Source: Hydrogenimonas sp. SS33 (lineage in GTDB: Bacteria; Campylobacterota; Campylobacteria; Campylobacterales; Hydrogenimonadaceae). From it: a DNA stretch of 64,000 nucleotides. A model generated the notes under the pieces. That model searched no databases. It had not been told where the DNA came from and saw nothing but the letters and a program-made list of their open reading frames with translations. The stretch spans positions 2,094,501-2,158,500 of the forward strand of contig NZ_AP026369.1 in the NCBI RefSeq assembly GCF_040436365.1, given 5' to 3'. The first letter of the stretch is position 1. Every line of letters begins with the position of its first letter. The position numbers and the translations under genes were made by a program. Of this stretch, positions 1 to 64,000 are shown piece after piece.

Positions 1-1305
1 TATGTTTTCATCGCGATCGCCCTGTTGCTTCTGGCTGTGCTGTGGCAGAGTTATCTGAACTACAAAGTGGAGCGCGAGAAGGAGACCGATCCGCTGACGG
101 GACTTTACAATCGGGCCTATCTGCGCAAATTTCTCAAAAAGTTCGATCCGCACAGTTACCAGGTCGTTATGATGGATATTGACCATTTCAAAATGATCAA
201 TGACAATTACGGCCATAAAACAGGTGATGCGGTGCTGGCGGAAACAGCACGGATCATCCGTCGTTCCATCCGGGAGAACGATATCGCCATCCGTTACGGC
301 GGGGAAGAGTTTCTGCTCTTCATAGAGCGGGAAAAAGAGAATGACGATTTCGCAACGGAAGTCGCTGAGCGGATTCGGCACAATATCGCCGAACACCGGT
401 TCATCGTCGAGGAGAGCGGTGTGATCGATGTCTCCATTTCCGGCGGAGTGACGCTCGATACGACCCATTTCAAAACGCCGGTCGATGCGATCCGCCATGC
501 GGACGAGCTTCTTTACCGGGCGAAACATGAGGGCCGAAACCGGATTGTCTCGAGTTCCGACCATCTGCCGGTGCATCAGGATGTCACGATCAACGATGTC
601 AAACAGGCGCTGATGGAGGGGCGAATCGTCTGTCACTATCAGCCCGTTGTCGATCTCCGTACGAACGAACCGGTAAAGTATGAAGCATTGGTCCGTCTCG
701 AGAAGGATGACGGCGAAGTTCTGGCCCCCAACGCCTTCCTCGAAATGATTATGTACACGAGTGTATACAACGAATTGACACGTCATGTCATTATGACGGT
801 ATTCGAAGCGATCGAGCGGCACAGCTGCCCCATCAGTTTCAATCTCAACTTTTCCGATCTGCTCGATAATGTGACATTTGAAATGATCGTCAGGGCGATA
901 GAGAGCAGAAAAGAGTTGACCCGGTGGTTGACGGTGGAGCTGCTCGAAAACGAGAAAGGGAACGAAACGGTAATGAAAGAACGGGTCGAGAGACTCAAAT
1001 CGCTGGGAGTGACGATCGCCCTGGATGATTTCGGCAGCGGTTATGCCAACTTCGATATCCTCCAGTTCATGCCCATCGACATATTGAAAATCGACGGTTC
1101 TCTCATCAAAAACCTGGCCGGATCGCAAAAACTCCATGCCGTCGTCAAAACCGTCAAGATACTGGGTGACGGGCTGGGGATGGAGTGCATCGCGGAATTC
1201 GTGCATGACGAGGCGACGTACAATGCCGTCAGGGAGCTCGGGATCACCTACGGCCAGGGATACTTCCTGGGAAAACCCGCACCGGAGATCGAAAGCTGCC
1301 GGTAA
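1..1305 (+). CDS. GGDEF-EAL cyclic-di-GMP protein, 5' end outside window
   Basis: The reading frame is open from base 1, so the N-terminus lies upstream of the window; 434 residues are visible. They begin with the end of a hydrophobic membrane segment, followed by a GGDEF domain (DPLTGLYNR start, active site RYGGEEF) and an EAL domain (YEALVRL, DDFGSG, KIDG, and a YGQGYFLGKP end). An inhibitory RxxD site (REND) sits five residues before GGEEF. Because both catalytic signatures are kept, the protein could make or degrade cyclic-di-GMP; which activity dominates cannot be read from sequence. It is membrane-anchored and the missing part probably holds a sensor. About 400 bases of repeat-containing DNA follow. 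Confidence 0.93.
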   Translation, partial: YVFIAIALLLLAVLWQSYLNYKVEREKETDPLTGLYNRAYLRKFLKKFDPHSYQVVMMDIDHFKMINDNYGHKTGDAVLAETARIIRRSIRENDIAIRYGGEEFLLFIEREKENDDFATEVAERIRHNIAEHRFIVEESGVIDVSISGGVTLDTTHFKTPVDAIRHADELLYRAKHEGRNRIVSSSDHLPVHQDVTINDVKQALMEGRIVCHYQPVVDLRTNEPVKYEALVRLEKDDGEVLAPNAFLEMIMYTSVYNELTRHVIMTVFEAIERHSCPISFNLNFSDLLDNVTFEMIVRAIESRKELTRWLTVELLENEKGNETVMKERVERLKSLGVTIALDDFGSGYANFDILQFMPIDILKIDGSLIKNLAGSQKLHAVVKTVKILGDGLGMECIAEFVHDEATYNAVRELGITYGQGYFLGKPAPEIESCR

Positions 1306-1429
1306 GGTCTCTGCCGGGTCTCTCTTCCCCGGGAGCCTTATGCGGTTGCGTTTTCGTTGTTCCCGACATCCTGCGCTTCTCTTCATGATCTTTGGTTCCG
1401 CTCCGATTCCTATTGCTGCGTAATGTCAT

Positions 1430-1520
1430 CTCGAAATCTACGGTTTCGAAGCTTTAGGGGGGTGCAGGGAACGGTCAATTCCCGCCAATACATGGGCAAA
1501 GTCCGCGTTTTGCGTAACAT
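1430..1520 (+). repeat. Dispersed three-dyad element, copy A1
   Basis: About 90 bp starting CTCGAAATCTACGG and ending near TTTTGCGTAACATA. It shares an ordered set of blocks with copies at 1598-1690, 39819-39912 (minus) and 63932-63993: a TCGAAATC/GATTTCGA dyad, a CTTTAGGGGGGTGCAGGG block, a GGGA/TCCC dyad, CCGCCAA, then a CATGGGC dyad and TTTGCGTAACA. The 409-bp gap between the GGDEF-EAL gene and the antiporter-ATPase gene holds this copy and A2, and I see no other gene in it. Confidence 0.8.
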
Positions 1521-1597
1521 AAGTGCTTAAGTGTGACAGTAGTATAATGATTAAAGAATCATTTTAGAACCGGACTTTACGCTAAGGGTATGCTCTT

Positions 1598-1690
1598 CTC
1601 GAAATCTATGATTTCGAAATTTTGGAGGCAGGGGATACCGGCCTCCGCCAATGCATGAACACTTTTCGCTCATGCGCTTTGCGTAATCTC
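1598..1690 (+). repeat. Dispersed three-dyad element, copy A2
   Basis: This is the second, more diverged copy, in the same orientation as A1 and ending about 25 bp before the ATPase start. Its first dyad is perfect (TCGAAATC, 3-nt loop, GATTTCGA). The middle dyad has drifted to GGAGGC/GCCTCC, with matching changes on both arms. The last part keeps CATGAAC/CTCATG-like arms and GCTTTGCGTAA. Paired changes in the arms suggest that the hairpin shape is being preserved. Confidence 0.72.
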
Positions 1691-1714
1691 GGTTTGAACT
1701 TTTCCGGATGTGCC

Positions 1715-4700
1715 ATGAATGAACAACTGCTCGGTGAATTTCTGCTTCTGCTCTCCCTTCTGTTCGGACTGACCTATCTCTTCGCCGGTTTTCTGGAGCG
1801 GCTCAAGATCCCGGGAATCCTCGCGGCTCTCTTTGTCGCGATGGGCATCCACTACACCCCGCTGGGTACCATTCTGACCAAAGGGCTCAACGGAGAGATA
1901 TTCACGGTCCTGGCGGACCTGGGGGTACTCTTCCTCCTCTTCTTCATCGGCCTGCAGATCGACATGAAGGAGATGCGCCGCCAAAGCGGCGAGATCGTCA
2001 TGGCGACGGTACTCAACACCCTTGTCCCCTTTCTGATGGGCATGGGAGTGATGCTCTGGCTCGGATACGGCTGGACCCTCGCTTTCGTCATCGGCGTCAC
2101 CCGCATGCCGACGGCGGAGGCGGTCATCGTCCCGATCCTCGACGAATTCGACCTGATCAAAACGAAAATCGGCAACTATATCGTCGGAGCGGGTGTGCTC
2201 GACGATGTGATCGAAGTCTTTCTGGTCGCTTTCGTCTCGATCTGGATCGGTGAAAAGACGGGGCTGGTGGCGAGCGATTCCAGGGAGATCGGCGATATCG
2301 CCCTCAATATCGCGATTTTCGTGGCGGTGGCGTGGTTCGCCCGCCGATTCGTCCTGGTGCCGCTTTCGCGTTGGACGCAGATCAAAGTCTCCAACCTCGT
2401 CATGCTGATGATCCTGATTCTCTTCCTTTTCGGCGGTTTTGCGGAGTATGCGGACCTGGGGCTGGTGGTGGGAGCCATCGTCGCGGGCATGCTGATGCGG
2501 CCGGTCTTCGATGCCGCCGGCCTTCCCGGGGAGCGGGCCGACCGGGCGACGCGTGCCGTCGCATACGGATTTTTCGGGGTCATCTTCTTCCTGTGGGTAG
2601 GCATGAGCGTCGACCTTCGCGGCATGGTCGAAGCGCCCGAACTGGCGATTCTGCTCTTCCTTGCCGCCTTCGTGGGCAAACTTCTGGGTATTTTTCTGAT
2701 GGTGCCGATGAAAAAGCTGACCGTCAAAGAGGCATGGGCGGTGGGAATCGGCCTCAACGCGAGGCTGACGACGGAGATCATCGTCGCGAAGCTGCTGCTC
2801 GATGCCCAGCTGATCGACACCCAGCTCTTCACGGCCCTGGTGGCGGCCTCCTCCGTTTCGACGGTGATCGTTCCTCTTGCCTTTTCGGTTCTGGTGGCCA
2901 GGTGGCGGAAAGATCTCATCAAAAGCGCCCCCGTTTCCGAAGTCGCCAAAGAGGGGAGCGAAATCACCGAAGCTGCCGTACCCTGGCATGCCAAGCCGAT
3001 ACAGGCCGTGCTGCAGATGCTTCGGACCGATCCGAAAAGGGGCCTTTCGAATGTCGATGCATCCCAGCGTCTGAGGCAGTACGGCCCCAACCGGATCGAG
3101 GCGGTCCACAAAGAGAAGTGGTACTGGATACTCCTGCGGCAGTTTACCGACGTATTAATCATCATTCTGCTGGTCGCGGCCGCGATCTCCTTCGCGATCG
3201 GGGAGATGGGGGATGCCGTCACGATCATGGCGATCGTCATACTCAACGGCATTCTCGGCTTCGTGCAGGAGTTCAAGGCCGAAAAGGCGATCGAAGCGCT
3301 TCAGAAGATGCTCTCGCCCAAATGCAAAGCGGTGCGGGAGGGCCAGGAGGTCGAAATCGACGCGTCGCGGCTGGTGCCCGGCGACATCGTGCTGCTGGAG
3401 ATCGGCGACAGGGTGCCGGCGGACCTTCGGCTGATCCAGGCGGTCAATCTCAAGATCGACGAATCGGCGCTGACGGGCGAATCGGTTTCGGTTTCCAAAG
3501 ATGTCAAACCGGTCCCCGAAGCCGCACCGCTGGCCGAACGTCACGACATGGCCTGGATGGGCACGAGCGTCACCAACGGCTACGCGCGGGGGGTCGTCGT
3601 GGCGACGGGCATGTCGACGGAATTCGGAAAGATCGCCAAACTCACCAGCGAAGTGAAACAGACGAAGACGCCGCTGCAGAAAAAACTGGCGGTGCTCGGC
3701 AAGAAGCTGGGGATTCTCTCCGTCGCTATCTCGGCGCTCGTGGCGATTGTCGGGTATCTGTTCGGCAAGGATCTGATGGAGATGTTCCTCACCGGCGTCT
3801 CCCTGGCCGTGGCGGTGGTCCCCGAAGGGCTGCCGGCGGTCGTGACGATCACACTGGCCCTCGGCGTCAAGGCGATGGTGCGCCAGCATGCGCTGCTGCG
3901 GCGCCTGCAGGCGGCCGAAAACCTCGGCAGCGCCAATGTCATCTGTACCGACAAGACCGGAACGCTGACACAGAATCAGATGACGGTCAAAAAGATCTGG
4001 ACCTTCGCCGGAGAGGTGGACGTGACCGGCAGCGGATACGATCCGGCGGGCCATTTCGAAGCGAACGGCGAGCGGGTCAACTACAAAAAGCGTCCCGATC
4101 TGCTGCTTCTTCTGAAGACTGGACTGCTCTGCAACCACGCCGACCTGCGCAAGGAGCAGGAGGGGTGGAAGATTTCGGGCGAACCGACCGAAGCCGCGCT
4201 GATCGTGGCGGCCTACAAGGCGTGGCTGACACCGGGCGAACCGAAGATCGTCAGCGAATTCTCCTTCAACTCCGAGCGCAAACGGATGACCGTGGTGGTC
4301 GAAGAGAAGGGGCAGAAGGTCGCCTACGTCAAAGGGGCGCCGGAAGTGCTGGTCGCGCGGGCCACCCACTATTTCGACGGCACCGACAAAAAACCGCTGG
4401 ACGAGAGGATGCGCAAAGCCTTCGAGGAGGCCTATGTCGACCTGGCCAAGAAGGGGCTTCGCACCCTGGCGCTGGCCAAACGGGTGCTGCCGCCCGATAC
4501 GAAGCTCGATCCAGACGATGTGGAGAAGGATCTGACGCTGCTGGGTGTGGTGGGCATCATCGACCCGCCGCGGCCGGAGGTGCCCGAAGCGATTGCGACG
4601 GCGCAGCGTGCCGGCATCCGGGTTGTCATGATCACGGGCGACGCGCCGCTGACGGCCCTGGCGATCGCCAAAGAGGTGGGGCTCGCCGCGACGCGGGCCG

Positions 4701-5656
4701 TTACGGGGAGCGAACTGGCCGGCATGGAGGACGAGGCGCTCAAAACCGCCCTCAAAGAGGGGGTCATCTTCGCCCGGACGACGCCGCAGGACAAGCTGCG
4801 CATCGTGAAGGCGCTCCAGAGCGAAGGGCTCGTGACGGCGATGACGGGCGACGGGGTTAACGACGCACCGGCGCTCAAGCGGGCCGATATCGGCATCGCG
4901 ATGGGATTGCGGGGCACCGACGTCGCCAAAGGGGCGGCTGACATGATCCTCCTGGATGACAACTTCGCCTCGATCGTGGGCGCCGTGCGCGAAGGGCGTC
5001 GGCAATACGACAACATCAAAAAATTCGTCACCTACCTGCTCTCATCCAATACCGGCGAGACGATCGCGATTTTCGTCAACATCCTGCTGGGCGGCCCGCT
5101 GATCCTGCTGCCGGTGCAGATTCTGTGGATGAACCTCGTCACCGACGGGATGACGGCGGTGGCGCTGGGGCTCGAACCGGCCGAAAAGGGGATCATGGAG
5201 CGGCCGCCAAGGTCGGTGAACGCCCCCTTCCTGCAGCTGCGGGGCGTGCTCATGATCGTCCTGCTGGGAAGCTACATCGGCGGGGGCACGCTCTGGCTCT
5301 TCCACCACTATCTGGCCTCCGGGCTGCCCGAGACGCAGGCGGTGGCGCTGGCGCAGACGGTCGCCTTCACGGGCATTATCATCCTCGAAAAGATGAATGT
5401 CTTCAACTATCGCAGTCTCCGCGCCCCGATGCCGGTGATCGGCTTCTTCTCCAACCCCTGGGTGCTGGGGGCGTGGACGCTCACCGTCTCGGCCCAGGCT
5501 GCGGCCGTGTATGTGCCATTTTTGCAGGAGGCCCTGCACACCGTGCCGCTGCGTCTTGAAGACTGGCTGCTGATCTTCGAAGTGGCGGTACCGATCTTCG
5601 TCGTGGTAGAATTGTTCAAAGCTTTCGAATGGTGGGTCTTGAAAAGGAGGGGATGA
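1715..5656 (+). CDS. Cation:proton antiporter fused to P-type (P2A-like) cation ATPase
   Basis: A single 1313-residue frame joins two transporters. Residues ~1-392 form a CPA2/Kef-type cation:proton antiporter with about 12 hydrophobic segments and an Asp-Asp pair in GAGVLDDVIEV, as in electrogenic antiporters. After a ~30-residue charged linker, residues ~422-1313 form a complete P-type ATPase: actuator TGES at 587-590, PEGLP in M4 at 703-707, phosphorylation site DKTGTLT with Asp746, and TGDGVNDAP around 1044. M5 SSNTGE and M6 NLVTDG carry the Asn/Glu/Thr/Asp set that binds Ca2+ in SERCA-type pumps, so Ca2+ or Mn2+ is the likeliest pumped ion. ATG at 1715 is chosen because translation from the upstream TTG at 1622 would run through repeat A2. 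The MgtC-like gene follows after 1 bp. No frameshift or stop is seen at the junction. Confidence 0.9.
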   Translation: MNEQLLGEFLLLLSLLFGLTYLFAGFLERLKIPGILAALFVAMGIHYTPLGTILTKGLNGEIFTVLADLGVLFLLFFIGLQIDMKEMRRQSGEIVMATVLNTLVPFLMGMGVMLWLGYGWTLAFVIGVTRMPTAEAVIVPILDEFDLIKTKIGNYIVGAGVLDDVIEVFLVAFVSIWIGEKTGLVASDSREIGDIALNIAIFVAVAWFARRFVLVPLSRWTQIKVSNLVMLMILILFLFGGFAEYADLGLVVGAIVAGMLMRPVFDAAGLPGERADRATRAVAYGFFGVIFFLWVGMSVDLRGMVEAPELAILLFLAAFVGKLLGIFLMVPMKKLTVKEAWAVGIGLNARLTTEIIVAKLLLDAQLIDTQLFTALVAASSVSTVIVPLAFSVLVARWRKDLIKSAPVSEVAKEGSEITEAAVPWHAKPIQAVLQMLRTDPKRGLSNVDASQRLRQYGPNRIEAVHKEKWYWILLRQFTDVLIIILLVAAAISFAIGEMGDAVTIMAIVILNGILGFVQEFKAEKAIEALQKMLSPKCKAVREGQEVEIDASRLVPGDIVLLEIGDRVPADLRLIQAVNLKIDESALTGESVSVSKDVKPVPEAAPLAERHDMAWMGTSVTNGYARGVVVATGMSTEFGKIAKLTSEVKQTKTPLQKKLAVLGKKLGILSVAISALVAIVGYLFGKDLMEMFLTGVSLAVAVVPEGLPAVVTITLALGVKAMVRQHALLRRLQAAENLGSANVICTDKTGTLTQNQMTVKKIWTFAGEVDVTGSGYDPAGHFEANGERVNYKKRPDLLLLLKTGLLCNHADLRKEQEGWKISGEPTEAALIVAAYKAWLTPGEPKIVSEFSFNSERKRMTVVVEEKGQKVAYVKGAPEVLVARATHYFDGTDKKPLDERMRKAFEEAYVDLAKKGLRTLALAKRVLPPDTKLDPDDVEKDLTLLGVVGIIDPPRPEVPEAIATAQRAGIRVVMITGDAPLTALAIAKEVGLAATRAVTGSELAGMEDEALKTALKEGVIFARTTPQDKLRIVKALQSEGLVTAMTGDGVNDAPALKRADIGIAMGLRGTDVAKGAADMILLDDNFASIVGAVREGRRQYDNIKKFVTYLLSSNTGETIAIFVNILLGGPLILLPVQILWMNLVTDGMTAVALGLEPAEKGIMERPPRSVNAPFLQLRGVLMIVLLGSYIGGGTLWLFHHYLASGLPETQAVALAQTVAFTGIIILEKMNVFNYRSLRAPMPVIGFFSNPWVLGAWTLTVSAQAAAVYVPFLQEALHTVPLRLEDWLLIFEVAVPIFVVVELFKAFEWWVLKRRG

Positions 5657-5657
5657 G

Positions 5658-6929
5658 GTGGATTACACGATTCTGAAACTTCTTCTTATAGCCGTCCTTC
5701 TCGGTTTTCTGGTCGGCATGCAGCGCTCCATGACCTATCTGCGCAAAAACGAATCGTTCTTTGCGGGAAGCCGGACCTTCGCGCTGATCGCCCTCGCCGG
5801 TTTCCTGTCGGGGTGGATAGAAACCTACGTCCGGGGTTTCCTCCTCGTCTCGACCGCTGTGTTCGCCCTGATGGTGGCACTCTCCTACCTACTGAAAGTG
5901 AGGGAACGGAACCGGTGGGGCATGACCACCCAGGTGGCCGCCATCGTCACCTTCTTTCTGGGGGTCATGATCTGGTACCGGCTCGAAAACTACGCCATCT
6001 TCATCGGGGTCATGATGATCGTCCTGCTGGAGCTCAAGCCGAGGCTTCAGCAGATCGAAACCCATATATCCGCGACCGATATCCACGCGGTGACGCTGCT
6101 TCTGATCATGAGCTTCATCGTGCTGCCGGTGCTGCCGGACAAAATGATCGGCCCCTACCATCTTTTCAATCCCTACAAGACCTGGCTCATGGCCGTCATC
6201 ATCGCCGGCATCTCCTTCGTGGGGTATGTGGCGATCAAAGTGCTTGGTCAGAAACACGGCGTCTTTCTGACCGGGGCGGCCGGAGGGCTCATCTCTTCGA
6301 CGGCAGTGTCGATTTCCCTCTCCCAGATGTTCCAGAAACAGTACGAACTGATCAACAATTATGCCGGCGGCATCGCCATCGCCTGTACTTTCATGTATCT
6401 GCGGGTTCTTTTCGAAGCCTTCGTCATCCATCCCGAACTGGCATGGCGCCTGACGCCGGCCTATCTGGGGGCGGCGGGTTCGGGACTGCTTTTCAGTTGG
6501 TGGCTCTACACCCACGCCAAAGCGGCGGAGATCTCCATCGAAAACAACGCCATCATGAAAAATCCCCTGCAGTTGAGTGAAGCGATCAAATTCGGACTCC
6601 TTTTCGGCATTATCTACGGGGCTATCGCTTTCGTTCAGACCCGGTACGGCAATGTGGGAGTCTATCTCGTCGCCTTCTTTTCCGGGTTGACCGATGTGGA
6701 TGCCATCACCCTCTCCCTGAGCGAACTGGCGAAGGAGGGGAAACTGGTACAGAACGCTTCGATGAACGGCATTGTCATCGCCTCCGTGACCAACTCCGTG
6801 GTGAAACTGGGTATCGTCTACTGGCTGGGGGGTGCGAGGCTGGGATGGCGGCTGACCCAGTTTTTCATTCTGACCCTGGGACTCATGGGCGTGGGGCTTT
6901 TTGTCGTGGAAGGGGTGCCCCATGGATGA
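5658..6929 (+). CDS. MgtC/SapB-type membrane protein with DUF4010 domain
   Basis: A 423-residue polytopic membrane protein. Residues 1-~140 resemble the MgtC/SapB N-terminal membrane domain (LLGFLVGMQRS, then a GSRTFALIALAGFLSG stretch). The rest matches the DUF4010 layout with many further membrane helices and a GAAGGLISSTAVSISL segment. GTG at 5658 is the start because AAGGAGG lies ~8 nt upstream, and only 1 bp separates it from the ATPase stop, so the two are probably translated together. The family is poorly characterised, and a role in magnesium or cation homeostasis is only suggested by the MgtC link and the neighbouring cation pump. Confidence 0.82.
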   Translation: MDYTILKLLLIAVLLGFLVGMQRSMTYLRKNESFFAGSRTFALIALAGFLSGWIETYVRGFLLVSTAVFALMVALSYLLKVRERNRWGMTTQVAAIVTFFLGVMIWYRLENYAIFIGVMMIVLLELKPRLQQIETHISATDIHAVTLLLIMSFIVLPVLPDKMIGPYHLFNPYKTWLMAVIIAGISFVGYVAIKVLGQKHGVFLTGAAGGLISSTAVSISLSQMFQKQYELINNYAGGIAIACTFMYLRVLFEAFVIHPELAWRLTPAYLGAAGSGLLFSWWLYTHAKAAEISIENNAIMKNPLQLSEAIKFGLLFGIIYGAIAFVQTRYGNVGVYLVAFFSGLTDVDAITLSLSELAKEGKLVQNASMNGIVIASVTNSVVKLGIVYWLGGARLGWRLTQFFILTLGLMGVGLFVVEGVPHG

Positions 6930-6938
6930 CAACCGCCG

Positions 6939-7436
6939 ATGATCAGAAAGGTGTTCCGAAGCCGCCGCGGCAAACCGTTCCATCCCAAAATCGACGCTTT
7001 TTTGCAAAAACACCGTGTCCCCAAAGAGTATCTCTCCGTCAACCGCAAGATGGTGAGCCGGGCCCTTCTCATCGGCCTTTTTATCGCGGTCATCCCGATG
7101 CCCTTCCAGATGCTGGCGGTCATGGCGGTGACCCCTTTCGTGCGTTTCAACGTGCCCATCGCCCTGGCGATGTGCTGGCTCTCCAACCCTTTCACGATGC
7201 CGCCCATGTACTACCTGGAGTACCTGACGGGATGCAAACTGCTGGGCATCGAACCGCTGCACGACCTGCAGATCTCCGTGGAGTGGTTCCAAAACCGGCT
7301 GGGCGACATCTTTCTGCCCCTCTATGCCGGCACCTTTTTCTACGCCTTCACCATCGCCCCCGCCGCCTATTTTCTGAGCAACTGGCTCTGGGTCCGTTCG
7401 GTGCGAAAAGAGCGCAATGCGAAAAAAGCTGAATGA
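6939..7436 (+). CDS. DUF2062 family small membrane protein
   Basis: A 165-residue protein with a basic N-terminus (RKVFRSRRGKP), a VPKEYLSVNRKMVSRALLIG block and three or four hydrophobic helices, including the SNPFTMPPMYYLEY stretch typical of DUF2062. It starts 9 bp after the MgtC/DUF4010 stop and likely closes the operon that begins with the antiporter-ATPase. DUF2062 proteins have no firmly established function; some are fused to glycosyltransferases. Nothing here allows a more precise call. Confidence 0.8.
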   Translation: MIRKVFRSRRGKPFHPKIDAFLQKHRVPKEYLSVNRKMVSRALLIGLFIAVIPMPFQMLAVMAVTPFVRFNVPIALAMCWLSNPFTMPPMYYLEYLTGCKLLGIEPLHDLQISVEWFQNRLGDIFLPLYAGTFFYAFTIAPAAYFLSNWLWVRSVRKERNAKKAE

Positions 7437-7494
7437 TTACGAAAAATTGAGGTGCCCTTGAAAAAGAGGCACTCTCCCGTCAGCTTGTCGGTGC

Positions 7495-7500
7495 TATAAT
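7495..7500 (+). promoter_or_regulatory. Probable -10 box for the 7526 gene
   Basis: TATAAT lies 26 bp upstream of the ATG at 7526 and fits a sigma-70 -10 element. Upstream, at 7449-7474, a weak hairpin (GAGGTGCC and GGCACTCTC arms) could terminate or insulate transcription from the preceding operon. Confidence 0.6.
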
Positions 7501-7525
7501 CGGGGTATCAAAGCAGGAGGAAACG

Positions 7526-7735
7526 ATGGACACGCAACACAAAGAGTACGAAAAGATGAAAAAAGAGATCGAAAAGGAGATCGAACTTCTTTTCAAGGCC
7601 AACATGAAGATTTTTGACTGGGACATCCCCGAAAACGACGACAGGGAGTCGGCGCGGCTCATCATCACCGCCATCGAAGAGGCGGTGGATAAGCTCAAGC
7701 GGGATGTGGAAGCCGGAAAATACGACAACTACTGA
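7526..7735 (+). CDS. Small charged protein of unknown function (69 aa)
   Basis: A 69-residue acidic/basic protein, likely largely helical, with no Cys and no signal or membrane segment. It is preceded by a strong AGGAGG Shine-Dalgarno at a 6-nt distance and by a -10 box at 7495, which supports that it is real. It lies 12 bp before the carbonic anhydrase gene and is probably cotranscribed with it. I do not recognise a named family. The pattern of heptad-like Leu/Ile positions (KEIEKEIELLF, AIEEAVDKLKRDV) suggests a short helical hairpin. Confidence 0.7.
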   Translation: MDTQHKEYEKMKKEIEKEIELLFKANMKIFDWDIPENDDRESARLIITAIEEAVDKLKRDVEAGKYDNY

Positions 7736-7747
7736 CAGGTTGCCGGG

Positions 7748-8395
7748 ATGAAACGGGAACACTGGGTCAAAGGGATCGAATCCTTCAGAAACGTCACTTT
7801 CAAAAAACATGAACGGGAGTACCGGGAGCTGGTGAAAAAGGGGCAGAGCCCCAGAGCCCTCTTCATCGGGTGCAGCGACTCCCGGGTTCTTCCCAACCTC
7901 ATCACCTCCACGGGGCCGGGGGACCTTTTCGTCTTTCGCAACGTGGGCAACTTCGTTCCTCCTTACAAACCGGACAACGACTACCACGCCACCGCTTCGG
8001 CCATCGAGTATGCCGCCTTCGAACTCTCGGTGGAGGAGATCATCGTCTGCGGCCACAGCGACTGCGGGGCCTGCAAGGCGCTCTATGAGGACCACAGCGC
8101 CCACGAGCACGAGATGATCCACACGATCAAGTGGCTGGAACTGGGCAGGCCCGCCAAAGAGCTGGCGCTTCACACCGTGGGTGATGGCGACAGGGCAGAC
8201 CTTCTGGAAGCGACGGAGAAGTTTTCGGTGATCTTTCAGCTGCAGAACCTCCTGACCTATCCCAACGTCCGCAAGCGGGTCATGGAAGGCAGCCTCTACC
8301 TGCATGGCTGGTACTACCGCCTCGAGTCGGGAGAGGTCGAGTACTTCGACCCCGAAAGCCAGGAGTTTCTGCCGCTGGAGAGGGATGAATCGTGA
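7748..8395 (+). CDS. can: Beta-class carbonic anhydrase
   Basis: A 215-residue cytoplasmic enzyme interconverting CO2 and bicarbonate. The zinc ligands and active site of the beta class are all present: CSDSRV (Cys and the Asp-Arg dyad) near residue 40, FVFRNVGNFVPP, and GHSDCGACKAL (His and Cys) near residue 100. Its length is typical. In an autotroph it would supply CO2 or bicarbonate to carbon fixation, but that link is inferred. The stop overlaps the next start by 4 nt (GTGA). Confidence 0.95.
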   Translation: MKREHWVKGIESFRNVTFKKHEREYRELVKKGQSPRALFIGCSDSRVLPNLITSTGPGDLFVFRNVGNFVPPYKPDNDYHATASAIEYAAFELSVEEIIVCGHSDCGACKALYEDHSAHEHEMIHTIKWLELGRPAKELALHTVGDGDRADLLEATEKFSVIFQLQNLLTYPNVRKRVMEGSLYLHGWYYRLESGEVEYFDPESQEFLPLERDES

Positions 8396-9303
8396 ATATC
8401 GGCATCGTAGGGGCCGGAGGCGTGGGAGGCTACCTCGCCCAACGGCTGGCCGAAGCGGGAGAAAGGGTCTATCTCGTCGCCCGCGGCGCCCATTTGGAGG
8501 CGATACGCGAGCGGGGCATCTGCGTCAAGACGCAGGCGGGGGTTACCTGCAGCGCTCCCGCCGCCGTCTCCGACGACCCCGCCGATTTCGGGAAGAGCAT
8601 GGATGTCGTACTCTTTTGCGTCAAAGGCTACGACCTTCAGGAGGCGGCCCGCAAAGCGGCCCCGATGATCAGCCCCGACACCCTGCTGGTACCCCTAGGC
8701 AACGGCGTGGGCAATGCGGAGGTTTTGCGGCGCCTCTACCCGGGCCATGCGGTGGCCAACGGCGCCGTCTATATCGTCAGCCATATCGCCGAACCCGGCG
8801 TCGTGGCCCTGGGCGGGCGGGGCGCGCTGCTCGTCATGGGGATGGAGGGGGGCGAAACGCCCCCCGCTTTGACGGCGCTGGCCGAAGCGCTTCAGAAAGC
8901 GGGTGTCAAAACCAAAATCAGCGGCGACATCACCACCGACGTCTGGAAAAAATACCTGCTCATCGCCGCCATGGGGACGCTCACCTCCTGCCACAACGTC
9001 CCCATGGGGCCGGTGCTGCAGAAGCACCGAAAAGAGTTGGAAGAGGCGTTCGGGGAGATCCTTGCCGTCGGCGTGGCCGAAGGGGCGAAGCTGGGGAAAG
9101 AGGATGTGGAGTCGGTACGGCGCCAGCTCGAAAAGGTGCCCCACGACGCCCCCACCTCCATGTGGCTCGACTTCAAAGCGGGCAGGAAGACGGAGTTGGA
9201 GCAACTCACCGGCTACGTGGTCCGCAAGGCCAGGGAGCACGGCATCGACGTGCCCGTCATGCGCCGCTGTTATAAAATTTTGTGTGAGAAAGCGGGAAGG
9301 TGA
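8392..9303 (+). CDS. panE: 2-dehydropantoate 2-reductase family (ketopantoate reductase)
   Basis: A 303-residue NADPH-dependent oxidoreductase. The N-terminal Rossmann motif IGIVGAGGVGGYLA and VARGAHLEAI, the central VWKKYLLIAAMGTLTS segment and a helical C-terminal domain match ApbA/PanE, which reduces ketopantoate to pantoate for CoA synthesis. GTG at 8392 overlaps the carbonic anhydrase stop by 4 nt. The family also contains enzymes acting on other 2-keto acids, so the pantothenate role is likely but not certain. A long inverted repeat begins at the stop codon. Confidence 0.85.
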   Translation: MNIGIVGAGGVGGYLAQRLAEAGERVYLVARGAHLEAIRERGICVKTQAGVTCSAPAAVSDDPADFGKSMDVVLFCVKGYDLQEAARKAAPMISPDTLLVPLGNGVGNAEVLRRLYPGHAVANGAVYIVSHIAEPGVVALGGRGALLVMGMEGGETPPALTALAEALQKAGVKTKISGDITTDVWKKYLLIAAMGTLTSCHNVPMGPVLQKHRKELEEAFGEILAVGVAEGAKLGKEDVESVRRQLEKVPHDAPTSMWLDFKAGRKTELEQLTGYVVRKAREHGIDVPVMRRCYKILCEKAGR

Positions 9304-9360
9304 GGAGGTGAGGAGGTTTGTCGCTACAATTCCCACCTTCCCACCCTCTCACCTCCTCAC
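9300..9360. repeat. Inverted repeat built from 8-bp tandem units
   Basis: GTGAGGAGGTGAG (9300-9312) and its exact reverse complement CTCACCTCCTCAC (9348-9360) flank a 35-nt loop that also contains CCCACCTTCCCACC units. The left arm covers the panE stop codon and the right arm ends just before the Shine-Dalgarno of the next gene. It could end transcription or shape the next gene's leader, but there is no T-run. Confidence 0.75.
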
Positions 9361-9376
9361 TCCGGAGGAGTGAAAC

Positions 9377-10588
9377 TTGACCGCCGATCTCATCGTCATC
9401 GCCGCCACGTTGACCGTGACGCTTTTGATGCTCTGCAAATGTGTCGAAAAGAGCAGCTGGTGGGCCGCGACGGCCATTCCCCTGGCCAGCATCATCGGCA
9501 GCGGATTTCTCGTCATCGCCCCGATTCTGCAGATGAGCGTGGGGCGCCTGGCAGTCGCGGCCATGGCCTTTCTGGTGCTACTGGCCTACATGGTCGGCGC
9601 GGCGATCCGCTTCAACATCCGCTATGTGGAGCCGAAACTGGCCGCGGGAACCCTGCACCGGGCCGCCTGGAGCCTGGAGGAGCTCTCCCAGTGGGCGCTG
9701 GCCTTTGCCTATGTGGTCTCGGTGACCTACTACCTGACACTCTTCGGCGACTTTCTGCTGCGGGGGGTCGATATGGTCGACCCGACGCTGGCCAGGAGCG
9801 TCACCTCGGCGGTGTTGCTCTTCATCGCCATCTACGGCCGTCATCACGGATTCAACTTTCTGGGCAATTTCGAAGGGATCAAACTCGGTATCATCGCCGG
9901 ACTCATCGCGGGGCTGCTCTACGGCAACGCCCAGGCATGGCTGCAGGGGGTGTGGCACCTTCCGTCCGACGCGGCCCGGCCGGGGTGGCACGAGCTGCGG
10001 ATGGTGCTGGGAATGCTCATCGTCGTGCAGGGCTTCGAGACCTCCCGCTACCTGGGTGAAAAGTTCCCGCCCCAGCTGCGCATTCGCACCATGCGTTACG
10101 CCCAGTGGATTTCGGGTGTTATCTATGTGGTATACATCGCGCTGATGCTCTACTATTTCAATTACCCGCTCCCCTCCAGCGGGCAGGATACGGCCATCAT
10201 CACCCTCTCGAAGCATGTGGCGGTCATTTTGCCTGTGATGCTGGTCGCCCTGGCGCTCATCGCCCAGTTCGACGCCGCCGTCGCCGACGCCCAGGGGGGC
10301 AGCGGCCTGCTCAACGAGCTGAGCAAAAAGCGCATCTCCACCGGCATGGGGTATGTCATCATCGCCGCCGGCGGCCTGCTCATCGTCTGGACCTCCAACG
10401 TCTTCGAAGTGATCGTCTACGCCTCCAAAGCCTTCGCCGTCTACTACGCCCTGCAGACCGCCGTCGCCGCCATAACGGCCCTGGCCCACGAAGAGATCCC
10501 CCACCGCATCCCACGTTTCCTGGGATACGCCTTCGTCTGCTCACTGGTCCTTTCGGTCGTCATCTTCGGCATCCCTGCGGGAGGGTAA
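9377..10588 (+). CDS. Predicted multi-pass permease-like membrane protein
   Basis: A 403-residue, very hydrophobic protein with about 11 membrane segments. The TTG start at 9377 is supported by GGAGG eight bases upstream; no ATG fits. Local features such as ASIIGSGFLVIAP, GRHHGFNFLGNFEG and QGFETSRYLGE recall the LeuT/APC amino-acid permease fold, but I cannot name a family or substrate. It ends 16 bp from the convergent ovoB stop. Nearby genes (panE upstream, ovothiol genes downstream on the other strand) do not define its substrate. Confidence 0.7.
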   Translation: MTADLIVIAATLTVTLLMLCKCVEKSSWWAATAIPLASIIGSGFLVIAPILQMSVGRLAVAAMAFLVLLAYMVGAAIRFNIRYVEPKLAAGTLHRAAWSLEELSQWALAFAYVVSVTYYLTLFGDFLLRGVDMVDPTLARSVTSAVLLFIAIYGRHHGFNFLGNFEGIKLGIIAGLIAGLLYGNAQAWLQGVWHLPSDAARPGWHELRMVLGMLIVVQGFETSRYLGEKFPPQLRIRTMRYAQWISGVIYVVYIALMLYYFNYPLPSSGQDTAIITLSKHVAVILPVMLVALALIAQFDAAVADAQGGSGLLNELSKKRISTGMGYVIIAAGGLLIVWTSNVFEVIVYASKAFAVYYALQTAVAAITALAHEEIPHRIPRFLGYAFVCSLVLSVVIFGIPAGG

Positions 10589-10604
10589 TGCTTTAGAGGT
10601 GCCC

Positions 10605-11780
10605 TTATAGTGTGCGTACCGCTTTTTCAAGACGCGCCATCGCCTCTTCCAGAGTGCTTCTGGGGCAGGCGACGTTGAGGCGCATGAAGCCGCTTCCCTC
10701 TTTGCCGAAACTCGCGCCCGCGTTGAGGCCCAGTTTCGCCTTTCCGACGAAAAAGCGTTCCAGTGCCCTGTCGTCCAGGCCGAGGCCGCGGCAATCGAGC
10801 CACATCAGGTAGGTCGCTTCCGGCGGCACGGGCCTGATTTGCGGGATATTCCGGGCGAGGTAGCGGGTGACGAAGGCGATGTTGCCCTGAAGATAGGCCA
10901 GCAACGCTTCCAGCCACCCTTCGCCGCCGGTGTAGGCGGCGACCAGCGCTTCGATTCCGAAGAGGTTCCCCATGCCCAGGTCGAACCGTTGCAGCTCCGC
11001 TTTGAGCCTGCGCCTGAGCGGTTCGTCGGTGACGAGGGCGTAGGCGGTGTTTAGCCCCGCGACGTTGAAGGTTTTGGAGGGGGCGTTGAGCGTCACCGTG
11101 ATGCGGGCGATGTCGGCGGAGAGGGAGGCGACGGGTATGTGGCGGTACGGCGGGTAGACGATGTCGGCGTGAACTTCGTCGCTGACGATGAGACATCCCT
11201 CTTCGAGGCAGATTTGCGCCATGGCCTTTAGCTCCTCTCTGCGCCACGCCCGGCCGACGGGATTGTGGGGCGAGCAGAGGATAAAGAGTTTCGCCGTTTT
11301 CGCCTTGGCCCTGAAGTCGTCGAAGTCGATGCGGTAGCTTCCCCCTTTGTAGAGGAGGGGGTTTTCCAGAAGCCGCCTGCCGTGGTTTTTCCCCAGCCGG
11401 AAGAATGGGTGGTAGACCGGCGGCTGGATCAGCACCCCCTCCCCGGGCCGGGTCAGGGCGGTGACGAGAAAGTTCAGCGCCGGCACGACGCCGGGGACCG
11501 GGACGACGGCTTCGCGCGGCAGCCTCCAGCCGTGGCGCCTGTGCATCCATCCCGTGACCGCTTCGAAGAAGGCGTCGGGATAGAGCGTATAGCCGTAGAG
11601 GGGGTGTTCGGCCCGGCGGCGGAGGGCGTCGGTGACGCATGCGGGGGAGGGGAGGTCCATATCGGCGACCCAGAGGGGCAGCAGGTCGTCGGTGCCGAAT
11701 TTGGCGCGGCGCTCTTCCCATTTGACGCTCCAGGTGCCGCTTCGGTCGATGGGTTTGTCGAAATTCACCGCTTTTTCCAT
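10605..11780 (-). CDS. ovoB: PLP-dependent C-S lyase (MalY/PatB type), probable OvoB
   Basis: A 391-residue PLP enzyme of the MalY/PatB aminotransferase-fold group: the N-terminus FDKPIDRSGTWSVKW, LLPLWVADMDLPSP, NPVGRAW, SDEVHADIVYPPYRH, and the PLP lysine in NAPSKTFNVAGLN. MalY/PatB enzymes cleave cystathionine-like C-S bonds. Because it overlaps the OvoA stop by 16 nt and follows it on the same strand, it probably performs the sulfoxide lyase step that releases 5-thiohistidine in ovothiol synthesis. ATG at 11780 is preferred to the upstream in-frame start at 11882, which would extend far into ovoA. A general cystathionine beta-lyase is the alternative. Confidence 0.83.
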   Translation of the reverse strand: MEKAVNFDKPIDRSGTWSVKWEERRAKFGTDDLLPLWVADMDLPSPACVTDALRRRAEHPLYGYTLYPDAFFEAVTGWMHRRHGWRLPREAVVPVPGVVPALNFLVTALTRPGEGVLIQPPVYHPFFRLGKNHGRRLLENPLLYKGGSYRIDFDDFRAKAKTAKLFILCSPHNPVGRAWRREELKAMAQICLEEGCLIVSDEVHADIVYPPYRHIPVASLSADIARITVTLNAPSKTFNVAGLNTAYALVTDEPLRRRLKAELQRFDLGMGNLFGIEALVAAYTGGEGWLEALLAYLQGNIAFVTRYLARNIPQIRPVPPEATYLMWLDCRGLGLDDRALERFFVGKAKLGLNAGASFGKEGSGFMRLNVACPRSTLEEAMARLEKAVRTL

Positions 11781-13876
11781 ACCGTCATCTGGGCGACGGT
11801 GTGCTGGAATTTGCGGGCGGTCTCCCGTAGCACGAAGGGGATGTCGAGGGTTTCGAGCAGCGTGAAAGTACCGCCCAGGCACGCTTCAAGCCCCTGCAGC
11901 GTCGTGACCGGCTCGCCGTCGCGCCGGTAGCCGCCCAGCCACTTCTCTTTGGGGGTGTGGCTCTCCTCCCAGGTGTAGGGGGAGGTGAGGACCAGCAGGC
12001 CCCCCGCCTCGATGCGCTCCGTGATGTCGCGGAGGAATTTGGCCGGATCGTAGAGGCGGTCGATGAGGTTGAAGGCGGTCACCAGGTCGTAGCCCTCGAA
12101 GATCGGCTTGAGGTTGCAGGCGTCGGCCTGCCAGAAGTCGACCCGGCCGGCCGCCTCCTGGAGCCTCTCGGGCAGTTCCGCCTCCCGGTACGCCACCAGC
12201 TCCCCTTCGGTAGGGATCGTGTAGCGGATGCGGTGTTGGGTGCGCATGGTTTCGGCCATGCCGATGAAGCGGGCGGAAAAGTCGAGCCCCGTCACCGCCG
12301 CGAAGGCCGTCGCCAGCTCCAGGGTGCTGCGCCCGGTGGCGCACCCCACATCCAGCGCCCGCCGTTTCGGCCGGCCGCCGCAGTGGCGCTCCCATGCCTC
12401 CAGCGCCGCCCCGGCGCAGCTCTGGGGGTAGTTGGCGACGCCGAAGTAGCTCTCGCCCCACCCGAATTCGCAGTACTGGCTCACCTGAAGGTCGGTTTCG
12501 TAGACGCCCGTACCCGCCTTCTCTTCGTAGTCGCTCTCGACGTAGCGGAAACCGGCGTGTTGGAAGAAGTGGCGGCGGAAGGCGTAGCGGGCCGACGCCA
12601 GCGCCTCGTCGCCGCAGCTGACGAAGGAACCCCCTTTGATGAGGTTGTGCCGCCCGTCGAAGGTGGGGGTGGTGAAGTCGTCGTAGAGGGGGTGGACTTC
12701 GAAACCCTCGAAGGGATAGATGGGGGTTTCGCTCCACTGCCAGACGTTGCCGATGACGTCGAAAAAGGCGCCGTGGCCGAAAAGGGTGACGGGGCAGGCG
12801 GAGGCCCAGTGCTCCAGATGGATGTTGGCCGGCGCCCTCCCGCCCCATGCGGACAGGTCGGGGACCCCGGCGAAGGCCCGCAGGCGGAACCACTCGTCCT
12901 CGGTGGGAAGGCGCAGCTTCTTGCCCGTTTTTGCGCCCAGCCAGGCGCAGAAGGCCTTCGCTTCATGGTAGTTGACATCGACGGGCCAGTCCATCGGCAT
13001 CGGGATCTCTTCCGTCAGGGCCCGGTAGCGGTAGCCCCCCTCGCCGTCGGGGATCCAGAAGAGGGGGTGGGACGCCTCCCTGTAGGTGCGCCACGCCCAC
13101 CCCTCGTCGCTCCACCAGCGCCGCTCACGGTAGCCGCCCTCCTGCACGAAAGCCATGAACTCCCCGTTGCTCACCAGGTATCGGGAGGCTTTGAAATCGG
13201 GAATCTCCGCCTCGTGGGCGCCATACTCGTTGTCCCAGCCGTAGAAGTCGTCGCCGCGCCCCTTGCCGATATGGACGCGGCCTCCGGGGACCGGCAGCAG
13301 TTCGTTTTCGGGGGCGTCGCCCCGCCGGGGGCAGAGGGGCCAGGCGGGGTCGGAACGCACCAGCGAGAGGTCGGTCTGGCGGATCAGCACCGAAGAGGTT
13401 TCGATGTGGATGCGCTCGTGCTCGATGCCCATGAGAATAGCCCACCAGGGGGAGTCCCAGCCGATGGGAAGCTCCAGGGGGAGGCGCGAGATGAGGCCGT
13501 CCACCGCCTCCCTGACGGCGTCGCGGTAGCGGCGGGTCGCCTCGACGCCCGGCCAGTCGTAGTGGGCGTCGTTCAGGTCGTCCCAGCTCATCTCGTCCAC
13601 CCCGACGGCGAAGATCGACTCCAGCTTCGGGTCGATGCGCTCCATCCGCTTCGCCAGCACCAGCTTGTTGACGAAGAAGACGGCGGTGTGGCCGAAGTAG
13701 AAGATATGGGGGTGGCGCAGGGGTTCGGGACGGTGGTAGAAGGCGGCGTCGCTTTTCAAAAGGCCGTAGAGTGACTCGAAGGCGTCGAAGGTGTTGTGGA
13801 AATAGCGGCGAATCTCTTCCCGCTTCGCTTCGGGGTCGTTTCCGTTCAGGGACGGGGGACGGAGAAGTTGGATCAT
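11765..13876 (-). CDS. ovoA: 5-histidylcysteine sulfoxide synthase / N-methyltransferase, OvoA
   Basis: A 703-residue three-domain enzyme that begins ovothiol synthesis by joining Cys to the His imidazole with O2. Residues ~1-190 form the DinB-like iron domain with a HxxxHxE triad (His153, His157, Glu159). Residues ~195-450 are the formylglycine-enzyme-like domain (VSNGEFMAFV, VNYHEAKAFCAWLG, RLPTEDEWFRLR, GNVWQWSETP, KGGSFVS). Residues ~500-700 are a SAM methyltransferase (motif I ALDVGCATG at 507-515) that would N-methylate 5-thiohistidine. The fused methyltransferase separates OvoA from two-domain EgtB of ergothioneine synthesis. ovoB follows with a 16-nt overlap. Ovothiol is a histidine-derived thiol antioxidant. 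Confidence 0.93.
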   Translation of the reverse strand: MIQLLRPPSLNGNDPEAKREEIRRYFHNTFDAFESLYGLLKSDAAFYHRPEPLRHPHIFYFGHTAVFFVNKLVLAKRMERIDPKLESIFAVGVDEMSWDDLNDAHYDWPGVEATRRYRDAVREAVDGLISRLPLELPIGWDSPWWAILMGIEHERIHIETSSVLIRQTDLSLVRSDPAWPLCPRRGDAPENELLPVPGGRVHIGKGRGDDFYGWDNEYGAHEAEIPDFKASRYLVSNGEFMAFVQEGGYRERRWWSDEGWAWRTYREASHPLFWIPDGEGGYRYRALTEEIPMPMDWPVDVNYHEAKAFCAWLGAKTGKKLRLPTEDEWFRLRAFAGVPDLSAWGGRAPANIHLEHWASACPVTLFGHGAFFDVIGNVWQWSETPIYPFEGFEVHPLYDDFTTPTFDGRHNLIKGGSFVSCGDEALASARYAFRRHFFQHAGFRYVESDYEEKAGTGVYETDLQVSQYCEFGWGESYFGVANYPQSCAGAALEAWERHCGGRPKRRALDVGCATGRSTLELATAFAAVTGLDFSARFIGMAETMRTQHRIRYTIPTEGELVAYREAELPERLQEAAGRVDFWQADACNLKPIFEGYDLVTAFNLIDRLYDPAKFLRDITERIEAGGLLVLTSPYTWEESHTPKEKWLGGYRRDGEPVTTLQGLEACLGGTFTLLETLDIPFVLRETARKFQHTVAQMTVWKKR

Positions 13877-13951
13877 GGGGACTCCCGCAATGATTTCGAA
13901 GATTTGACTATTTTACCAAACCTGATACAATCTTCTCCAAAAAGGCATGTT

Positions 13952-14509
13952 TTGCAGGAGATTCTGAACAACCTCGCCACCTACGGCTACATCATCCTTT
14001 TTTTCTACTCTCTCGGCGGCGGCTTTTTCGCCCTGGCGGCGGCGGGCGTGCTCTCTTCCATGGGCAAGATGGACCTGGCTACCAGCATCGGGGTTGCCTT
14101 CGTCGCCAACTTCATCGGCGACCAGGCGCTGCTGCTCTTCACCCGCTTCAACAAGGCGCAGATGATGGGATACCTGAAAAAGCACCGCCGGATGCTCGCC
14201 TACACCCATCTTTTGATGAAAAAGTACGGCACCTGGGTCATCTTTTTGCAAAAATACATCTACGGCGTCAAGACGCTGGTTCCCGTCGCCATCGGGCTGA
14301 CCCGTTACGACGCCACGAAGTTCGCGCTGCTGAACCTGCTGGCGGCGGCGCTCTGGGCGGTGACCATCGGGGTGGTGAGCTATCTGGGGGGAAAGACGGT
14401 CCTCGTTCTGCTGGAGAGGGCGAAGGAGAACCCCTGGGTGCTGCCGCTTGTCGGCGGGCTGGTGATCGTGGCCATGGCTGTGCTGATTATGCGGGCGGTT
14501 CGCCGCTGA
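13952..14509 (+). CDS. DedA/SNARE-associated-like small membrane protein
   Basis: A membrane protein of 185 residues from a TTG start at 13952, with AAGG six bases upstream. In-frame starts further upstream (from 13796) would overlap the divergent ovoA start region and read through its promoter, so they are rejected. It has four or five hydrophobic segments and the [20 protein letters not shown] segment that corresponds to the conserved F.R..P..R..V..AG region of DedA proteins. These are implicated in lipid flipping and membrane homeostasis. Its 3' end overlaps the convergent msrB gene by 23 nt. A second DedA protein is at 40048-40680. Confidence 0.75.
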
Positions 14510-14909
14510 GCCCCTCTCCGCGCGGCGCAAACGCCAGGCAGACCGAGTTGATGCAGTAGCGAAGCCCGGTGGGGAGGGGGCCGTCGGGAAAGACGTGGCC
14601 CAGGTGGGCGTCGCAGCGGGCGCAGGTGACTTCGGTGCGGACCATGCCGTAGCTTCTGTCTTCGTGCTCTTCGAGGGCGTCGGGGGAGAGGGGCCGGGTG
14701 AAACTGGGCCAGCCGGTGCCCGAGTCGAATTTGTCCCGCGAGTCGAAAAGGGGCGCCCCGCAGCAGGCGCAACGGTAGATGCCGTCACCCTTGAAGTCCC
14801 AATACTCGCCGCTAAAGGCCGGTTCGGTTCCCTTGTTGCGGCACACTTCGAACTGCAGCGGCGTCAGGCGTTCTCTCCACTCTTCTTTATTCAGTCGTAT
14901 CTTTTCCAT
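14487..14909 (-). CDS. msrB: Peptide-methionine (R)-S-oxide reductase
   Basis: A 140-residue MsrB that repairs the R-epimer of methionine sulfoxide in proteins. It has both zinc CxxC pairs (CACC and CARC), the SGTGWPSF signature, and the catalytic cysteine in GLRYCINSV. There is no signal peptide, so it acts in the cytoplasm. It is convergent with the DedA-like gene, and their 3' ends overlap by 23 nt. Confidence 0.95.
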
Positions 14910-15065
14910 GCCGGTTCCTTCAAAAACATTATTTTAATGATTCTACAGGAATTGACTTGGAAGAGAAACGTTTCCAGGTGATAGATTGTCCGTTTTTGTT
15001 TCGTCAAAGAAAAGAAGAGTAAAATTACAGTACAAAAGCTTCATGCCGCAAGGGGGAGCTTGCTC

Positions 15066-15105
15066 AAGGGCACCTCTGAAACCCCGTACGGATCTCAGAG
15101 GTGCC
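15066..15105. repeat. Hairpin in the pckA upstream region
   Basis: GGCACCTCTGA (15069-15079) and TCAGAGGTGCC (15095-15105) form an 11-bp perfect stem with a 15-nt loop, 26 bp before the pckA start. The left arm contains AAGGGCACCTCT, whose complement AGAGGTGCCCTT also occurs at 10595 and (11 of 12 bases) at 7449. It may be an mRNA leader structure. Apart from this and AT-rich promoter-like sequence, I see nothing in 14910-15131. Confidence 0.6.
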
Positions 15106-15131
15106 ATCAATTCACAACGGGAAAAGGTATT

Positions 15132-16712
15132 ATGACACCCAAGGGACTCGACAAACTCGGTTTGAAAAATGTCGGCAAGGTTTACTACAACCTCGATTAT
15201 GACGAAGTGATCCGCCACACCCTGGAAAAGGGGGAGGCGAAACTGACCAAAAGCGGTGCCACGGCGGTCGATACGGGCATCTTCACCGGCCGCAGCCCGA
15301 AGGACAAATATTTCGTCAAGCAACCTCCGAGTGAAAAGTACATCGCATGGGGCGACATCAACCAGCCCATCTCCAGAGAGGTTTTCGAAGACCTTTTCGA
15401 AATCGCCACCGACGAACTCTCCGGAAAAGATATCTACGTTACCGACGTCTATGTGGGTGCCAGCCCCAGCAGCCGGCGTTCCATCCGAGTCGTCAGCGAA
15501 ATCGCGTGGCAGGCCCATTTCGTCAAAAACATGTTCATCGAACCAAGCCCTGAGGAGCTGGAGAATTTCGAGCCCGATTTCGTTCTCTACGACGCCTGCA
15601 AGGCAAAAAACACGAAGTGGAAGGAGCATGGCCTCAACTCAGAAGTCTTCGTTGCTTTCAATATCGAAGACAACGTCGCCGTCATCGGCGGGACCTGGTA
15701 CGGCGGGGAGATCAAGAAGGGTATCTTCACGATGATGAACTACTGGCTTCCCCTGGAGGGCAAACTCTCCATGCACTGCTCCGCCAACATCGGCAAGGAA
15801 GATGACGTCGCGCTCTTCTTCGGCCTCAGCGGTACCGGAAAGACGACCCTCTCCACCGACCCGAACCGCCGCCTCATCGGCGACGACGAGCACGGCTGGG
15901 ACGACAACGGTGTCTTCAACTTCGAAGGGGGATGCTACGCCAAAGTGATCAACCTGGACCCCGAAAGCGAGCCGGAAATCTACAACGCCATCCGCAAGGG
16001 GGCGCTGCTGGAGAATGTGGTCATCGACGAAGAGGGTAACGTCGACTACAAAGATGCCAGCAAAACCGAAAATACCCGGGTCAGCTATCCCATCGAACAT
16101 ATCGAAAACCACGAATGCACCCTGATGGGCGGCCATCCGAAAAACATCATCTTCCTCAGTGCCGACGCCTTCGGTGTGCTGCCTCCCGTAAGCAAGCTGA
16201 CCAAAGAGCAGGCGATGTACTACTTCCTCAGCGGATACACCGCCAAAGTGGCCGGCACCGAGCGGGGCATCACCGAACCGGTGGCGACCTTCAGCGCCTG
16301 TTTCGGCGAAGCCTTCCTGCCGCTGCACCCCACCGTCTATGCCGAACTGCTGGGTAAAAAGATCGACGAGCACGATGTCAACGTCTATCTGGTCAATACC
16401 GGCTGGACCGGCGGCCCCTACGGCGTGGGCCACCGCATGAGCATCAAGGATACCCGCGGCTGCATCAACGGCATCCTCAGCGGCGCCATCAACGAGAGTG
16501 AATTCGAGACCCTGCCGGTCTTCAACCTCCAGATTCCCAAGACGCTGGAAGGGGTCAACACCGAGGTCCTCAACCCGATGAATACCTGGGAAGACAAAGA
16601 GGCCTATATGGAGACCCTGAAAAAACTGGGCGGCATGTTCCAGGAAAACTTCCACCGTTACGACGACGCCGAAGGCGCAGCCGACATCTCCAAAGCCGGT
16701 CCGCAACTCTAA
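15132..16712 (+). CDS. pckA: Phosphoenolpyruvate carboxykinase (ATP)
   Basis: A 526-residue ATP-dependent PEPCK that converts oxaloacetate and ATP to PEP and CO2 (gluconeogenesis or anaplerosis). Signatures seen are [11 protein letters not shown] near the N-terminus, the kinase-1a P-loop [24 protein letters not shown], and [12 protein letters not shown]. Its length matches the bacterial ATP enzyme rather than the GTP form. ATG at 15132 with GAAAAGG upstream is preferred over the frame's earlier TTG at 15060, which lies in the hairpin region. It appears monocistronic, and a short GC stem follows the stop. Confidence 0.96.
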
Positions 16713-16723
16713 CCTCCGAATTT

Positions 16724-16739
16724 CCCGCCTCCGGGCGGG
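16724..16739. other. Short GC hairpin after pckA
   Basis: CCCGCC, a TCCG loop, and GGCGGG form a 6-bp stem 12 bases after the pckA stop. No T-run follows, so it is at best a weak or factor-assisted terminator. Confidence 0.4.
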
Positions 16740-16754
16740 CCTACCAGCCTATCC

Positions 16755-17579
16755 ATGCAAAAAACCCTTCTCATCACCGGATGCTCCAGTGGCATCGGAT
16801 ATACCTGTGCCCATATGGCCAAAGAGGCGGGCTACCGCGTTTTCGCCACGGCGAGAAAGCCCGAAGATGTGGCGAGACTCGAAAGCGAAGGGTTCGAAAG
16901 CTTTCTGCTGGACCTGGACCGCTCCGACTCTATCGACGCGGCGGTGGCGCGAATCCGGGAAGTGACCGGAGGCAGGCTTTACGCCCTTTTCAACAACGGC
17001 GCCTACGGCCAGCCCGGCGCCGTGGAAGACCTGAGCCGCGAAGTGCTTCGGCAGCAGTTCGAAACCAACCTCTTCGGCACCCATGAACTGACGGTGAAGC
17101 TGCTTCCCTTGCTGCTTGCCGGTGAAGAGGCAAGAATCGTCCAGAACTCCTCTCTCCTCGGTTTCGCCGCCCTGCGGTGGCGGGGCGCCTACAATGCCAG
17201 CAAATTCGCCCTGGAGGGGCTTACCGACACGCTAAGACAGGAACTGGCCACAACGGGAGTGAAAGTGAGCATCATCGAACCCGGCCCCGTCAGAAGCCGG
17301 TTCAGGGTCAACGCACTGGCGAAGTTTCTGGAGAATATCGACCGGGAGCGTTCACGACACAGCGGACTGTACGAGGCAAAACTGAAACAGTTGCGAAGCG
17401 ATAAGGATGCCCCCTTCACACTGGGGCCGGAGGCGGTGGGGAAAGCGCTTTTGCATGCGCTGGAAAGCAGACATCCGAAGGTCCGATACCGGGTGACGAT
17501 ACCGACGCACCTCTTCTACTGGCTCAAAAAGTGTCTGCCGACTACGTGGATGGATGCGGTGTTGAAGCGTGTCGAATAG
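16755..17579 (+). CDS. Short-chain dehydrogenase/reductase (SDR)
   Basis: A 274-residue classical SDR with the nucleotide-binding motif TGCSSGIG, the structural NNGAYG (NNAG-like) motif, a catalytic Ser in IVQNSSLLG, YNASK, and EPGPVRSRF. The C-terminal extension after residue ~200 is long for an SDR and resembles family members acting on lipophilic substrates or retinol-like alcohols. The substrate cannot be predicted. It starts 42 bp after pckA and ends 9 bp from the convergent gene at 17589. It could be transcribed with pckA by read-through. Confidence 0.88.
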   Translation: MQKTLLITGCSSGIGYTCAHMAKEAGYRVFATARKPEDVARLESEGFESFLLDLDRSDSIDAAVARIREVTGGRLYALFNNGAYGQPGAVEDLSREVLRQQFETNLFGTHELTVKLLPLLLAGEEARIVQNSSLLGFAALRWRGAYNASKFALEGLTDTLRQELATTGVKVSIIEPGPVRSRFRVNALAKFLENIDRERSRHSGLYEAKLKQLRSDKDAPFTLGPEAVGKALLHALESRHPKVRYRVTIPTHLFYWLKKCLPTTWMDAVLKRVE

Positions 17580-17588
17580 GAAGAACCG

Positions 17589-18017
17589 TCACTCTTCCCA
17601 CAAACCCAGCTCTTTGAGCACCGATTTGATGTCGAAGTTGAAAAAGAGCATCTTGTTGTCGTGCTCTTCGTAGAGCAGGACATAGATTTTTCCGGAAGTT
17701 TCGTTGTAGTAGGGGTCGCTCATGAAGTAGCGGTCCCGTTTGGTCGTGATGTAGCGAAGAAAAGAGCGGCGGTTGAGGCCCTGCTTCCCTTCCGCTTTCA
17801 GATGGTCCTTGTAGATATTGGGTGACTCCTGAATGCAGTCGTCGTTGACCACATAGGCGACCATCAGAAACGGCGTCTCGTGCACCACTTTCTGCAAGCC
17901 TTCCAGGGAGTAGTCATATTTTTCGTGGCTTTTGAGAAGGTCTATCAGATATTTGCGGATTTTTTCACGATGGTGGCAATAGATCTCTTCAATCTTCTCG
18001 AGCTCTGCTTCGTTCAA
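17589..18017 (-). CDS. PDC (Cache-like) sensor-domain protein
   Basis: A 142-residue soluble protein with no signal or membrane segment. Residues ~30-140 resemble a stand-alone PDC/Cache-type ligand-sensing fold of the kind common in Campylobacterota (helical N-terminus, FLMVAYVVNDDCIQ, FMSDPYYNETSGKIYVLLYE, FFNFDIKSVLKELG). The YFMSDPYYNETSGK segment corresponds to the 'D.Y....TG..' turn of Cache domains. The partner kinase or transducer is not visible nearby. The function is assigned only at the level of small-molecule sensing and remains tentative. Confidence 0.6.
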   Translation of the reverse strand: MNEAELEKIEEIYCHHREKIRKYLIDLLKSHEKYDYSLEGLQKVVHETPFLMVAYVVNDDCIQESPNIYKDHLKAEGKQGLNRRSFLRYITTKRDRYFMSDPYYNETSGKIYVLLYEEHDNKMLFFNFDIKSVLKELGLWEE

Positions 18018-18126
18018 TGTCTTTCCTTTGAAATCGCTGATTCAATTATAGCCAACGAAGCCTGAAAACGAGCCCAACAAACCGGTGGAATGAAAGATGG
18101 GGAAAAAATCCGAAGATGTAAAGAAA

Positions 18127-18201
18127 TGGCTCCGGATGCTGGATTCGAACCAGCGACCAAGTGGTTAACAGCCACCTACTCTACCGCTGAGCTAATCCGG
18201 A
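18127..18201 (-). tRNA. tRNA-Asn (anticodon GTT)
   Basis: The minus strand reads TCCGGATTAGCTCAGCGG, then an anticodon stem with CTGTTAA loop, then GGTTCGAATCC in the T arm and a matching acceptor end TCCGGA, discriminator G and an encoded CCA. The 7-bp acceptor (allowing the usual end), D, anticodon and T stems all pair. The anticodon GTT reads Asn codons. It lies alone between the PDC-like gene and the radical SAM operon. Confidence 0.96.
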
Positions 18202-18262
18202 ACCTGAGAGGTTGTGATTGGGTCAATCACGGCGAGAATTATAAAGCAAAATCTTCCATTTG

Positions 18263-19210
18263 TCAAGAGGATTTTTTCGCTTTCTGTTTTGAAAATGCGG
18301 TGCCGTAGAACGTCAGGTTTCCCGCCTCTTTCTTTTCGATTTTTCCCTCCGCAAGCAGTTTTTCGAAACGTTTCATCGTTTCGGTGTCGAAAAGGGTCTC
18401 TATATCCACTTTCGTCAAAGGGCGTTTGGCGAGGGTGGAGAGTATTTCGCTTTCGCTAAAGCTGTTTTGCGCCTCTTCCGTTTTGTGGCGGGCGGCGATA
18501 TGGATGGGCAGTTTCGGATCGAACTTCTCGGCAATGGCGTGGAGCGAGCGGTAATCGAGGGGCTCTATGGGGTAGGCGGGAGGGCGGTCGACGGTTCCGA
18601 TGTCGATGCGGTCGGCATGAAGGGTCGGAAGAATGCGGTTGAAAGCGTCGATCTCCTTTTCGGTCGTGTTGATCCCTTTGACCATCAATATTTCGAGTAT
18701 CAGCCCCCCCTTGTAGAGGCGTCTGAATTGGCGGATTCCTTCGATGATACATTCAAGGTCGACGTTGCTGAGCGGCCGGTCCAGCTTTTTGAAGCATTGG
18801 GGTGTCGCACAGTCGAGGGAGAGTTTGACCATGTCGAATTTGGCCAGGCTTTTTTGTATATCGGGGCGGTCGATGGTGGAGGCGTTGGAGAGAATGAGGG
18901 TTTTGTAGCCGTTTTTTATGGCGTCGATGCGGTCGATCAGTTCATCGAAACAGGGATAGAGAGTCGGTTCGCCGTTGGCGGTGACGGTGATGACGTCGAT
19001 ATCGGGGTGCTCCGTGAGCGCCCTTTTCAGTTCGCCGGCAACCTCCTCGACGGAGGGGGGATTTTCGATGCTCTCCACCGGTTTGGCGGCGGCGAGTTCG
19101 CAGTAGAGGCAGTCGTAGTTGCACTGCTTTTTCCCGGGGCTCAGGTCGATGCCCAAAGAGGTGCCGAAGCGCCTCGAAGGGATGGGGCCGAAAATGGTGC
19201 GGTAGGTCAC
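18263..19210 (-). CDS. Radical SAM protein, TYW1-like/COG0731 group
   Basis: A 315-residue radical SAM enzyme. The cluster motif is CNYDCLYC (CxxxCxxC), preceded by [14 protein letters not shown] as in the COG0731 'Fe-S oxidoreductase' group related to wyosine-base enzymes, and [10 protein letters not shown] follows. The C-terminal ~60 residues look like a winged-helix tail ([24 protein letters not shown]). GTG at 19210 overlaps the hemE stop by 4 nt (GTGA), which fixes the start. Bacterial members of this group have no settled substrate. The link with hemE may be only transcriptional. Confidence 0.83.
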
Positions 19211-20226
19211 TTGCGGGTGATTTCGTGGACCAGGTCGACGAAATATTTGGCGTTTTCGACGGGAACGTCGGGAAGTATGCCGTGGCCCAGGTTGAAGATG
19301 TGCCCCTCTCCCTGCATGATCTCGTAAAGCGCCGTGACGCACTCCTTCGTCGCCTCCTTGGAGTAGAGGCGGCAGGGCTCCATATTGCCCTGAAGCACAT
19401 AACGCGCGCCCAGCTTCTCTTTGGCCAGGCTCATGGGTGTGCCCCAGTCGACGCCGAAGACGTCGAAATCGCCGTCGATCGCGTCGAGGTAGGCGCCGAT
19501 GCCCTTGGGGAACATGATGATGGGGATGTGGGGGTATTTTCGCTTGATATGGGCGGCGATCTCCTTCATATAGACCCAGCTGAATTCGAAATATTTGGGC
19601 TTCTCCAGCGCCGCCGCCCAGCTGTCGAAGATCTGCACGGCGTTGACGCCCGCCTCGATCTGCCGCTCCAGGTAGAGCTTGACGACTTCCGTCACTTCCC
19701 GAAGGAGCGCGTGGACGAGTTCCGGCTGGGTGTAGACCAGCTTTTTGACGATGTTGTAGGTTTTGGTGCCGCGCCCTTCGATCATGTAGGTAATGAGTGT
19801 CCAGGGTGCGCCGGTGAAACCGATGAGGGCTTTGTCGTCGGCGAGCCGCTCCCGGACGATTTTGATGGTGTCGTAGACGTAGGTGAGTCGGTCGGCGGCG
19901 TCGGGTTTGAGGCGTCCCAGGTCCTCCATGGTGCGGATGGGGTCACCGAAGACCGGGCCTTCGCCCTTTTCGAAACGCAGGTCCATCCCCATCTCCAGGG
20001 GAATGACCAGGATGTCACTGAAAAGGATCGCCGCGTCGACCCCTACGATATCCACCGGCTGCAGCGTCACTTCCGCCGCCATTTCGGGATTTTTGCAAAG
20101 ATTCAGAAAGTCGCCCGCCTTTTCGCGGACGGCCATGTACTGGGGAAGGTACCGCCCCGCCTGGCGCATCATCCAGACCGGGGTGTAGGGGGTCGGTTTT
20201 CGAAAACATGCATCGATGAAGATCAT
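19207..20226 (-). CDS. hemE: Uroporphyrinogen decarboxylase
   Basis: A 339-residue HemE that removes four carboxyl groups from uroporphyrinogen III to give coproporphyrinogen III in heme synthesis. Signatures: [15 protein letters not shown] at the start, [24 protein letters not shown], and [15 protein letters not shown] near the end. Its length and motifs are those of an ordinary cytoplasmic enzyme. Both ends overlap neighbours by 4 nt (yqhA upstream, radical SAM downstream). Confidence 0.97.
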
Positions 20227-20744
20227 TGGTGGTTACCGCCTTTGTGAAGAAAATAGAGCCCGAGGGCGAGCGCCAGGATGGCCCCGGCGAAATAGAGCAT
20301 CTCCAGGGGGTTGCTGTAGGTCGTATGCAGCACGCGCTTGAAGAAGCTGACGACCAGGACCATGACGATGACTTTGGCCAGCTTGTCCTTCAGCTCGTCC
20401 AGGGAGTGGATCTGAAGGATTTTGGAGCCTTCGGAACGTTCCGCCGCATCGATTTTGGAGATGAAAAGCTCGTAGAGGCCGAAACTGAAGAGGAGCATCA
20501 CCACCGCGATAAGGTAGAGATCTACGGCGCTGATGATGATCCCCACTACCTTTTCATGGAAATTTTCGGGATGGAGGTGGCTGGAGAAGACGTGAAGGGT
20601 GTAGAGAATCACCTCGTAGATGTCGTAACTGGCGATGACGAAGAGGGCGATGGCTGCGAGCATCGAAAAGATGACGGGCAGCAGAATGAAAAGCCGCGTG
20701 CTCCAGAGTGTGCTTTCGAACCAGTTCTCCATGATCTTTCTCAT
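20223..20744 (-). CDS. yqhA: YqhA/UPF0114 family inner-membrane protein
   Basis: A 173-residue protein with four membrane helices ([39 protein letters not shown]; a third after residue 125; a C-terminal one), and the [12 protein letters not shown] and [20 protein letters not shown] blocks typical of UPF0114. Function is not established. ATG at 20744 overlaps the asd stop (ATGA) and has GGAGG upstream inside the asd end, which is why it is preferred over the in-frame start at 20765. Its stop overlaps the hemE start by 4 nt. Confidence 0.85.
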
Positions 20745-21769
20745 TCGGCCTCCATTTCGACCCATTTGAGGGCGATGCGCACGGCGTTGGTCGCCGCCCC
20801 GACGCGGAGGTTGTCGGCGACGACGAACATATGGACGACATTGGGTCGGTAGAGGTCGTTGCGGATGCGCCCGACGAAGGTTTCGTCGCGGTCGACGCAG
20901 ACGACGGGCATGGGGTAGACGCCGTTGGCGGGGTCGTCCATCACGACGAGATTCTCTCCACGCTGCAGGGCTTCGCGCACGGCATGGGCGTCGGCGTCGC
21001 GCTTGAGAGTAACGGTGACGCTTTCGCTGTGGCCCCGAAGCACCGGCACGCGCACGCAGGTAGCGGCCACTTCGATGGTCTCATGCATGATTTTGCAGGT
21101 CTCGTTGACCATCTTCATCTCTTCTTTGGTAAAGCCGTTGTCCATGAAGACGTCGATCTGAGGGATGACGTTCAGGGCGATCTGGTGCGGGAAGCGCTCG
21201 TGGGGGCTTTCGTCGAGTTTGAAGGCGAAGAAGGCCTGCATCTGGTTGACCATCTCCTCCATGGCGCTCTTGCCCGCTCCGGAGGTGGCCTGGTAGGTGC
21301 TCACATCCACACGCTCGATGCCGTAGGCGTCCTGCAGGGGTTTGAGGGCCTGGACCATCTGGATCGTGGAGCAGTTGGGGTTGGCGATGATCCCTTTGGT
21401 GCGCCACCGGGCGATATCTTCGGGGTTGACTTCGGGCACGACGAGGGGAACTTCCGGATCCATGCGGAAGTGGCTGGTGTTGTCGATGACCACCGCACCC
21501 GCTTCTGCGGCGAAGGGGGCGTAATGGGCCGAGACGGACCCGCCGGCGCTGAAGAGCGCGATGTCGATCTCTTCTTCCTCGAAGATGGTTTCGGTCAGCT
21601 CTTTGACCGTGACCTCTTCGCCTTTGTACTCGACTTTGGAACCGGCGGAACGGGCGCTGGACATGGGAAGCAGTTTGGCGACGGGAAAGTCCACCTCTTC
21701 CAGGACTCTGAGCATCTCTTCGCCGACGGCACCCGTGGCACCGACGACCGCCACATTGAATTTTCTCAT
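20741..21769 (-). CDS. asd: Aspartate-semialdehyde dehydrogenase
   Basis: A 342-residue enzyme reducing aspartyl phosphate to aspartate semialdehyde for lysine/diaminopimelate, threonine and methionine synthesis. NADP-binding VVGATGAVGEEML, phosphate-binding SSARSAG, the catalytic cysteine in ANPNCSTIQ, and the HERFPHQIALNVIPQ block are all in place. It is the first gene of a minus-strand unit asd-yqhA-hemE-radical SAM with three successive 4-nt overlaps. Upstream is a repeat-rich gap. Confidence 0.97.
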   Translation of the reverse strand: MRKFNVAVVGATGAVGEEMLRVLEEVDFPVAKLLPMSSARSAGSKVEYKGEEVTVKELTETIFEEEEIDIALFSAGGSVSAHYAPFAAEAGAVVIDNTSHFRMDPEVPLVVPEVNPEDIARWRTKGIIANPNCSTIQMVQALKPLQDAYGIERVDVSTYQATSGAGKSAMEEMVNQMQAFFAFKLDESPHERFPHQIALNVIPQIDVFMDNGFTKEEMKMVNETCKIMHETIEVAATCVRVPVLRGHSESVTVTLKRDADAHAVREALQRGENLVVMDDPANGVYPMPVVCVDRDETFVGRIRNDLYRPNVVHMFVVADNLRVGAATNAVRIALKWVEMEAE

Positions 21770-21854
21770 GGATTTCGACCTCTTGCGGAATAAAAATTAC
21801 GCGATTATAGCGTAACGTTAGTTAGTGACTGGTAAATGGTTGATTGGTTGTTGG

Positions 21855-22074
21855 TCGTTGGTCGTTAGTTGTTAGAACGGGGCTTCGCCCATTTTTGTCG
21901 TTTGACGTCAGAACGGGGCTTTGCCCCTCTTTGATTTCAGTTTTCAGTTTTTGGTCATTGGTCATTGGTCATTGGTCATTGAGAATGATTCTTGGTTTAA
22001 ATTTTGCAGAATTTAACGAAAATCCTTGACAACGCATTCAAAATCAGCTTTGTTGATACTGCTCACTGCTCACT
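21855..22074. repeat. Dispersed ~200-bp intergenic element, copy B1
   Basis: This element matches 53081-53268 block by block: GTTGGTC/GTTAGAA, GGGGCTTCGCCC hairpin, TTTGACGTCAG, a 7-bp tandem tract (TCATTGG here, GCATTGG in B2), GAGAATGATTCT, GGTTTAAA, CAGAATTTAAC, CCTTGACA, ATCAGCTTTGTTGAT hairpin, and GCTCACTGCTCAC. The GAACGGGGCTT...GACGTCA part is duplicated here. It fills the 308-bp gap between asd and flgR. I see no gene in the gap. Confidence 0.82.
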
Positions 22075-22077
22075 CCC

Positions 22078-23232
22078 TTAACTTCTCGCCTCCAAAAACA
22101 GATCCTCCTCTGTAATCGTCTCTCCGTCGGAGAGTATCGCCGCCCGTTCCACGACGGCGACGAGTTCACGGATGTTGCCGGGCCAGGGGTAGGCAAGCAG
22201 GGCGGCCTGGGCTTCTTCGCTGAAGGTCTTGGGCTCCAGCCCATACTTTTCGACGATCTTTTCGAGGCTTTTTCGTGCGATGGGGAGGATCTCTTCGGTG
22301 CGTTCGCGCAGGGGCGGAATGTGGATGGGGATGGTGGCGATGCGGTAGTAGAGGTCTTCTCTGAAGCTCTGCTCCTCCATTTTGCCGCGAATGTCGGCGT
22401 TGGTGGCGGCGACGATGCGCACGTCGATGGGGATCTCCTTGTGGCTGCCGAGACGGTGGATGATCCTCTCCTGCAGGGCACGCAGAAGTTTGGCCTGCAG
22501 GTGGTAGGGCATTTCGGCGATTTCATCCAGAAAGAGGGTGCCGCCGTTGGCTGCTTCGAATTTTCCCATTTTCGCTTCGATGGCGTCGGTGAAGGCTCCC
22601 TTTTCGAAACCGAAGAGTTCGCTCTCGATCAGGTTTTCGGGGATCGCCGCCATATTGACGGCGATGAAGGGTTTGCTTTTGCGGGGCGAATTTTCATGGA
22701 TGGTACGGGCGAAGAGCTCCTTGCCTACTCCGCTTTCTCCCAGCAGCAGGATCGACGCGTCGCTGCGGGCCGCTTTGAGCGCCAGGTTCAAAGCCTTTTC
22801 CAGTGCAGGGGAGGTTCCGTAGAAGAGGGAGGTGTCCTGCGGCCGTTCGGAAGCGGGCTTCTGTCTGCCCGCCAGGCGCTCTTTGACCTTTTTGCTGCGA
22901 CGGATCGCCTCGACAAGGGTTTCGACTTCGAACGGTTTGGTCAGAAAATCGCTGACCCCGAGGCGTATCGAGTCGATGGCCCGGCCCAGTGTGGCGTTGC
23001 CGGTGATGATGATGGCATCGTACCGCCCATCCAGCTTCTCCAGAAACTCAATGCCGTCCATCCCTGGCATGTTGATGTCGGTGATGACCAGATCGAAGGA
23101 GTCGTCCAGCTTTTTCAGCGCCTCTTTGGCGTTTCGAAAGGTTTTGACTTCGAATTCGTCGTAGTCCCCCAGTGCGATCTCCAGGGATTTTCTCATATTG
23201 ATGTCGTCTTCGACGATGGCCAGTTTCATCAC
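22078..23232 (-). CDS. flgR: FlgR-type sigma-54 response regulator lacking a DNA-binding domain
   Basis: A 384-residue NtrC-family regulator. Residues 1-~120 are a receiver (VEDD, phospho-site Asp in LVITDINMPGMDG, KPF). Residues ~140-370 are the sigma-54-activating AAA+ domain (Walker A GESGVGKE, FEKGAFTDA in place of GAFTGA, FLDEIAEM, WPGNIREL). The protein stops about 15 residues after the AAA+ domain, so no Fis-type helix-turn-helix is present, as in Helicobacter FlgR. The flgP-flgQ-flgR order matches Campylobacter, where FlgR activates sigma-54 flagellar genes. The kinase partner (FlgS) is not in the window. Confidence 0.85.
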   Translation of the reverse strand: MMKLAIVEDDINMRKSLEIALGDYDEFEVKTFRNAKEALKKLDDSFDLVITDINMPGMDGIEFLEKLDGRYDAIIITGNATLGRAIDSIRLGVSDFLTKPFEVETLVEAIRRSKKVKERLAGRQKPASERPQDTSLFYGTSPALEKALNLALKAARSDASILLLGESGVGKELFARTIHENSPRKSKPFIAVNMAAIPENLIESELFGFEKGAFTDAIEAKMGKFEAANGGTLFLDEIAEMPYHLQAKLLRALQERIIHRLGSHKEIPIDVRIVAATNADIRGKMEEQSFREDLYYRIATIPIHIPPLRERTEEILPIARKSLEKIVEKYGLEPKTFSEEAQAALLAYPWPGNIRELVAVVERAAILSDGETITEEDLFLEARS

Positions 23233-23250
23233 GAGCCTCCCGTCTGAAGA

Positions 23251-23285
23251 GGTGAACGGTGAACGGTGAATAGTGAACGGTTGAG
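23251..23285. repeat. 7-bp tandem tract (GGTGAAC units)
   Basis: Four or five degenerate GGTGAAC units lie just upstream of flgR on its 5' side. A shorter tract of the same unit is at 56408-56427. Similar tracts occur in many other gaps of this window. Confidence 0.7.
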
Positions 23286-23309
23286 CATCGTACCCTTTGT
23301 GATTAATGA

Positions 23310-23711
23310 CTAATGGTTGTCAATCTGGTTTATGATAACCAATCCGTCGTTAAACTCGACTTTCAGGAGGGTGGGGGGAAGGCGTAGAAGAAGGTGGGAG
23401 CCGTCGTCGGTCAGGTTGAGGGTGCGTTCCCGCGAGGTGACGAGGACGCCTTGGCGAAAGAGGCACTCTTCAAGCAGCCGGTTTTTCTCTCTGGCGAAAC
23501 TTTCGAAACTCTCTGCATCGGTGACGAAGGTGCAGAGGGGTTTCGTTTTCACTTCGGGGGCGACCATCGCCCGGGAGACGTAAATGTGTTCCCGGACCGG
23601 CAGGAAACGCTGGGTATGGAGGCGGTAGGAGACGTAATACCACTTACTGTCCCCAAAAAGGGGAAGCAGAAAAAGAAGAAGGGAGATCAGTTGACGAGTC
23701 GGGGGTACCAT
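23310..23711 (-). CDS. flgQ: Small secreted protein in the flgQ position
   Basis: A 133-residue protein with a hydrophobic N-terminal export signal (LISLLLFLLPLFGDS) followed by a beta-rich domain (WYYVSYRLHT, FLPVREHIYVSRAMVAPEV, LLLRLPPTLLKVEF). It lies between flgP and flgR, the position of flgQ in Campylobacter jejuni, where FlgP and FlgQ are cell-envelope proteins needed for motility. The identification rests on position and export signal, not on a recognised motif. ATG at 23711 gives a 25-nt overlap with flgP; other starts are possible. Confidence 0.62.
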   Translation of the reverse strand: MVPPTRQLISLLLFLLPLFGDSKWYYVSYRLHTQRFLPVREHIYVSRAMVAPEVKTKPLCTFVTDAESFESFAREKNRLLEECLFRQGVLVTSRERTLNLTDDGSHLLLRLPPTLLKVEFNDGLVIINQIDNH

Positions 23712-24187
23712 TCGTTGCCGCGGACCGTCACTTCCATCTCCACTTCGCACAGGCCGTCGTGGAATTTGGTGTCGATGATGCGCGCGTTGCGGATCATCGC
23801 ATCGATCTGGGTGCGGACGGTGGAGCGGCTGATCATCATGTTGCGGATGAGGTCACGCCCTTCGACCCTCACACCGCAGATCTTTTCGCCCAGCTGCCGG
23901 TAGGCGTCGGCGATGGCGGCCCGTTTGGCAAGCGCTCTCGCCTGGGCGGGCGAGACAGTATTGACGGGTGCGACGCCCTGGCCGACGACCTGAAAATGGA
24001 TCGTATTTTTGGAAGAGAGGGTGCAGGCCGTGGGTCTTTGCATTCTAACGGCGGGAACGGCGGGAGAGGGAGCGGGCCGATCGCATTTCGGGGCTTCGGA
24101 CGTTTTCTCCACTTTCGGGGTCGGGCACGATTCGGCCATCAGGGTCACGGCGGCCAGGAGTGCCGCAAGCAGTGTCCATCGTTTCAT
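23687..24187 (-). CDS. flgP: FlgP-like envelope protein (LPP20 family)
   Basis: A 166-residue exported protein: a signal peptide at residues 1-~19, a Pro-rich stretch, then an LPP20-type domain from residue ~60 (VVGQGVAPV, RALAKRAAIADAYRQLGEKI, RNMMISRSTVRTQIDAMIRNA, DGLCEVEMEVTVRG). Campylobacter FlgP forms the basal disk around the flagellar motor that supports high torque. Gene order with flgQ and flgR supports the call. The residues before Cys21 (AESC) are not a standard lipobox, so lipid attachment is uncertain. AGGAG precedes the ATG. Confidence 0.83.
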   Translation of the reverse strand: MKRWTLLAALLAAVTLMAESCPTPKVEKTSEAPKCDRPAPSPAVPAVRMQRPTACTLSSKNTIHFQVVGQGVAPVNTVSPAQARALAKRAAIADAYRQLGEKICGVRVEGRDLIRNMMISRSTVRTQIDAMIRNARIIDTKFHDGLCEVEMEVTVRGNEWYPRLVN

Positions 24188-24239
24188 TCTATGAGCTCCT
24201 AAAGAAATTTACGGAACCCAAGCAAGAATCGTTCCCTCT

Positions 24240-26735
24240 TTACTCCTGCGGACCTTCGACAGATCCTTCGATGCTTTCGGGAAGCTCCTCTTCGCTCTCC
24301 TCTTTGGGGCAGGCCGCGATGGAGTTGACTTTGTCACCGCTCTCGAGACGGACGATCATGACACCGCTGGTGTTCCGGCCCGCTTTGCGGATGGAGTGCA
24401 TATCGACGCGGATCATTTTGCCGCTCTGGGTCAGGACCATCAGGTCCTTGTTTTCTTCGACAATGACGACGCCGACCGCATCGCCGGTGCGGGGGGTCAG
24501 CTTCATCGCCACGACCCCTTTGCCGCCGCGGCTCTGGAGGCGGTACTCGCCAGCTTCGGTCCGCTTGCCGATCCCTTTTTCGGCGACGGTCAGAAGCTCC
24601 TGCTCGTCGGACTTGATGGTGGCGGCACCGACGACATGGTCCCCCTCCACTTTGAAACGGATTCCCGTGACGCCCCGTGCGGTCCGGCCGATTTCGCGCA
24701 CATCTTCGACCGGGAAGCGGATACACATCCCTTTTTTGGTCAGGATGAAGAGATTCTGTGTATCGGGGAGGACGATTTTGCAGGTGACCAGCTCGTCATC
24801 CTCGTCGAGGGTAATGGCCCGCACGCCTACGGAGCGGATGTTTTTGAATTCGCTGAGGTTGGTTCGTTTGACGATGCCGTTTTTGGTGAAGAAGGCCAGC
24901 GATTTGCTCTCGTCGAAGTCGGTGGTGGGGATGATCGCCATGATGTTCTCATCGGGCTGAAGCTGGATGAGGTTGACGACCGCTTTGCCTTTGGCGGTGC
25001 GGGAGCCTTCGGGAATTTTGTAGACCTTGAGCCAGTAGAGCTGCCCCCTGTCGGTGATGAACATCAGTGTATCGTGGGTGTTGGAGATGAAGAAACTCTC
25101 GATGAAGTCGTCGTCATGGGTCGTGACGGCGGTTTTTCCTTTGCCCCCGCGGTGTTGCCGTTCGTACTGTTTGACGGGCACGCGCTTGATGTATCCCCGG
25201 TGGGTGATGGTGACCACCATCGGTTCGTTGGGGATGAGGTCCTCGATGTCGATGTCTTCGTAATCGTCGACGATCTCCGTCAGGCGGGGCGTGGTGAAGT
25301 GCTCCTTGACCTCCAGCAGCTCCTCTTTGATGATCTGGTTGAGCAGGTCCTCGCTTTTGAGGATGTTGCTGAGCCGTTCGATCTCCGCCATCAGCTCCTG
25401 GTACTCTTTTTCGATCTTGTCGCGTTCCAGGCCCGTCAGGCGCTGCAGCCGCATGTCCAGAATCGCCTGGGCCTGCTTTTCGCTGAGGTTGAAGCTCGCC
25501 ATCAGCCCTTCGCGGGCTTCGTTGGCGTCGGCGCTGGCACGGATGAGGGCGACGATGGCGTCGATATTGTCCAGGGCGATGCGCAGGCCCTCCAAAATGT
25601 GGGCGCGGGCTTTGGCTTTCTCCAGCTCGAAGATGGTGCGGCGGATGATGATGGTTTTGCGGTGCTGGATGAAGAGTTTCAGCAGTTCCATCAGCGTGAA
25701 GATCTTCGGCTCCTTGTTCTGGATGGCCAGCAGGATGATGCCGAATGTGGTCTGCATCTGGGTCGATTTGAAGAGGTTGTTGAGGATGATCTCGCTCATC
25801 GTGTCTTTTTTGAGCTCGATGACGACGCGGATCCCCTCCCGGTCGCTTTCGTCCCGCACCTCGCTGATCCCCTCGATGGCCTTCTCTTTTGCAAGCTGGG
25901 CGATGTTTTCGATGAGACGCGATTTGTTGACCTGGTAGGGAAGTTCGTCGATGACGATCACCTCCCGGTTGCCCTTCTTCTCGATATGGGTCTTGGCACG
26001 GACTTTGATGCGGCCCCGTCCCGTTTTGTAGGCGTCGAGAATCCCTTTGCGGCCGAAGATGATGCCGCCGGTGGGAAAGTCGGGCCCCTTGATGTGCGTC
26101 AGCAGGTCCTCCAGTTCGGCGGAGGGGTTGTCGATGAGTTCCAGCAGGGCGTCGACCAGCTCGTCGAGCCGGTGGGGCGGGATGTTGGTCGCCATCCCGA
26201 CCGCGATCCCGTTGGAGCCGTTGAGCAGAAGGTTGGGGACCCGGCTGGGCAGGACGTCGGGTTCTTGCATCGTGTCGTCGTAGTTGGGGATGAAATCGAC
26301 CGTATCTTTCTCGATGTCGCGCAGAAGCTCTTCGGCCAGGCGGGTCATACGGGCTTCGGTGTAACGCATGGCCGCCGGGTTGTCGCCGTCGATGGAGCCG
26401 AAGTTTCCCTGGCCGTCGACCAGCGGGATGCGCATGGAGAAGTCCTGGGCCATCCGCACCAGGGCGTCGTAGACCGCCGTGTCGCCGTGGGGGTGGTACT
26501 TACCGATGACATCCCCGACGATACGGGCACTCTTCTTGTAGGCCGCGCGGCTGGTGACGCCCAGCTCGTGCATGGCGTAGAGGATGCGGCGGTGGACCGG
26601 CTTGAGGCCGTCCCTGGCATCTGGAAGGGCCCGGCCGATGATGACGCTCATGGAGTAGTCGAGGTAGCTTCCCTTGATGCTCTCCTCGATCGAGACTTCC
26701 TGGATATCTTCGTTTTCTGAAAAGAGATCGGACAT
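24240..26735 (-). CDS. gyrA: DNA gyrase subunit A
   Basis: An 831-residue GyrA, the DNA-cleaving and rejoining subunit of gyrase. The N-terminus [20 protein letters not shown], the quinolone-resistance region [18 protein letters not shown] (wild-type-like Thr and Asp), the catalytic Tyr in ARMTRLAE context, and six repeats of the C-terminal DNA-wrapping domain, including the GyrA-box-like QRRGGKG ([10 protein letters not shown] near residue 545), are present. The tail is acidic ([15 protein letters not shown]). It is followed at 24188 by flgP, and upstream is a 175-bp palindromic element. Confidence 0.97.
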
Positions 26736-26754
26736 TCAAAACCTTTTGATTTAG

Positions 26755-26929
26755 AGACTTCTTGCAGAACTATGCGCAGATACAAGAGGCATGGAAAGGG
26801 GCAAAAAGATAAACCGATTGACTCTGCGTTAGATTACCCAAAACGTAGCTTCGGCTACGCCCGGGAACATCTGCCTTGATTGAATCGTTTCTCTTTTTGC
26901 TCATACTGTGTATAGTTTTCAAGAAGTCT
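26755..26929. repeat. 175-bp imperfect palindrome with UUCG-capped centre
   Basis: The ends are 10-bp exact inverted copies: AGACTTCTTG (26755-26764) and CAAGAAGTCT (26920-26929). Inside, GCAAAAAGATAAACCGATT (26801-26819) pairs with AATCGTTTCTCTTTTTGC (26883-26900). The centre is CGTAGC, TTCG, GCTACG (26844-26859). The whole element can fold into one long hairpin, like a MITE or a structured RNA. It lies in the 333-bp gap between gyrA (downstream on the minus strand) and the nitrate reductase. I see no gene in the gap. Confidence 0.75.
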
Positions 26930-27068
26930 AGTGAAAAAATTGGCTATATTCTATCCAAAATTAGCTTATAACCATAATAAATAGGGGAATGTTGTAAAAG
27001 CGGAAGAATCTTGAACTTGGCGTACCGTGGATGGTTTGCTATATAAGCGGAGGGCGCCGTAGGCGCTC

Positions 27069-29381
27069 TCACGATTCCATTGCGTGGGTGTCGAAGCTCT
27101 TTTGCTCCGTGTCTGCGGCATTTTTGTCGAATGTCAGGGCACCTGCGCTCTCCTCCTGTTTCAAGACGATCCCCTCGGGCACCTTTTCGCTGTGCAACTG
27201 CACGGCGGTCTGCTTGTAGTTGGGCTCGAAGGATTTGGGATCGAAGAGGGACTGGGTGAGGGTGTTCACGAGCTGGGTATTGAAGTGAAACGGCACGAAG
27301 ATGGTCCCTTCGCGCACCGCCTCCGTGACCCGGACGATGACATTGTCGACTCTTCCCCTGGCGGAGCTGAGGGCAATGCGGTCGCCGCTTTGCACCTGCA
27401 GCTTCTTAGCATCCACGGGGCTGAGCTCCACCCAGGCTTCGGGGGCGAGGTCTTCGAGGATCTTGATGGTGCCGGTCTTGGTGCGGGTATGAAACTGCTC
27501 CACGGTGCGGCCGGTGTTGAGGATGAGGGGGAAGCTCTCGCAGACATCTTCGGGGAGCGGCTCCCAGTCGGTAAAGACGAATTTGGGTTTGCCCTCGGCG
27601 TTGGGGGTAGGCATCCCTTCGTAGTAGAGCCTCGGGGTCCCTTCGGGGTGCTCCTCGTTGCAGGGCCACTGGATGCCGCCCAGTTTCTCGATCTTTTCGT
27701 AGCTCATGCCGCTATAGTCACACAGACGCCCCTTGCTGACCCGCTTCCACTCTTCGAAGGCGTCTTCGGGCTCGCTCCACCCCTTGAAGAGGAGATCGTG
27801 CTTGCCTTCGAAATATTTGGAGAACTCCAGGACGATGTGAAAGTCGCTCTTGGAATCCTTGTAGTTGGGGACCGACTTCTTGGCCAGGTTGCAGCGGCGT
27901 TCGCTGTTGGTGTAGGTGCCGCTCTTTTCGCTCCAGGTCGCAGCACCAAAGAGCACGTCGGCCAGCTTGGCGGTGTCGCTCATGAAGCTGTCCTGTACCA
28001 CCAGCAGGTCGAGCTTGGCGAGGGCTTTGCGCAGGCGCGGCTGGTCGGGGTAGCTCACCAGGGGGTTGGTGGCGACGACCCAGAGGGCTTTGATCTCGCC
28101 CTTTTCGATCCCTTCGATGATCTGGGGGTAGGCGTAGCCCCTTTGGGTGGGAACCAGCTCTTCTGGGACCCCTACGATACGGGCGTATTCGGCTCTATCA
28201 AGAGGGTTTTTGAAATCCCGGTAGCCGGGGATGGAGCTGGTAAAGCCGCTCTCTCTTGTTCCCATGGCGTTGCACTGACCGGTGATGCTAAAAGGGCTGC
28301 CGCCCGGTTTGCCCAGGTTGCCCGTCATCAGGGCCAGGTTGACGATGGCGCTGACGGTGTCGGTGCCCTGGGCGGATTGGTTGACCCCCATGGTCCAGGC
28401 GCTCATGGCGGCGTCGGCTTTGGCGTAGGCGCGGGCAACCTCGTAGAGGGTCTTGACGTCGATGCCGGTGATGTGGGCCGCCTCCTGGGGCGGGTACTTC
28501 TGGATCGCCTTGATAAACTCTTTGTAATTGGCGGTTCGCTCGTTGATGAAGCGCTCGTCCATCCACCCTTGCTCCCAGATAATGTAGCAGAGCCCGTTGA
28601 TGAGCGCCAGGTCGGTGCGGGGTTTGATCGGCAGATAGATGTCGGCCATATTGGCGGTTTTGCTGTGGCGGGGATCGATGACGATGATGGTAGGCTTTTT
28701 GCCCCGCACCTGCTTGTTGCGGGCGATGTGGAGTTTGAGGATCGGGTGGTTGTCGGCGATGTTGGCGCCGATGAGCATAATCACCTCGGCGTGGCTGAAG
28801 TCCTCGTAGCAGCCCGGAGGGCCGTCGCTGCCGAAACTCTGCTTGTAACCCATGACGGCGCTGGCCATGCAGAGTGTCGTATTGCCGTCGTAGTTATTGG
28901 TCTCCAGCCCCAGTTGGACAAATTTACCCAGGGTATAGAACTCCTCGGTGAGGAGCTGCCCCGTGGAGATGACGGCGACGGACTCTTTGCCGTGCTCGGC
29001 CTGGATGGCTTTGAACTTGTCGCTGACGGTTTGAAAGGCTTCGTCCCAGCTGACCTGCTCGAAGCCGCCGCCCCGCTTGATCATCGCACCGGGCAGGCGG
29101 GTGGGAGCACGCACCATCTCATGCTCGCTAAGCCCCTTGGGGCAAAGCGTCCCCCGGTTGACGGGATGGTCCGGATCGCCTTTGACATAGACCGGATCAC
29201 CGTTTTTGACTCCGATATAGAGCCCGCAGCCTACGCCGCAGTAGCCGCAAGTCGAGCGCACCCACTTCTCGGGGGCTTTGGATTTGGCCACCTTGCCGAA
29301 GAAGGGGTCGTCGACGAGGGCGTATTTCTCCTCCTTGATGTCGAGGCCCAAAAACTCTTTCGCTTTATCAAAAATTCCCAT
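27069..29381 (-). CDS. nasA: Assimilatory nitrate reductase catalytic subunit (NarB/NasA type)
   Basis: A 770-residue molybdopterin (bis-MGD) oxidoreductase. The N-terminal 4Fe-4S motif is STCGYCGVGCGLYIG with the last ligand in GTLCPKG. The Mo-ligand cysteine is in TTLCMASAVMGY, and the dinucleotide-binding C-terminal domain (LNTGRTVEQFHTRTKTG) is complete. There is no Tat or Sec signal, so it is cytoplasmic, unlike NapA. Neighbouring siroheme nitrite reductase, NarK-type transporter and Amt/PII genes place it in nitrate assimilation. The ATG at 29381 follows AGGAG; the upstream GTG (29426) lies in a heptamer repeat. The electron donor is probably the DmsBC-like protein encoded just upstream. 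Confidence 0.88.
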   Translation of the reverse strand: MGIFDKAKEFLGLDIKEEKYALVDDPFFGKVAKSKAPEKWVRSTCGYCGVGCGLYIGVKNGDPVYVKGDPDHPVNRGTLCPKGLSEHEMVRAPTRLPGAMIKRGGGFEQVSWDEAFQTVSDKFKAIQAEHGKESVAVISTGQLLTEEFYTLGKFVQLGLETNNYDGNTTLCMASAVMGYKQSFGSDGPPGCYEDFSHAEVIMLIGANIADNHPILKLHIARNKQVRGKKPTIIVIDPRHSKTANMADIYLPIKPRTDLALINGLCYIIWEQGWMDERFINERTANYKEFIKAIQKYPPQEAAHITGIDVKTLYEVARAYAKADAAMSAWTMGVNQSAQGTDTVSAIVNLALMTGNLGKPGGSPFSITGQCNAMGTRESGFTSSIPGYRDFKNPLDRAEYARIVGVPEELVPTQRGYAYPQIIEGIEKGEIKALWVVATNPLVSYPDQPRLRKALAKLDLLVVQDSFMSDTAKLADVLFGAATWSEKSGTYTNSERRCNLAKKSVPNYKDSKSDFHIVLEFSKYFEGKHDLLFKGWSEPEDAFEEWKRVSKGRLCDYSGMSYEKIEKLGGIQWPCNEEHPEGTPRLYYEGMPTPNAEGKPKFVFTDWEPLPEDVCESFPLILNTGRTVEQFHTRTKTGTIKILEDLAPEAWVELSPVDAKKLQVQSGDRIALSSARGRVDNVIVRVTEAVREGTIFVPFHFNTQLVNTLTQSLFDPKSFEPNYKQTAVQLHSEKVPEGIVLKQEESAGALTFDKNAADTEQKSFDTHAMES

Positions 29382-29429
29382 AATGACTCCTATCTCTCTC
29401 CCAAATGACCAGTGACCAATCACCATCTT

Positions 29430-31025
29430 TCAATGCCTCTGATTCCCGGCGAAGAAGTTCCCCGCCAGACCCAGGGGGACGACCGTCGTGTAGAAAAGGC
29501 AGCGCCCCAAGAGTTCGCTGGCGGTGGCGCCCAGAAGGGCGATGCCAAGCAGCAGGGCCGCCGTCACGTCCATCCCCGCCGCCGCGAAGACGATGGCGAG
29601 CATCGGCAGGGCGATGGCGAAGAGGGCCAGGCTGAGCAGGCGCAGCCTCTTTAGCTTGCCGAAGTGCTCCTCCAGCAGCCGTTTGGTGCGGCTGAGCTGG
29701 TAATAGAGGGGGTTTGCTTTGTCCAGGTATTTGTAGAAGAGGACCTCCTCGTAAATCAGGTACATCTGCGCCATCCCCAGCATCAGGGTCGGGGCCATCA
29801 GGGCCAGGAGGCTGCGGTTTTCATTTGAGAGCGCCATCACCACCGCCACCAGCAGAAAGCCAAGGTATCCCGTGCCGAAAAAGCGCAGGGTCGTGCTCTT
29901 GCGGTTCCAGGCGGGGCGGGCGGGGATACGGTAGATCATGCTCTGGGCGTAGATGCCGTAGACGCCGAGAACGGCAATGGGAATCTCCACCAGAAGCCTG
30001 AGCCATGCCGGTGCGCCGAGGAGATAGAGCCCCGCCAGAACCGTCACACCGCCGGCGTAGGCCCCCAGAGCCGCCGCTTCCCGGCTGAGCCAGGAGGTTT
30101 TGAGGTTTTTCATGGCGGTGATGGCCAGAATGGGGCGTCCCAGGTGCAGGGCCGAAAGGGGCAGGCCGATGGCCGCCGGGGCCAGCACCGCCAACACCAT
30201 CCAAAGCGACGGGGCGGGGAGGTCGAGGCCCAGCAGGTGCAGCAGCTCGCCGAAAAAGAGGGCGACGAAGCCTCCCACACTCATCTGGGTCAGCACCGTC
30301 ATGAAGACCAGGGGAAGCTCCGGATGGGCGGGCTTGAGGATATGCTCGTCCGCCGGGCGCACCTCCTCGCCCTCGGGGAGTTCGGGGAGGGTGTAGCGGG
30401 TGGTGGGCTTGGTGATGGCCACATCGGGCAGATGGGGCGCGACCCCCTCTTTGGCCATGTCGTTGCGGATCCACTCCTCCTTGTCCACCACTTCGATCTG
30501 GATCGCCCCGGCGGGGCAGGCCTGCACGCAGGCGGGCGTCTGGCCGGCCTCCAGCTTGTCGACGCACATGTGGCACTTGGTGACGATGCCCCGCTCTTCG
30601 TGAAACACCGGCACTTCGTAGGGGCAGTTCCAGGTGCAGTACTGGCATCCGATGCAGTCTTCGTCCACATGGTAGACGATGCCGTTTTCGAGCTTGATGT
30701 AGCTCTCGGTGGGGCAGCCGTTGAGGCAGGCGGGGTCGATGCAGTGGTTGCAGCTCATGGAGTTGAAGAGCTGCAGGGTGTCGGGGAAGTGCCCCGCCTC
30801 CATCTCCCCGACCCGGCGCCACTTGATCTCGGCGGGGTTGCCGTTTTGCTCGTTGCAGGCTACTTCGCAGCAGTGGCACCCCACACAGGCGGTCATATCG
30901 AAGTGGAAGCGGTACTGCTGCCCGGGCTTCAGCTCGGGGATGTCGATGGAGTAGTTGCCGCACTGCATACCCGTGTCGGCTTTGTGTCGCAAAAAGGAGT
31001 CAATGGGGGTGGATGGCTGGCTCAT
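29430..31025 (-). CDS. Fused DmsB-DmsC-like iron-sulfur/membrane-anchor protein
   Basis: A 531-residue fusion. Residues ~35-200 hold four 4Fe-4S clusters' worth of cysteines (CVGCHCCEVAC, CNHCIDPACLNGC, CIGCQYCTWNC, CHMCVDKLEAGQTPAC) as in DmsB/NrfC-type electron-transfer subunits. Residues ~250-530 contain eight hydrophobic helices like the DmsC quinol-oxidising anchor. It is encoded immediately upstream of the nitrate reductase (48 bp gap) and downstream of nirA, so it probably carries electrons from the quinol pool to the reductase. No signal peptide precedes the Fe-S domain, so that half should face the cytoplasm, matching the cytoplasmic NasA. In the classic Dms system the halves are separate proteins. 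Confidence 0.87.
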   Translation of the reverse strand: MSQPSTPIDSFLRHKADTGMQCGNYSIDIPELKPGQQYRFHFDMTACVGCHCCEVACNEQNGNPAEIKWRRVGEMEAGHFPDTLQLFNSMSCNHCIDPACLNGCPTESYIKLENGIVYHVDEDCIGCQYCTWNCPYEVPVFHEERGIVTKCHMCVDKLEAGQTPACVQACPAGAIQIEVVDKEEWIRNDMAKEGVAPHLPDVAITKPTTRYTLPELPEGEEVRPADEHILKPAHPELPLVFMTVLTQMSVGGFVALFFGELLHLLGLDLPAPSLWMVLAVLAPAAIGLPLSALHLGRPILAITAMKNLKTSWLSREAAALGAYAGGVTVLAGLYLLGAPAWLRLLVEIPIAVLGVYGIYAQSMIYRIPARPAWNRKSTTLRFFGTGYLGFLLVAVVMALSNENRSLLALMAPTLMLGMAQMYLIYEEVLFYKYLDKANPLYYQLSRTKRLLEEHFGKLKRLRLLSLALFAIALPMLAIVFAAAGMDVTAALLLGIALLGATASELLGRCLFYTTVVPLGLAGNFFAGNQRH

Positions 31026-31055
31026 GCGATGGGTGCTCCTTTTAAAGATGTAACG

Positions 31056-31100
31056 ATTTTAACACTTTTTTAGAGGTGTGCATTGTCAAAAATTAGACAT
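31056..31100 (-). promoter_or_regulatory. Predicted promoter and shared motif upstream of the DmsBC-like gene
   Basis: On the minus strand, ATGTCTAATTTTT (31100 to 31088) lies 39 bases before a TAAAAT -10-like box (31061 to 31056). The same 13-mer is 40 bases before the narK -10 box at 33185. This points to a common regulator of nitrate assimilation and to an internal promoter between nirA and the DmsBC-like gene. Confidence 0.5.
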
Positions 31101-31117
31101 TAAATGGTGATTTTAGC

Positions 31118-33022
31118 CTATTTCTTCCACTCTCCGATGGCATGGATCACTTCCGTAAAGACTTCGTAGCGTTTGTCTGAGGGGGCGATCATTTTCATGA
31201 CAATGTCGCCCAGCCCTTTGTCGACGGAGGGGTTGTGCTTGGACGGGTGTTTGGCAGGGGTGGTTTCGATGGGATTGTAGAGATGGGTACCCTGGTAGGG
31301 GTCCGCACCGGTCAGGGTTTTGTAGATGCGGGTGCCGATTTCGAAAATCTCGTTGTGTTCGATGTTGGGTGTCCATGCTGCATCGAAATCGAGGGGTTCG
31401 TACCCGTTGGGTTGTGCCACCTCCACGTTCCAGCGGAGGATGAATTCGATGGCACCTTTGGTGTAGCGGCGGAAAACGCGGCTTTCGAACTGCTCGAAGC
31501 TCTCTCTGGGGTTCCGAAGGTTACGGTAGGCGTGCATCAACTGTGCTACGTACTCTCTGGCCCGTGTCAGGGGGACGGTTTTTAGGATGGTATAGGCCTC
31601 CTCCTGGGAAACGGTCGACTTTCCCCCCAGTTGGATATGCACGCCGTAGACCGTCTCTCCGTTCTCTTTTGCTTTGCACCCGATAAAGCCGATGTCGCCC
31701 AGTTCATGGACGCCGCACCCTTTGACACATGCCGACCAGTGCATCCGCACATTGGCGTCGTCCGGAAGGGGGGCCGCCTCTTCCAGATAGGCGGCCATTT
31801 CGATGGCGTCGGATTTGTTGGGAATGACACCGAATGGGCACAGATCGATGCCGGCGCAGGCGACCATCTGGTTGGTGTAGGCGCTGCCGCGGTTTTTGTA
31901 TCTGTCGTAGGGGGGCTGGGCGAGGAGGCCGTCGATCTTCTCTTTCGGTACGCCCAGAATGAAGAGATTCTGGGTCGTGGAGATGTTGAGCAGCCCGCTG
32001 CCGTAGGTGTCGGAGGCCCCGGCCGCCTCCATCATCGCCGTGCCGCTGAAGATGCCGGAGGGGACCACCATATGAACGGCGTAGCTTCCGTCTCTGAGGC
32101 GGATGCGGCCGTCACGCTCTTCGGTTCGGGGCTGTTTGACCAAAGTTTCGCCCGCCGGCGAAAAGTCGCGCTCCGCCACCGACTTGACGGCTTCGACGAC
32201 CGCCTCCATCCCCGCTTCCTTGATGAGAAAGTGGAGCCGGTTCTTGTTGCGGCTGTCGCGAAATCCGTAGGTTTTGTAGACATTGATCAACGCTTCGTAA
32301 AAGGGGATCAGCTCCTCTTCGGTGACGAAAATGTCGGCGGATTCGGCGATGGCCCCCACTTTGCCCCCCAGGTAGACGTTGAAGCCGACTTCTCCCGCCC
32401 TGACGGCCAGGGCGAAACAGCAGTCGTGGGCGAAGAGGTTGCAGCGGTTGGACCCGGTGCCGCCGATGGAGGTGTTGAACTTTCTGGGCAGGGCCGCCAC
32501 CCATTCGGGGTTTTTGAGCCAGAGCGACTGCATCTTTTCAATAAGCGGCGCCGTCTCGATGACACTGTCGAAGCTGAGGCCGTCCAGCGGGTCGGTGACG
32601 ATGTTTCTGAAGTTGTCCACGCCGGTCTGCCAGGTGGTGATGCCCACACTCTCCAGGGTTTCGAGAAGGGCCGGGATGTCGGCAATATCGAGGTAGCGCA
32701 GCTGCACCTGCATCCGCGTGGTGAGGTCCATAGTGTCGTTGCCGTACGTTTTGGCGACCTGCCCCAGGGTTTCGGCCTGTTTCGCCGTGAGCCTTCCGCC
32801 GGGGATACGCACCCGAAGCATGAATTTGCCGGGCGTGGCGGGACGGTCGAAAATGCCGAAACACTTCAGGAAATAGTCCATATCCTCTTTGGCGATGGAG
32901 CCGTAGCCCTCTTTGGCATAGCGCTGCAGCGCCTCCCACGCCTCTTTGTAGCTGTGGGTCTGTTTGAGCTTCTCGATCTTGTTGAGTTTGGTATGCTTGG
33001 CGGAAACGGTTTCGAGTTTCAT
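31118..33022 (-). CDS. nirA: Siroheme ferredoxin-type nitrite reductase
   Basis: A 634-residue nitrite/sulfite reductase with two ferredoxin-like half domains (GKFMLRVRIPGG near the start) and the 4Fe-4S/siroheme cysteines in CAGIDLC and ACVKGCG. The TRMQVQLRYLDI and NTSIGGTGSNRC blocks fit the nitrite branch, and the neighbours NarK and nitrate reductase support a six-electron reduction of nitrite to ammonium for assimilation. It is ~80-100 residues longer than usual; the last ~90 residues (from about LDFDAAWTPN) are an extension I do not recognise. ATG at 33022 is preferred over 33046, which lies in the repeat. The leader carries a strong hairpin. Confidence 0.9.
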   Translation of the reverse strand: MKLETVSAKHTKLNKIEKLKQTHSYKEAWEALQRYAKEGYGSIAKEDMDYFLKCFGIFDRPATPGKFMLRVRIPGGRLTAKQAETLGQVAKTYGNDTMDLTTRMQVQLRYLDIADIPALLETLESVGITTWQTGVDNFRNIVTDPLDGLSFDSVIETAPLIEKMQSLWLKNPEWVAALPRKFNTSIGGTGSNRCNLFAHDCCFALAVRAGEVGFNVYLGGKVGAIAESADIFVTEEELIPFYEALINVYKTYGFRDSRNKNRLHFLIKEAGMEAVVEAVKSVAERDFSPAGETLVKQPRTEERDGRIRLRDGSYAVHMVVPSGIFSGTAMMEAAGASDTYGSGLLNISTTQNLFILGVPKEKIDGLLAQPPYDRYKNRGSAYTNQMVACAGIDLCPFGVIPNKSDAIEMAAYLEEAAPLPDDANVRMHWSACVKGCGVHELGDIGFIGCKAKENGETVYGVHIQLGGKSTVSQEEAYTILKTVPLTRAREYVAQLMHAYRNLRNPRESFEQFESRVFRRYTKGAIEFILRWNVEVAQPNGYEPLDFDAAWTPNIEHNEIFEIGTRIYKTLTGADPYQGTHLYNPIETTPAKHPSKHNPSVDKGLGDIVMKMIAPSDKRYEVFTEVIHAIGEWKK

Positions 33023-33040
33023 GAATAACCTTTTTAAGGT

Positions 33041-33104
33041 AGTCACTGGTCATTGGCCATTGGCGATTGGGAAAACTCCCAATGACCAATGACGAATGTC
33101 CAAT
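33041..33104. repeat. Inverted pair of 7-bp tandem tracts in the nirA leader
   Basis: A left tract of CATTGGY units (33041-33071) ends in TTGGG, and a right tract of AATGACC units (33078-33104) begins CCCAATG. The inner ~14 bases pair with two mismatches around a 6-nt loop. On the minus strand it falls between a predicted -10 box (TATACT, 33124-33119) and the nirA Shine-Dalgarno, so it would form a hairpin in the nirA mRNA leader. Confidence 0.7.
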
Positions 33105-33144
33105 AATTGATTAGTCGAAGTATATTCAAAACAGCCCCAACCAT

Positions 33145-33190
33145 ATGTCTAATTTTTAATCACATAAGCGAATACAAACTGCACTATAAT
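33145..33190 (+). promoter_or_regulatory. narK promoter with shared nitrogen-assimilation motif
   Basis: The -10 box TATAAT is at 33185-33190. The motif ATGTCTAATTTTT is at 33145-33157, 40 bases before it, the same spacing as upstream of the DmsBC-like gene (39). The motif extends to AATCACAT, giving a weak dyad (TATGT and ACATA). Read on the other strand it is also upstream of the nirA -10 box at 33119-33124, so it may serve both divergent genes. Confidence 0.6.
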
Positions 33191-33222
33191 TCTGCCATCC
33201 CATCTTTCAAGGAGTTTTCTGC

Positions 33223-34500
33223 ATGAAGCTCGGTGAACTCAAAACGGCCGGCCATCTACCCACATTGATCGCGGCCTTTCTCTACTTCGACTTCAGCTTT
33301 ATGGTCTGGACCATGCTGGGGCCTCTTGCGACGGAGATCAGTCAGTCCCTTGCCGCCCACGGCTACCGCCTCGATCCCAACCAAAAGGCCACCCTGCTGG
33401 CGATCCCCATCCTCTCCGGAGCGATTCTGCGGATTCTGCTTGGATTCGGGGTCGACAAGCTCGGCGCCAAAAAGACGGCGCTGATCTCCCAGGCGGTCGT
33501 CATCGCTTCTCTTTTCTACGCCTATTTCCGCGGAGAAAGCATCACCTACAACGAGCTTCTGGCGGTCGCCTTCGGCCTCGGGTTCGCCGGTGCCTCCTTC
33601 GCCGTGGCCCTTCCCCAGGCGGGGCAGTGGTATCCGCCCCGGCTCCAGGGCCTGGTCCTGGGCCTGGCGGGGGCCGGGAACATCGGTGTGGTATTGGACT
33701 TCCTCTTCGCGCCCAAGATCGCGGAGTATTGGGGATGGCAGGCGGTTTTTCTGGTCGGCGGCATCCTCTCGACCTTCATCTTCATTCTCTATGCCGTGAT
33801 GGCCAAAGACGCTCCCGCCGACGTCTACAAGCCCAACCCAAAGAAGCTCGGTGACTACCTGAAACTCCTGCGGGACAGAGACACCTGGTGGTTCAGTCTC
33901 TTCTACGCCGTAAGCTTCGGTGGCTTCGTCGGTTTCGCCAACTACATGAAGGTCTACCTGATGAACACCTATCAGGTCGATATGAGCCAGTTCGGTCTGC
34001 AGTATCTGGGTGAGCCCAACGTCAAAGTCGTCGCCGGCTACTTCGGAGCCCTCTGTATCTTCGCCGGGGCGGTGCTTCGTCCCGTGGGCGGCGGCATCGC
34101 CGACAAACTCGGCGGCGTCAAAAGCCTCTACATCTTCTTCGGCGCCATCGTTGTGCTCGCCATCCTCAATGCGACGGTCGTCCACAGCTTCGGCCTGGCG
34201 ATCTTCATCCTTTTCCTCATCATGGCCAATCTGGGCATGGCCAACGGTGCGGTCTTCCAGCTGGTGCCCCAGCGCTTCGGCAAGGATATGGGAATCATGA
34301 CCGGGATCATCGGGTGTGCCGGCGGCCTGGGAGGTACGGCGCTCATCAAGACCCTGGGATGGTCCAAAGGGGCCTTCGACAGCTATGCCGCCGGTTTCTT
34401 CATATTCGCCGGGGTCGTTCTCATCGCCATTATCGGCATCAGCCTGGTCAAAACCCGCTGGAGAACGACCTGGGGATTGACGGCGGGCGGACGGATCTAA
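33223..34500 (+). CDS. narK: NarK-type nitrate/nitrite transporter (MFS)
   Basis: A 425-residue major-facilitator protein with 12 membrane helices. The nitrate/nitrite-porter signature is visible as GLGFAGASFAVALPQAGQWY with the following GLAGAGNIGVV, and repeated glycine-rich helix faces appear in the second half (NLGMANGAVFQLVPQRFG; GCAGGLGG). It probably imports nitrate for the divergently transcribed nitrite reductase and nitrate reductase. AAGGAG precedes the ATG by 8 bases. In this context (assimilatory enzymes, no Nar or Nap genes nearby) an import role in assimilation is favoured, though the family also exports nitrite. Confidence 0.93.
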   Translation: MKLGELKTAGHLPTLIAAFLYFDFSFMVWTMLGPLATEISQSLAAHGYRLDPNQKATLLAIPILSGAILRILLGFGVDKLGAKKTALISQAVVIASLFYAYFRGESITYNELLAVAFGLGFAGASFAVALPQAGQWYPPRLQGLVLGLAGAGNIGVVLDFLFAPKIAEYWGWQAVFLVGGILSTFIFILYAVMAKDAPADVYKPNPKKLGDYLKLLRDRDTWWFSLFYAVSFGGFVGFANYMKVYLMNTYQVDMSQFGLQYLGEPNVKVVAGYFGALCIFAGAVLRPVGGGIADKLGGVKSLYIFFGAIVVLAILNATVVHSFGLAIFILFLIMANLGMANGAVFQLVPQRFGKDMGIMTGIIGCAGGLGGTALIKTLGWSKGAFDSYAAGFFIFAGVVLIAIIGISLVKTRWRTTWGLTAGGRI

Positions 34501-34510
34501 ATCCGTCCGC

Positions 34511-34614
34511 GTCATTGGTCATTAGCGACTAGTCATTGGGAAAAATCTCATGAAAACCAACTGTTTGCATTACAATATAGCTTTCCCAATGACCAATGAC
34601 CAGTGACCAATGAC
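34511..34614. repeat. Inverted 7-bp tandem tracts flanking the kinase promoter
   Basis: The left tract GTCATTGGTCATTAGCG...AGTCATTGGGA (34511-34541) is the near complement of the right tract TCCCAATGACCAATGACC...AATGAC (34584-34614). The 42-bp loop holds a -10-like TACAAT (34571-34576). The right arm would be the 5' leader of the phosphatase-kinase mRNA, ending next to its Shine-Dalgarno. Confidence 0.7.
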
Positions 34615-34632
34615 ACGTTTCAAAGGATCTTC

Positions 34633-36270
34633 ATGACCTCTTCGGTCTTTAAAACCTCCACCTTCTCCCTCGCCAAGGGTAAAGAGCCCCTGGGTGACGA
34701 TTTCGCCGCCGTCAGGGTGATGGAGGACGGTCTCTGTGTCGGGATCGTCTGCGACGGGGTCGGCAGTGCCGATGCGGGGGCGAAGGCGGCGCGGCGTGCC
34801 GTCAACTACATGATGAACAGCTTCAAATCCCGCCCCCGCTCCTGGAGCATCGAAAAATCTTTGCGGCACTTCATCGAAAACATCAACTCCATTCTCTACC
34901 ACAAAGGGCTGGAAGAGTACGAACGGCCCGAATATCTCACGACCCTGAGCATGGTGGTCATCGAAGATGGCCGGCTCTATGGTGCCAATGTGGGAGACAG
35001 CCCCATCTGGCTGCAGCGTGACGGTTCCTTCCTGCAACTGAGCATCCCCCATACCGTCGACGAAGAGGGGATGAGCCAGGTCCTGACCCAGGCGATCGGC
35101 CTGGCGCCGACGGTGGAACTCTACCTTTTCGAAAACAATCTGTGTGTCGGGGACCGGCTTCTGCTGGCCAGCGACGGCCTGGAGGCGGTGCTTTCACCCG
35201 AAGAGGTCGCCGAAAAACTTCCCCTGGGCGCCACTTCGCTCATCAAATATGCCAGCCGGAAGGTCAGGGACGACCTTCCCGACGATACTACGGCGGTGGT
35301 CATCGAAGTGGTGGCGGAGAGCACCACATGCCGCCTGAAAAAGATCGACCTGCCCATCCCCGGCAAACTGCGCAAGGAGGAGGTGATTGACGGGTACCGG
35401 CTCATTCGGCCCCTCATCGCCGACGAACGCACCTGGCTGGCCGAAAAGAAGGGTGTCAGATATGTCATGAAGTTCCCTCCCGTGGAGGCGGGGGAAGATG
35501 AGAAGCGGCTGGACCTCTTCGTGCGGGAAGCCTGGAACGCCTCCCGGCTCAAAGCGGGTTTCTTCCCAAAAGCGGTCATTCCCCGCAACCGCACGGTGCG
35601 CTACTATGTCATGGCCTACGAAGAGGGCCCTACGCTCAAGGAGCTTATCGAAAAACGCCCCCTGCCCGTGGAAGATGCCATCCATCTGGGAAAATTTCTG
35701 CTGCAGGCGTGCCAGTACCTTCTCAAATTCGACCTGGTTCACGGCGACATCAAACCCGAAAACATCATCGTCACCCGGCGGCGGGGCAAGCGGGTCTTCA
35801 AACTGGTCGATTTCGGCTCCATCGTAGAGATCTTCTCCATCGCCTCCCGTGCCGGGACACCCAGCTATCTGGCGCCGGAGCGCTTCCAAGGAGAGCCCAT
35901 CAGCGAGCAGAGCGAGATTTTCGCTATCGGCGTCACCCTCTACGAAGCGTTGAGCCGGAAGTTCCCCTACGGAGAGATCGAACCTTTCCAGACACCGGTC
36001 TTCGGCAAGCCCAAATCCCTACGCTACACCAACAAGACGGTACCCGCGTGGCTGGAATCGGTGTTGATGCGGGCCATCGAGAAAGACAGGCGGCGCCGGT
36101 ACGAAGTCTACAGCGAAATGATGTGGGAGCTGACCCATCCCGACAAGGTCCGGCCCTACTACCCGCCGGACATTTCCCTTTTTGAAAAAGATCCGGTCAA
36201 AGTCTACCGGCTGCTTTTTATACTTTCGTTCCTTTTGAACCTCGTTTTGGGGCTGATGGTGATCGGTTGA
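34633..36270 (+). CDS. Bifunctional PP2C phosphatase / Ser-Thr protein kinase
   Basis: A 545-residue fusion. Residues ~1-235 are a PPM/PP2C phosphatase with metal-binding motifs (GDDFAAV, CDGVGSADAG, GDSPIW, DDTTAVV). Residues ~260-500 are a Hanks-type kinase: the ATP lysine in YVMKFP, catalytic HGDIKPENI, DFGS, and APERFQG. The glycine loop is degenerate (LIADERTWLA). The protein ends in one membrane helix (LLFILSFLLNLVLGLMVIG). In Pseudomonas a kinase/phosphatase of the same build sits beside nas/nir genes, which suggests a regulatory role in nitrate assimilation, but the target is unknown. AAAGGA precedes ATG 34633. Confidence 0.9.
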   Translation: MTSSVFKTSTFSLAKGKEPLGDDFAAVRVMEDGLCVGIVCDGVGSADAGAKAARRAVNYMMNSFKSRPRSWSIEKSLRHFIENINSILYHKGLEEYERPEYLTTLSMVVIEDGRLYGANVGDSPIWLQRDGSFLQLSIPHTVDEEGMSQVLTQAIGLAPTVELYLFENNLCVGDRLLLASDGLEAVLSPEEVAEKLPLGATSLIKYASRKVRDDLPDDTTAVVIEVVAESTTCRLKKIDLPIPGKLRKEEVIDGYRLIRPLIADERTWLAEKKGVRYVMKFPPVEAGEDEKRLDLFVREAWNASRLKAGFFPKAVIPRNRTVRYYVMAYEEGPTLKELIEKRPLPVEDAIHLGKFLLQACQYLLKFDLVHGDIKPENIIVTRRRGKRVFKLVDFGSIVEIFSIASRAGTPSYLAPERFQGEPISEQSEIFAIGVTLYEALSRKFPYGEIEPFQTPVFGKPKSLRYTNKTVPAWLESVLMRAIEKDRRRRYEVYSEMMWELTHPDKVRPYYPPDISLFEKDPVKVYRLLFILSFLLNLVLGLMVIG

Positions 36271-36272
36271 TT

Positions 36273-36321
36273 AAAAATTAGGCAATTTGCGTCCCCATCA
36301 GCTATCAAATTTTTCTATACT
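36273..36321 (+). promoter_or_regulatory. Predicted amt1 promoter with related motif
   Basis: A -10-like TATACT is at 36316-36321. AAAAATTAGGCA at 36273-36284, just after the kinase stop, is nearly the complement of the ATGTCTAATTTTT motif found at the narK and DmsBC promoters, here in the opposite orientation (as for nirA). Confidence 0.45.
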
Positions 36322-36353
36322 TGCAGCGTACAAAACTTTCACAAGGAGATTCC

Positions 36354-37604
36354 ATGAAGAAATGGCTACTTGCGCTGCCCCTGCTTCCGGCAATGGCATT
36401 CGCGGATGAACTCAACAGCGGTGACACGGCGTGGATGCTGGTCGCGACGGCATTCGTTATGCTGATGACGCCGGCGGGACTGGCGCTCTTCTACGGCGGT
36501 CTGACCCGCAGCAAAAACGTCCTCAACACCATGGGCATGAGCCTGGCCGCCTACGCGGTCGGCACACTGGTCTGGGTGGTCGCGGGCTACTCCATCGCTT
36601 TCGGTGACGGCGACTTCATCGGTACGGGCAAACTGATGCTCTCCGGCATCAGCTCCGACACCCTCAGCGGTACGATTCCCGAGCTGCTCTTCGTCGCTTT
36701 CCAGGGCACCTTCGCCGCCATCACCGTGGCCATCGCCAGCGGTTCGATGATCGAGCGGGTGAAATTCTCCACCTTCGTCATTTTCGCGGCACTCTGGATT
36801 CTGGCGGTTTATGCGCCGGTGACCCACTGGGCGTGGGGCGGCGGTGAAACGCTGAACTTCGGCGAGATCGACTTCGCGGGCGGTACCGTCGTACACATCA
36901 ACGCAGGGGTCGCGGGCTTCGTCGTCGCGATGATCCTGGGACGCCGAAAAGATTACGAAAAAGCGGCCATCAAACCCTTCTCCCCTATCTTTGTGGTCCT
37001 GGGGGCGATGCTGCTGTGGTTCGGATGGTTCGGTTTCAACGCCGGTTCCGAAGTGGCGGCCGACGGGACGGCGGCTTCAGCGTTCCTGGTCACCAACGTC
37101 GCGGCATCTCTGGGGGTCATCGGCTGGGTAGTAGGTGAATGGATCGTCTTCAAAAAGCCGACTCTCGTCGGCGGTGCTTCCGGTGCGGTTGCCGGTCTGG
37201 TCGCCATTACGCCCGCTTCCGGTACAGCCGGTGTGGGTGGCGCCATTATCATCGGTCTGGTCGGCGGATTCCTGGGATTCCTGGCTGTCTCCAAGATCAA
37301 GAAACTCTTCAAAGTTGACGACTCGCTGGATGCCTTCTGGGTCCACGGCCTGGTCGGCATCTGGGGTTCCATCGCCACGGCGCTCTTCATCGCCGACTAT
37401 GCGATGCCGGAAAACTACCATATGGGAGCGCAGATCGTGAGCCAGCTCGAAGCGGTCGGCCTGACGGTCGTCTACAGCGGTATCATGACGGCGGTCATCT
37501 ACTTCATCTCTTCGGCCCTCACCGGCGGCGGACGTGTGGATGAAGAGACCGAAACGATCGGACTCGACGAGTCTGTCCACGGCGAACGCGCCCTGAACCT
37601 CTAA
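36354..37604 (+). CDS. amt: Ammonium transporter (Amt), with signal peptide
   Basis: A 416-residue Amt/MEP/Rh ammonium channel with a cleavable signal (ALPLLPAMAFADE) and 11 membrane helices. GLALFYGGLTRSKNVLNTMG, WVHGLVGIWGSI with its pore His, and the AGSEVAADG region are typical. The start codon at 36354 has AAGGAG eight bases upstream. A PII protein gene follows after 15 bp, the classical amtB-glnK pairing in which PII plugs the channel when ammonium is plentiful. A second, signal-less Amt is at 38243. Confidence 0.95.
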   Translation: MKKWLLALPLLPAMAFADELNSGDTAWMLVATAFVMLMTPAGLALFYGGLTRSKNVLNTMGMSLAAYAVGTLVWVVAGYSIAFGDGDFIGTGKLMLSGISSDTLSGTIPELLFVAFQGTFAAITVAIASGSMIERVKFSTFVIFAALWILAVYAPVTHWAWGGGETLNFGEIDFAGGTVVHINAGVAGFVVAMILGRRKDYEKAAIKPFSPIFVVLGAMLLWFGWFGFNAGSEVAADGTAASAFLVTNVAASLGVIGWVVGEWIVFKKPTLVGGASGAVAGLVAITPASGTAGVGGAIIIGLVGGFLGFLAVSKIKKLFKVDDSLDAFWVHGLVGIWGSIATALFIADYAMPENYHMGAQIVSQLEAVGLTVVYSGIMTAVIYFISSALTGGGRVDEETETIGLDESVHGERALNL

Positions 37605-37607
37605 TAA

Positions 37608-37958
<351 letters not shown>

Positions 37959-37972
37959 GTAGGTAGTGGGGA

Positions 37973-38076
37973 GTGGGTAGCAGGTAGCAAAAACACCTGC
38001 TACTCCACTTTCCCACCTCCTCACCTCCTCACCTTCCCACCTTCTCACCTTCCCACCTTCCCACCTTCTCACCTCC
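37973..38076. repeat. Hairpin and 8-bp tandem tract after glnB copy 1
   Basis: GTAGCAGGT (37977-37985) and ACCTGCTAC (37995-38003) pair perfectly with further pairing outside via one bulge. They are followed by about nine degenerate CTTCCCAC/CTCCTCAC units to ~38076. This fills much of the 284-bp gap before amt2. The remainder is AT-rich promoter sequence, and I see no gene. Confidence 0.7.
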
Positions 38077-38202
38077 AAACAACCAACGACTAACCCCATC
38101 TGCCTATTTATTCATCACATTTTTCCATGAAATTATGAACCATCCCGAAAACCTGCCCAAAAATTCATCATTCGACAATTTACAAAATTCCTTATTATCA
38201 AT

Positions 38203-38208
38203 ATAATT
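38203..38208 (+). promoter_or_regulatory. Probable -10 box for amt2
   Basis: TATAAT in an AT-rich stretch 35 bases before the ATG at 38243, with GAGGAG as the Shine-Dalgarno (38231-38236). This gives the second Amt-PII pair its own promoter. Confidence 0.55.
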
Positions 38209-38242
38209 TTTCCATATCGAAAATTTTCATGAGGAGTGTGCG

Positions 38243-39421
38243 ATGCAACCAGCTGACTTTTCCTATGTGATCGACACCCTTTTCCTTCTCTTCGCGATGA
38301 CCCTCATCATTTTCATGGTGCCCGGTTTCGCGATGCTGGAGGCGGGGATTGTCCGTACGAAGAACGTGACGGCTGTATTGACGGTCAACACGATGATCTA
38401 CGCGGTGGCCTCGATGGCCTTTCTGCTGATCGGTTATCAGCTCGCTTTCGGAACCTGGGAGAATGACAGCGTAAGCAAATGGGCAGCCTTTCTGTTTCAG
38501 ATGGCTTTTGTCGGAAAGACGGTCAACATCATGAGCGGCGGGGTGAGCGAGCGGACGCGTATTATCCCGTTGATGATTTTCACGGTTCTCATGGCGGCCG
38601 TCATCTACCCGCTGGTGGTCAACTGGACCTGGGGGGCGAATATGCTTAAAGGCACGTTCCTTGACATAAGCGCCATGCACGACCTGGCGGGGTCGACCGT
38701 CATCCACTCCACCGGTGCGTGGGCCCTGCTGGCGGCGATCATGGTGATCGGGCCGCGAAAAGGGCGTTATGTGGACAACAAGGTGCGGGTCATTCCCGCT
38801 TCCAACATTCCGCTGGTGGTGCTGGGGGCGATGGTACTTTGGATCGGATGGTTCGGCTTCAACGGCGGGTCGGTCGGCTCCATCGCCAGCAAAGAGAATG
38901 CCGATACCGTGGCGCTGACGGTAATGAATACCAACACCGCGGGTCTGGCGGGTGCCATCATCGCCGCGATCATCGTCTATTTCCAGTATAAAAAGTTCGA
39001 TATCACGATGATCCTCAACGGTGCGCTGGGCGGCCTGGTGGCCATTACCGCCGGGGCCGACGTGTTTGATATCTACACCCCCATTCTCGTCGGCATCATC
39101 GGCGGTGCGCTGGTGGTTTTCGCCGTCCCCTTCTTTGACAAGCTGCGCCTGGACGATCCGGTGGGGGCCCTTTCCGTGCACCTGGTCAACGGTATCTGGG
39201 GAACGCTTGCCGTGGGCATTTTCGCCAAAGATGTCTCGTTCTTCGCCCAGCTCAAAGGGGTTGTGGTGGTCGCCCTCTTCGCCTTTGTGGTATCATACAT
39301 CACCATTAAAGCGATCGACAAAATCGTACCTTTCCGGGCCGGAGACGACGAACAGGTGGAAGGTATCGACGTCAGCGAGTGCGGTGTGGAAGCCTATCCC
39401 GAATTCAAACGGGCCTTCTGA
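38243..39421 (+). CDS. amt: Ammonium transporter (Amt), second copy
   Basis: A 392-residue Amt without a cleavable signal peptide. FMVPGFAMLEAGIVRTKNV, HDLAGSTVIHSTGAWALLAA, GWFGFNGGS and SVHLVNGIWGTLAVGI (second pore His) are conserved. It differs strongly from the Amt at 36354 (about 40 aligned positions of hydrophobic blocks, no signal), so this is an old paralogue rather than a recent tandem copy, in contrast to the paired PII genes. It lies 57 bp before PII copy 2. Confidence 0.94.
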   Translation: MQPADFSYVIDTLFLLFAMTLIIFMVPGFAMLEAGIVRTKNVTAVLTVNTMIYAVASMAFLLIGYQLAFGTWENDSVSKWAAFLFQMAFVGKTVNIMSGGVSERTRIIPLMIFTVLMAAVIYPLVVNWTWGANMLKGTFLDISAMHDLAGSTVIHSTGAWALLAAIMVIGPRKGRYVDNKVRVIPASNIPLVVLGAMVLWIGWFGFNGGSVGSIASKENADTVALTVMNTNTAGLAGAIIAAIIVYFQYKKFDITMILNGALGGLVAITAGADVFDIYTPILVGIIGGALVVFAVPFFDKLRLDDPVGALSVHLVNGIWGTLAVGIFAKDVSFFAQLKGVVVVALFAFVVSYITIKAIDKIVPFRAGDDEQVEGIDVSECGVEAYPEFKRAF

Positions 39422-39448
39422 CCTTTTCGACAGGGTCCCGGAAAATAA

Positions 39449-39817
<369 letters not shown>

Positions 39818-39818
39818 T

Positions 39819-39912
39819 GTGATGCAAAGCATGGGCCAAGCCCATGCTTTGGCGGGGACACAGTTGTCCCCTGCACCCCCCTAAAGCTACGAAATCGAAG
39901 ATTTCGAGACGG
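39819..39912 (-). repeat. Dispersed three-dyad element, copy A3
   Basis: On the minus strand this reads GTCTCGAAATCTTCGATTTCG, then GCTTTAGGGGGGTGCAGGGG, ACAACTGTGTCCCC, CGCCAAAGCATGGGC, and GCCCATGCTTTGC. All three dyads (first, GGGGACA/TGTCCCC, and AAAGCATGGGC/GCCCATGCTTT) are intact, so this copy is closest to the consensus. Its 5' side adds a GGCATGT/ACATGCC dyad (39911-39934). It begins right after the glnK stop and may act as its terminator. Confidence 0.82.
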
Positions 39913-39980
39913 CATGTTGCCAAAGGCACATGCCGGGAAAGCAACGGTGACGGTTTGAATGGGTAGTAAAATTGCCTACT

Positions 39981-40043
39981 TTCCCACCTTCTCACTTTCT
40001 CACTTTCTCACTTTCTCACTTTCCCACCGGCCGCAAAAGCGGC
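39981..40043. repeat. 8-bp tandem tract (TTTCTCAC) and GC hairpin
   Basis: Six units of TTTCTCAC/TTTCCCAC (39981-40028), the first four-and-a-half nearly exact, are followed by GCCGC, AAAA, GCGGC (40030-40043). The hairpin lies just past the end of the DedA gene on the minus strand; it is not followed by a T-run on that strand. With copy A3 it fills the gap to the DedA gene. Confidence 0.72.
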
Positions 40044-40047
40044 GACC

Positions 40048-40680
40048 TCACTCCCCCTCTTTTTCCAACGTCTCAATAAACTTCTCTTCGATTTTTTTGT
40101 TCTTCTTTCGGTAGTAGTAGAAGACGGCGATAACCATGAGGATGACGGCGCCGACGATCCAGTGCAATACCGACTTGATCTGCTCTTCATGCTCACCGAA
40201 GATGTAGCCCAGCCCCAGCAGGGTGGCGCTCCAGATACCGGCCCCCAGGAAAGTGTAGACGCCGAAACTCACCAGGGGCATGCGGCCGATGCCGGCGGGC
40301 AGGGAGATGTACTGGCGAATCCCCGGAAGCAGGCGTCCCCAGAATGTGCTGGGGGGGCCGTATTTTTCGAAAAAAGCCTCCACTTTGTCCACGGTTTCGG
40401 GTTTCAGGAAGATCCAGCGACCGTATTTGACGAGGAAGGGGCGCCCCAGGCGGTGGCCCAGCGCGTAGTTGAAGAGCGCCCCGGCCAGAGAGCCGCCCGC
40501 CCCCGCCAAAAACGCCGGAACCAGACCCATCTCTCCCTTGCTGGCCAGGTAGCCGGCGGGAATCATCGCCACTTCGCTGGGAAAAGGGAAAAAGGAGCTT
40601 TCCAGAAACATCATGACAAAAATGCCGGCATACCCCATGGCGCCGACCGTTTCGACGATCCAGTTGACGATCTCCTGCAA
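40048..40680 (-). CDS. DedA family membrane protein
   Basis: A 210-residue DedA/SNARE-associated protein. It has the family's [20 protein letters not shown] acidic/proline block, the [13 protein letters not shown] segment, [28 protein letters not shown] (usual F.R..PG.R), and a basic cytoplasmic tail with an [13 protein letters not shown] end. DedA proteins act in membrane lipid homeostasis and proton-motive-force-linked resistance. It is a second, full-length family member besides the shorter one at 13952. Divergent from pyrC. Confidence 0.92.
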
Positions 40681-40743
40681 ATTAACATCCTTCTAACATG
40701 GTGGCGATATAATACCGAAAACAGATGTTGTAAGGTTGTACAT

Positions 40744-41754
40744 ATGGTCATTTCACTGCAATCTCCCCTCGACATGCATCTGCATCTTCGCGATGAAGAG
40801 ATGCTCGACATCGTCACGCCCCTGAGTGCCGAAACCTTCGCGGGCGGGCTCGTCATGCCCAACCTGGTTCCGCCCGTGACGACGAAGGAGGCGGTATGCG
40901 CCTACCGCGAGCGCATCGCTCGTGCCCGGGGGGAGTACACCTTCACCCCCTACATGACCCTCTTTTTCCGCAGCGACTATACGCCGGCGTTCCTGGAGGA
41001 GGTGAAAGAGGAGATTCTGGCCGTCAAGCTCTACCCGGCCGGTATTACCACCAATTCCGAAGGAGGGGTTAGCGGTTTTGAGATGGATGAGCTGGCTCCG
41101 GCACTGGAAGCTATGAGCGATCTGGGCATCCCCCTCTGCGTCCACGGGGAGACCGGCGGGTTCGTCATGGACAGGGAGGCGGAGTTCATGCCGATCTACG
41201 AGCGGCTGGCGACCCGTTTCCCCAACCTCAAAATCGTGATGGAGCACATCACGACCAAAGAGGCGGTGGCGGCGCTGGATCGCTTCGAGAACCTCTACGC
41301 CACCATCACCCTGCACCATCTCTACATCACTCTCGACGAAGTGGCGGGCGGGCTGCTTCAGCCCCATCTTTTTTGCAAACCGGTCGCCAAGCGCCCCGAA
41401 GACAGGGAAGCTCTGTTGAAAACGGCACTGGCGGCCCATCCGAAAGTGATGTTCGGTTCCGATTCGGCGCCGCATCCACGCGAGAAAAAAGAGGCGCCCG
41501 GATGTGCCGCTGGGGTTTTCACCGCACCGTTGGCCCTGCAGGCGCTGGCGCAGCTTTTCGACGAACATGGGAAACTGGAGAACCTGCAGGCCTTCGTCAG
41601 CGACAATGCCCGCCGCATCTACGGCATCACGCCGCCTGAAAAGGAGGTGGTGCTGGAGAAGACGCCCTGGTTGGTGCCCGAGATTTACGAAGGGACCGTC
41701 GTCCCGATGTTCGCGGGCCAGAGTCTGGCGTGGAGGGTGGTCAGTGCCGCATAG
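40744..41754 (+). CDS. pyrC: Dihydroorotase
   Basis: A 336-residue zinc enzyme of pyrimidine synthesis (carbamoyl-aspartate to dihydroorotate). It has metal-binding DMHLHLRD at the start, the carbamylated lysine in [12 protein letters not shown], metal ligands in CVHGET and MEHITT, and [12 protein letters not shown]. These match the short bacterial type-II (E. coli PyrC-like) form. ATG at 40744 is 9 bases after AAGG. The 3' end overlaps the response-regulator start by 11 nt. Confidence 0.96.
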
Positions 41755-42412
41755 GGTGCTTCTGCTGGAGGACGATGCCCTCTTTGGCGAAACCCTGGTC
41801 GATTTTCTGGAGGAGGAGGGGTTCGAAGTGGACCATTTCCTTTCGCCAAGACCCCTGCTGGACACCCTCTACGAAGGGGGGCGGTACGATCTCTACCTTC
41901 TCGATGTGAACGTTCCGGAGATGAACGGCTTCGAACTCCTTTCGCAACTGCGCGAAAGCGGGGACGAGACCCCCGCCATCTACATTACCTCCGCCCGGGA
42001 CAAAGAGGCGGTGGCACAGGGGTTCGGAAGCGGCGCCGACGACTATATGAAAAAGCCGATCGACCTGGAGGAGATGCTGCTGCGCATCCGTGCCCGTCTG
42101 CGCCGTGCGGGACGGGGCGGCCGCGTGAGAGTCGGCGACTACACTTTCGATATGGAGCGCCTGGTTCTCTACGACGGGGAGACGCCGGTGCAGATGCCCA
42201 AAAAACTCTCGGAGCTGTTGGGGCTGCTGCTGCACAACCGGGGGGAGGTGGTCGCTACGGAGGAGATTCTGCAGGAGCTTTACGGCGACGAGAATCCCGG
42301 AACGGGCGTGCTGAGAGTCTATATCAACAAGCTCAAGCAGCTCTTCGGCAAAGAGGCCATCCGCAATATCCGCGGGGTCGGGTACTGCTTCGAAAAGGAG
42401 TTGCCGGCATGA
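41744..42412 (+). CDS. OmpR-family response regulator
   Basis: A 222-residue regulator: receiver domain ([10 protein letters not shown], phospho-Asp in [13 protein letters not shown], switch Thr/Ser in ITSARD, KKP) and a C-terminal winged helix ([27 protein letters not shown]). GTG at 41744 lies six bases after GGAGGG and inside the end of pyrC. It is followed after 13 bp by its histidine kinase, so the two are an operonic pair. No target operator could be identified. Confidence 0.92.
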
Positions 42413-42425
42413 GGACGAAGTCTCC

Positions 42426-43289
42426 GTGAAGCAGCGGCAGATTTTCAAAGTCCTCCTCTTCTACGTCGCCACCTTCATCGCCATGGCGGGGGTGATGTGG
42501 GTCGTTTTCGAGAATTTCGGCTATACCGACGAGAATTTCGCCGTCGTGACCCTGATGCTGCTGCCCCTGGCACTCCTTTTCGGCTACATTCTCTCCAAAG
42601 TGGCGCTGGAGCCCCTCTTTATCACCAACGAGTTGCTCGACCGCCTGCTCAAAGATACGCTCCACGAACTCAACATCCCCCTCTCCACCATCTTCGCCAA
42701 CGTCGGGATGCTGCTCAAAAAGGAGGCCGACCCCAAGCGCAGGACTCGCCTGGAGCGGATCGAAAAGGCGGGGCACAACCTCCAAGAGCTCTACGAAGAC
42801 CTGGACTATTTCATCAAAAAGGAGATCGGCACGGTGGAGCGGGAGCGGTTCGACCTGTGTGAAGCCGTGGAGAAGAGCATCCAGAAGATGGAGGATGTCA
42901 AAGGGGATATTTCGATACAATACACTCCAAAGAGCCTTTCTGTCAGGGCCGACAGGCGCGGATGCCAGAAGGCGGTGGACAACCTGCTCTCCAACGCCAT
43001 CAAATACAACCGGCCCGGCGGCCGCGTCTTCGTCGCCATTGAGGGGCAACAGCTCGTCGTCGCGGATACGGGTGTCGGGATGGACGAAACGACCCTGTTT
43101 CACATTTTCGACCGTTACTACCAGCGGGACCTGAACGCGTCGGGATACGGCATCGGGCTGCATATCGTCAAGAGTTTCTGTGACGAGCACCATATCGGCA
43201 TCGACATCGCGTCGAAAGTGGGGGAGGGGACCACCTTCCGGCTCGATTTTGGGAGCGTCGCAGAAGGTGAAAGGAACGAAAAACCATGA
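42426..43289 (+). CDS. Membrane histidine kinase, partner of the preceding regulator
   Basis: A 287-residue sensor kinase with two membrane helices near the N-terminus (VLLFYVATFIAMAGVMWVVF; VVTLMLLPLALLFGYIL), almost no periplasmic loop, a dimerisation helix with the H-box LHELNIPLST, an N-box DNLLSNAIKYN, and ADTGVGM plus GYGIGLHIVKSFC. A GTG start at 42426 follows the regulator stop. The tiny external part suggests sensing in or at the membrane. The stop overlaps exbB by 4 nt, linking it to ExbB/ExbD. Confidence 0.9.
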   Translation: MKQRQIFKVLLFYVATFIAMAGVMWVVFENFGYTDENFAVVTLMLLPLALLFGYILSKVALEPLFITNELLDRLLKDTLHELNIPLSTIFANVGMLLKKEADPKRRTRLERIEKAGHNLQELYEDLDYFIKKEIGTVERERFDLCEAVEKSIQKMEDVKGDISIQYTPKSLSVRADRRGCQKAVDNLLSNAIKYNRPGGRVFVAIEGQQLVVADTGVGMDETTLFHIFDRYYQRDLNASGYGIGLHIVKSFCDEHHIGIDIASKVGEGTTFRLDFGSVAEGERNEKP

Positions 43290-43726
43290 ATGTGGAGAAG
43301 ATCGCCGACTGGGTGGATTACGGATTTATCGGATTGCTGGGGCTGCTCAGTCTCATCGGCCTCTGGCTGATCCTGGAGCGCTACTTCTATTACCGGCATC
43401 TGGATCTGCGCAGCTTCCGGGAAAAGGAGGAGTTGGAGATCGCCCTGGGGGAGAATATGACGATGATCGCCTCCATCGGCGCCAACGCCCCCTTCATCGG
43501 GCTGCTGGGAACGGTTGTGGGGATCATGGTCACGTTTGTCACCATCGGCCAGAGCGGCCTGGTGGAGACCAAGGAGATCATGGTGGGGCTGGCCCTGGCG
43601 CTCAAAACCACCGCCGGCGGCATCCTCGTCGCCATCCCGGTCATCTGGTTTTACAACCTGCTAGGACGGAAGGCGGAGATACTCGTCGCCAAGTGGGAGA
43701 TCATGAAACGGCGGGGAGAGATATGA
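43286..43726 (+). CDS. exbB: ExbB/MotA/TolQ-type proton-channel protein
   Basis: A 146-residue short ExbB-like protein with three membrane helices and the conserved ASIGANAPFIGLLGTVVGIMVTF and LALKTTAGGILVAIPVI blocks. Together with ExbD it would use the proton gradient to energise TonB or a Tol-like partner. Short ExbB forms are usual in Campylobacterota. ATG overlaps the kinase stop (ATGA). No tonB is in the window. Confidence 0.9.
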   Translation: MNVEKIADWVDYGFIGLLGLLSLIGLWLILERYFYYRHLDLRSFREKEELEIALGENMTMIASIGANAPFIGLLGTVVGIMVTFVTIGQSGLVETKEIMVGLALALKTTAGGILVAIPVIWFYNLLGRKAEILVAKWEIMKRRGEI

Positions 43727-43760
43727 GGGTTTTGTGCGGGAAGCGGGATGCGGTTGAACT

Positions 43761-43791
43761 ATCTACTACTCACTACCCACTACCTACTACC
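43761..43791. repeat. CTACTAC/CCACTAC tandem tract between exbB and exbD
   Basis: About four degenerate seven-base units (ACTACTC, ACTACCC, ACTACCT, ACTACC) fill the space where an exbD Shine-Dalgarno would be expected. It belongs to the same kind of short tandem tracts found across this window. Confidence 0.6.
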
Positions 43792-43796
43792 ATCTC

Positions 43797-44174
43797 ATGA
43801 AAATCAAAAAATTCGACCAGATCAACGTCCTTCCTTTCATCGACATCATGCTGGTGCTGCTGGTCATCGTCCTCTCCAGCGCCTCCTTCGTCTCCAAGGG
43901 GACCATTCCCGTCAAACTCCCTGAAGCGAGCAGCAAGGCCGCACCGGTGACCAAGTTTCTAAGCATCGTCATCGACAGGAACGGCCATTTCTATTTCGAA
44001 AACGAAAAGATGGGCTTCGAGGCGCTCAAGGCGAAGATCGATACCCTCAACCCGAAAAAGGATGCCCTAGTGATCAAGAGCGACGCCCGCAGCCAGTTTC
44101 AGAATTTCGTGAAGGTGATCGACCTGCTCAAAAGCAGGGGATTCGAAAAGATCAGTATCGAGACGAAGCAATGA
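43797..44174 (+). CDS. exbD: ExbD/TolR-type protein
   Basis: A 125-residue ExbD with one membrane helix at the N-terminus and the essential Asp in NVLPFIDIMLVLLVIVL, followed by a periplasmic domain (IPVKLPEASS, FLSIVIDRNGHFYF, VIKSDARSQF). Partner of the ExbB encoded 70 bp upstream. No purine-rich Shine-Dalgarno is present in the 20 bases before the ATG. The stop overlaps the next ATG by 4 nt. Confidence 0.92.
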   Translation: MKIKKFDQINVLPFIDIMLVLLVIVLSSASFVSKGTIPVKLPEASSKAAPVTKFLSIVIDRNGHFYFENEKMGFEALKAKIDTLNPKKDALVIKSDARSQFQNFVKVIDLLKSRGFEKISIETKQ

Positions 44175-44611
44175 AAAAAACGTGCCTGCTGATATTGGGG
44201 ATTCTCGCGCTGCAGAACTCTATGGCCGGCTGCGGCTGCGGCAAAGGAAAGCTGATGCTTCAGTGTGACTACTATGTCGCCCGCCTGGGGGACAAAAGCC
44301 GGCAACATCTCTGTGAAGAGTATGCGAAGGTCGTGGATATCGACGGCGCTTCGGCGCAGGCGGCCTGGTACTACCTGCTGGCCGGCAAGCCCGGCAAGGC
44401 GCTCGCCGCGGCCAGGAGGGCATACGACCAGGGGCAGACCTACGCCGCCGGGTATATGGCGGAGGCACTGCTGATTCTGGGGCGGGATAGGGAAGCGAAG
44501 CGTTACAGGGATATTTTCGTCAAGAGAGTCAAAAAGCGGGCATATTTCGACAAAGAGATAGAGGTTTTGAAGAAGCTCTACCCCCGCGTCGGTTTCTCGA
44601 CACTGAGGTAG
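44171..44611 (+). CDS. Small exported Cys-containing protein of unknown function
   Basis: A 146-residue protein with a signal peptide ending near residue 19 (LLILGILALQNSMAG) and then CGCGKGK and CDYY. The rest is helical and resembles one or two TPR/Sel1-like helical repeats (AAWYYLLAGKPGKALAAARRAYDQGQTYAAGYMAEALL). It overlaps ExbD by 4 nt and so is translated with it. I do not recognise a family, and it is not a TonB (no Pro-rich region or C-terminal TonB domain). It lies before the convergent rhodanese gene. Confidence 0.68.
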   Translation: MKKTCLLILGILALQNSMAGCGCGKGKLMLQCDYYVARLGDKSRQHLCEEYAKVVDIDGASAQAAWYYLLAGKPGKALAAARRAYDQGQTYAAGYMAEALLILGRDREAKRYRDIFVKRVKKRAYFDKEIEVLKKLYPRVGFSTLR

Positions 44612-44620
44612 GCGAAGGGT

Positions 44621-45022
44621 TTACTTCTTGTGGGCCTTGTGGGCGGCGATGAGGTCTTCGATGTTGGCGCCCAGGACATAGACGTTCTCATAGCCGAGGG
44701 CTTCCAGGTATCCCATGACGCGGTTGGCAAACCACCCTTTCAGGCAGGCGACCACGATGGGAGCCGTTTTGTCCTGCGGAAGAATGTCCAGGTAGTTGGT
44801 GAATTCGGGGTAGGGGGTATAGTAGGCATCGGGAATGTCCGCCTCTTCCGCATTATCACCATTCACTTTGGCCGGGGGGCGGACATCCAGCAGGACCGCT
44901 CCCACATCACGGATCAGCTCCATCGCTTTTTCCATGTTGACGTTTCCAAGCTCCGGTTTCTCTTTGTCCAGACGGATAGCCGATTCAATCCGCTCGACGA
45001 TATTTTGATCCAGTGTTGCCAT
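44621..45022 (-). CDS. Rhodanese-like sulfurtransferase domain protein
   Basis: A 133-residue single-domain rhodanese. LLDVRPPAKVNG, DAYYTPYPEFTNYLD and the active-site loop VVACLKGWFANRVMGYLEALGY with the candidate persulfide cysteine are seen, and VYVLGANIEDLIAAH closes the fold. It has no signal peptide. Single rhodaneses carry sulfane sulfur. It is divergent from the RiPP-like operon with a 141-bp gap that holds promoters for both. Involvement in the operon is possible but unproven. Confidence 0.85.
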   Translation of the reverse strand: MATLDQNIVERIESAIRLDKEKPELGNVNMEKAMELIRDVGAVLLDVRPPAKVNGDNAEEADIPDAYYTPYPEFTNYLDILPQDKTAPIVVACLKGWFANRVMGYLEALGYENVYVLGANIEDLIAAHKAHKK

Positions 45023-45063
45023 GGCTGACTCCTTTTAAGTTTAGTCTTTCTATATCAAAATTC

Positions 45064-45123
45064 TATAATAAAATGACTTAAAATTCAAGGTGGCTCTCTC
45101 CTCTTGCACACTCCTTGCACACT
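45064..45123 (+). promoter_or_regulatory. Predicted promoter and direct repeat upstream of the RiPP-like operon
   Basis: A TATAAT box at 45064-45069 is 95 bases before the precursor ATG. Downstream, CTTGCACACT occurs twice at exactly 11-bp spacing (45103-45112 and 45114-45123), about one helical turn, a likely operator or a second promoter's -35 region. Nothing similar was seen elsewhere in the window. Confidence 0.5.
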
Positions 45124-45163
45124 ATCTTTCTATGATGCTGAATATCAACAGAAAGGATAGAGA

Positions 45164-45550
45164 ATGAACAAGATGAACAGACGCAAGGCGATGGTGATGA
45201 TTCTCGGCGCGATGGCGGCGGGAACGACGGCGGCGGTGGCCGGCATGGACGGCTGCGGAAGCAAAATGAAAAAGAAGGCCAAATGCGGTGCCAAGATGAA
45301 AGGCGGCGGCCGGTGCGGCGCGAAGATGAAAGATAAAAACTGCACGACGGGCGCGATGGGTATGAAAGGCGAAGGCAAGTGCGGCGCCAAGATGAAAGAT
45401 GCCAAATGCGGCGGAAAGATGAAGTCCGAGATGAAGGGCAAGTGCGGCGCCGGCAAGTGCGGTGGTGAAATGAAAAAGATGAAGAAAAAGAAGAAAAAGG
45501 AGATGAAGGGCAAGTGCGGTGCCGGCAAGTGCGGCGGAAGCATGATGTGA
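45164..45550 (+). CDS. Cys/Lys/Met-rich secreted precursor, bufferin/HvfA-like RiPP
   Basis: A 128-residue peptide: a Sec-type signal (residues 1-~27, MILGAMAAGTTAAVAG), then a tail of almost only Lys, Gly, Met, Ala and Cys. Ten cysteines lie at 31, 41, 51, 60, 73, 82, 94, 99, 118 and 123, mostly in KCGAK, EGKCG, GKCGAGKCGG settings. HvfA-type precursors carry EGKCG repeats whose cysteines are turned into thiooxazole groups by a DUF692 enzyme with a DUF2063 partner; those two genes follow here. Two near-identical EMKGKCGAGKCGG blocks (89-101 and 113-125) flank a Met/Lys stretch. Metal (copper) sequestration is inferred. AAAGGA precedes ATG. Confidence 0.85.
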   Translation: MNKMNRRKAMVMILGAMAAGTTAAVAGMDGCGSKMKKKAKCGAKMKGGGRCGAKMKDKNCTTGAMGMKGEGKCGAKMKDAKCGGKMKSEMKGKCGAGKCGGEMKKMKKKKKKEMKGKCGAGKCGGSMM

Positions 45551-45554
45551 CGCG

Positions 45555-46361
45555 ATGATACCGCAAGGATGCGGGCTCGGCCTGCGGGAACCTTTCTTCA
45601 AAACGATCGGCCGTTACGAAGGCCGGATCGATTTTTTGGAGATCGTGCCCGAAAACATGATGCACATGAACGAAAAGGAGGCGAAGCGGTTCGCTCAGAT
45701 CCGCGAGCGTTTTCCGGTGATAGCCCACGGGCTTTCGCTCTCGCTGGGAGATACGGTGCATCTGGACGTCGCCCACCTGAAACGGCTCAAGAGTTTTCTG
45801 GACCGCTACGGGATCGAAACCTACTCCGAGCATCTGAGTTTCACGTCGCTCAACGGAGTGCAGAGTTACGAACTGCTCCCCCTGCCCATGACCGAGGGGA
45901 TGGTGAAAGCGGTGACGGAGAAGATCGCGAAGATCGAAGAGATTCTGGCGCGTCCTCTCGTCATCGAAAATCCCACCTACTATACGGTCCTGCCGTCGAC
46001 GATGGAGGAGAGTGATTTTATCGGTGAAATTTTGGAGCGCAGCGGTGCGAAGCTGCTTCTGGACATCAACAATGTCTATGTCAACGCCTTCAACCACGGT
46101 TTCGACGCCAGAGCCTTCATCGACGCCCTCGACCTGGAACGCGTCGCCTACTGCCACGTCGCCGGACACCTGGAGTATCGGGAGGATCTCTTCATCGATA
46201 CCCACGGGATGCCGGTCAAAGAGGCGGTATGGGATCTGATGGCCTATGTGATGGCGAAAAAGAGGCTTCCGGTGATGCTCGAGCGCGACAACAACATTCC
46301 GCCGCTGGACGAGCTGATGAAAGAGTTCGACCGGATGAAGGAGATCCGCGATGCAGCCTGA
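45555..46361 (+). CDS. bufB: DUF692 (MNIO) multinuclear-iron modification enzyme
   Basis: A 268-residue TIM-barrel DUF692 protein. These are multinuclear non-heme iron oxygenases that modify cysteines of RiPP precursors. Candidate metal ligands visible in the usual order are His58 (VIAHGLSLS), His93 (SEHLSF), Glu138 (VIENPTYY), Asp170 and Asn172-173 (LLDINNVYVNAFNHG), His201 and His205 (CHVAGH), Asp215/His217 (DTHGM) and Glu243 (MLERD). It starts four bases after the precursor stop and overlaps the DUF2063 gene by 11 nt. The symbol follows the bufferin nomenclature by analogy. Confidence 0.92.
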   Translation: MIPQGCGLGLREPFFKTIGRYEGRIDFLEIVPENMMHMNEKEAKRFAQIRERFPVIAHGLSLSLGDTVHLDVAHLKRLKSFLDRYGIETYSEHLSFTSLNGVQSYELLPLPMTEGMVKAVTEKIAKIEEILARPLVIENPTYYTVLPSTMEESDFIGEILERSGAKLLLDINNVYVNAFNHGFDARAFIDALDLERVAYCHVAGHLEYREDLFIDTHGMPVKEAVWDLMAYVMAKKRLPVMLERDNNIPPLDELMKEFDRMKEIRDAA

Positions 46362-47052
46362 AAGAGCGATCCAGGCGGACTTTTTCGATGCCGTCCGCGG
46401 CGCGGGCGGGAACGCGGACCGGTTCGGCAATGCGGAGATCTACCGGAAGCTCATATTCTACCGCTTCGAGGAGACGCTTTCCGCGGCCTATCCGCTCTTT
46501 AAAAAAGAGGTGGGGAAGCGGAGGTGGAAGAGGTGGGTGAAGGGCTATATCGCGCAAAATCCCGAGACGCCGTTCATGTGGCGGATGCCCGAAGGTTTCG
46601 GGAAATATGTCCGCAAAGAGATGAAGAAAAAGGGGATGAAACGACGGCGCTACCGTCGCGATCTGCTCTGGTTCGAATGGAACGAAGTGGCGGCGATGAT
46701 GGCGCCTTCGCCGATCAAAAGCGCCAAGCGGGTGGACTTTTCCAGGGTCTACCGGCGCGGGGAGTCGGTGCGTATGCGGCGCCTGCGTCACCCCGCCATG
46801 CTTGGTAAAAGAGAACCGAAAGCCGTCTACCCGACCCTTGTGCATCAGACCGGGGACGGGGGCGTGGCGTGGCGCATCCTGACCCCGTTCTTGTATGAAC
46901 TGATTCGCGCCTGTGACGGAAAGCGGCCGCTCGGAAAGATCGTTTGCTCCCTCTGCCGCAGCGGGGATATCGATGAGAAAAGCGCGAGGAAGGTTCTTCA
47001 GAAGGGCTTGCGCGCTTTTTTGAAACAGGGTGTGCTGACACCCGTCCACTGA
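46351..47052 (+). CDS. bufC: DUF2063 partner protein (RiPP recognition-type)
   Basis: A 233-residue protein overlapping the DUF692 gene. The N-terminal ~110 residues fit DUF2063 (YRKLIFYRFEETLSAAYPLFKK, then a helical WKRWVKGYIAQNPE block). DUF2063 proteins bind the precursor and present it to the DUF692 enzyme. The C-terminal part (from ~VYPTLVHQTGDGG) resembles a small winged-helix or PqqD-like recognition module (LIRACDGKRPLGKIVCSL). The middle is very basic (MKKKGMKRRRYRR), as suits an enzyme acting on a peptide, although the precursor is also basic. Confidence 0.83.
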   Translation: MQPERAIQADFFDAVRGAGGNADRFGNAEIYRKLIFYRFEETLSAAYPLFKKEVGKRRWKRWVKGYIAQNPETPFMWRMPEGFGKYVRKEMKKKGMKRRRYRRDLLWFEWNEVAAMMAPSPIKSAKRVDFSRVYRRGESVRMRRLRHPAMLGKREPKAVYPTLVHQTGDGGVAWRILTPFLYELIRACDGKRPLGKIVCSLCRSGDIDEKSARKVLQKGLRAFLKQGVLTPVH

Positions 47053-47090
47053 CCGGCGCGGAACAGGCCCGGTCCGCAAAGGAGGCTATC

Positions 47091-47531
47091 ATGGCATTCA
47101 AACAGCTCTATACGGAGTTTTCCCGTCTCGCGGGCTATTTCAAAAGCATTTCGCTGCTGCTGATGCGACTGGTTCTGGCCTACGGTTTCTACGAACCGGC
47201 GATGATGAAGTGGAGCGACATCTCCGCCGTGGCCGAATGGTTCGGATCGATCGGGATACCCTTTCCCGCACTCAACGCCTACATGGCGGCGACGACCGAG
47301 CTAACGGGGGTGGTGCTTCTTGCGCTGGGCCTTCTGACACGGCTCATTTCGATACCGCTCATCGTCGTGATGGTCGTGGCGATCGTCACGGTCCATCTTT
47401 CCAACGGATTTTCCGCGGGGAACAACGGTTTCGAGATTCCGCTCTACTATATGGTGATGCTTTTCGCACTCTTCGCGCACGGCCCGGGGCGTTTCAGCCT
47501 CGACAGGTTGATATTCAAAGAGGAGGCGTAG
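47091..47531 (+). CDS. bufD: DoxX family membrane protein
   Basis: A 146-residue DoxX-family protein with four membrane helices: LLLMRLVLAYGFYEPAMMKW, WFGSIGIPFPALNAYMAATTE, LTGVVLLALGLLTRLISIPL, and a C-terminal segment. DoxX proteins are commonly encoded with bufferin clusters (often named bufD), though their job there is unclear. It lies 38 bp after bufC and 7 bp before the next gene. The buf symbol is by analogy only. Confidence 0.85.
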   Translation: MAFKQLYTEFSRLAGYFKSISLLLMRLVLAYGFYEPAMMKWSDISAVAEWFGSIGIPFPALNAYMAATTELTGVVLLALGLLTRLISIPLIVVMVVAIVTVHLSNGFSAGNNGFEIPLYYMVMLFALFAHGPGRFSLDRLIFKEEA

Positions 47532-47538
47532 CCACGCC

Positions 47539-49296
47539 ATGGAGGAGCTCCTCGAATATATGAAGGGCCCCCACGGGGTGGATCCGCTGCCTCTCTTTTT
47601 CAAGATACTCTTCTTCGTCGCGGCGCTGTCGGCCGCGGCACTCTTCGTGTATGACCGGTATGTGCAGCGGCACAACCAGCTTCTCATCAACTACCCTCTC
47701 ATCGGACGCCTGCGATACTTCTTCTACCTGATACGCGATCCGATGCGTCAATATTTCGGTGACGAGAAATTCTACGAATCGTTCGACAAGGTGAAATGGG
47801 TCTACGATGCGGCCGAAGGAAAGAAGCTCTTTACGTCGTTTTCTCCCGGAGAATCGGTCGACACGGGAACGATGGGGCTGAAAAACGCGTTGAAGGTTCT
47901 CAACAAGGAGGAGGTCTCCGACCGGTTTTCCGTCCTGTTCGGGAAAGATCTGCCCCATCCTTTCCGAAGCCGTTCCATCGTGATGCGCAGCGCCATGAGC
48001 GACGGCGCCGTCTCGCCCGAAGCGACGCAGGCGTTCAGCAAGGGGGCCTACCTGGGGAAATTTCCCATCAACACGGGAGAGGGGAGCCTGACCACCAATT
48101 TCTTCTACACCCACCGCTGCGATCCGAGGGAGCATCGGTGGTTCGAGTATCACGAAGGAACGTGGTTCGCCAAGGGACTCTACCATCTCGTCGGTTTTCT
48201 CTTCAACAAGCGTATGGCGGTGAATCTCTATCGGGGATTGATCCTGCCGGAAAAGGAGGCGGAGACCTATCTTTTCGACCGTGCGCACATGCTCTGTTTC
48301 CGCGTCGACTGGCGGCGTCCCGTCGAGGATTTCCCCGAAGAGGTGCCCGAAGATTTGCCCGACATCGTCTTTCAGATGGGCAGCGGCCTCTATGGCGTGC
48401 GCGACGCCGGAGGGGCGTTTGATGAAGAGCGCTACCGCAAAGTGATGCGGTTTTGCCGGATGAGTGAAATCAAACTGGCGCAGGGGGCCAAGCAGACGGG
48501 CGGCAAGCTTCTGGCGTGCAAGGTGACCGAGGCGATCGCCTGGTATCGGGGCGTGGAGCCTTACAAGGATCTCTTCAGCCCCGACAGATTCCCCTATTTC
48601 GATTCTATCGGGGGACTCTTCGATTTCATCGGACGTCTCAAAAGGGTTTCCGGCAAACCGGTGGGCGTGAAGATCGTCATCTCTTCACGGGACGATATCA
48701 TCCCCATCGCCGAAGCGATTCGGCAGCGTATCGATGCCCGCTCCCCGGACTACCCCGATTTTCTGACGATCGACGGGGGCGAGGGCGGCAGCGGTACGGC
48801 TCCTCTGGAGATGATGATGCGGGTGGGGCTCAATATCCGGGATGCGCTCTATCTGGCCGACACGGCACTGCGGGAGAAGGGGGTGAGAGGCGCGGTTCGG
48901 CTGATCGCCAGCGAAAAGGTGCTGACCCCCGACGATGTGGTGATCCTGCGGGCTCTGGGCGCCGATATGATCGCCATCGCGAGAGGGTTCATGATGAGTG
49001 CGGGATGTATTCGGGCCAGAGAGTGCAGCGGTGCCGGGGGCCGGCGCTGTCCCGTCGGCCTCGCGACGCAAGATAGAGCCAGACGGGCCTCCTTTCTCGT
49101 GGAACAGAAAGCCCGTCGCGTGGCCCGTTACCACGAGAGCCTGCTGGAAGGGTGCCGCGGGCTGCTGGCGGTCATGGGGAAGAGGTCGATCGACGAAGTG
49201 GGGCGTGACGACCTCTTTTTCAAAGAGGCCGGGGGGCGTGTCTATGAAAATCTCGACGACTATTTCGACGACAATTTTATCGGCACGCGTCGATGA
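47539..49296 (+). CDS. Membrane-anchored FMN-binding glutamate-synthase-like protein
   Basis: A 585-residue protein starting with one membrane helix (LFFKILFFVAALSAAALFVY) after a short N-terminus and then a GltS-type FMN TIM barrel: IDGGEGGSGTAPLEMMM, and the Fe-S-like CIRARECSGAGGRRCPVG (cysteines spaced 5 and 6). Glutamine amidotransferase and GOGAT C-terminal domains are absent. Stand-alone proteins of this group have no known function. Only 7 bp separate it from doxX, so it appears to belong to the RiPP-like operon and could act as a redox tailoring enzyme or electron supplier. The 3' end overlaps the convergent OmpA lipoprotein gene by 20 nt. Confidence 0.82.
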   Translation: MEELLEYMKGPHGVDPLPLFFKILFFVAALSAAALFVYDRYVQRHNQLLINYPLIGRLRYFFYLIRDPMRQYFGDEKFYESFDKVKWVYDAAEGKKLFTSFSPGESVDTGTMGLKNALKVLNKEEVSDRFSVLFGKDLPHPFRSRSIVMRSAMSDGAVSPEATQAFSKGAYLGKFPINTGEGSLTTNFFYTHRCDPREHRWFEYHEGTWFAKGLYHLVGFLFNKRMAVNLYRGLILPEKEAETYLFDRAHMLCFRVDWRRPVEDFPEEVPEDLPDIVFQMGSGLYGVRDAGGAFDEERYRKVMRFCRMSEIKLAQGAKQTGGKLLACKVTEAIAWYRGVEPYKDLFSPDRFPYFDSIGGLFDFIGRLKRVSGKPVGVKIVISSRDDIIPIAEAIRQRIDARSPDYPDFLTIDGGEGGSGTAPLEMMMRVGLNIRDALYLADTALREKGVRGAVRLIASEKVLTPDDVVILRALGADMIAIARGFMMSAGCIRARECSGAGGRRCPVGLATQDRARRASFLVEQKARRVARYHESLLEGCRGLLAVMGKRSIDEVGRDDLFFKEAGGRVYENLDDYFDDNFIGTRR

Positions 49297-50008
49297 CCGA
49301 ATCTTCGTTGGGATAGAGGTAGATTTCGACCCTCCGGTTCATCGCCATATGCTCGGGCGAATCATTGGGGACCAGCGGTTTGGAGAAGGAGCATCCCCTC
49401 GCATAGATTTTGTTGGTGACCCCCAGGTTTTTGAGAATATCGGCTACGCTGAAAGCGCGGCGCTGGGAGAGTTTCAGGTTGTAGTCGTAGCTGCCCCGGC
49501 TGTCTGTATGGCCGACGACTTGAACGATGGTGGTGGGATAGTTTTTCAGCACATCGACGAGGCGGGCGATCTTTTCGCGGGCTTCGGGGGTCGGTTCCGC
49601 CCGGTTCGTCTCGAACATCATCTTGTCTTTGAAGGTGATTTTGACGTAGGTGTCATGCTTTGTGACGACAATGTCCTGGTATTTAATCGCCTCTTTTTCG
49701 TTCTGGCTGACCGTGGTGTTCATGGAGTCGGCCACCTCCTGGGCCTGCTTGTCCAGGTTGTAGCCGACGGCACCGCCCAGCAGGCCGCCGGCTGCCGCGC
49801 CGATCAGTGCCCCCTTACCACGATGATGTTTGCTGACAGCGGCACCGACCGCCGCGCCGGCCAGCGCCCCGATGAGGGCCCCCTGCTTGGTCTTCTCCCC
49901 GTTGTTGGGCATCGGCTCTTTGGAGGCACACCCTCCCAGCGTCAGCGCCGCCGCCAGCGAGAGTGCGACGACTCCGGTCATTTTTCGGCTTTTAAAAATT
50001 CCTTTCAT
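49277..50008 (-). CDS. OmpA-family lipoprotein with glycine zipper
   Basis: A 243-residue outer-membrane lipoprotein: signal with lipobox LGGC (Cys28), a glycine-zipper (GALIGALAGAAVGAAV, GALIGAAAGGLLGGAVG) that inserts in membranes, and a C-terminal OmpA peptidoglycan-binding domain (VVGHTDSRGSYDYNLKLSQRRA, NRRVEIYLYP). YiaD-type proteins have this build. Start ATG at 50008 follows GGGAG; an upstream extension of the frame crosses the divergent mutS promoter region and is rejected. It overlaps the end of the GltS-like gene. Confidence 0.9.
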   Translation of the reverse strand: MKGIFKSRKMTGVVALSLAAALTLGGCASKEPMPNNGEKTKQGALIGALAGAAVGAAVSKHHRGKGALIGAAAGGLLGGAVGYNLDKQAQEVADSMNTTVSQNEKEAIKYQDIVVTKHDTYVKITFKDKMMFETNRAEPTPEAREKIARLVDVLKNYPTTIVQVVGHTDSRGSYDYNLKLSQRRAFSVADILKNLGVTNKIYARGCSFSKPLVPNDSPEHMAMNRRVEIYLYPNEDSVIDACR

Positions 50009-50125
50009 CTTCAAACTCCCGTATGTAATGTTGCAGAAATTATAACGCCTTAATGTGAACTCATCGTAAATACAGAGGCCATTGGTTATAATCGAAAGAA
50101 TTACACAGCAAAGGAAAACCCGCCG

Positions 50126-53080
50126 GTGCAGATCGAGGCGATCAACGAGCTTCTTAACGACAAAAAGCGGCTTTTGACCGACATCTATTTCGAACTTCAG
50201 AAGATCTTCGAGGAGAAGTACGGCCCCGACACGGTCGTGGTGATGGAGGTGGGGACCTTCTTCGAAGTCTACGAAGTGAACAACGACGAGATGAAGATCG
50301 GCAAGGCCAAGGAGATCGCCGAGCTGCTCAATATCCAGCTGACCCGCAAGAACAAGACGATTCTGGAAAACTCCGTCGCCAACCCGCTGATGGCGGGATG
50401 GCCCGCCGTCTCGCTGGACCGCTACCTCTCGCGGCTGGTACAGAGCAAGAAATATACGGTCGTGCTTGTACGCCAGAAGGGGGTTCCGCCCAAGGTCAAG
50501 CGCTACATCGGCAACATCCTCTCCCCCGGAACCAATTTCGACTACCTGGTGGAGCCGACCGAAAACTACATCGTCAGCCTCATCGTCGACATCAACAACG
50601 GCATCTACTCCTGCGGTTACAGCGCCATCGACGTCAGTACCGGGAAAACCTGGCTCAACGAGATTCACGGCACGAGAGAGGACAAGACCTACGCCCTGGA
50701 CGAAGTCTTCAACATGCTCCAGAGCTACACCACCTCCGAACTGCTGCTGACCCTCGACGACCCTTCCATCGACGCGGAGTGGATCGTCCGCTACCTCGAA
50801 ATCGAGGGGCACATCAGCTACACGGTAGGTCAGACCCGCCACAAAATCGCCTACCAGAACGAGCTCTTCGCCAACGTCTACAACATCCGCTCCTTTTTAA
50901 GCCCCATCGAGTACCTGGACCTGGAGCGCTACCCCTACGCCTCCGAGTCGCTCTCCCTGCTCATCGACTTCATCATCGAACACGACGCGGCGCTCATCGA
51001 GAAGATGAACCGGCCTCTTTTTCTGGGCGGGCGGCGTTTCGTCTATCTGGGCAACAATGCGTTGGAGCAGCTCAATATCATCAGCCGCGATCCGGACGAG
51101 ATGACGCTGCTCAAACTCATCGACCTCACCTCCACCGCCATCGGCAAGCGCCTCTTCAAGGAGCGGCTGCTCAACCCCATCTGTGACGCCAAGGAGCTTC
51201 GAAGCCGCTACGACCTGGCCGAAAAGGTAATGGAGCACACCCAGAATTTCGCCAACGGGCTGAAAGAGGTCTACGACCTGGAACGGATCCTTCGGCGGAT
51301 CAATCTGGGCAAACTCCACCCCTTTGAAGTGGTCTACCTGCACGACTCCCTCAAAGCGCTGGAGCGGCTGGTCTGGGAGGCCAAAGGGGTGGGCGTCGAC
51401 GTGGAGGAGGAGCTTCGCGTCCGCATCGAGGCCTTCGTCAGGGAGATCGAAAAGACCTTTGTGCTGGAAGAGTGCGCCAAATACCGCCGGGACCAGATCG
51501 AGAGCAACATTTTCCAGCCGGGTATCAATCTCTTTGTGGACCAGATCGTCGAGGAGAACGAGAAGGAGCTGGCCAAACTGGAGGCGGTGCGGCTGCACAT
51601 CGAAAACTTCTTCGAACGCAGCGACAGCGAGAGCGAATATGTGGGCATCGGCTGGCTGGAGAGCGAGGGCTATTTCCTGACCGTCACCCGCACCCGCTTC
51701 GGCATGATCGAAAAGGAGCTGATGGAGAGTTTCCTGTTGCTTGACGGAGAGCACCATTTCCTCAAAGACTTCACCTACAAGAAGCTCAAAAACAGCGTCA
51801 AGATCACGGCGCCGCTGATCGAGTCGATCTCCCGTTCCATCATGGCCAACCAGTCCCGCATTGTCGCGCTCATCAAACAGAGCTACGTAGAATCCCTGGA
51901 GCTGCTGGAGAAGCGCTACGCCCAGCTTCTGGAACAGGTCATCGCCTTCGTGGGGCGCTTCGATGTGGCGATCGCCACGGCGCGGGCCGCGGAGCGCTAC
52001 AACTATGTCCGGCCCGAGATTCTGGAGAGGAAGGAGGGGGAGGAGGCCCAGACGCTGGAGTTCGTGGGCCTGCGCCATCCGCTTATCGAGTCGCGGGAAG
52101 AGAACGGCATCTACATTCCCAACGACCTTCTGATGGGCGACATCCCAAAGCCCCTGGAACACGACCATGTGACGCTGCAGGCCGGCGAGGGCAAGCCGGT
52201 GCGGGGGGTATTGCTCTACGGCATCAACTCCAGCGGCAAAAGCTCCCTGATGAAGAGCGTGGGGATGGCGGTCATCATGGCGCAGGCGGGCTTTTTCGTC
52301 CCCGCCGCGTCGATGCGCTTCCACCTCTTCGACAAGCTTTTCACCCGCATCGTCAGTAAGGACAACCTCTACAAGGGGCTCAGTACCTTCGCCATCGAGA
52401 TGATGGAGCTCAAGAACATCTTCAACCGGGCCGGGCGCGCGTCGCTGGTGCTGGGCGATGAGATCAGCCACGGCACGGAGACCGAGTCGGCGCTGGCCAT
52501 CGTCGCCAGCGCCGTCAAACGGCTCCACGAACTGGGGACCCTCTTCATCGTGGCGACCCACCTGCACAAACTGACGATGCTCAAGACTGTCACCGACCTT
52601 CCGGGCGTGGTCTTTTTGCATTTGGCGGTGGCGTATGACGAAAAGAGTGACGCCCTCGTTTACAACCGGAAGCTCAAACCGGGTTCGGGCAGCACCCTTT
52701 ACGGGCTGGAGTTTGCCAGGTCGCTCCATATGGACAAAGCCTTCATTGAAACCGCCTATGCGGTGCGGGAATCCCTGGGGGACGCCGCCAATGCGCTGCG
52801 TCAGCTGAAACGGCGCAAAAAGAGCCGTTACAACAAGGAACTCTACCTCACGGCCTGCGCCCTGTGCGGCGCGCCGGTGGAGGAGGTGCACCACATCGTG
52901 CCCCAGGCGGCTGCGGACGAGAAGGGGCGGGTCGGCCATTTCCACGCCAACCACCGCTACAACCTCATTCCCCTGTGCAAAAAGCACCACCGGATGGTGC
53001 ATGAAGGGAAAGTGATCATCCAGGGGTTCGTCATGACCGACGAGGGGCTGCAACTTCGGTATAGCGAGATTGATCAATAG
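50126..53080 (+). CDS. mutS7: MutS7-type mismatch protein with C-terminal HNH nuclease
   Basis: A 984-residue MutS homologue. Domain I is present with a mismatch-probing VGTFFEVYE (the GxFxE motif) near residue 40, followed by connector, lever and clamp regions and an ATPase (Walker A GINSSGKS at 699-706, [11 protein letters not shown]). It ends in an HNH endonuclease: CALC at 911, HHIVPQ at 922, LIPLCKKHH. This MutS plus HNH plan is known in MutS7 of Epsilonproteobacteria, octocoral mitochondria and giant viruses. A fused nuclease would let it nick DNA without MutL/MutH. GTG start at 50126 has AAGGA ten bases upstream. Confidence 0.93.
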
Positions 53081-53268
53081 TCGTTGGTCATCAGTCGTTA
53101 GAAAGGGGCTTCGCCCCTCTTTGACGTCAGTTTTTGGGCATTGGGCATTGGGCATTGGGCATTGACGCGCGTTGAGAATGATTCTCGGTTTAAAATTTCT
53201 CAGAATTAACAACAACCCTTGACATCACATACAAAATCAGCTTCGCTGATACTTCTCACTTCTCACTT
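53081..53268. repeat. Dispersed ~200-bp intergenic element, copy B2
   Basis: This fills most of the 260-bp gap between mutS7 and the DUF2231 gene. It matches 21855-22074: TCGTTGGTCATCAGTCGTTAG, GGGGCTTCGCCCC hairpin, TTTGACGTCAG, four GGGCATT units, GAGAATGATTCTC, GGTTTAAAATT, CAGAATTAAC, CCTTGACA, ATCAGCTTCGCTGAT hairpin, and CTTCTCACTTCTCAC. Three perfect short dyads in the same order are kept in this copy. Confidence 0.82.
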
Positions 53269-53340
53269 TTTCGAAACCCAAACGACTTTAGGAAAAATTA
53301 TGTATAATCTGACAGTTTCAAACTACTGCAAGGAGCAAGC

Positions 53341-54231
53341 ATGAATCTTCCCGTCATCGACATACCCGTCAAACTTCCGTTTGAGGTACCTCTGCTGATT
53401 CACCCTATCTTCGTCCATTTCGCCATTGCGATCCCCGTCATCGTCTTTTTGCTGGAGATCGCCAACATCAAGGCCCGCAACCGTGCCGTCAGCGTCACGT
53501 CGCTCTTTCTGATGACCCTGGCGCTGCTGGTCTATGCCGGCGCTTTCTTTGCGGGAAAGGCCGACGGCTCCCATGCCTGGGCGCTCCTTTCGCCCGATGC
53601 CCAGAAGGAGCTGAAGTTCCACAAACTGCTGGGAACCTACCTGGTCTACGGCATGGGGGTTCTCTACCTGCTTAAACTCCTGGCGATGCTCGTCAAGCGC
53701 CCCTGGGCCAGGGATTTCTTCCTCGCCATGCTGCTTATCTTCATCGGCGTCCTCTTTAAACAGGGCAAAGACGGCGGCGAGCTTGTCTATGAATATGGCG
53801 TCAATGTGGAAGCGGTCAGTAAACTGCAGGACAAAATCGACGACATGGAGTACCAGATCGATGACCTGAAAACGCAAGTGCAGAAGGCGAAAGCCGCGGC
53901 GGCCGCTCCTGCCGCTACCCAGGAGGCGCCTGCCAACCAGGAAGCCCCCGCCGCCCAGGAGCCCAAGAGTGAAGAGAGCGCTCCTGCAACCGAAGAGACA
54001 GCCCCCGCCGAACCCCATGAACCTGCAACCGAGGAGCCGGCCCACTCCGCTGCCGAAGCGGTGAAGTCGCAGGTGGAGGAGAAGGCCCAGAAGGCGGCGG
54101 AAGAAGCGACGGAAGAGGCGGCCCACACGATGGAAACGGCCGGTGACGCCCTTAAAAAGAGCGCCGAAGAGGCTGCCGGAGCCGCAGTGGAAGGGAACGA
54201 TACGACCCCCGTCGAAATTCCGACCCACTGA
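53341..54231 (+). CDS. DUF2231-type membrane protein with Ala/Glu/Pro-rich tail
   Basis: A 296-residue protein. Residues 1-~150 hold four membrane helices (HPIFVHFAIAIPVIVFLLEI start, then KADGSHAWALLSPDAQKELKFHKLLG) and fit DUF2231. Residues ~160-180 form a short coiled coil (VSKLQDKIDDMEYQIDDLKTQ), and the last ~110 are low-complexity Ala, Glu and Pro, probably an extended linker. The histidines in the first helix (HPIFVHF) suggest heme or metal binding, but this is uncharacterised. It ends one base before the helicase start. Confidence 0.8.
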   Translation: MNLPVIDIPVKLPFEVPLLIHPIFVHFAIAIPVIVFLLEIANIKARNRAVSVTSLFLMTLALLVYAGAFFAGKADGSHAWALLSPDAQKELKFHKLLGTYLVYGMGVLYLLKLLAMLVKRPWARDFFLAMLLIFIGVLFKQGKDGGELVYEYGVNVEAVSKLQDKIDDMEYQIDDLKTQVQKAKAAAAAPAATQEAPANQEAPAAQEPKSEESAPATEETAPAEPHEPATEEPAHSAAEAVKSQVEEKAQKAAEEATEEAAHTMETAGDALKKSAEEAAGAAVEGNDTTPVEIPTH

Positions 54232-54232
54232 T

Positions 54233-56410
54233 ATGGCGCCCAAGCGCCCGCTCCCTTTCGTTTTGCCCGCGTCGCTTCCGGAGCGGCAGCGGCAGCAGCG
54301 GCTCCGCCGCTACAAAATCAAACCCTCCAATATCGCCCGGACCTTTGAGGGGGACGGGTGGATCCTCTACATCCCCACCAAAAAGAGCTACTTCAACCTT
54401 CCCAAAGAGATGGTTCCCAGCCGCGAGTTGGAGCACCGCATACGGACCATCCACGACTATGTGGAGGAGTACAAAGCCCTCATCGATGTGGAGCGGCGGG
54501 CGGAGATGGAGGCGCAGATGCGGGAGATCCGCTCCACCAGCGGTAAGGAGCGGGAGTTTTTCGGACGGGCGGTCCTCGGGCTCAAAGGGCGTAGCGCCGG
54601 GAGGAAATTTGACCTCTACCTCGTCCGTTTCGGCCGGGAGAGAGCCATCGAAACCGAAATCGCCGGCGGCGACATCGTACTGGTGAGCCGGGGCGACCCC
54701 CTCAAAAGCGACCTGACGGCGACGGTGATGCAGGTGGGGCGCAACTTCATCGAAGCGGCCTTCGCGCAGAAACCGCCCAAATGGGTCCGCGACGACGGAA
54801 TCCGGCTGGACCTTTTCGTCAACGATGTCACCTTCAAGCGAATGGAGAGCAATCTGGAGCGGCTGCGGCACATCGAGCCGCCCTATGCGAGGGTCCGGGA
54901 CATCGTCATCGGCCTGGCGGAGGCGAAGGGGGCGATGCCTGCTCATTTCGAACCCGAAAACGGTACGCTCAACGACGCCCAGCGGCAGGCGGTGGCGACG
55001 GCACTGGGCAGCGGCGAGATCGCCCTGATCCACGGCCCTCCTGGCACGGGAAAGACGACGACGGTGGTGGAGGCGATCCTCCAGTTGACGAAGCGGGGCA
55101 AAAAGGTGCTGGCGACCGCCGATTCCAACGTGGCGGTGGACAATATGCTGGAAAAACTGGCCGAAAAAAAGGGCGTCAAGCCGGTGCGCATCGGCCATCC
55201 GGCGCGCATCGACGCGAAACTGGAGCGCTTCAGCCTGATGGCGATGATGGAGCAGGACCCCCGCGCAAGGCAGGTGGAGAGGATGCTGGAAGAGGCGAAG
55301 GCCCTGGTGGATGAGCGCAACCGCCACAGCAAACCGACGCCGGCGCGGCTGCGGGGCATGGGCAGGGAGCGGGTCAAAACCCTGGCCGCGACGGGTAGAA
55401 GCTACCGTGGGGTCGATATCAAAACCATCCAGTCCATGGCCCGATGGATCGCCGAGGATGAGAAGGTCGAACGTTTCTACGGCGCGATCCGGGAGTTGGA
55501 GGAGGCGATGGTGCGGGAGATTCTCGAAAAGGCCGACGTGGTTCTCTCCACCAACGGAATGATCGGCTCCGAAGCGATGGAGGGGATGCGTTTCGACGTG
55601 GCCGTAGTGGACGAAGGGAGCCAGCAGATGGAGCCTTCGACCCTGATGGCGCTGACCAGGGTGCCCAAAGCGGTATTGGCGGGAGATCACCGGCAACTGC
55701 CGCCCACGGTCGTCAGCAACCTGGACCTGCTCAAACGCTCCCTCTTCGAGCGGCTGATGGAGCGCAACCTCCCCTCGGTGATGCTTGACCTCCAATACAG
55801 GATGAACGAAACGGTGATGGATTTCCCCAACCGCCTCATGTACGAAGGAAGGCTCCAAGCCCACCCGTCGGTGGCCGGGCGGAGGCTGCGCCTTGAGAAG
55901 ATGCCCCGGGAGGAACCGGAAGCGGCGATGGCGGCACCGGAGTCTCCCGTGGTATTCGCCGATACGTCGGGGCTGGATGCCCACGAACGCCTGCCGGAGC
56001 GTTCCACCTCCTATGAAAACCCGACGGAAGCGGCATGGGTCGTGAAGGTGGCCGAAACGCTGGTGCGATGCGGGGTGGCCGAGGAGGATATCGGCATCAT
56101 TACCCCCTACCTCTCCCAGGTGAAGCTCATCCGCAGGCTGCTGGAGGCGAAAGGGCTCGCCTGTGAAACCAAAAGCGTCGACGGGTTTCAGGGGCGGGAG
56201 AAGGAGGTGATCCTCATCTCCTTCGTCCGCTCCAACGTCGCCAAGGAGATCGGCTTCGTCAAAGACCGCCGCCGTCTCAATGTGGCGATGACCCGTGCCC
56301 GGTCGAAACTGGTGATGGTGGGAGATGTCCGGACACTGGAACCCAACGATCCTTACGATCGGCTGTTAGTATGGGTTCGAAAGCATGGGAAGGTCGTGCT
56401 GCTGGAGTGA
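54233..56410 (+). CDS. SF1B (UPF1/DNA2-like) helicase
   Basis: A 725-residue helicase of the IGHMBP2/UPF1 group. An N-terminal ~230 residues include an OB/stalk-like region (IETEIAGGDIVLVSRGDPL). Motor motifs are Q-like NDAQRQAV, Walker A GPPGTGKTTT, motif Ia ADSNVAVDN, Walker B VVDEGSQ, GDHRQLPP, LQYRMNE, VDGFQGREKEV, and NVAMTRARSKL. Bacterial relatives are poorly studied and may act on DNA or RNA. ATG at 54233 is right after the DUF2231 stop (1-nt gap), so translation is coupled. Confidence 0.9.
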   Translation: MAPKRPLPFVLPASLPERQRQQRLRRYKIKPSNIARTFEGDGWILYIPTKKSYFNLPKEMVPSRELEHRIRTIHDYVEEYKALIDVERRAEMEAQMREIRSTSGKEREFFGRAVLGLKGRSAGRKFDLYLVRFGRERAIETEIAGGDIVLVSRGDPLKSDLTATVMQVGRNFIEAAFAQKPPKWVRDDGIRLDLFVNDVTFKRMESNLERLRHIEPPYARVRDIVIGLAEAKGAMPAHFEPENGTLNDAQRQAVATALGSGEIALIHGPPGTGKTTTVVEAILQLTKRGKKVLATADSNVAVDNMLEKLAEKKGVKPVRIGHPARIDAKLERFSLMAMMEQDPRARQVERMLEEAKALVDERNRHSKPTPARLRGMGRERVKTLAATGRSYRGVDIKTIQSMARWIAEDEKVERFYGAIRELEEAMVREILEKADVVLSTNGMIGSEAMEGMRFDVAVVDEGSQQMEPSTLMALTRVPKAVLAGDHRQLPPTVVSNLDLLKRSLFERLMERNLPSVMLDLQYRMNETVMDFPNRLMYEGRLQAHPSVAGRRLRLEKMPREEPEAAMAAPESPVVFADTSGLDAHERLPERSTSYENPTEAAWVVKVAETLVRCGVAEEDIGIITPYLSQVKLIRRLLEAKGLACETKSVDGFQGREKEVILISFVRSNVAKEIGFVKDRRRLNVAMTRARSKLVMVGDVRTLEPNDPYDRLLVWVRKHGKVVLLE

Positions 56411-56452
56411 ACGGTGAACGGTGAACAGAGGGGGTGAGCCGCGGTGCGGCTC
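56408..56452. repeat. GGTGAAC tract and small GC hairpin after the helicase
   Basis: About 2.5 GGTGAAC units (56408-56427) overlap the helicase stop region, and GAGCCGC, GGT, GCGGCTC (56436-56452) forms a 7-bp stem between this gene and the convergent PAS gene. No T-run follows on either strand, so it is an uncertain bidirectional terminator. Confidence 0.5.
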
Positions 56453-56458
56453 TGCAAA

Positions 56459-56983
56459 TCAGTAGAACTTGTAGATGTTTTCGTACATATTGTCGAAAGT
56501 GACGTCGTCTCCCGCTTCGTGGAGCACTTCGTTGAGGTACTTTTCACTCGCTTCCATGCCCCCCTCTTTCTCCAGCGCCGTCAGCTTTTTGTAGAGCGGG
56601 TCGAGAATCTCTTTGGCGTGTTTGGAAACCGCTTTGCGGTAGGCTTTGTAGCCGGTGATCTCTTTGGTATTGATGTCTCTTAAAATCTCGAAGTGGGTGA
56701 ATACCCAGTAGTAGCGGCCGTCCTTGGCCAGGTTCTTGATGGGGACATTGACGTTTTTGCCCGCTTTGAGGCGGTCCCACAGGAGTTTGAAGGCGATTTT
56801 GGGCATATCGGGATGACGGACGATATTGTGGGGCTGTCCGATCAGTTCATCCCTGGTATAGCCTGATATCTCACAGAAATAGTCGTTGGCGTCGGTGATG
56901 ATCCCCTTCGTGTCGGTTTCGCTCTCTATATATTTGGTATTGTCCAGCTGGATCTCTTCGTCCCTGGGTTGCGGTCGCTGCAT
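56459..56983 (-). CDS. Stand-alone PAS-domain protein (energy-taxis sensor-like)
   Basis: A 174-residue soluble protein with a PAS fold: TDTKGIITDANDYFCEISGY, DELIGQPHNIVRHPDMP, and NVPIKNLAKDGRYYWVFTHF with ITGYKAYRKAVSKHAKEIL. The same sequence style occurs in the FAD-binding PAS proteins of aerotaxis receptors (Aer, Campylobacter CetB). It lacks HAMP and signalling domains, so it would need a partner transducer. Start ATG 56983 follows AAGGAG; the in-frame extension to 57151 crosses its own promoter. A role in redox or energy taxis is inferred. Confidence 0.83.
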   Translation of the reverse strand: MQRPQPRDEEIQLDNTKYIESETDTKGIITDANDYFCEISGYTRDELIGQPHNIVRHPDMPKIAFKLLWDRLKAGKNVNVPIKNLAKDGRYYWVFTHFEILRDINTKEITGYKAYRKAVSKHAKEILDPLYKKLTALEKEGGMEASEKYLNEVLHEAGDDVTFDNMYENIYKFY

Positions 56984-57013
56984 GAACGCTCCTTCTCTTT
57001 GAATTCTGTCGTT

Positions 57014-57019
57014 ATTATA
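57014..57019 (-). promoter_or_regulatory. Probable -10 box of the PAS gene
   Basis: ATTATA on the plus strand reads TATAAT on the minus strand, 31 bases before the ATG at 56983. This gives a short leader of about 24 bases. Confidence 0.6.
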
Positions 57020-57103
57020 CATCCGGAATGTTGTTTTCGGAATGCCACTTTTGACCTCACTATTATCTGAAGTAAAGATTACAATAAAAATTAAGTCGAA
57101 AAT

Positions 57104-57145
57104 TTGACCTGCATCAAGAAAAATTAACGTTGAATTAACTATCAT
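57104..57145 (+). promoter_or_regulatory. FNR-type box and -10 box of nosZ
   Basis: TTGAC-CTGC-ATCAA (57104-57117) differs from the FNR consensus TTGAT-N4-ATCAA at one base. TATCAT (57140-57145) is a good -10 box. The box centre (57110.5) is 29.5 bases before the -10 start, which places it near -41.5 of a predicted start at ~57152, the class II activator position. The nosB promoter has the same geometry. The leader (to 57222) holds an AT-rich near-palindrome at about 57162-57182. Confidence 0.75.
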
Positions 57146-57222
57146 TGACACATGCAGTTTGGATTTTTCATTTAAATGGAAAATTCAGCCTGTAATTTCA
57201 GGAAATCTTAAAAGGAGGCAGC

Positions 57223-59826
57223 ATGAGTTCGATCCTCAAGAAGCTATCGATGGTAGCGATCGGAACTCTGGTGGGTGTATCCATGGCCTCCGCTCAGACA
57301 GAACTGCGCAAAGTGATGAAAGAGCGGGGACTGACCGACCAGGATCTTCTGGCGGCAGCCAAGACCTACACCCCTAGCGGCGGACGGGACAAATATATCG
57401 TATTCAGTTCCGGCGGACAGTCGGGACAGATTATGGTATACGGCGTTCCGTCGATGCGTATTTTGAAATTTATCGGTGTCTTCACCCCCGAACCCTGGCA
57501 GGGATGGGGATACGACGACGACACCAAAAAGGTTCTCGCCGAAGGGAAGATCCGCGGTAAGCAGATCACCTGGGGCGATACGCACCACCCGGCGATCTCC
57601 GAAACCAACGGACGCTATGACGGAAAATGGCTGGTCATCAACGACAAAGCCAACCCCCGTATCGCCGTCATCGACCTCAAAGACTTCGTCACCAAGCAGA
57701 TCGTCGTCAACCCGGTCTTTAAAAGCGACCACGGCGGCGCCTTCTTCACCCCCAACAGCGAGTATATCCTCGAAGCGTGCCAGTATGCCGCGCCTTTCGA
57801 CAACAACTGGCACCCGATGGAGGATTACAAAGAGACATTCCGGGGCGGTGTGACGGTCTGGAAATTCGACCACAAAGAGGGAAAAATTCTTCCCGAAAAG
57901 TCTTTCACCATCGAAATGCCCCCCTATATGCAGGACCTCTCCGACGCCGGTAAAGAGGCGAGCTACGGCTGGGGATTCACCAACAGCTTCAACTCCGAAA
58001 TGTATACCGGCGGTATCGAAAAAGGGCTGCCCCCCTTCGAAGCGGGATGTAGCCGGAACGACACCGACTACCTTCATGTCTACAACTGGAAAAAACTGGC
58101 GGAACTGGCGAAAGACCCCAAAAACGTCAAAATCATCAACGGCCATAAAGTCGTTCCGATTAGCGTGGCGGTCAAAAACGACGCGCTGTTCCTGATTCCC
58201 GAGCCCAAGTCGCCCCACGGCGTCGATGTCAGCCCCGACGGCAAATATATCGTTGTCTGCGGCAAGCTCGACACCCACGCGACAGTCTACAGCTGGGACA
58301 AAATCCAAAAAGCGATCAAAAACCACGACTTCGCGGGCAAAGATCCCTACGGCATTCCGATCATCGACATGAAAAAAGCGGCGCACTGCCAGGCCGAACT
58401 GGGCCTCGGGCCACTGCATAACCAGTATGGTCCCAAGTGGAAAACCGAGGGTGAAATCTACACCTCCCTCTATGTCGACAGCCAGGTGGTCAAGTGGAAC
58501 TATCTGAAGTGTAAAGTGGAAGACCGTGTCAACGTCAACTACAACATCGGTCACCTCTGCGGCATGGAAGGCAAAACGGAAGATCCCCAGGGCGATTACA
58601 TCATCGCGCTGAACAAACTGGCGATCGACCGCTTCGACGAAATCGGACCGCTCCACCCGCAAAACCACCAGCTCATCGATATTCGCGGCAAGAAGATGCA
58701 GCTTCTGTACGATATGCCGGTACCGCTGGGCGAACCGCACCAGGCGGTTGCGATCCGACGCTCCAAACTGCATACCGAAGTACGCTACAAAATGGGTACC
58801 AACCCATTCACGGGTAAAATCCATCGCGGTAAAACGCTGGCGGGACAGGAAAAAATCGTCCGAAAAGGCAACCATGTCTATGTCTATGGAACGCTGGTAC
58901 GCTCCCATATCAACCCCGAGCATATCAATGTCAACCTGGGTGATACCGTTACTATCTACCTGACCAACCTGGAGCGGGCGGAAGACGAAACTCACGGATT
59001 CACCGTTGACCAGTACAACATTCACGCCTCTCTGGAGCCGGGTAAAACCGTCGCACTGACCTTCAAGGCGGACCGCGAAGGTGTCTTCCCCTACTACTGT
59101 ACGGAATTCTGTTCCGCACTGCACCTAGAGATGATGGGATACCTGCTGGTCAAAGACCCGAACAAACACTACGTCTCCGCCAAAAAGCTCAAAATGGCCC
59201 ATATGTCCAAAGCCGAGCTGGAAAAAGAGTATCAGAAGATCGTCGCGACCAACAAAGCGACCGACAAGGTCATCCAGAGTGTCGTGAAGTTCCTCAAAGA
59301 GAACCACTACGAAAAATATCCGGTTGTCAAACAGCTGGTGGAAGATGCTCTCGATCAGTACGGCAAGATCCCCGAACAGAAGAAAAAAGCGGATGAGTAT
59401 TACAAAAAAGGTGATCTCGAAAAAGCGATTCTGTTTGAAAACATGATCTGGCAGTACATGGTCAAAACGGCCGACGTCGGTATCCGTGCCCGTGACCTGC
59501 TGGTCAAGAAACTCGCCACGCCGATGAGCGAAGCGGCCAAACGCGGCCAGGAAGCCTATCTGGAAGGCGGATGTAACGGATGTCACGTCATCGGTAAAGT
59601 CTCCTCCGGACCGGACCTCGTAGGTGTTCTGCAACGCCATGAAAACGGCGAGAAGTGGGTCAAAGAGTGGATCCTCCATCCTGAAAAAATGTACGACAAC
59701 CCGTACATCAAGTCGATGATTAACTACTTCAACCTTCGCATGCCCAACCAGGGTATGACCGAACAACAGACGGACGACATCATCGAATACCTCAAGTGGA
59801 TTGACAAAAACGCCAATCTCTTCTAA
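57223..59826 (+). CDS. nosZ: Nitrous-oxide reductase, clade II with C-terminal cytochrome c
   Basis: An 867-residue periplasmic NosZ that reduces N2O to N2. It has a Sec signal (VAIGTLVGVSMASAQ), not the twin-Arg signal of clade I, a seven-blade propeller with CuZ histidines such as DTHHPAIS, a CuA domain (YYCTEFCSALHLEMMGY, Cys626 and Cys630), and a C-terminal c-type domain (CNGCH at 784-788, then a distal Met region). The haem domain is the form found in Campylobacterota such as Wolinella. AAAAGGAGG precedes the ATG. A terminator follows, so it can be transcribed alone. Confidence 0.97.
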   Translation: MSSILKKLSMVAIGTLVGVSMASAQTELRKVMKERGLTDQDLLAAAKTYTPSGGRDKYIVFSSGGQSGQIMVYGVPSMRILKFIGVFTPEPWQGWGYDDDTKKVLAEGKIRGKQITWGDTHHPAISETNGRYDGKWLVINDKANPRIAVIDLKDFVTKQIVVNPVFKSDHGGAFFTPNSEYILEACQYAAPFDNNWHPMEDYKETFRGGVTVWKFDHKEGKILPEKSFTIEMPPYMQDLSDAGKEASYGWGFTNSFNSEMYTGGIEKGLPPFEAGCSRNDTDYLHVYNWKKLAELAKDPKNVKIINGHKVVPISVAVKNDALFLIPEPKSPHGVDVSPDGKYIVVCGKLDTHATVYSWDKIQKAIKNHDFAGKDPYGIPIIDMKKAAHCQAELGLGPLHNQYGPKWKTEGEIYTSLYVDSQVVKWNYLKCKVEDRVNVNYNIGHLCGMEGKTEDPQGDYIIALNKLAIDRFDEIGPLHPQNHQLIDIRGKKMQLLYDMPVPLGEPHQAVAIRRSKLHTEVRYKMGTNPFTGKIHRGKTLAGQEKIVRKGNHVYVYGTLVRSHINPEHINVNLGDTVTIYLTNLERAEDETHGFTVDQYNIHASLEPGKTVALTFKADREGVFPYYCTEFCSALHLEMMGYLLVKDPNKHYVSAKKLKMAHMSKAELEKEYQKIVATNKATDKVIQSVVKFLKENHYEKYPVVKQLVEDALDQYGKIPEQKKKADEYYKKGDLEKAILFENMIWQYMVKTADVGIRARDLLVKKLATPMSEAAKRGQEAYLEGGCNGCHVIGKVSSGPDLVGVLQRHENGEKWVKEWILHPEKMYDNPYIKSMINYFNLRMPNQGMTEQQTDDIIEYLKWIDKNANLF

Positions 59827-59837
59827 ATCCTAAATAA

Positions 59838-59860
59838 GGGGCCGGGTTTCCGGCTCCTTT
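59838..59860 (+). terminator. Intrinsic-type terminator after nosZ
   Basis: GGGGCCGG (59838-59845), a GTTT loop, and CCGGCTCC (59850-59857), with one G-T wobble, are followed by TTTACTT. It lies 12 bases after the nosZ stop and upstream of a separate promoter for nosB. Confidence 0.75.
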
Positions 59861-59934
59861 ACTTCAATTTCATGCAACGATTTCCCCAATCATTATTGAT
59901 AAAAATTATTTAATACTTTATCTACTCTTATCAT

Positions 59935-59976
59935 TTGATTTGCATCAAATGGTTGTTGGGTAAATTGCTGTATAAT
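59935..59976 (+). promoter_or_regulatory. Consensus FNR box and -10 box of the nosB operon
   Basis: TTGAT-TTGC-ATCAA at 59935-59948 is a perfect match to the FNR consensus, within a longer dyad ATTTGAT/ATCAAAT. TATAAT is at 59971-59976, 29.5 bases after the box centre, exactly as in the nosZ promoter. The predicted start at ~59983 is 25 bases before the nosB ATG. Confidence 0.82.
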
Positions 59977-60007
59977 CGAACCACTACCTTACCGAAAGGA
60001 TCGAACC

Positions 60008-60796
60008 ATGAAGAGTTCGCTCACGAAGGCGCGGATTTTCACCTTCATCGCCTTTTCACTGTTGATGTACTACTTCGTCATTCCCGCGGTGTTTACCCAC
60101 GACGTGGTGGAGCTGGCCAGAGAGGGGAAAGTGGACAAGATTCCCCCCATCTCCTACAAAGTGTGGAACTATTACGTGAAAGGGAAATATGTCAGCCCCA
60201 ACACCCCCAAAGATGCAGTGGGTGATTTGAAAAAGATGATAGAAGAGGATGCGGAACTCTCGGTTGTCTCCGCTCCCATCTGGTATGTGGCACTGGAAGC
60301 GCCCAACTATCCGAAAGAGGCGTTTCCCAACGGAATTCCCGTCTACTACCACTTCGACGGATTCAGCGGCGATGTCCACGAGATGAACACGATCAACCAC
60401 TTCATCGGCATGGACCCGATGGAGCGGGGTGCCCCCTACCTGCGGGCATTGGCACCCTATGCCCTGGTTCTCGTGGCGCTGTTGATGGTCTACTACATGC
60501 TCTACGACAGCAAGATTCTCGACCTGCTGATGCTGATTCCCGTGGTGCTGCCGGTGGTCTTTCTGGGCTTCTACGCCTACTGGCTCTACTGGTTCGGCCA
60601 CCACATGCACGAATGGGGGGCCTTCAAGATCAAACCCTTCATGCCGACGGTTTTCGGGGACGGAAAGGTCGCCCAGTTCACGACCCACTCCTACCCGACA
60701 ACCGGCTTCTGGATTCTGTTGGCGATCAGCTTTTTCAGCATTCTCGCCATCATTTCCAAGCGTAAAGCGCGTAAGCTTGCGGCTCAGGGCGCCTGA
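60008..60796 (+). CDS. nosB: NosB-type membrane protein of the clade II nos cluster
   Basis: A 262-residue membrane protein with about five helices (IAFSLLMYYFVIPAVFTHDV at the start; the C-terminal half has four: YALVLVALLMVYYML, LLMLIPVVLPVVFLGFYAYW, and a last ISFFSILAIISK) and a conserved periplasmic loop with HFDGFSGDVHEMNTINHFIGM. NosB is specific to clade II clusters and lies between nosZ and nosD; its role is thought to be in electron transfer or NosZ maturation but is not settled. AAAGGA precedes the ATG. Confidence 0.9.
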   Translation: MKSSLTKARIFTFIAFSLLMYYFVIPAVFTHDVVELAREGKVDKIPPISYKVWNYYVKGKYVSPNTPKDAVGDLKKMIEEDAELSVVSAPIWYVALEAPNYPKEAFPNGIPVYYHFDGFSGDVHEMNTINHFIGMDPMERGAPYLRALAPYALVLVALLMVYYMLYDSKILDLLMLIPVVLPVVFLGFYAYWLYWFGHHMHEWGAFKIKPFMPTVFGDGKVAQFTTHSYPTTGFWILLAISFFSILAIISKRKARKLAAQGA

Positions 60797-60808
60797 CGGT
60801 CGGAATTG

Positions 60809-62041
60809 ATGAGAAAGGCGGCGGCGATCATGACGATAGCGATGGGTTTGATGGCGTCCAACCTGCTGCAAAACGCCATCGACCGTGCCGAGCCGGGGTC
60901 GAAACTGCAGCTTCCTGCGGGTGAGTATCACGGCAATATCGTCATCGACAAGCCGCTGATTATCGACGGGGTGGACCAGCGGGCGAAGATCGTCGGTGAC
61001 GGCAACGGCACCGTCGTCAAGATCCGAAGCGACTACGTCACCCTGAAAAACCTCACGATCCTGCACAGCGGCCAGGAGCACGAACGGGTCGATGCCGGGG
61101 TGTCGATCAAAAAAGCCAGACACGTGACGGTGGACCACTGCCGTATCGACGACTGCCTCTTCGGGATCGACCTGGAACAGGTGCACGCGTCGGCGCTGAC
61201 GCATAACTGGATCCGCTCGAAACCCTTTTCTCTGGGATTGCGAGGTGATGCCATACGGCTTTGGTACAGCAACGACAACAATGTCAGTTTCAACCATATC
61301 ACCCATTCGCGGGATGTGGTGGTTTGGTACAGCCACGGCAATACCATCGCCCACAATTTTGGTGAATACAGCCGCTATTCGCTCCACTTCATGTACGCGG
61401 GGCGCAACGAGGTGCTCTACAACACCTACGAGCACAATTCGGTAGGCATTTTTTTCATGTATTCCCGCGACACGGTGGCCATAGGCAATGTGGTCAAAAG
61501 TTCGCTCGGCACCACCGGCATGGGGATCGGATTGAAAGATTCGAGCAATTTCACATTGAAGGACAACACGTTGATCTATTGTGCCCAGGGCCTTTACATC
61601 GACCGTTCTCCTTTTCAGCCCGATATGCGCAACAAGATCATAGGCAACCACATTCTTTACAATGCGGAGGGGATCCACTTTCACTCCGTCAGTGTAAACA
61701 ACGATATCGAAAAGAATGTCTTCAAGGGGAATATCGACAATGTCATCGACGACGAGCCGGACCTGCATCATGCGCTCAAAAACCATTGGGACCATAACTA
61801 CTGGGACGATTATCAGGGGTTCGACAAAAACAGCGATGGCATCGGCGACACACCCTATGTCCTCTTTTATTATGCGGACCGTATGTGGATGTTTAATCCG
61901 AGTGTGAAGTTTTTCTACGCATCGCCGGTGATTTCGATGATGAATTTCCTGGCGAAGCTGGCGCCGATTTCCGAACCGGTCAAAATTTTGGTCGACAAGC
62001 ACCCCGTCATGTACGAGACAAAACTGGAGGGTAAACAATGA
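60809..62041 (+). CDS. nosD: NosD periplasmic copper-site maturation protein
   Basis: A 410-residue protein with an export signal (AAAIMTIAMGLMASN) and right-handed beta-helix (CASH-type) repeats throughout, e.g. VTLKNLTILHSG, VTVDHCRIDDCLFG, NVSFNHITHSRD, IAHNFGEYSRYSLHF. NosD delivers or shapes the CuZ site in NosZ with the NosFY transporter, expected beyond the right edge. The start is ATG 60809 (the preceding TTG at 60806 is in frame, so it is uncertain by one codon). It overlaps nosG by 4 nt. Confidence 0.93.
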   Translation: MRKAAAIMTIAMGLMASNLLQNAIDRAEPGSKLQLPAGEYHGNIVIDKPLIIDGVDQRAKIVGDGNGTVVKIRSDYVTLKNLTILHSGQEHERVDAGVSIKKARHVTVDHCRIDDCLFGIDLEQVHASALTHNWIRSKPFSLGLRGDAIRLWYSNDNNVSFNHITHSRDVVVWYSHGNTIAHNFGEYSRYSLHFMYAGRNEVLYNTYEHNSVGIFFMYSRDTVAIGNVVKSSLGTTGMGIGLKDSSNFTLKDNTLIYCAQGLYIDRSPFQPDMRNKIIGNHILYNAEGIHFHSVSVNNDIEKNVFKGNIDNVIDDEPDLHHALKNHWDHNYWDDYQGFDKNSDGIGDTPYVLFYYADRMWMFNPSVKFFYASPVISMMNFLAKLAPISEPVKILVDKHPVMYETKLEGKQ

Positions 62042-62838
62042 CACCGGAAGAGAAGAAGAAACGAAGAAAGTTCATGCAGCAGATGACCGGCCTCGGCGTA
62101 CTTGGGCTGGCGGCTGCGGGCGGCATACTGGGGGCGCCCTACCTGAAGGCTGAACCTGCCCGCCTGCGCCCGCCCGGCGCCGTGCCGGAGGAGGAGTTCA
62201 TCGGGCTTTGCATCAAGTGCGGCCAGTGCCTGCAGGTCTGCCCCTACGATTCGATCATCCTCGAAGATATCGACGGGCGTGTCGGCGTGGGGATGGCCTA
62301 CATTGAGCCCAGGGAGCGGGGATGCTACCTCTGCGAAGCCTTCCCCTGCATCCTCGCCTGTCCCAGCGGCGCGCTCGACCACGAGCATGACAGCATCGAG
62401 TATGTCCATATGGGCATCGCCGTCGTCCACGACCCGGGAAGCTGCCTGGCCAAAACGGGCAAACCGGTTCCAGACAGCGCCATCGACCGCATCTACGACC
62501 ATACGAAGGTGTTGACTCCCCAGGAGCGGCAGAGCAAAAAGATCACCGTCAGCGAAGATGAACCCGAAAAGGTGCAATTGCAAAAGCAGCTTCTGCTCAA
62601 GTTGGAGAAGCACAGGGGCGAGAACCCCTGTACCATCTGCGCCGACATGTGCCCCTACCCGAATCCGGACCTGGCCATCGGCATGGTCGACGCCAAAGGG
62701 GGCGGCATGCTGCCGGAGATTCGTGAAAAGTGCAACGGCTGCGGCGCCTGCGTGGAGCTCTGCCCGACGGATGTCATCAAGATCATCCCCAGAAAAAATT
62801 ACCTCCAGGTATATGGAGACAGGAGCGATCATGCGTAA
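62038..62838 (+). CDS. nosG: NosG-like ferredoxin (NapG type)
   Basis: A 266-residue Fe-S protein with a twin-lysine/arginine N-terminus (KKKRRKFMQQMTGLG) and a hydrophobic signal-like stretch, then four 4Fe-4S cysteine groups: CIKCGQCLQVC, CYLCEAFPCILAC, CTICADMCPYP and CNGCGACVELC. It resembles NapG and probably carries electrons from the quinol pool toward NosZ via cytochromes. A Tat-like signal is possible (RRKFMQ). Overlaps nosD (4 nt) and nosC1 (8 nt). Confidence 0.9.
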   Translation: MTPEEKKKRRKFMQQMTGLGVLGLAAAGGILGAPYLKAEPARLRPPGAVPEEEFIGLCIKCGQCLQVCPYDSIILEDIDGRVGVGMAYIEPRERGCYLCEAFPCILACPSGALDHEHDSIEYVHMGIAVVHDPGSCLAKTGKPVPDSAIDRIYDHTKVLTPQERQSKKITVSEDEPEKVQLQKQLLLKLEKHRGENPCTICADMCPYPNPDLAIGMVDAKGGGMLPEIREKCNGCGACVELCPTDVIKIIPRKNYLQVYGDRSDHA

Positions 62839-63400
62839 GACGACGACCATTGTCCTGGCGGGGCTCTTGTCTCTGGGCCTGGCCGGGTGCGGCAAAAAAG
62901 AGCACGAGAACAAAGAGAGCGGCAGCGCCGCGAATGCGCCTGCCGGGCAGATCAAGGTGACCAAAGGGGCCGTGAAGAAGGTGGCGGAGAAAAACGTTTC
63001 CGAAGCCAACAGCGGACAGTTCTACTACTCCTACAACAAGAAGAAGGCGCCTGTCGCCGAACAGAAACACCGCACGACACTGGATGCCTACCTTCATATC
63101 CATTCGCCCTATGAGCGGGTACAGATCCAGATGATGATCCAGCGGCTCAGTAAAGATTTCATCGTCCGCTGCTCTCCCTGCCACGACGACTACGCCAACG
63201 GGGTCATCGGCCCGTCGCTGCTTGGAAAGAGCGGTGACTTCATCTATAAGCAGCTCATCGACTTCAAAACCGGAAAACGCAAAAACGTGCTGATGAAAGA
63301 GCTGGTCAGCCAGATCGACGACAAAAAACTGCGGTCCATCGCCGACGAGATCGCAAAATTCAACGAACAACTCCAAAAACTCAGAAGGGAAAGAAAATGA
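62831..63400 (+). CDS. nosC1: NosC1-type monohaem lipoprotein cytochrome c
   Basis: A 189-residue cytochrome with a lipobox signal (LLSLGLAGC, Cys20), a charged linker and a haem motif CSPCH near residue 117, then KLIDFKTGKRK-like sequence (LIDFKTGKRKNVLMK). A likely distal Met is in VLMKELV. It starts inside nosG (8-nt overlap) and probably passes electrons from NosG to NosC2 or NosZ in the periplasm. The next gene encodes a paralogue. Confidence 0.9.
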   Translation: MRKTTTIVLAGLLSLGLAGCGKKEHENKESGSAANAPAGQIKVTKGAVKKVAEKNVSEANSGQFYYSYNKKKAPVAEQKHRTTLDAYLHIHSPYERVQIQMMIQRLSKDFIVRCSPCHDDYANGVIGPSLLGKSGDFIYKQLIDFKTGKRKNVLMKELVSQIDDKKLRSIADEIAKFNEQLQKLRRERK

Positions 63401-63930
63401 TCCGACACATCATTGCAGCGATTGCCACGATACTGGCACTCTGGGCCATGTTCTTCATGTACAGGCTCGATCAGGAAGCGGACCGCTTCGGACAGATTCA
63501 CAAGATCATCGAAGAGACGAAGATGGAGGTGAAGATCGAGAAGCATCCGGAGGCGGTCCAGCCGATAGAGGAGCCCGAATCGATCCAGCAGGCCCCCAAC
63601 GGCGAGGCGAAGAAGAAAGAGGATGAGATCCAGAAGCAGCTCAAAGCCCTCAAAGAGCGGGCCGGCAACGTCATGGCCTTCAAGGTGAGCCCGCTTTACA
63701 AACAGAAGTGCTCCTCCTGCCACGGGGTCAACGGTGAGGGAATCATCGGTCCGAGGCTGATCGGCAAATCTCCCGATGAGGTGCTGCAGGCGCTGCACGA
63801 TTTCAAGAGCGGCAAACGCAAAAACTATGTCATGTACGGCCTGCTTTCGAAAATGAATGAGCAGCAGCTCGAAGACCTCGCCAAAGAGATCGGAACCTTC
63901 GAGCAGAAGCTCAAAGCGTCCCAGCAGTAG
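63397..63930 (+). CDS. nosC2: NosC2-type membrane-anchored monohaem cytochrome c
   Basis: A 177-residue cytochrome with an uncleaved N-terminal helix (HIIAAIATILALWAMFFMY), a charged coil of ~80 residues and a haem motif CSSCH near residue 107, with LIGKSPDEVLQALHDFKSGKRKN and a candidate distal Met in YVMYGLLSKM. It shares the DFKxGKRKNxxM block with NosC1. Overlaps nosC1 by 4 nt. The later nos genes expected (nosH, nosF, nosY, nosL) are not in the remaining 70 bases. Confidence 0.9.
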   Translation: MIRHIIAAIATILALWAMFFMYRLDQEADRFGQIHKIIEETKMEVKIEKHPEAVQPIEEPESIQQAPNGEAKKKEDEIQKQLKALKERAGNVMAFKVSPLYKQKCSSCHGVNGEGIIGPRLIGKSPDEVLQALHDFKSGKRKNYVMYGLLSKMNEQQLEDLAKEIGTFEQKLKASQQ

Positions 63931-63931
63931 C

Positions 63932-63993
63932 GGGGTAGAGGGGACGGTCCCCGCCAAAGCTTGGGCTTTGCCCAAACTTTGCGTAACAGTAAT
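63932..63993 (+). repeat. Dispersed three-dyad element, partial copy A4
   Basis: It begins right after the nosC2 stop: GGGGTAGAGGGGACGGTCCCC, CGCCAAAGCTTGGGC, TTTGCCCAAACTTTGCGTAACAG. The GGGGAC/GTCCCC dyad and the AAAGCTTGGGC/GCCCAAACTTT dyad are kept, with TTTGCGTAACA as in the other copies. The first dyad block is missing or lies outside recognisable similarity. Position after nosC2 suggests a terminator or processing structure. Confidence 0.78.
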
Positions 63994-64000
63994 AGTAATA

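Follow-up and report, generated by a model that had tools for sequence, protein, structure and literature searches.

As a rule, a primary pump and a secondary antiporter are distinct proteins, connected only via the ion gradients that they share. Among the systems that come closest to joining a pump with another transport component, KdpFABC contains a P-type ATPase that works with a channel-like K+ subunit, and in the mgtCB operon of Salmonella an MgtC-domain protein is encoded together with a P-type ATPase. Among the Ca2+-ATPases, LMCA1 has one Ca2+ at site II and carries Arg795 in place of site I, and presumably moves H+ in exchange for Ca2+ (PMC11977196); the roles of E309 in SERCA and of the corresponding E292 in LMCA1 are taken from the same source.

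Here we report a single gene of Hydrogenimonas sp. SS33 that encodes both a CPA2-type antiporter and a P2A-type ATPase, identified in a 64,000-nucleotide window, by which we mean the whole stretch of DNA that was analysed. It resembles KdpFABC in that a P-type pump is bound to a transport protein of another family; however, the components of KdpFABC are individual subunits, the additional C-terminal helices of the P2A half are missing from KdpB, and the antiporter is unrelated to KdpA. The likeness to the Salmonella mgtCB operon lies in the joint encoding of an MgtC-domain protein and a P-type ATPase, whereas here the MgtC protein carries a DUF4010 domain and follows the pump, which is of the P2A type and not of the Mg2+-type P3B. 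Each half is of a known kind and the joined form appears to be a new variation. No description of an antiporter-pump fusion was found in the searched literature, which is weak evidence of novelty as subscription papers lay mostly outside it, and the words "fused" and "fusion" are absent from a 2023 review of P-type ATPases (PMC10654040).

Architecture of the fused gene

The frame of the fused gene (Table 1) has no internal stop, and all of its Pfam domains score above their cut-offs, in agreement with the first-pass annotation, which had described one uninterrupted frame with intact catalytic residues in both halves. The DD, TGES, DKTGT, PEGLP, NLVTDG and GDGVND motifs were all found, and in an alignment of 19 fused proteins the catalytic motifs are invariant or nearly so. 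An in-frame TTG is also present upstream, at 1622; the ATG at 1715 (MNEQLLGEF) was taken as the start because homologues begin there.

Table 1. Coordinates of the fused gene, its parts and associated loci (window positions unless a locus is given)
Feature	Coordinates	Strand	Description
Fused gene, CPA2-type antiporter + P2A-type ATPase	1715..5656	+	1313 aa; frame, Pfam, homologues
Antiporter half	1715..2896	+	residues 1-394; PF00999 at 19-394
R130 in TM4 (TRMPTAE)	2102..2104	+	invariant in pump-linked antiporters
D163-D164	2201..2206	+	align with the NapA DD pair (TM5); invariant in fused set
K322 (TM10)	2678..2680	+	aligns with NapA K305; invariant in fused set
Linker	2897..2983	+	residues 395-423, 29 residues; variable sequence, low model confidence
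P2A ATPase half	2984..5653	+	residues 424-1313; Pfam shows complete A, P and N regions and a complete 10-helix membrane region
E704 in PEGLP (M4)	3824..3826	+	position of SERCA E309 / LMCA1 E292
D746 in DKTGT	3950..3952	+	phosphorylated aspartate of P-type ATPases
MgtC + DUF4010 membrane protein	5658..6929	+	423 aa; directly downstream of fusion
Pump-half deletion locus	L088:6342-9064 (G080)		free antiporter, scar, MgtC gene
LOG/lysine-decarboxylase-like proteins	L084:3744-4907, L116:3240-4196, L128:7842-8513

The Na_H_Exchanger domain (PF00999) of the antiporter half scores 152.9 bits against a cut-off of 26.2, and the nearest solved relatives of this half are NapA (4bwz, E 1e-15) and then KefC. 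NapA is matched in the aligned DD pair, in the lysine of TM10 and in having no RCK domain, the DD pair in TM5 and the TM10 lysine being features of electrogenic members of the family; the antiporter half differs from it in two TM4 residues at the ion site, R130 and E135, and in being fused to a pump. Pfam detected no RCK/KTN domain C-terminal to the antiporter half, which separates it from the KefC type, and the score with the CPA2 subfamily model TIGR00932 lies below the cut-off (105.7 vs 238.3 bits). Judged by these sequence features, the N-terminal half is a predicted NapA-like antiporter of the DD type that lacks an RCK domain and is CPA2-like, albeit outside the curated TIGR00932 model.

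In the pump half, Pfam models were matched above cut-off by residues 424-492 (PF00690), 531-723 (PF00122), 742-1058 (PF00702), 805-886 (PF13246) and 1128-1304 (PF00689), and the signature motifs are located at 587-590 (TGES), 703-707 (PEGLP), 746-750 (DKTGT), 1045-1050 (GDGVND) and 1140-1145 (NLVTDG). SPCA1 is the nearest relative, followed by LMCA1 and SERCA, with a match over 880 aa; like SPCA/PMR1, LMCA1 and SERCA, the pump half has all catalytic motifs and matches over the full length. The cut-offs of both the PMR1-type equivalog (781.2 vs 798.3 bits) and the SERCA-type equivalog (668.7 vs 703.4 bits) are just missed, so that best matches safely predict a P2A pump whose subtype is not assignable from the cut-offs. 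The side chains of Ca2+ site II (SERCA E309, N796 and D800) are matched by E704, N1140 and D1144. SERCA site I is incomplete: N1112, E1115 and T1143 are present, and thus the likeness to SERCA extends to the Asn and Glu of M5 and the Thr of M6 as well as to the M4 Glu and the M6 Asn and Asp of site II, whereas the position of E908 is occupied by a Leu that adjoins R1233, itself aligned with an arginine in SPCA1. The lack of this Glu, the antiporter at the N-terminus and the scores just under the equivalog cut-offs distinguish the pump half from known P2A Ca2+-ATPases. With site II present and a Leu next to R1233 where SERCA has E908, the pump half is likely to move a single ion per cycle and to carry H+ the other way, by analogy with LMCA1.

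The linker is kept at 21-27 residues in all fused homologues with the frame preserved, and its sequence varies freely, the mean share of the commonest residue being 0.40 vs about 0.81 in both halves. Conservation of the linker, which the first-pass annotation proposed to check, is therefore borne out for length and not for sequence. In comparisons with near relatives, synonymous codon changes far outnumber nonsynonymous ones in both halves but not in the linker; with L093 the counts are 151 vs 51 in the antiporter half, 194 vs 49 in the pump half and 8 vs 9 in the linker, a pattern indicative of purifying selection on both halves and not on the linker sequence. An AlphaFold model of residues 1-1200 contains the helices of the antiporter and places the linker below a pLDDT of 50, and its overall quality (mean pLDDT 59.7, pTM 0.38) is too poor for contacts or inter-domain geometry. 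Because the length is kept, the sequence is free, and both the C-terminus of the antiporter and the N-terminus of the pump are presumably cytoplasmic by family topology, the linker resembles a flexible tether on the cytoplasmic side with a fixed reach; its free evolution points to a tether, not to a communicating interface. Translation of a separate pump from an internal start was rejected, as no in-frame start codon in the linker is preceded by a ribosome-binding-like site.

Distribution and history of fused and split forms

A scan of named genomes revealed fused homologues in Hydrogenimonas, Nitratiruptor, Sulfurovum and related Campylobacterota. Across this phylum we identified 21 fused homologues that are distinct and intact, eight of them in single-contig genomes (G000, G016, G040, G098, G252, G294, G318 and G335). 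Among 397 Campylobacterota genomes with a completeness of at least 90%, the antiporter half is present in 18, comprising 13 with the intact fusion, one bin with a broken frame (G402), one with a decayed copy (G075), one with an adjacent split pair (G163) and two with pump-less antiporters (G080 and G055). In the decayed copy, which lies in a single-contig region (L092:5910-9802), the fused gene is broken by frameshifts and stops and the MgtC gene beside it is intact. The antiporter half had no match in a plasmid collection, and a plasmid origin was rejected.

Two genes joined by chance, by an assembly error or by a frameshift could in principle mimic a fusion, and the distribution bears on this. 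Broken or split versions do occur in some metagenome bins (L089, L043 and L044) and a decayed copy in L092; however, the gene is fused at full length in eight single-contig genomes and in many bins, and the changes in linker length are in-frame, so that an artefact is refuted and we consider it exceedingly improbable. The first-pass annotation had named two observations that would speak against a true fusion, a stop or frameshift in the linker and halves that are separate genes in all relatives; instead, the linker is open, the frame is kept in homologues, and intact fused homologues exist in Campylobacterota.

In other lineages the two proteins are encoded by neighbouring genes. In the Aquificota (L056, L104 and L105), and likewise in L055, L090 and L103, the antiporter and the pump are separate genes that share between one and some tens of bases. 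A gene order of antiporter, universal stress protein and ATPase was observed in Pseudomonadota and in a Myxococcota-labelled bin (L046, L048, L115, and L106 joined through its contig end to L107); the universal stress protein genes (L046:1799-2203, L048:1828-2229, L115:7433-7837 and L106:97-477) possibly encode a nucleotide-sensing regulator. The pump occurs with no adjacent antiporter in L049 and in L045/L109, and in the latter locus a short linker and a single N-terminal helix, predicted to span the membrane, take the place of the antiporter (L109:4548-7409, L045:4475-7336). Overall, several phyla keep the antiporter and the pump together, be it in one protein or in adjacent genes.

The fused proteins are not monophyletic in a tree built from both halves joined, in which L095 pairs with the split L090; the tree of the pump half agrees with it, and that of the antiporter half is poorly resolved. 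A single origin of the fusion with no later splitting was rejected, as forcing the fused forms into one clade in the joined-halves tree gave p-AU 1.7e-6. The fused forms therefore imply either two fusions, or one fusion and one re-splitting, the two scenarios being about equally economical.

Such a history can be read in different ways. Because the split genes overlap by a few bases, a small indel would suffice for fusion, and the product might be two independent transporters on one chain, derived from an overlapping operon and made in equal amounts at a shared place, with no mechanistic coupling. The unconstrained linker sequence and the retention of all catalytic residues in both halves agree with this reading, whereas more than one fusion or fission event and the steady linker length suggest interplay. 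We regard such uncoupled tethering as a serious possibility, less likely than not and close in likelihood to the reading in which the pump controls the antiporter.

The MgtC/DUF4010 gene downstream of the fusion

As the first-pass annotation had noted, an MgtC-like gene starts one base after the fusion. Its start codon is GTG, and its product is not MgtC alone, but matches both MgtC (PF02308, 58.3 bits vs a cut-off of 31.4) and DUF4010 (212.7 bits). An AGGAGG sequence is found within the last codons of the fusion, and together with the one-base gap it suggests that this gene may be translationally coupled to the fusion. An MgtC/DUF4010 gene is the immediate downstream neighbour of the fusion at 19 of the 21 distinct fused loci; at the other two, L084 and L085, it is located 1.8 kb downstream. 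Split pairs for which flanking sequence is available lack this gene beside them, and the two intact pump-less antiporters have it.

Of the 50 DUF4010 genes in 60 related genomes, 30 immediately follow a P-type ATPase gene in the same orientation, some after the fusion and others after pumps such as those of L116 and L128 (plasma-membrane H+-ATPase, P3A). A second MgtC/DUF4010 gene is found downstream of P3A H+-ATPase genes in G000 (G000:C1:728000-745000, L116) and among the 60 related genomes. A strict partnership of MgtC/DUF4010 with the fusion was rejected, as close relatives stand alone (L117, L118 and L120), and the protein seems to be a frequent companion of P-type ATPases, not part of the fusion only. 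A Foldseek search with an AlphaFold model of the MgtC/DUF4010 protein (pTM 0.54) returned no match at E<=0.001.

Two further features of these neighbourhoods were observed. LOG/lysine-decarboxylase-like proteins with similar starts (PWEHPK) recur beside the sets of ATPase and MgtC/DUF4010 genes. In L118:2850-6015 (G009), the genes resemble those downstream of the fusion in the window, with MgtC followed by carbonic anhydrase-like and ketopantoate reductase-like genes, and there is no fused transporter, at what is apparently an empty or lost site within the genus.

Pump loss, R130 and candidate modes of action

The locus L088 illustrates what follows the loss of a pump. Its antiporter is free-standing, with 427 aa and a gene neighbourhood as in the fused L080, and between its stop codon and the MgtC gene lies a stretch of 54-56 bp that matches the final pump codons with 84-85% identity (E about 6e-12). 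This scar implies that the ancestor was fused and lost its pump. The L088 antiporter is altered at 4 of the 86 sites that are invariant in pump-linked antiporters, including R130G, vs none of the 86 in its relatives L079 and L080. R130 is present in all 33 pump-linked antiporters, including that of L103 at about 50% identity; the position holds G in L088 and L in L091, the two intact pump-less antiporters, and Leu in NapA and KefC. A frame-broken copy with no visible pump (L110/L057) retains R130. With two pump-less copies and this counter-case, a dependence of R130 on pump linkage is a lead, not proof.

The antiporter and MgtC genes survive with no pump in L088 and L091, and these antiporter-only loci together with the pump-only loci indicate that neither half strictly needs the other. 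The loss of R130 and the relaxed conservation after pump deletion nevertheless suggest interplay, and so tell against two independent transporters. The same residue might instead mean that the antiporter half does not transport normally and that, with R130 next to its ion site, it serves the pump as a sensor, a gate or an anchor for dimerisation, given that R130 is an unusual charge for a TM4 position that is Leu in NapA and KefC and is fixed where a pump is linked. We find this decidedly doubtful, since D163, D164 and K322 are invariant, purifying selection on the antiporter half is strong, and intact antiporters persist alone beside MgtC (L088 and L091).

The first-pass annotation had suggested that the fusion couples proton return to cation extrusion or lets one transporter regulate the other. 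Both engine families normally bring H+ in and send a cation out, so that neither would recycle the protons of the other; proton return is thus weak as a specific benefit, and joint control of Ca2+, Na+ and pH would be a more economical purpose. Regulation gains indirect support from the adjacency of the split forms, from more than one fusion or fission, and from the loss of R130 where the pump is missing, while the control itself is what we infer from them.

The reading that we favour, to which we assign about an even chance, is a two-engine cation exporter in which the antiporter is tuned to, or controlled via, the attached pump, the halves most likely being coupled physically. In this model, one inner-membrane protein would carry two transport engines on one chain, and the antiporter would probably dimerise as NapA does, bringing two pumps into one complex. 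The pump would export Ca2+ (or Mn2+), probably moving a single ion for each ATP and carrying H+ the other way, and the antiporter would export Na+ (or another monovalent cation) against H+. The pump to which it is joined would set the activity of the antiporter, and R130, next to the ion site, would contribute to this dependence. The outcome would be coordinated Ca2+, Na+ and pH homeostasis in marine and vent bacteria, with the MgtC/DUF4010 protein as a putative co-translated partner. An unlikely, stronger form is a primary-secondary hybrid, in which the conformational or phosphorylation cycle of the pump would gate the covalently attached antiporter, with R130 as the switch; ATP hydrolysis would then control antiport directly or ions would pass between the two, and MgtC/DUF4010 would be a third component.

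As a stable, clade-wide CPA2-P2A fusion that has formed or split more than once, this protein is a natural construct for asking about direct coupling between primary pumps and secondary antiporters. R130 provides a concrete lead for how a pump could control an antiporter, and the fusion locus gives the uncharacterised MgtC/DUF4010 proteins a physical setting.

Follow-up and report, generated by a model that had tools for sequence, protein, structure and literature searches.

The window, the whole 64,000-nucleotide stretch of DNA that was analysed, comes from a hydrothermal-vent bacterium of the genus Hydrogenimonas. It carries an operon of five genes, A, B, C, X and G, for which gene families, linkage and conservation were computed directly. 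The five reading frames and all of the spacings reported in a first-pass annotation were recovered in place: A and B are separated by 4 bp, B and C overlap by 11 nt, C and X lie 38 bp apart, and X and G 7 bp apart. The family assignments made in that annotation also held in Pfam, where B matches MbnB_TglH_ChrH, C DUF2063, X DoxX and G Glu_synthase, all above the gathering score. All five genes are under purifying selection, as measured by dN/dS. Taken together, the observations on the operon lie far beyond chance. Judged by its gene families, A-B-C-X is an HvfABCX-type MNIO RiPP cluster, with a KCG-repeat precursor, an MNIO, a DUF2063/PME1 partner and an HvfX-type DoxX. The annotation had proposed a copper-binding MNIO/PME1 RiPP cluster of the HvfA/EGKCG type, and both the predicted families and a DNA box shared with copper genes agree with this placement.

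Precursor, modifying enzymes and membrane proteins

Gene A (45164..45550, + strand) encodes a predicted secreted precursor peptide of 128 aa with 10 Cys, 33 Lys and 19 Met, ending in a C-terminus with two KCGAGKCG doublets. Residues 1-26 (MNKMNRRKAMVMILGAMAAGTTAAVA; 45164..45241, + strand) read as a putative signal peptide or leader, and MNRRKAM-like leaders are common to Hydrogenimonas precursors. All ten cysteines had been described as lying in KCG settings; the ten are present, but just seven are KCG, accompanied by one RCG, one GCG and one NCT. The peptide has a single EGKCG and lacks a regular 17-residue repeat, with Cys spacings of 10, 10, 9, 13, 9, 12, 5, 19 and 5. Against the HvfA-type KCG domain of NCBIfam (NF050137, cut-off 19.5), A alone scores 18.8 bits, and the match rises to 21.7 bits when its neighbours in the frame are included. 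The predicted identity of A as a KCG-repeat precursor is borderline by profile and clear by position and conservation. As the annotation had expected, the precursor is conserved beside DUF692 genes, lying directly upstream of the MNIO gene in 16 of the 18 distinct Campylobacterales MNIO loci fetched. Because of this position and a dN/dS of 0.06 relative to its nearest relative, we regard A as a real protein. Bufferin Buf1 was dropped as a candidate identity, A having no DUF2282 match in Pfam.

Met/Lys richness and variable Cys spacing had also been taken to indicate a distinct family version. Campylobacterales precursors, with or without an MNIO, have about 20% Lys, 6-9% Met and variable spacing around KCG-x-GKCG doublets. 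Both traits are usual in the order, and we no longer treat this composition as the mark of a separate family.

Gene B (45555..46361, + strand) encodes an HvfB/BufB-like MNIO (DUF692) enzyme of 268 aa (PF05114, 311.6 bits, gathering 25). Its nearest solved structure is 3BWW (E 2.6e-55), and the motifs DINN, DTHG and LERD are conserved. B falls below the NCBIfam equivalog cut-off for HvfB (312.4 vs 360) and, at 271.7 bits, below the 310 for BufB. Gene C (46351..47052, + strand; 233 aa) encodes an HvfC-like DUF2063/PME1-type partner of the RRE type (PF09836, 46.7 bits, gathering 27.2), which is present in 18/18 distinct Campylobacterales MNIO loci fetched and scores 53.4 bits against NF050145 (HvfC), below the equivalog cut-off of 142. 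By these scores, B and C are relatives of HvfB and HvfC, not equivalogs. Gene X (47091..47531, + strand) encodes a DoxX-family membrane protein of 146 aa, assigned to the HvfX family (DoxX, 72.2 bits; NF050144, 137.6 bits, cut-off 80), in which H102, E70, E115 and other residues are invariant in A3.

Gene G (47539..49296, + strand) encodes a GltS-like flavoprotein of 585 aa from a DoxX-coupled subfamily (PF01645, Glu_synthase, 195 bits), with a dN/dS of 0.155 relative to G003. The top PDB matches of its AF2 model (pLDDT 78.8) are glutamate synthases (E 2.5e-16). The model places an N-terminal membrane helix at residues 16-46 (47584..47676, + strand; DSSP, confidence <50 from residue 42) before a GltS-type FMN domain, supporting the earlier description of a membrane-anchored FMN protein. 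YDRYVQR after the helix suggests, by the positive-inside rule, that the catalytic domain faces the cytoplasm. C490, C496 and C504 (C-x5-C-x7-C; 49006..49050, + strand) are invariant in both alignments and are putative iron-sulfur ligands; they align with C-x5-C-x4-C of GltS, from which the cluster type is assumed by analogy.

A true glutamate synthase was rejected as the identity of G, which lacks the glutaminase domain and whose matches to solved GltS structures begin at query residue 302. It is also very unlikely that G is a metabolic bystander, a glutamate synthase-like protein that follows X by chance. The PF01645 domain, the GltS fold and a separate paralogue clade without X, seen in the tree, would fit this reading, but GltS measures about 1,480-1,520 aa and includes glutaminase, FMN and beta-helix parts, the genome already has a full-length GltS-like frame of 1,475 aa elsewhere, and the coupling of G to X is conserved in at least five families.

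A direct repeat shared with copper genes

A direct repeat, TTGCACA-CTCC-TTGCACA (45104..45121, + strand; 11-bp period), begins 60 nt upstream of the start codon of A and is a putative box for an OmpR-type copper response regulator. A recognisable box precedes the precursor gene in each of the seven Hydrogenimonas clusters. The window's own genome holds two exact sites for TTGCACA-N4-TTGCACA (expected 0.01) and two with one mismatch (expected 0.46); the only three besides that of the operon precede a Cu-ATPase/two-component system, a multicopper oxidase/CusCBA and DsbD. Genus-wide, 29 box sites were found vs 1 for a reversed control pattern. The box is common to RR-HK/Cu-ATPase, multicopper oxidase/YtkA-CusCBA and CMD-cyt c-DsbD operons, and some sites precede genes with no evident copper link. 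Since the remaining sites in its own genome precede copper/redox genes, the operon very probably belongs to a copper regulon, and this predicted membership makes copper control of the RiPP cluster directly testable.

CopRS, CusRS and CrdRS regulons consist of an OmpR-type response regulator and a histidine kinase encoded beside Cu-ATPase and Cus efflux genes, with a direct-repeat box. Judged from genes alone, the Hydrogenimonas arrangement appears to share these features. It differs in the box sequence and in having a RiPP operon as a predicted target, both read from sequence alone.

The DoxX-flavoprotein pair within and beyond Hydrogenimonas

The five genes had been expected to stay together. 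Our comparison instead identified A-B-C as the core: X is present in 7/7 MNIO-bearing Hydrogenimonas, unlinked in two, and G in only three of the seven. The same rhodanese/OmpA-family locus holds X alone in G016 and G004, ABCX in G012 and G009, and ABCXG in the window, G003 and G015. The X-alone locus has the box upstream, exact in G016 and with two mismatches in G004, and in these two genomes A-B-C shares a divergent Cu-ATPase promoter. Because G is absent from four of the seven MNIO-bearing Hydrogenimonas, it cannot be essential for maturation there; the idea that the MNIO pathway needs G as a fifth component was rejected, since most other families lack it as well.

The flavoprotein, previously read as a gain of the MNIO cluster, instead belongs to an older DoxX-GltS module of its own, found for the most part where there is no MNIO. 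In Campylobacterota, the G subfamily is translationally coupled to an HvfX-type DoxX in 78 of 115 distinct G loci, with overlap or near-overlap of X and G in almost all of these. The G of the window falls in the X-linked clade (support 100/99). The genome scan took in 80 loci, with 340 confirmed relatives, so a restriction of the module to Campylobacterota cannot be shown. A plasmid search yielded no close G homologues, those listed having at most about 42% identity in alignments that cover half to three quarters of their length, and a literature search for DoxX in combination with glutamate synthase or with MNIO in Campylobacterota found nothing relevant. An attempted tree proof that the Hydrogenimonas X derives from the X-G module failed: a constrained X tree with MNIO-linked X as a single clade was not rejected (AU p 0.165), which leaves X ancestry undecided.

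These distributions bear on a role of X-G as electron donor to the MNIO, or in maintaining the cysteines of the precursor in reduced form, which we consider improbable. HvfBC does need a reductant for its iron cofactor and for the HvfA thiols (PMC13419390), and G, itself a flavoprotein, has conserved Cys ligands; however, an MNIO lies near just 3/78 X-linked G genes (plus the window), and G is missing not only from the four Hydrogenimonas clusters but from the order's other MNIO clusters examined, except L138.

The association of X-G with KCG precursors, independently of the MNIO, was computed directly. A KCG precursor lies near 36 of the 78 X-linked G genes vs 0 of the 37 uncoupled ones (Fisher test, with p values that ignore shared ancestry). 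Many genomes with precursor-DoxX-flavoprotein clusters have no MNIO at all; profiles score X in these clusters as HvfX and A as the HvfA KCG domain, and the KCGxGKCG motif is common to precursors with and without an MNIO. PF05114 is absent from 73/74 KCG-positive genomes without an HvfB-like MNIO, where KCG presence means a short profile match at E up to 0.1; no precursor was seen when weak matches such as those at L222 and L223 were inspected, and 74 genomes is therefore a maximum. At least about 44 MNIO-less genomes score above the curated cut-off among the matches listed (counted by eye), and MNIO-less genomes form the majority of Campylobacterales KCG genomes.

One reading of these data is that X-G provides an alternative, MNIO-independent route of maturation or activation, in which the flavoenzyme would modify or redox-cycle KCG cysteines, in the window parallel to or after the MNIO. 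The MNIO-less clusters, the bias towards X-linked G, the tight gene overlap and the shared motif all point this way. However, no precedent is known for such chemistry in the GltS fold, X-G is absent from the neighbourhood of many MNIO-less KCG precursors, and no KCG precursor lies within 4 kb of 42/78 X-G pairs, so the X-G substrate may differ or be encoded elsewhere. On balance, we consider this route rather unlikely. Slightly less doubtful is the possibility that KCG peptides bind copper in unmodified form, much like metallothioneins, and are just improved by an MNIO, with X-G serving membrane redox balance as an unrelated function. The near-complete absence of PF05114 from the KCG-positive genomes above is consistent with this, as are fusion proteins in which a KCG tail extends the Cu chaperone PCuAC or cytochrome c, encoded next to multicopper oxidase or Cu-ATPase genes. 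Against it, purifying selection acts on the MNIO and its partner in genomes that have them, and both are tightly linked to A.

Proposed working and comparison with known systems

In the window operon, two modules appear to have merged. The reading we favour, and consider probable, is a copper-stress-induced HvfABC(X)/MNIO-PME1 ('captophorin') RiPP metallophore cluster merged with a DoxX-GltS membrane redox module in one Hydrogenimonas lineage. Copper would be sensed by a CopRS/CrdRS-like two-component system acting at the TTGCACA direct repeat. Peptide A, synthesised with its signal peptide, would be presented by the RRE-type partner C to the MNIO B, which would oxidise the cysteines in the (K/R/G)CG motifs of the peptide, with 5-thiooxazoles as the most likely product. 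Once exported, the peptide would capture excess periplasmic Cu(I). Together with G, whose FMN/iron-sulfur domain probably faces the cytoplasm, the inner-membrane protein X may form an oxidoreductase linked to quinones or thiols. Its substrates would be KCG peptides or their cysteines, and the MNIO would be dispensable for this activity. More tentatively, Campylobacterota may possess a second, MNIO-independent KCG copper peptide pathway built on a precursor, an HvfX-type DoxX and a membrane GltS-like flavoprotein, in which case the Hydrogenimonas operon would be a natural hybrid under one copper promoter.

The Hvf system of nontypeable Haemophilus influenzae (HvfA/B/C/X, oxazolin) likewise has a KCG precursor with a signal peptide, an MNIO, a DUF2063/RRE partner and an HvfX DoxX. 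The Hydrogenimonas operon differs in that B and C score below equivalog cut-offs, the precursor is Met/Lys-rich with one EGKCG, and there are an additional G and a DNA box common to copper-resistance genes. HvfX DoxX is the uncharacterised member of MNIO copper-RiPP clusters, and its stable pairing with a flavoprotein beside the same precursors without an MNIO offers a concrete handle on its role.

For MNIO-PME1 clusters, two reports describe 5-thiooxazole formation and Cu binding (PMC13097082, PMC13419390). The captophorins fontiphorin and gonophorin resemble the present cluster in their MNIO, PME1, Cys/Lys-rich precursor and copper tie; they are mainly from Pseudomonadota, and the text searched makes no mention of a flavoprotein (PMC13097082). 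Buf_EGKCG/oxazolin bufferin-like clusters share the core of precursor, MNIO, DUF2063 and DoxX in varying combinations, with oxidored_molybd and ferric-reductase genes among the extras and no GltS-like protein (PMC12452194). Only 67 of 2,583 precursor-bearing genomes in that survey lack an MNIO, whereas the Campylobacterales KCG genomes mostly do, so that the published rule that KCG/EGKCG precursors nearly always occur with a genomic MNIO breaks in an order of vent and sediment bacteria. G itself resembles the stand-alone 'FMN-binding glutamate synthase family protein' (PF01645) in domain and fold, and is set apart from it by its own clade and its coupling to an HvfX-type DoxX.

The core of the operon and its precursors

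The A-B-C-X-G operon (window 45164-49296, + strand) comprises a precursor with Lys-Cys-Gly (KCG) motifs (A), an MNIO (DUF692, PF05114; B), its DUF2063/PME1 partner (C), an HvfX-type DoxX protein (X) and a GltS-like flavoprotein (G). The five ORFs, with the order and spacings reported in the first-pass annotation, were reproduced exactly, and the four enzyme and membrane families it named were all matched in Pfam. A does contain ten cysteines, but seven, not the claimed ten, lie in a KCG context. In NCBIfam, X belongs to the HvfX family (137.6 against a cut-off of 80), A falls just under the cut-off for the HvfA KCG domain (18.8 against 19.5; 21.7 including neighbouring matches), and the best matches of B and C are HvfB and HvfC, respectively, both under the equivalog cut-offs. 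B retains the DINN, DTHG and LERD family motifs. Purifying selection acts on each of the five genes (dN/dS 0.06-0.27), most strongly on A (0.06 against its nearest relative). The core of this cluster is of an already known kind.

Of 399 genomes sampled from the order, 37 carry an HvfB-like MNIO and 107 a member of the G family; an MNIO adjoins G only in the window genome and its congeners G003 and G015, the latter a Hydrogenimonas sp. MAG. Of the 18 distinct MNIO loci retrieved, 16 have a KCG precursor immediately 5' of the MNIO and all 18 have C downstream, with X nearby in 10 and G in 3. The precursor is therefore conserved beside DUF692 genes, the lack of which would have spoken against the original reading; of the five genes whose linkage was to be checked, A and C largely stay with B, but X and G do not. 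One of the three MNIO loci with G, L138 from a Sulfurimonas MAG, carries A-X-G beside A-B-C on opposite strands. Separately, L019 (genome G023) holds a divergent MNIO-DUF2063 pair that lacks a KCG precursor. A YceI-like gene lies just before the KCG precursor in L063, with an MNIO, and in L198, L200-L203 and L217, without one; at these sites, B and C look as if gained or lost at a fixed position.

KCG peptides that are rich in Lys and Met and carry KCGxGKCG doublets occur commonly across the order, and the main Cys context and commonest Cys spacing (five residues) are alike in MNIO-linked, X-G-linked and other precursors. The Met/Lys richness and Cys spacing of A thus do not define the distinct family version once proposed. 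KCG tails are also fused to a PCuAC copper chaperone (C-terminal repeats; L219:3978-4574, minus strand; PF04314, 130 bits) and to cytochrome-c-like proteins at L208:1809-2348, beside a Cu P-ATPase gene, L224:3990-4616, and L225:4028-4609, beside a multicopper oxidase gene. The L219 and L208 fusions both lie near Cu-ATPase or multicopper oxidase genes, and such tails therefore tie the motif to copper independently. ORFs neighbouring the L219 fusion resemble Sco; one that was checked gave no Pfam match.

A DoxX-coupled flavoprotein module

Phylogeny resolves 55 G proteins into two fully supported clades, one never beside DoxX and the other nearly always; the window G groups with those of G003 and G015 in the latter. 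X lies immediately upstream of G in 78 of 115 distinct G loci, almost always overlapping or separated by a few bases. A KCG precursor occurs within 4 kb of 36 of these 78 X-linked G genes versus none of the 37 unlinked ones, and an MNIO is close to 3 of the 78. The cluster had been described as gaining a flavoprotein; G indeed sits in the operon, but it belongs to a separate DoxX-GltS module.

Clear precursor-DoxX-GltS clusters without an MNIO include those of G056 and G148 (two precursors each), G134, G088, G233, G116, G224 and G198. X and A of MNIO-less clusters score over the NCBIfam cut-offs as HvfX and HvfA KCG domain. PF05114 gave nothing over cut-off in 18/18 genomes tested with these or similar clusters, and was not found in 55 of 56 further KCG-positive genomes. 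In a published survey, precursor-bearing genomes without an MNIO numbered only 67/2,583, and no explanation was offered (PMC12452194). Genes for metallo-beta-lactamases (PF12706) and for gluconate-dehydrogenase-subunit-3/GMC oxidoreductase recur around X-G and scarcely or never around unlinked G. In L190, L191, L195, L197 and L199, from genomes without an MNIO, a KCG precursor is followed by the gluconate-dehydrogenase-subunit-3 and GMC oxidoreductase genes, and L197 and L199 additionally carry DoxX; all five loci represent a possible third flavoprotein context.

The window genome encodes a second GltS-like paralogue (G000:C1:1338660-1340315, L057) belonging to the clade that is never beside DoxX and adjoining a large ORF that resembles an RND transporter. 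In some lineages G may be undergoing decay: in-frame stops interrupt matches at G223:C48:27051-28727, G323:C1:2145762-2147456 and G198:C123:1741-3426, and a 62-aa remnant persists in G010 (L280:4632-4820). The X-G pair of L112, on a contig labelled Candidatus Gracilibacteria, is very close to that of L111, a Helicobacteraceae MAG; the L112 contig is probably misbinned.

A putative copper box and the assembly of the operon

Aligning the regions upstream of seven Hydrogenimonas precursors revealed a direct repeat, TTGCACA-N4-TTGCACA, located in the window at 45104-45121 and starting 60 nt upstream of the ATG of A. Two exact copies (0.01 expected) and two with one mismatch (0.46 expected) occur in the genome. 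Of the three copies besides that upstream of A, one separates a two-component system from a CopB-type P-ATPase, another is flanked by a multicopper oxidase and a YtkA-CusCBA set, and the third is upstream of a CMD-cytochrome c-DsbD set. Across 18 congeners, 29 sites were found versus 1 for a reversed control pattern; they repeatedly precede the same genes, though a number of sites are upstream of genes with no clear copper link. In G004 and G016, the box lies within the divergent promoter common to A-B-C and a Cu-ATPase, and in G016 X alone has an exact box upstream. These sequence patterns are strong evidence, though short of proof, for a single copper regulon that includes the precursor, the MNIO and DoxX. 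At L243:3477-6444, CMD, small cytochrome-c-like and DsbD genes follow an exact copy, an arrangement retained in four Hydrogenimonas genomes.

Between a rhodanese gene and an OmpA-family gene, G016 and G004 carry X alone, G012 and G009 ABCX, and the window, G003 and G015 ABCXG. A-B-C of G016 and G004 is located elsewhere, next to a Cu P-ATPase, and G010, which has no MNIO, shows the box, X and then the G remnant. X is present in 7/7 MNIO-bearing Hydrogenimonas versus 1/11 others. From the differing gene content of this locus and the distribution of X, it follows that A-B-C and X(-G) are separately moving units, brought together in the window operon. On whether G was gained or lost, the X tree is suggestive, not decisive.

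Two neighbouring genes were also noted. Window 44171-44611, downstream of ExbB/ExbD-like genes, encodes a small secreted protein with a CGCGKG stretch behind its leader and remains beside the rhodanese gene in both G004 and G016; window 50126-53080 encodes a MutS-like protein of 984 aa whose C terminus, on sequence reading, shows an apparent HNH motif, and which is found at the same position in congeners.

Proposed roles and comparison with known systems

MNIO-PME1 pairs characterised to date turn Cys residues into 5-thiooxazoles, yielding products that bind Cu (PMC13097082; PMC13419390); by analogy, B and C would convert the cysteines of A to 5-thiooxazoles. The basic job of X-G cannot be service to an MNIO, because X-G is mostly found without one. 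We favour a membrane redox pair that would act on KCG peptides or their thiols, a putative reaction. The positive-inside rule puts the catalytic domain of G in the cytoplasm.

The predicted structure of G resembles the FMN domain of GltS, and three invariant cysteines align with the GltS cluster ligands. G carries an invariant Lys at the position of a Gln in GltS and has no glutaminase domain; a different substrate is therefore likely. As far as the literature searched shows, the DoxX-GltS module that accompanies KCG precursors in genomes lacking an MNIO, its joining with the MNIO module and the putative copper box are all new.
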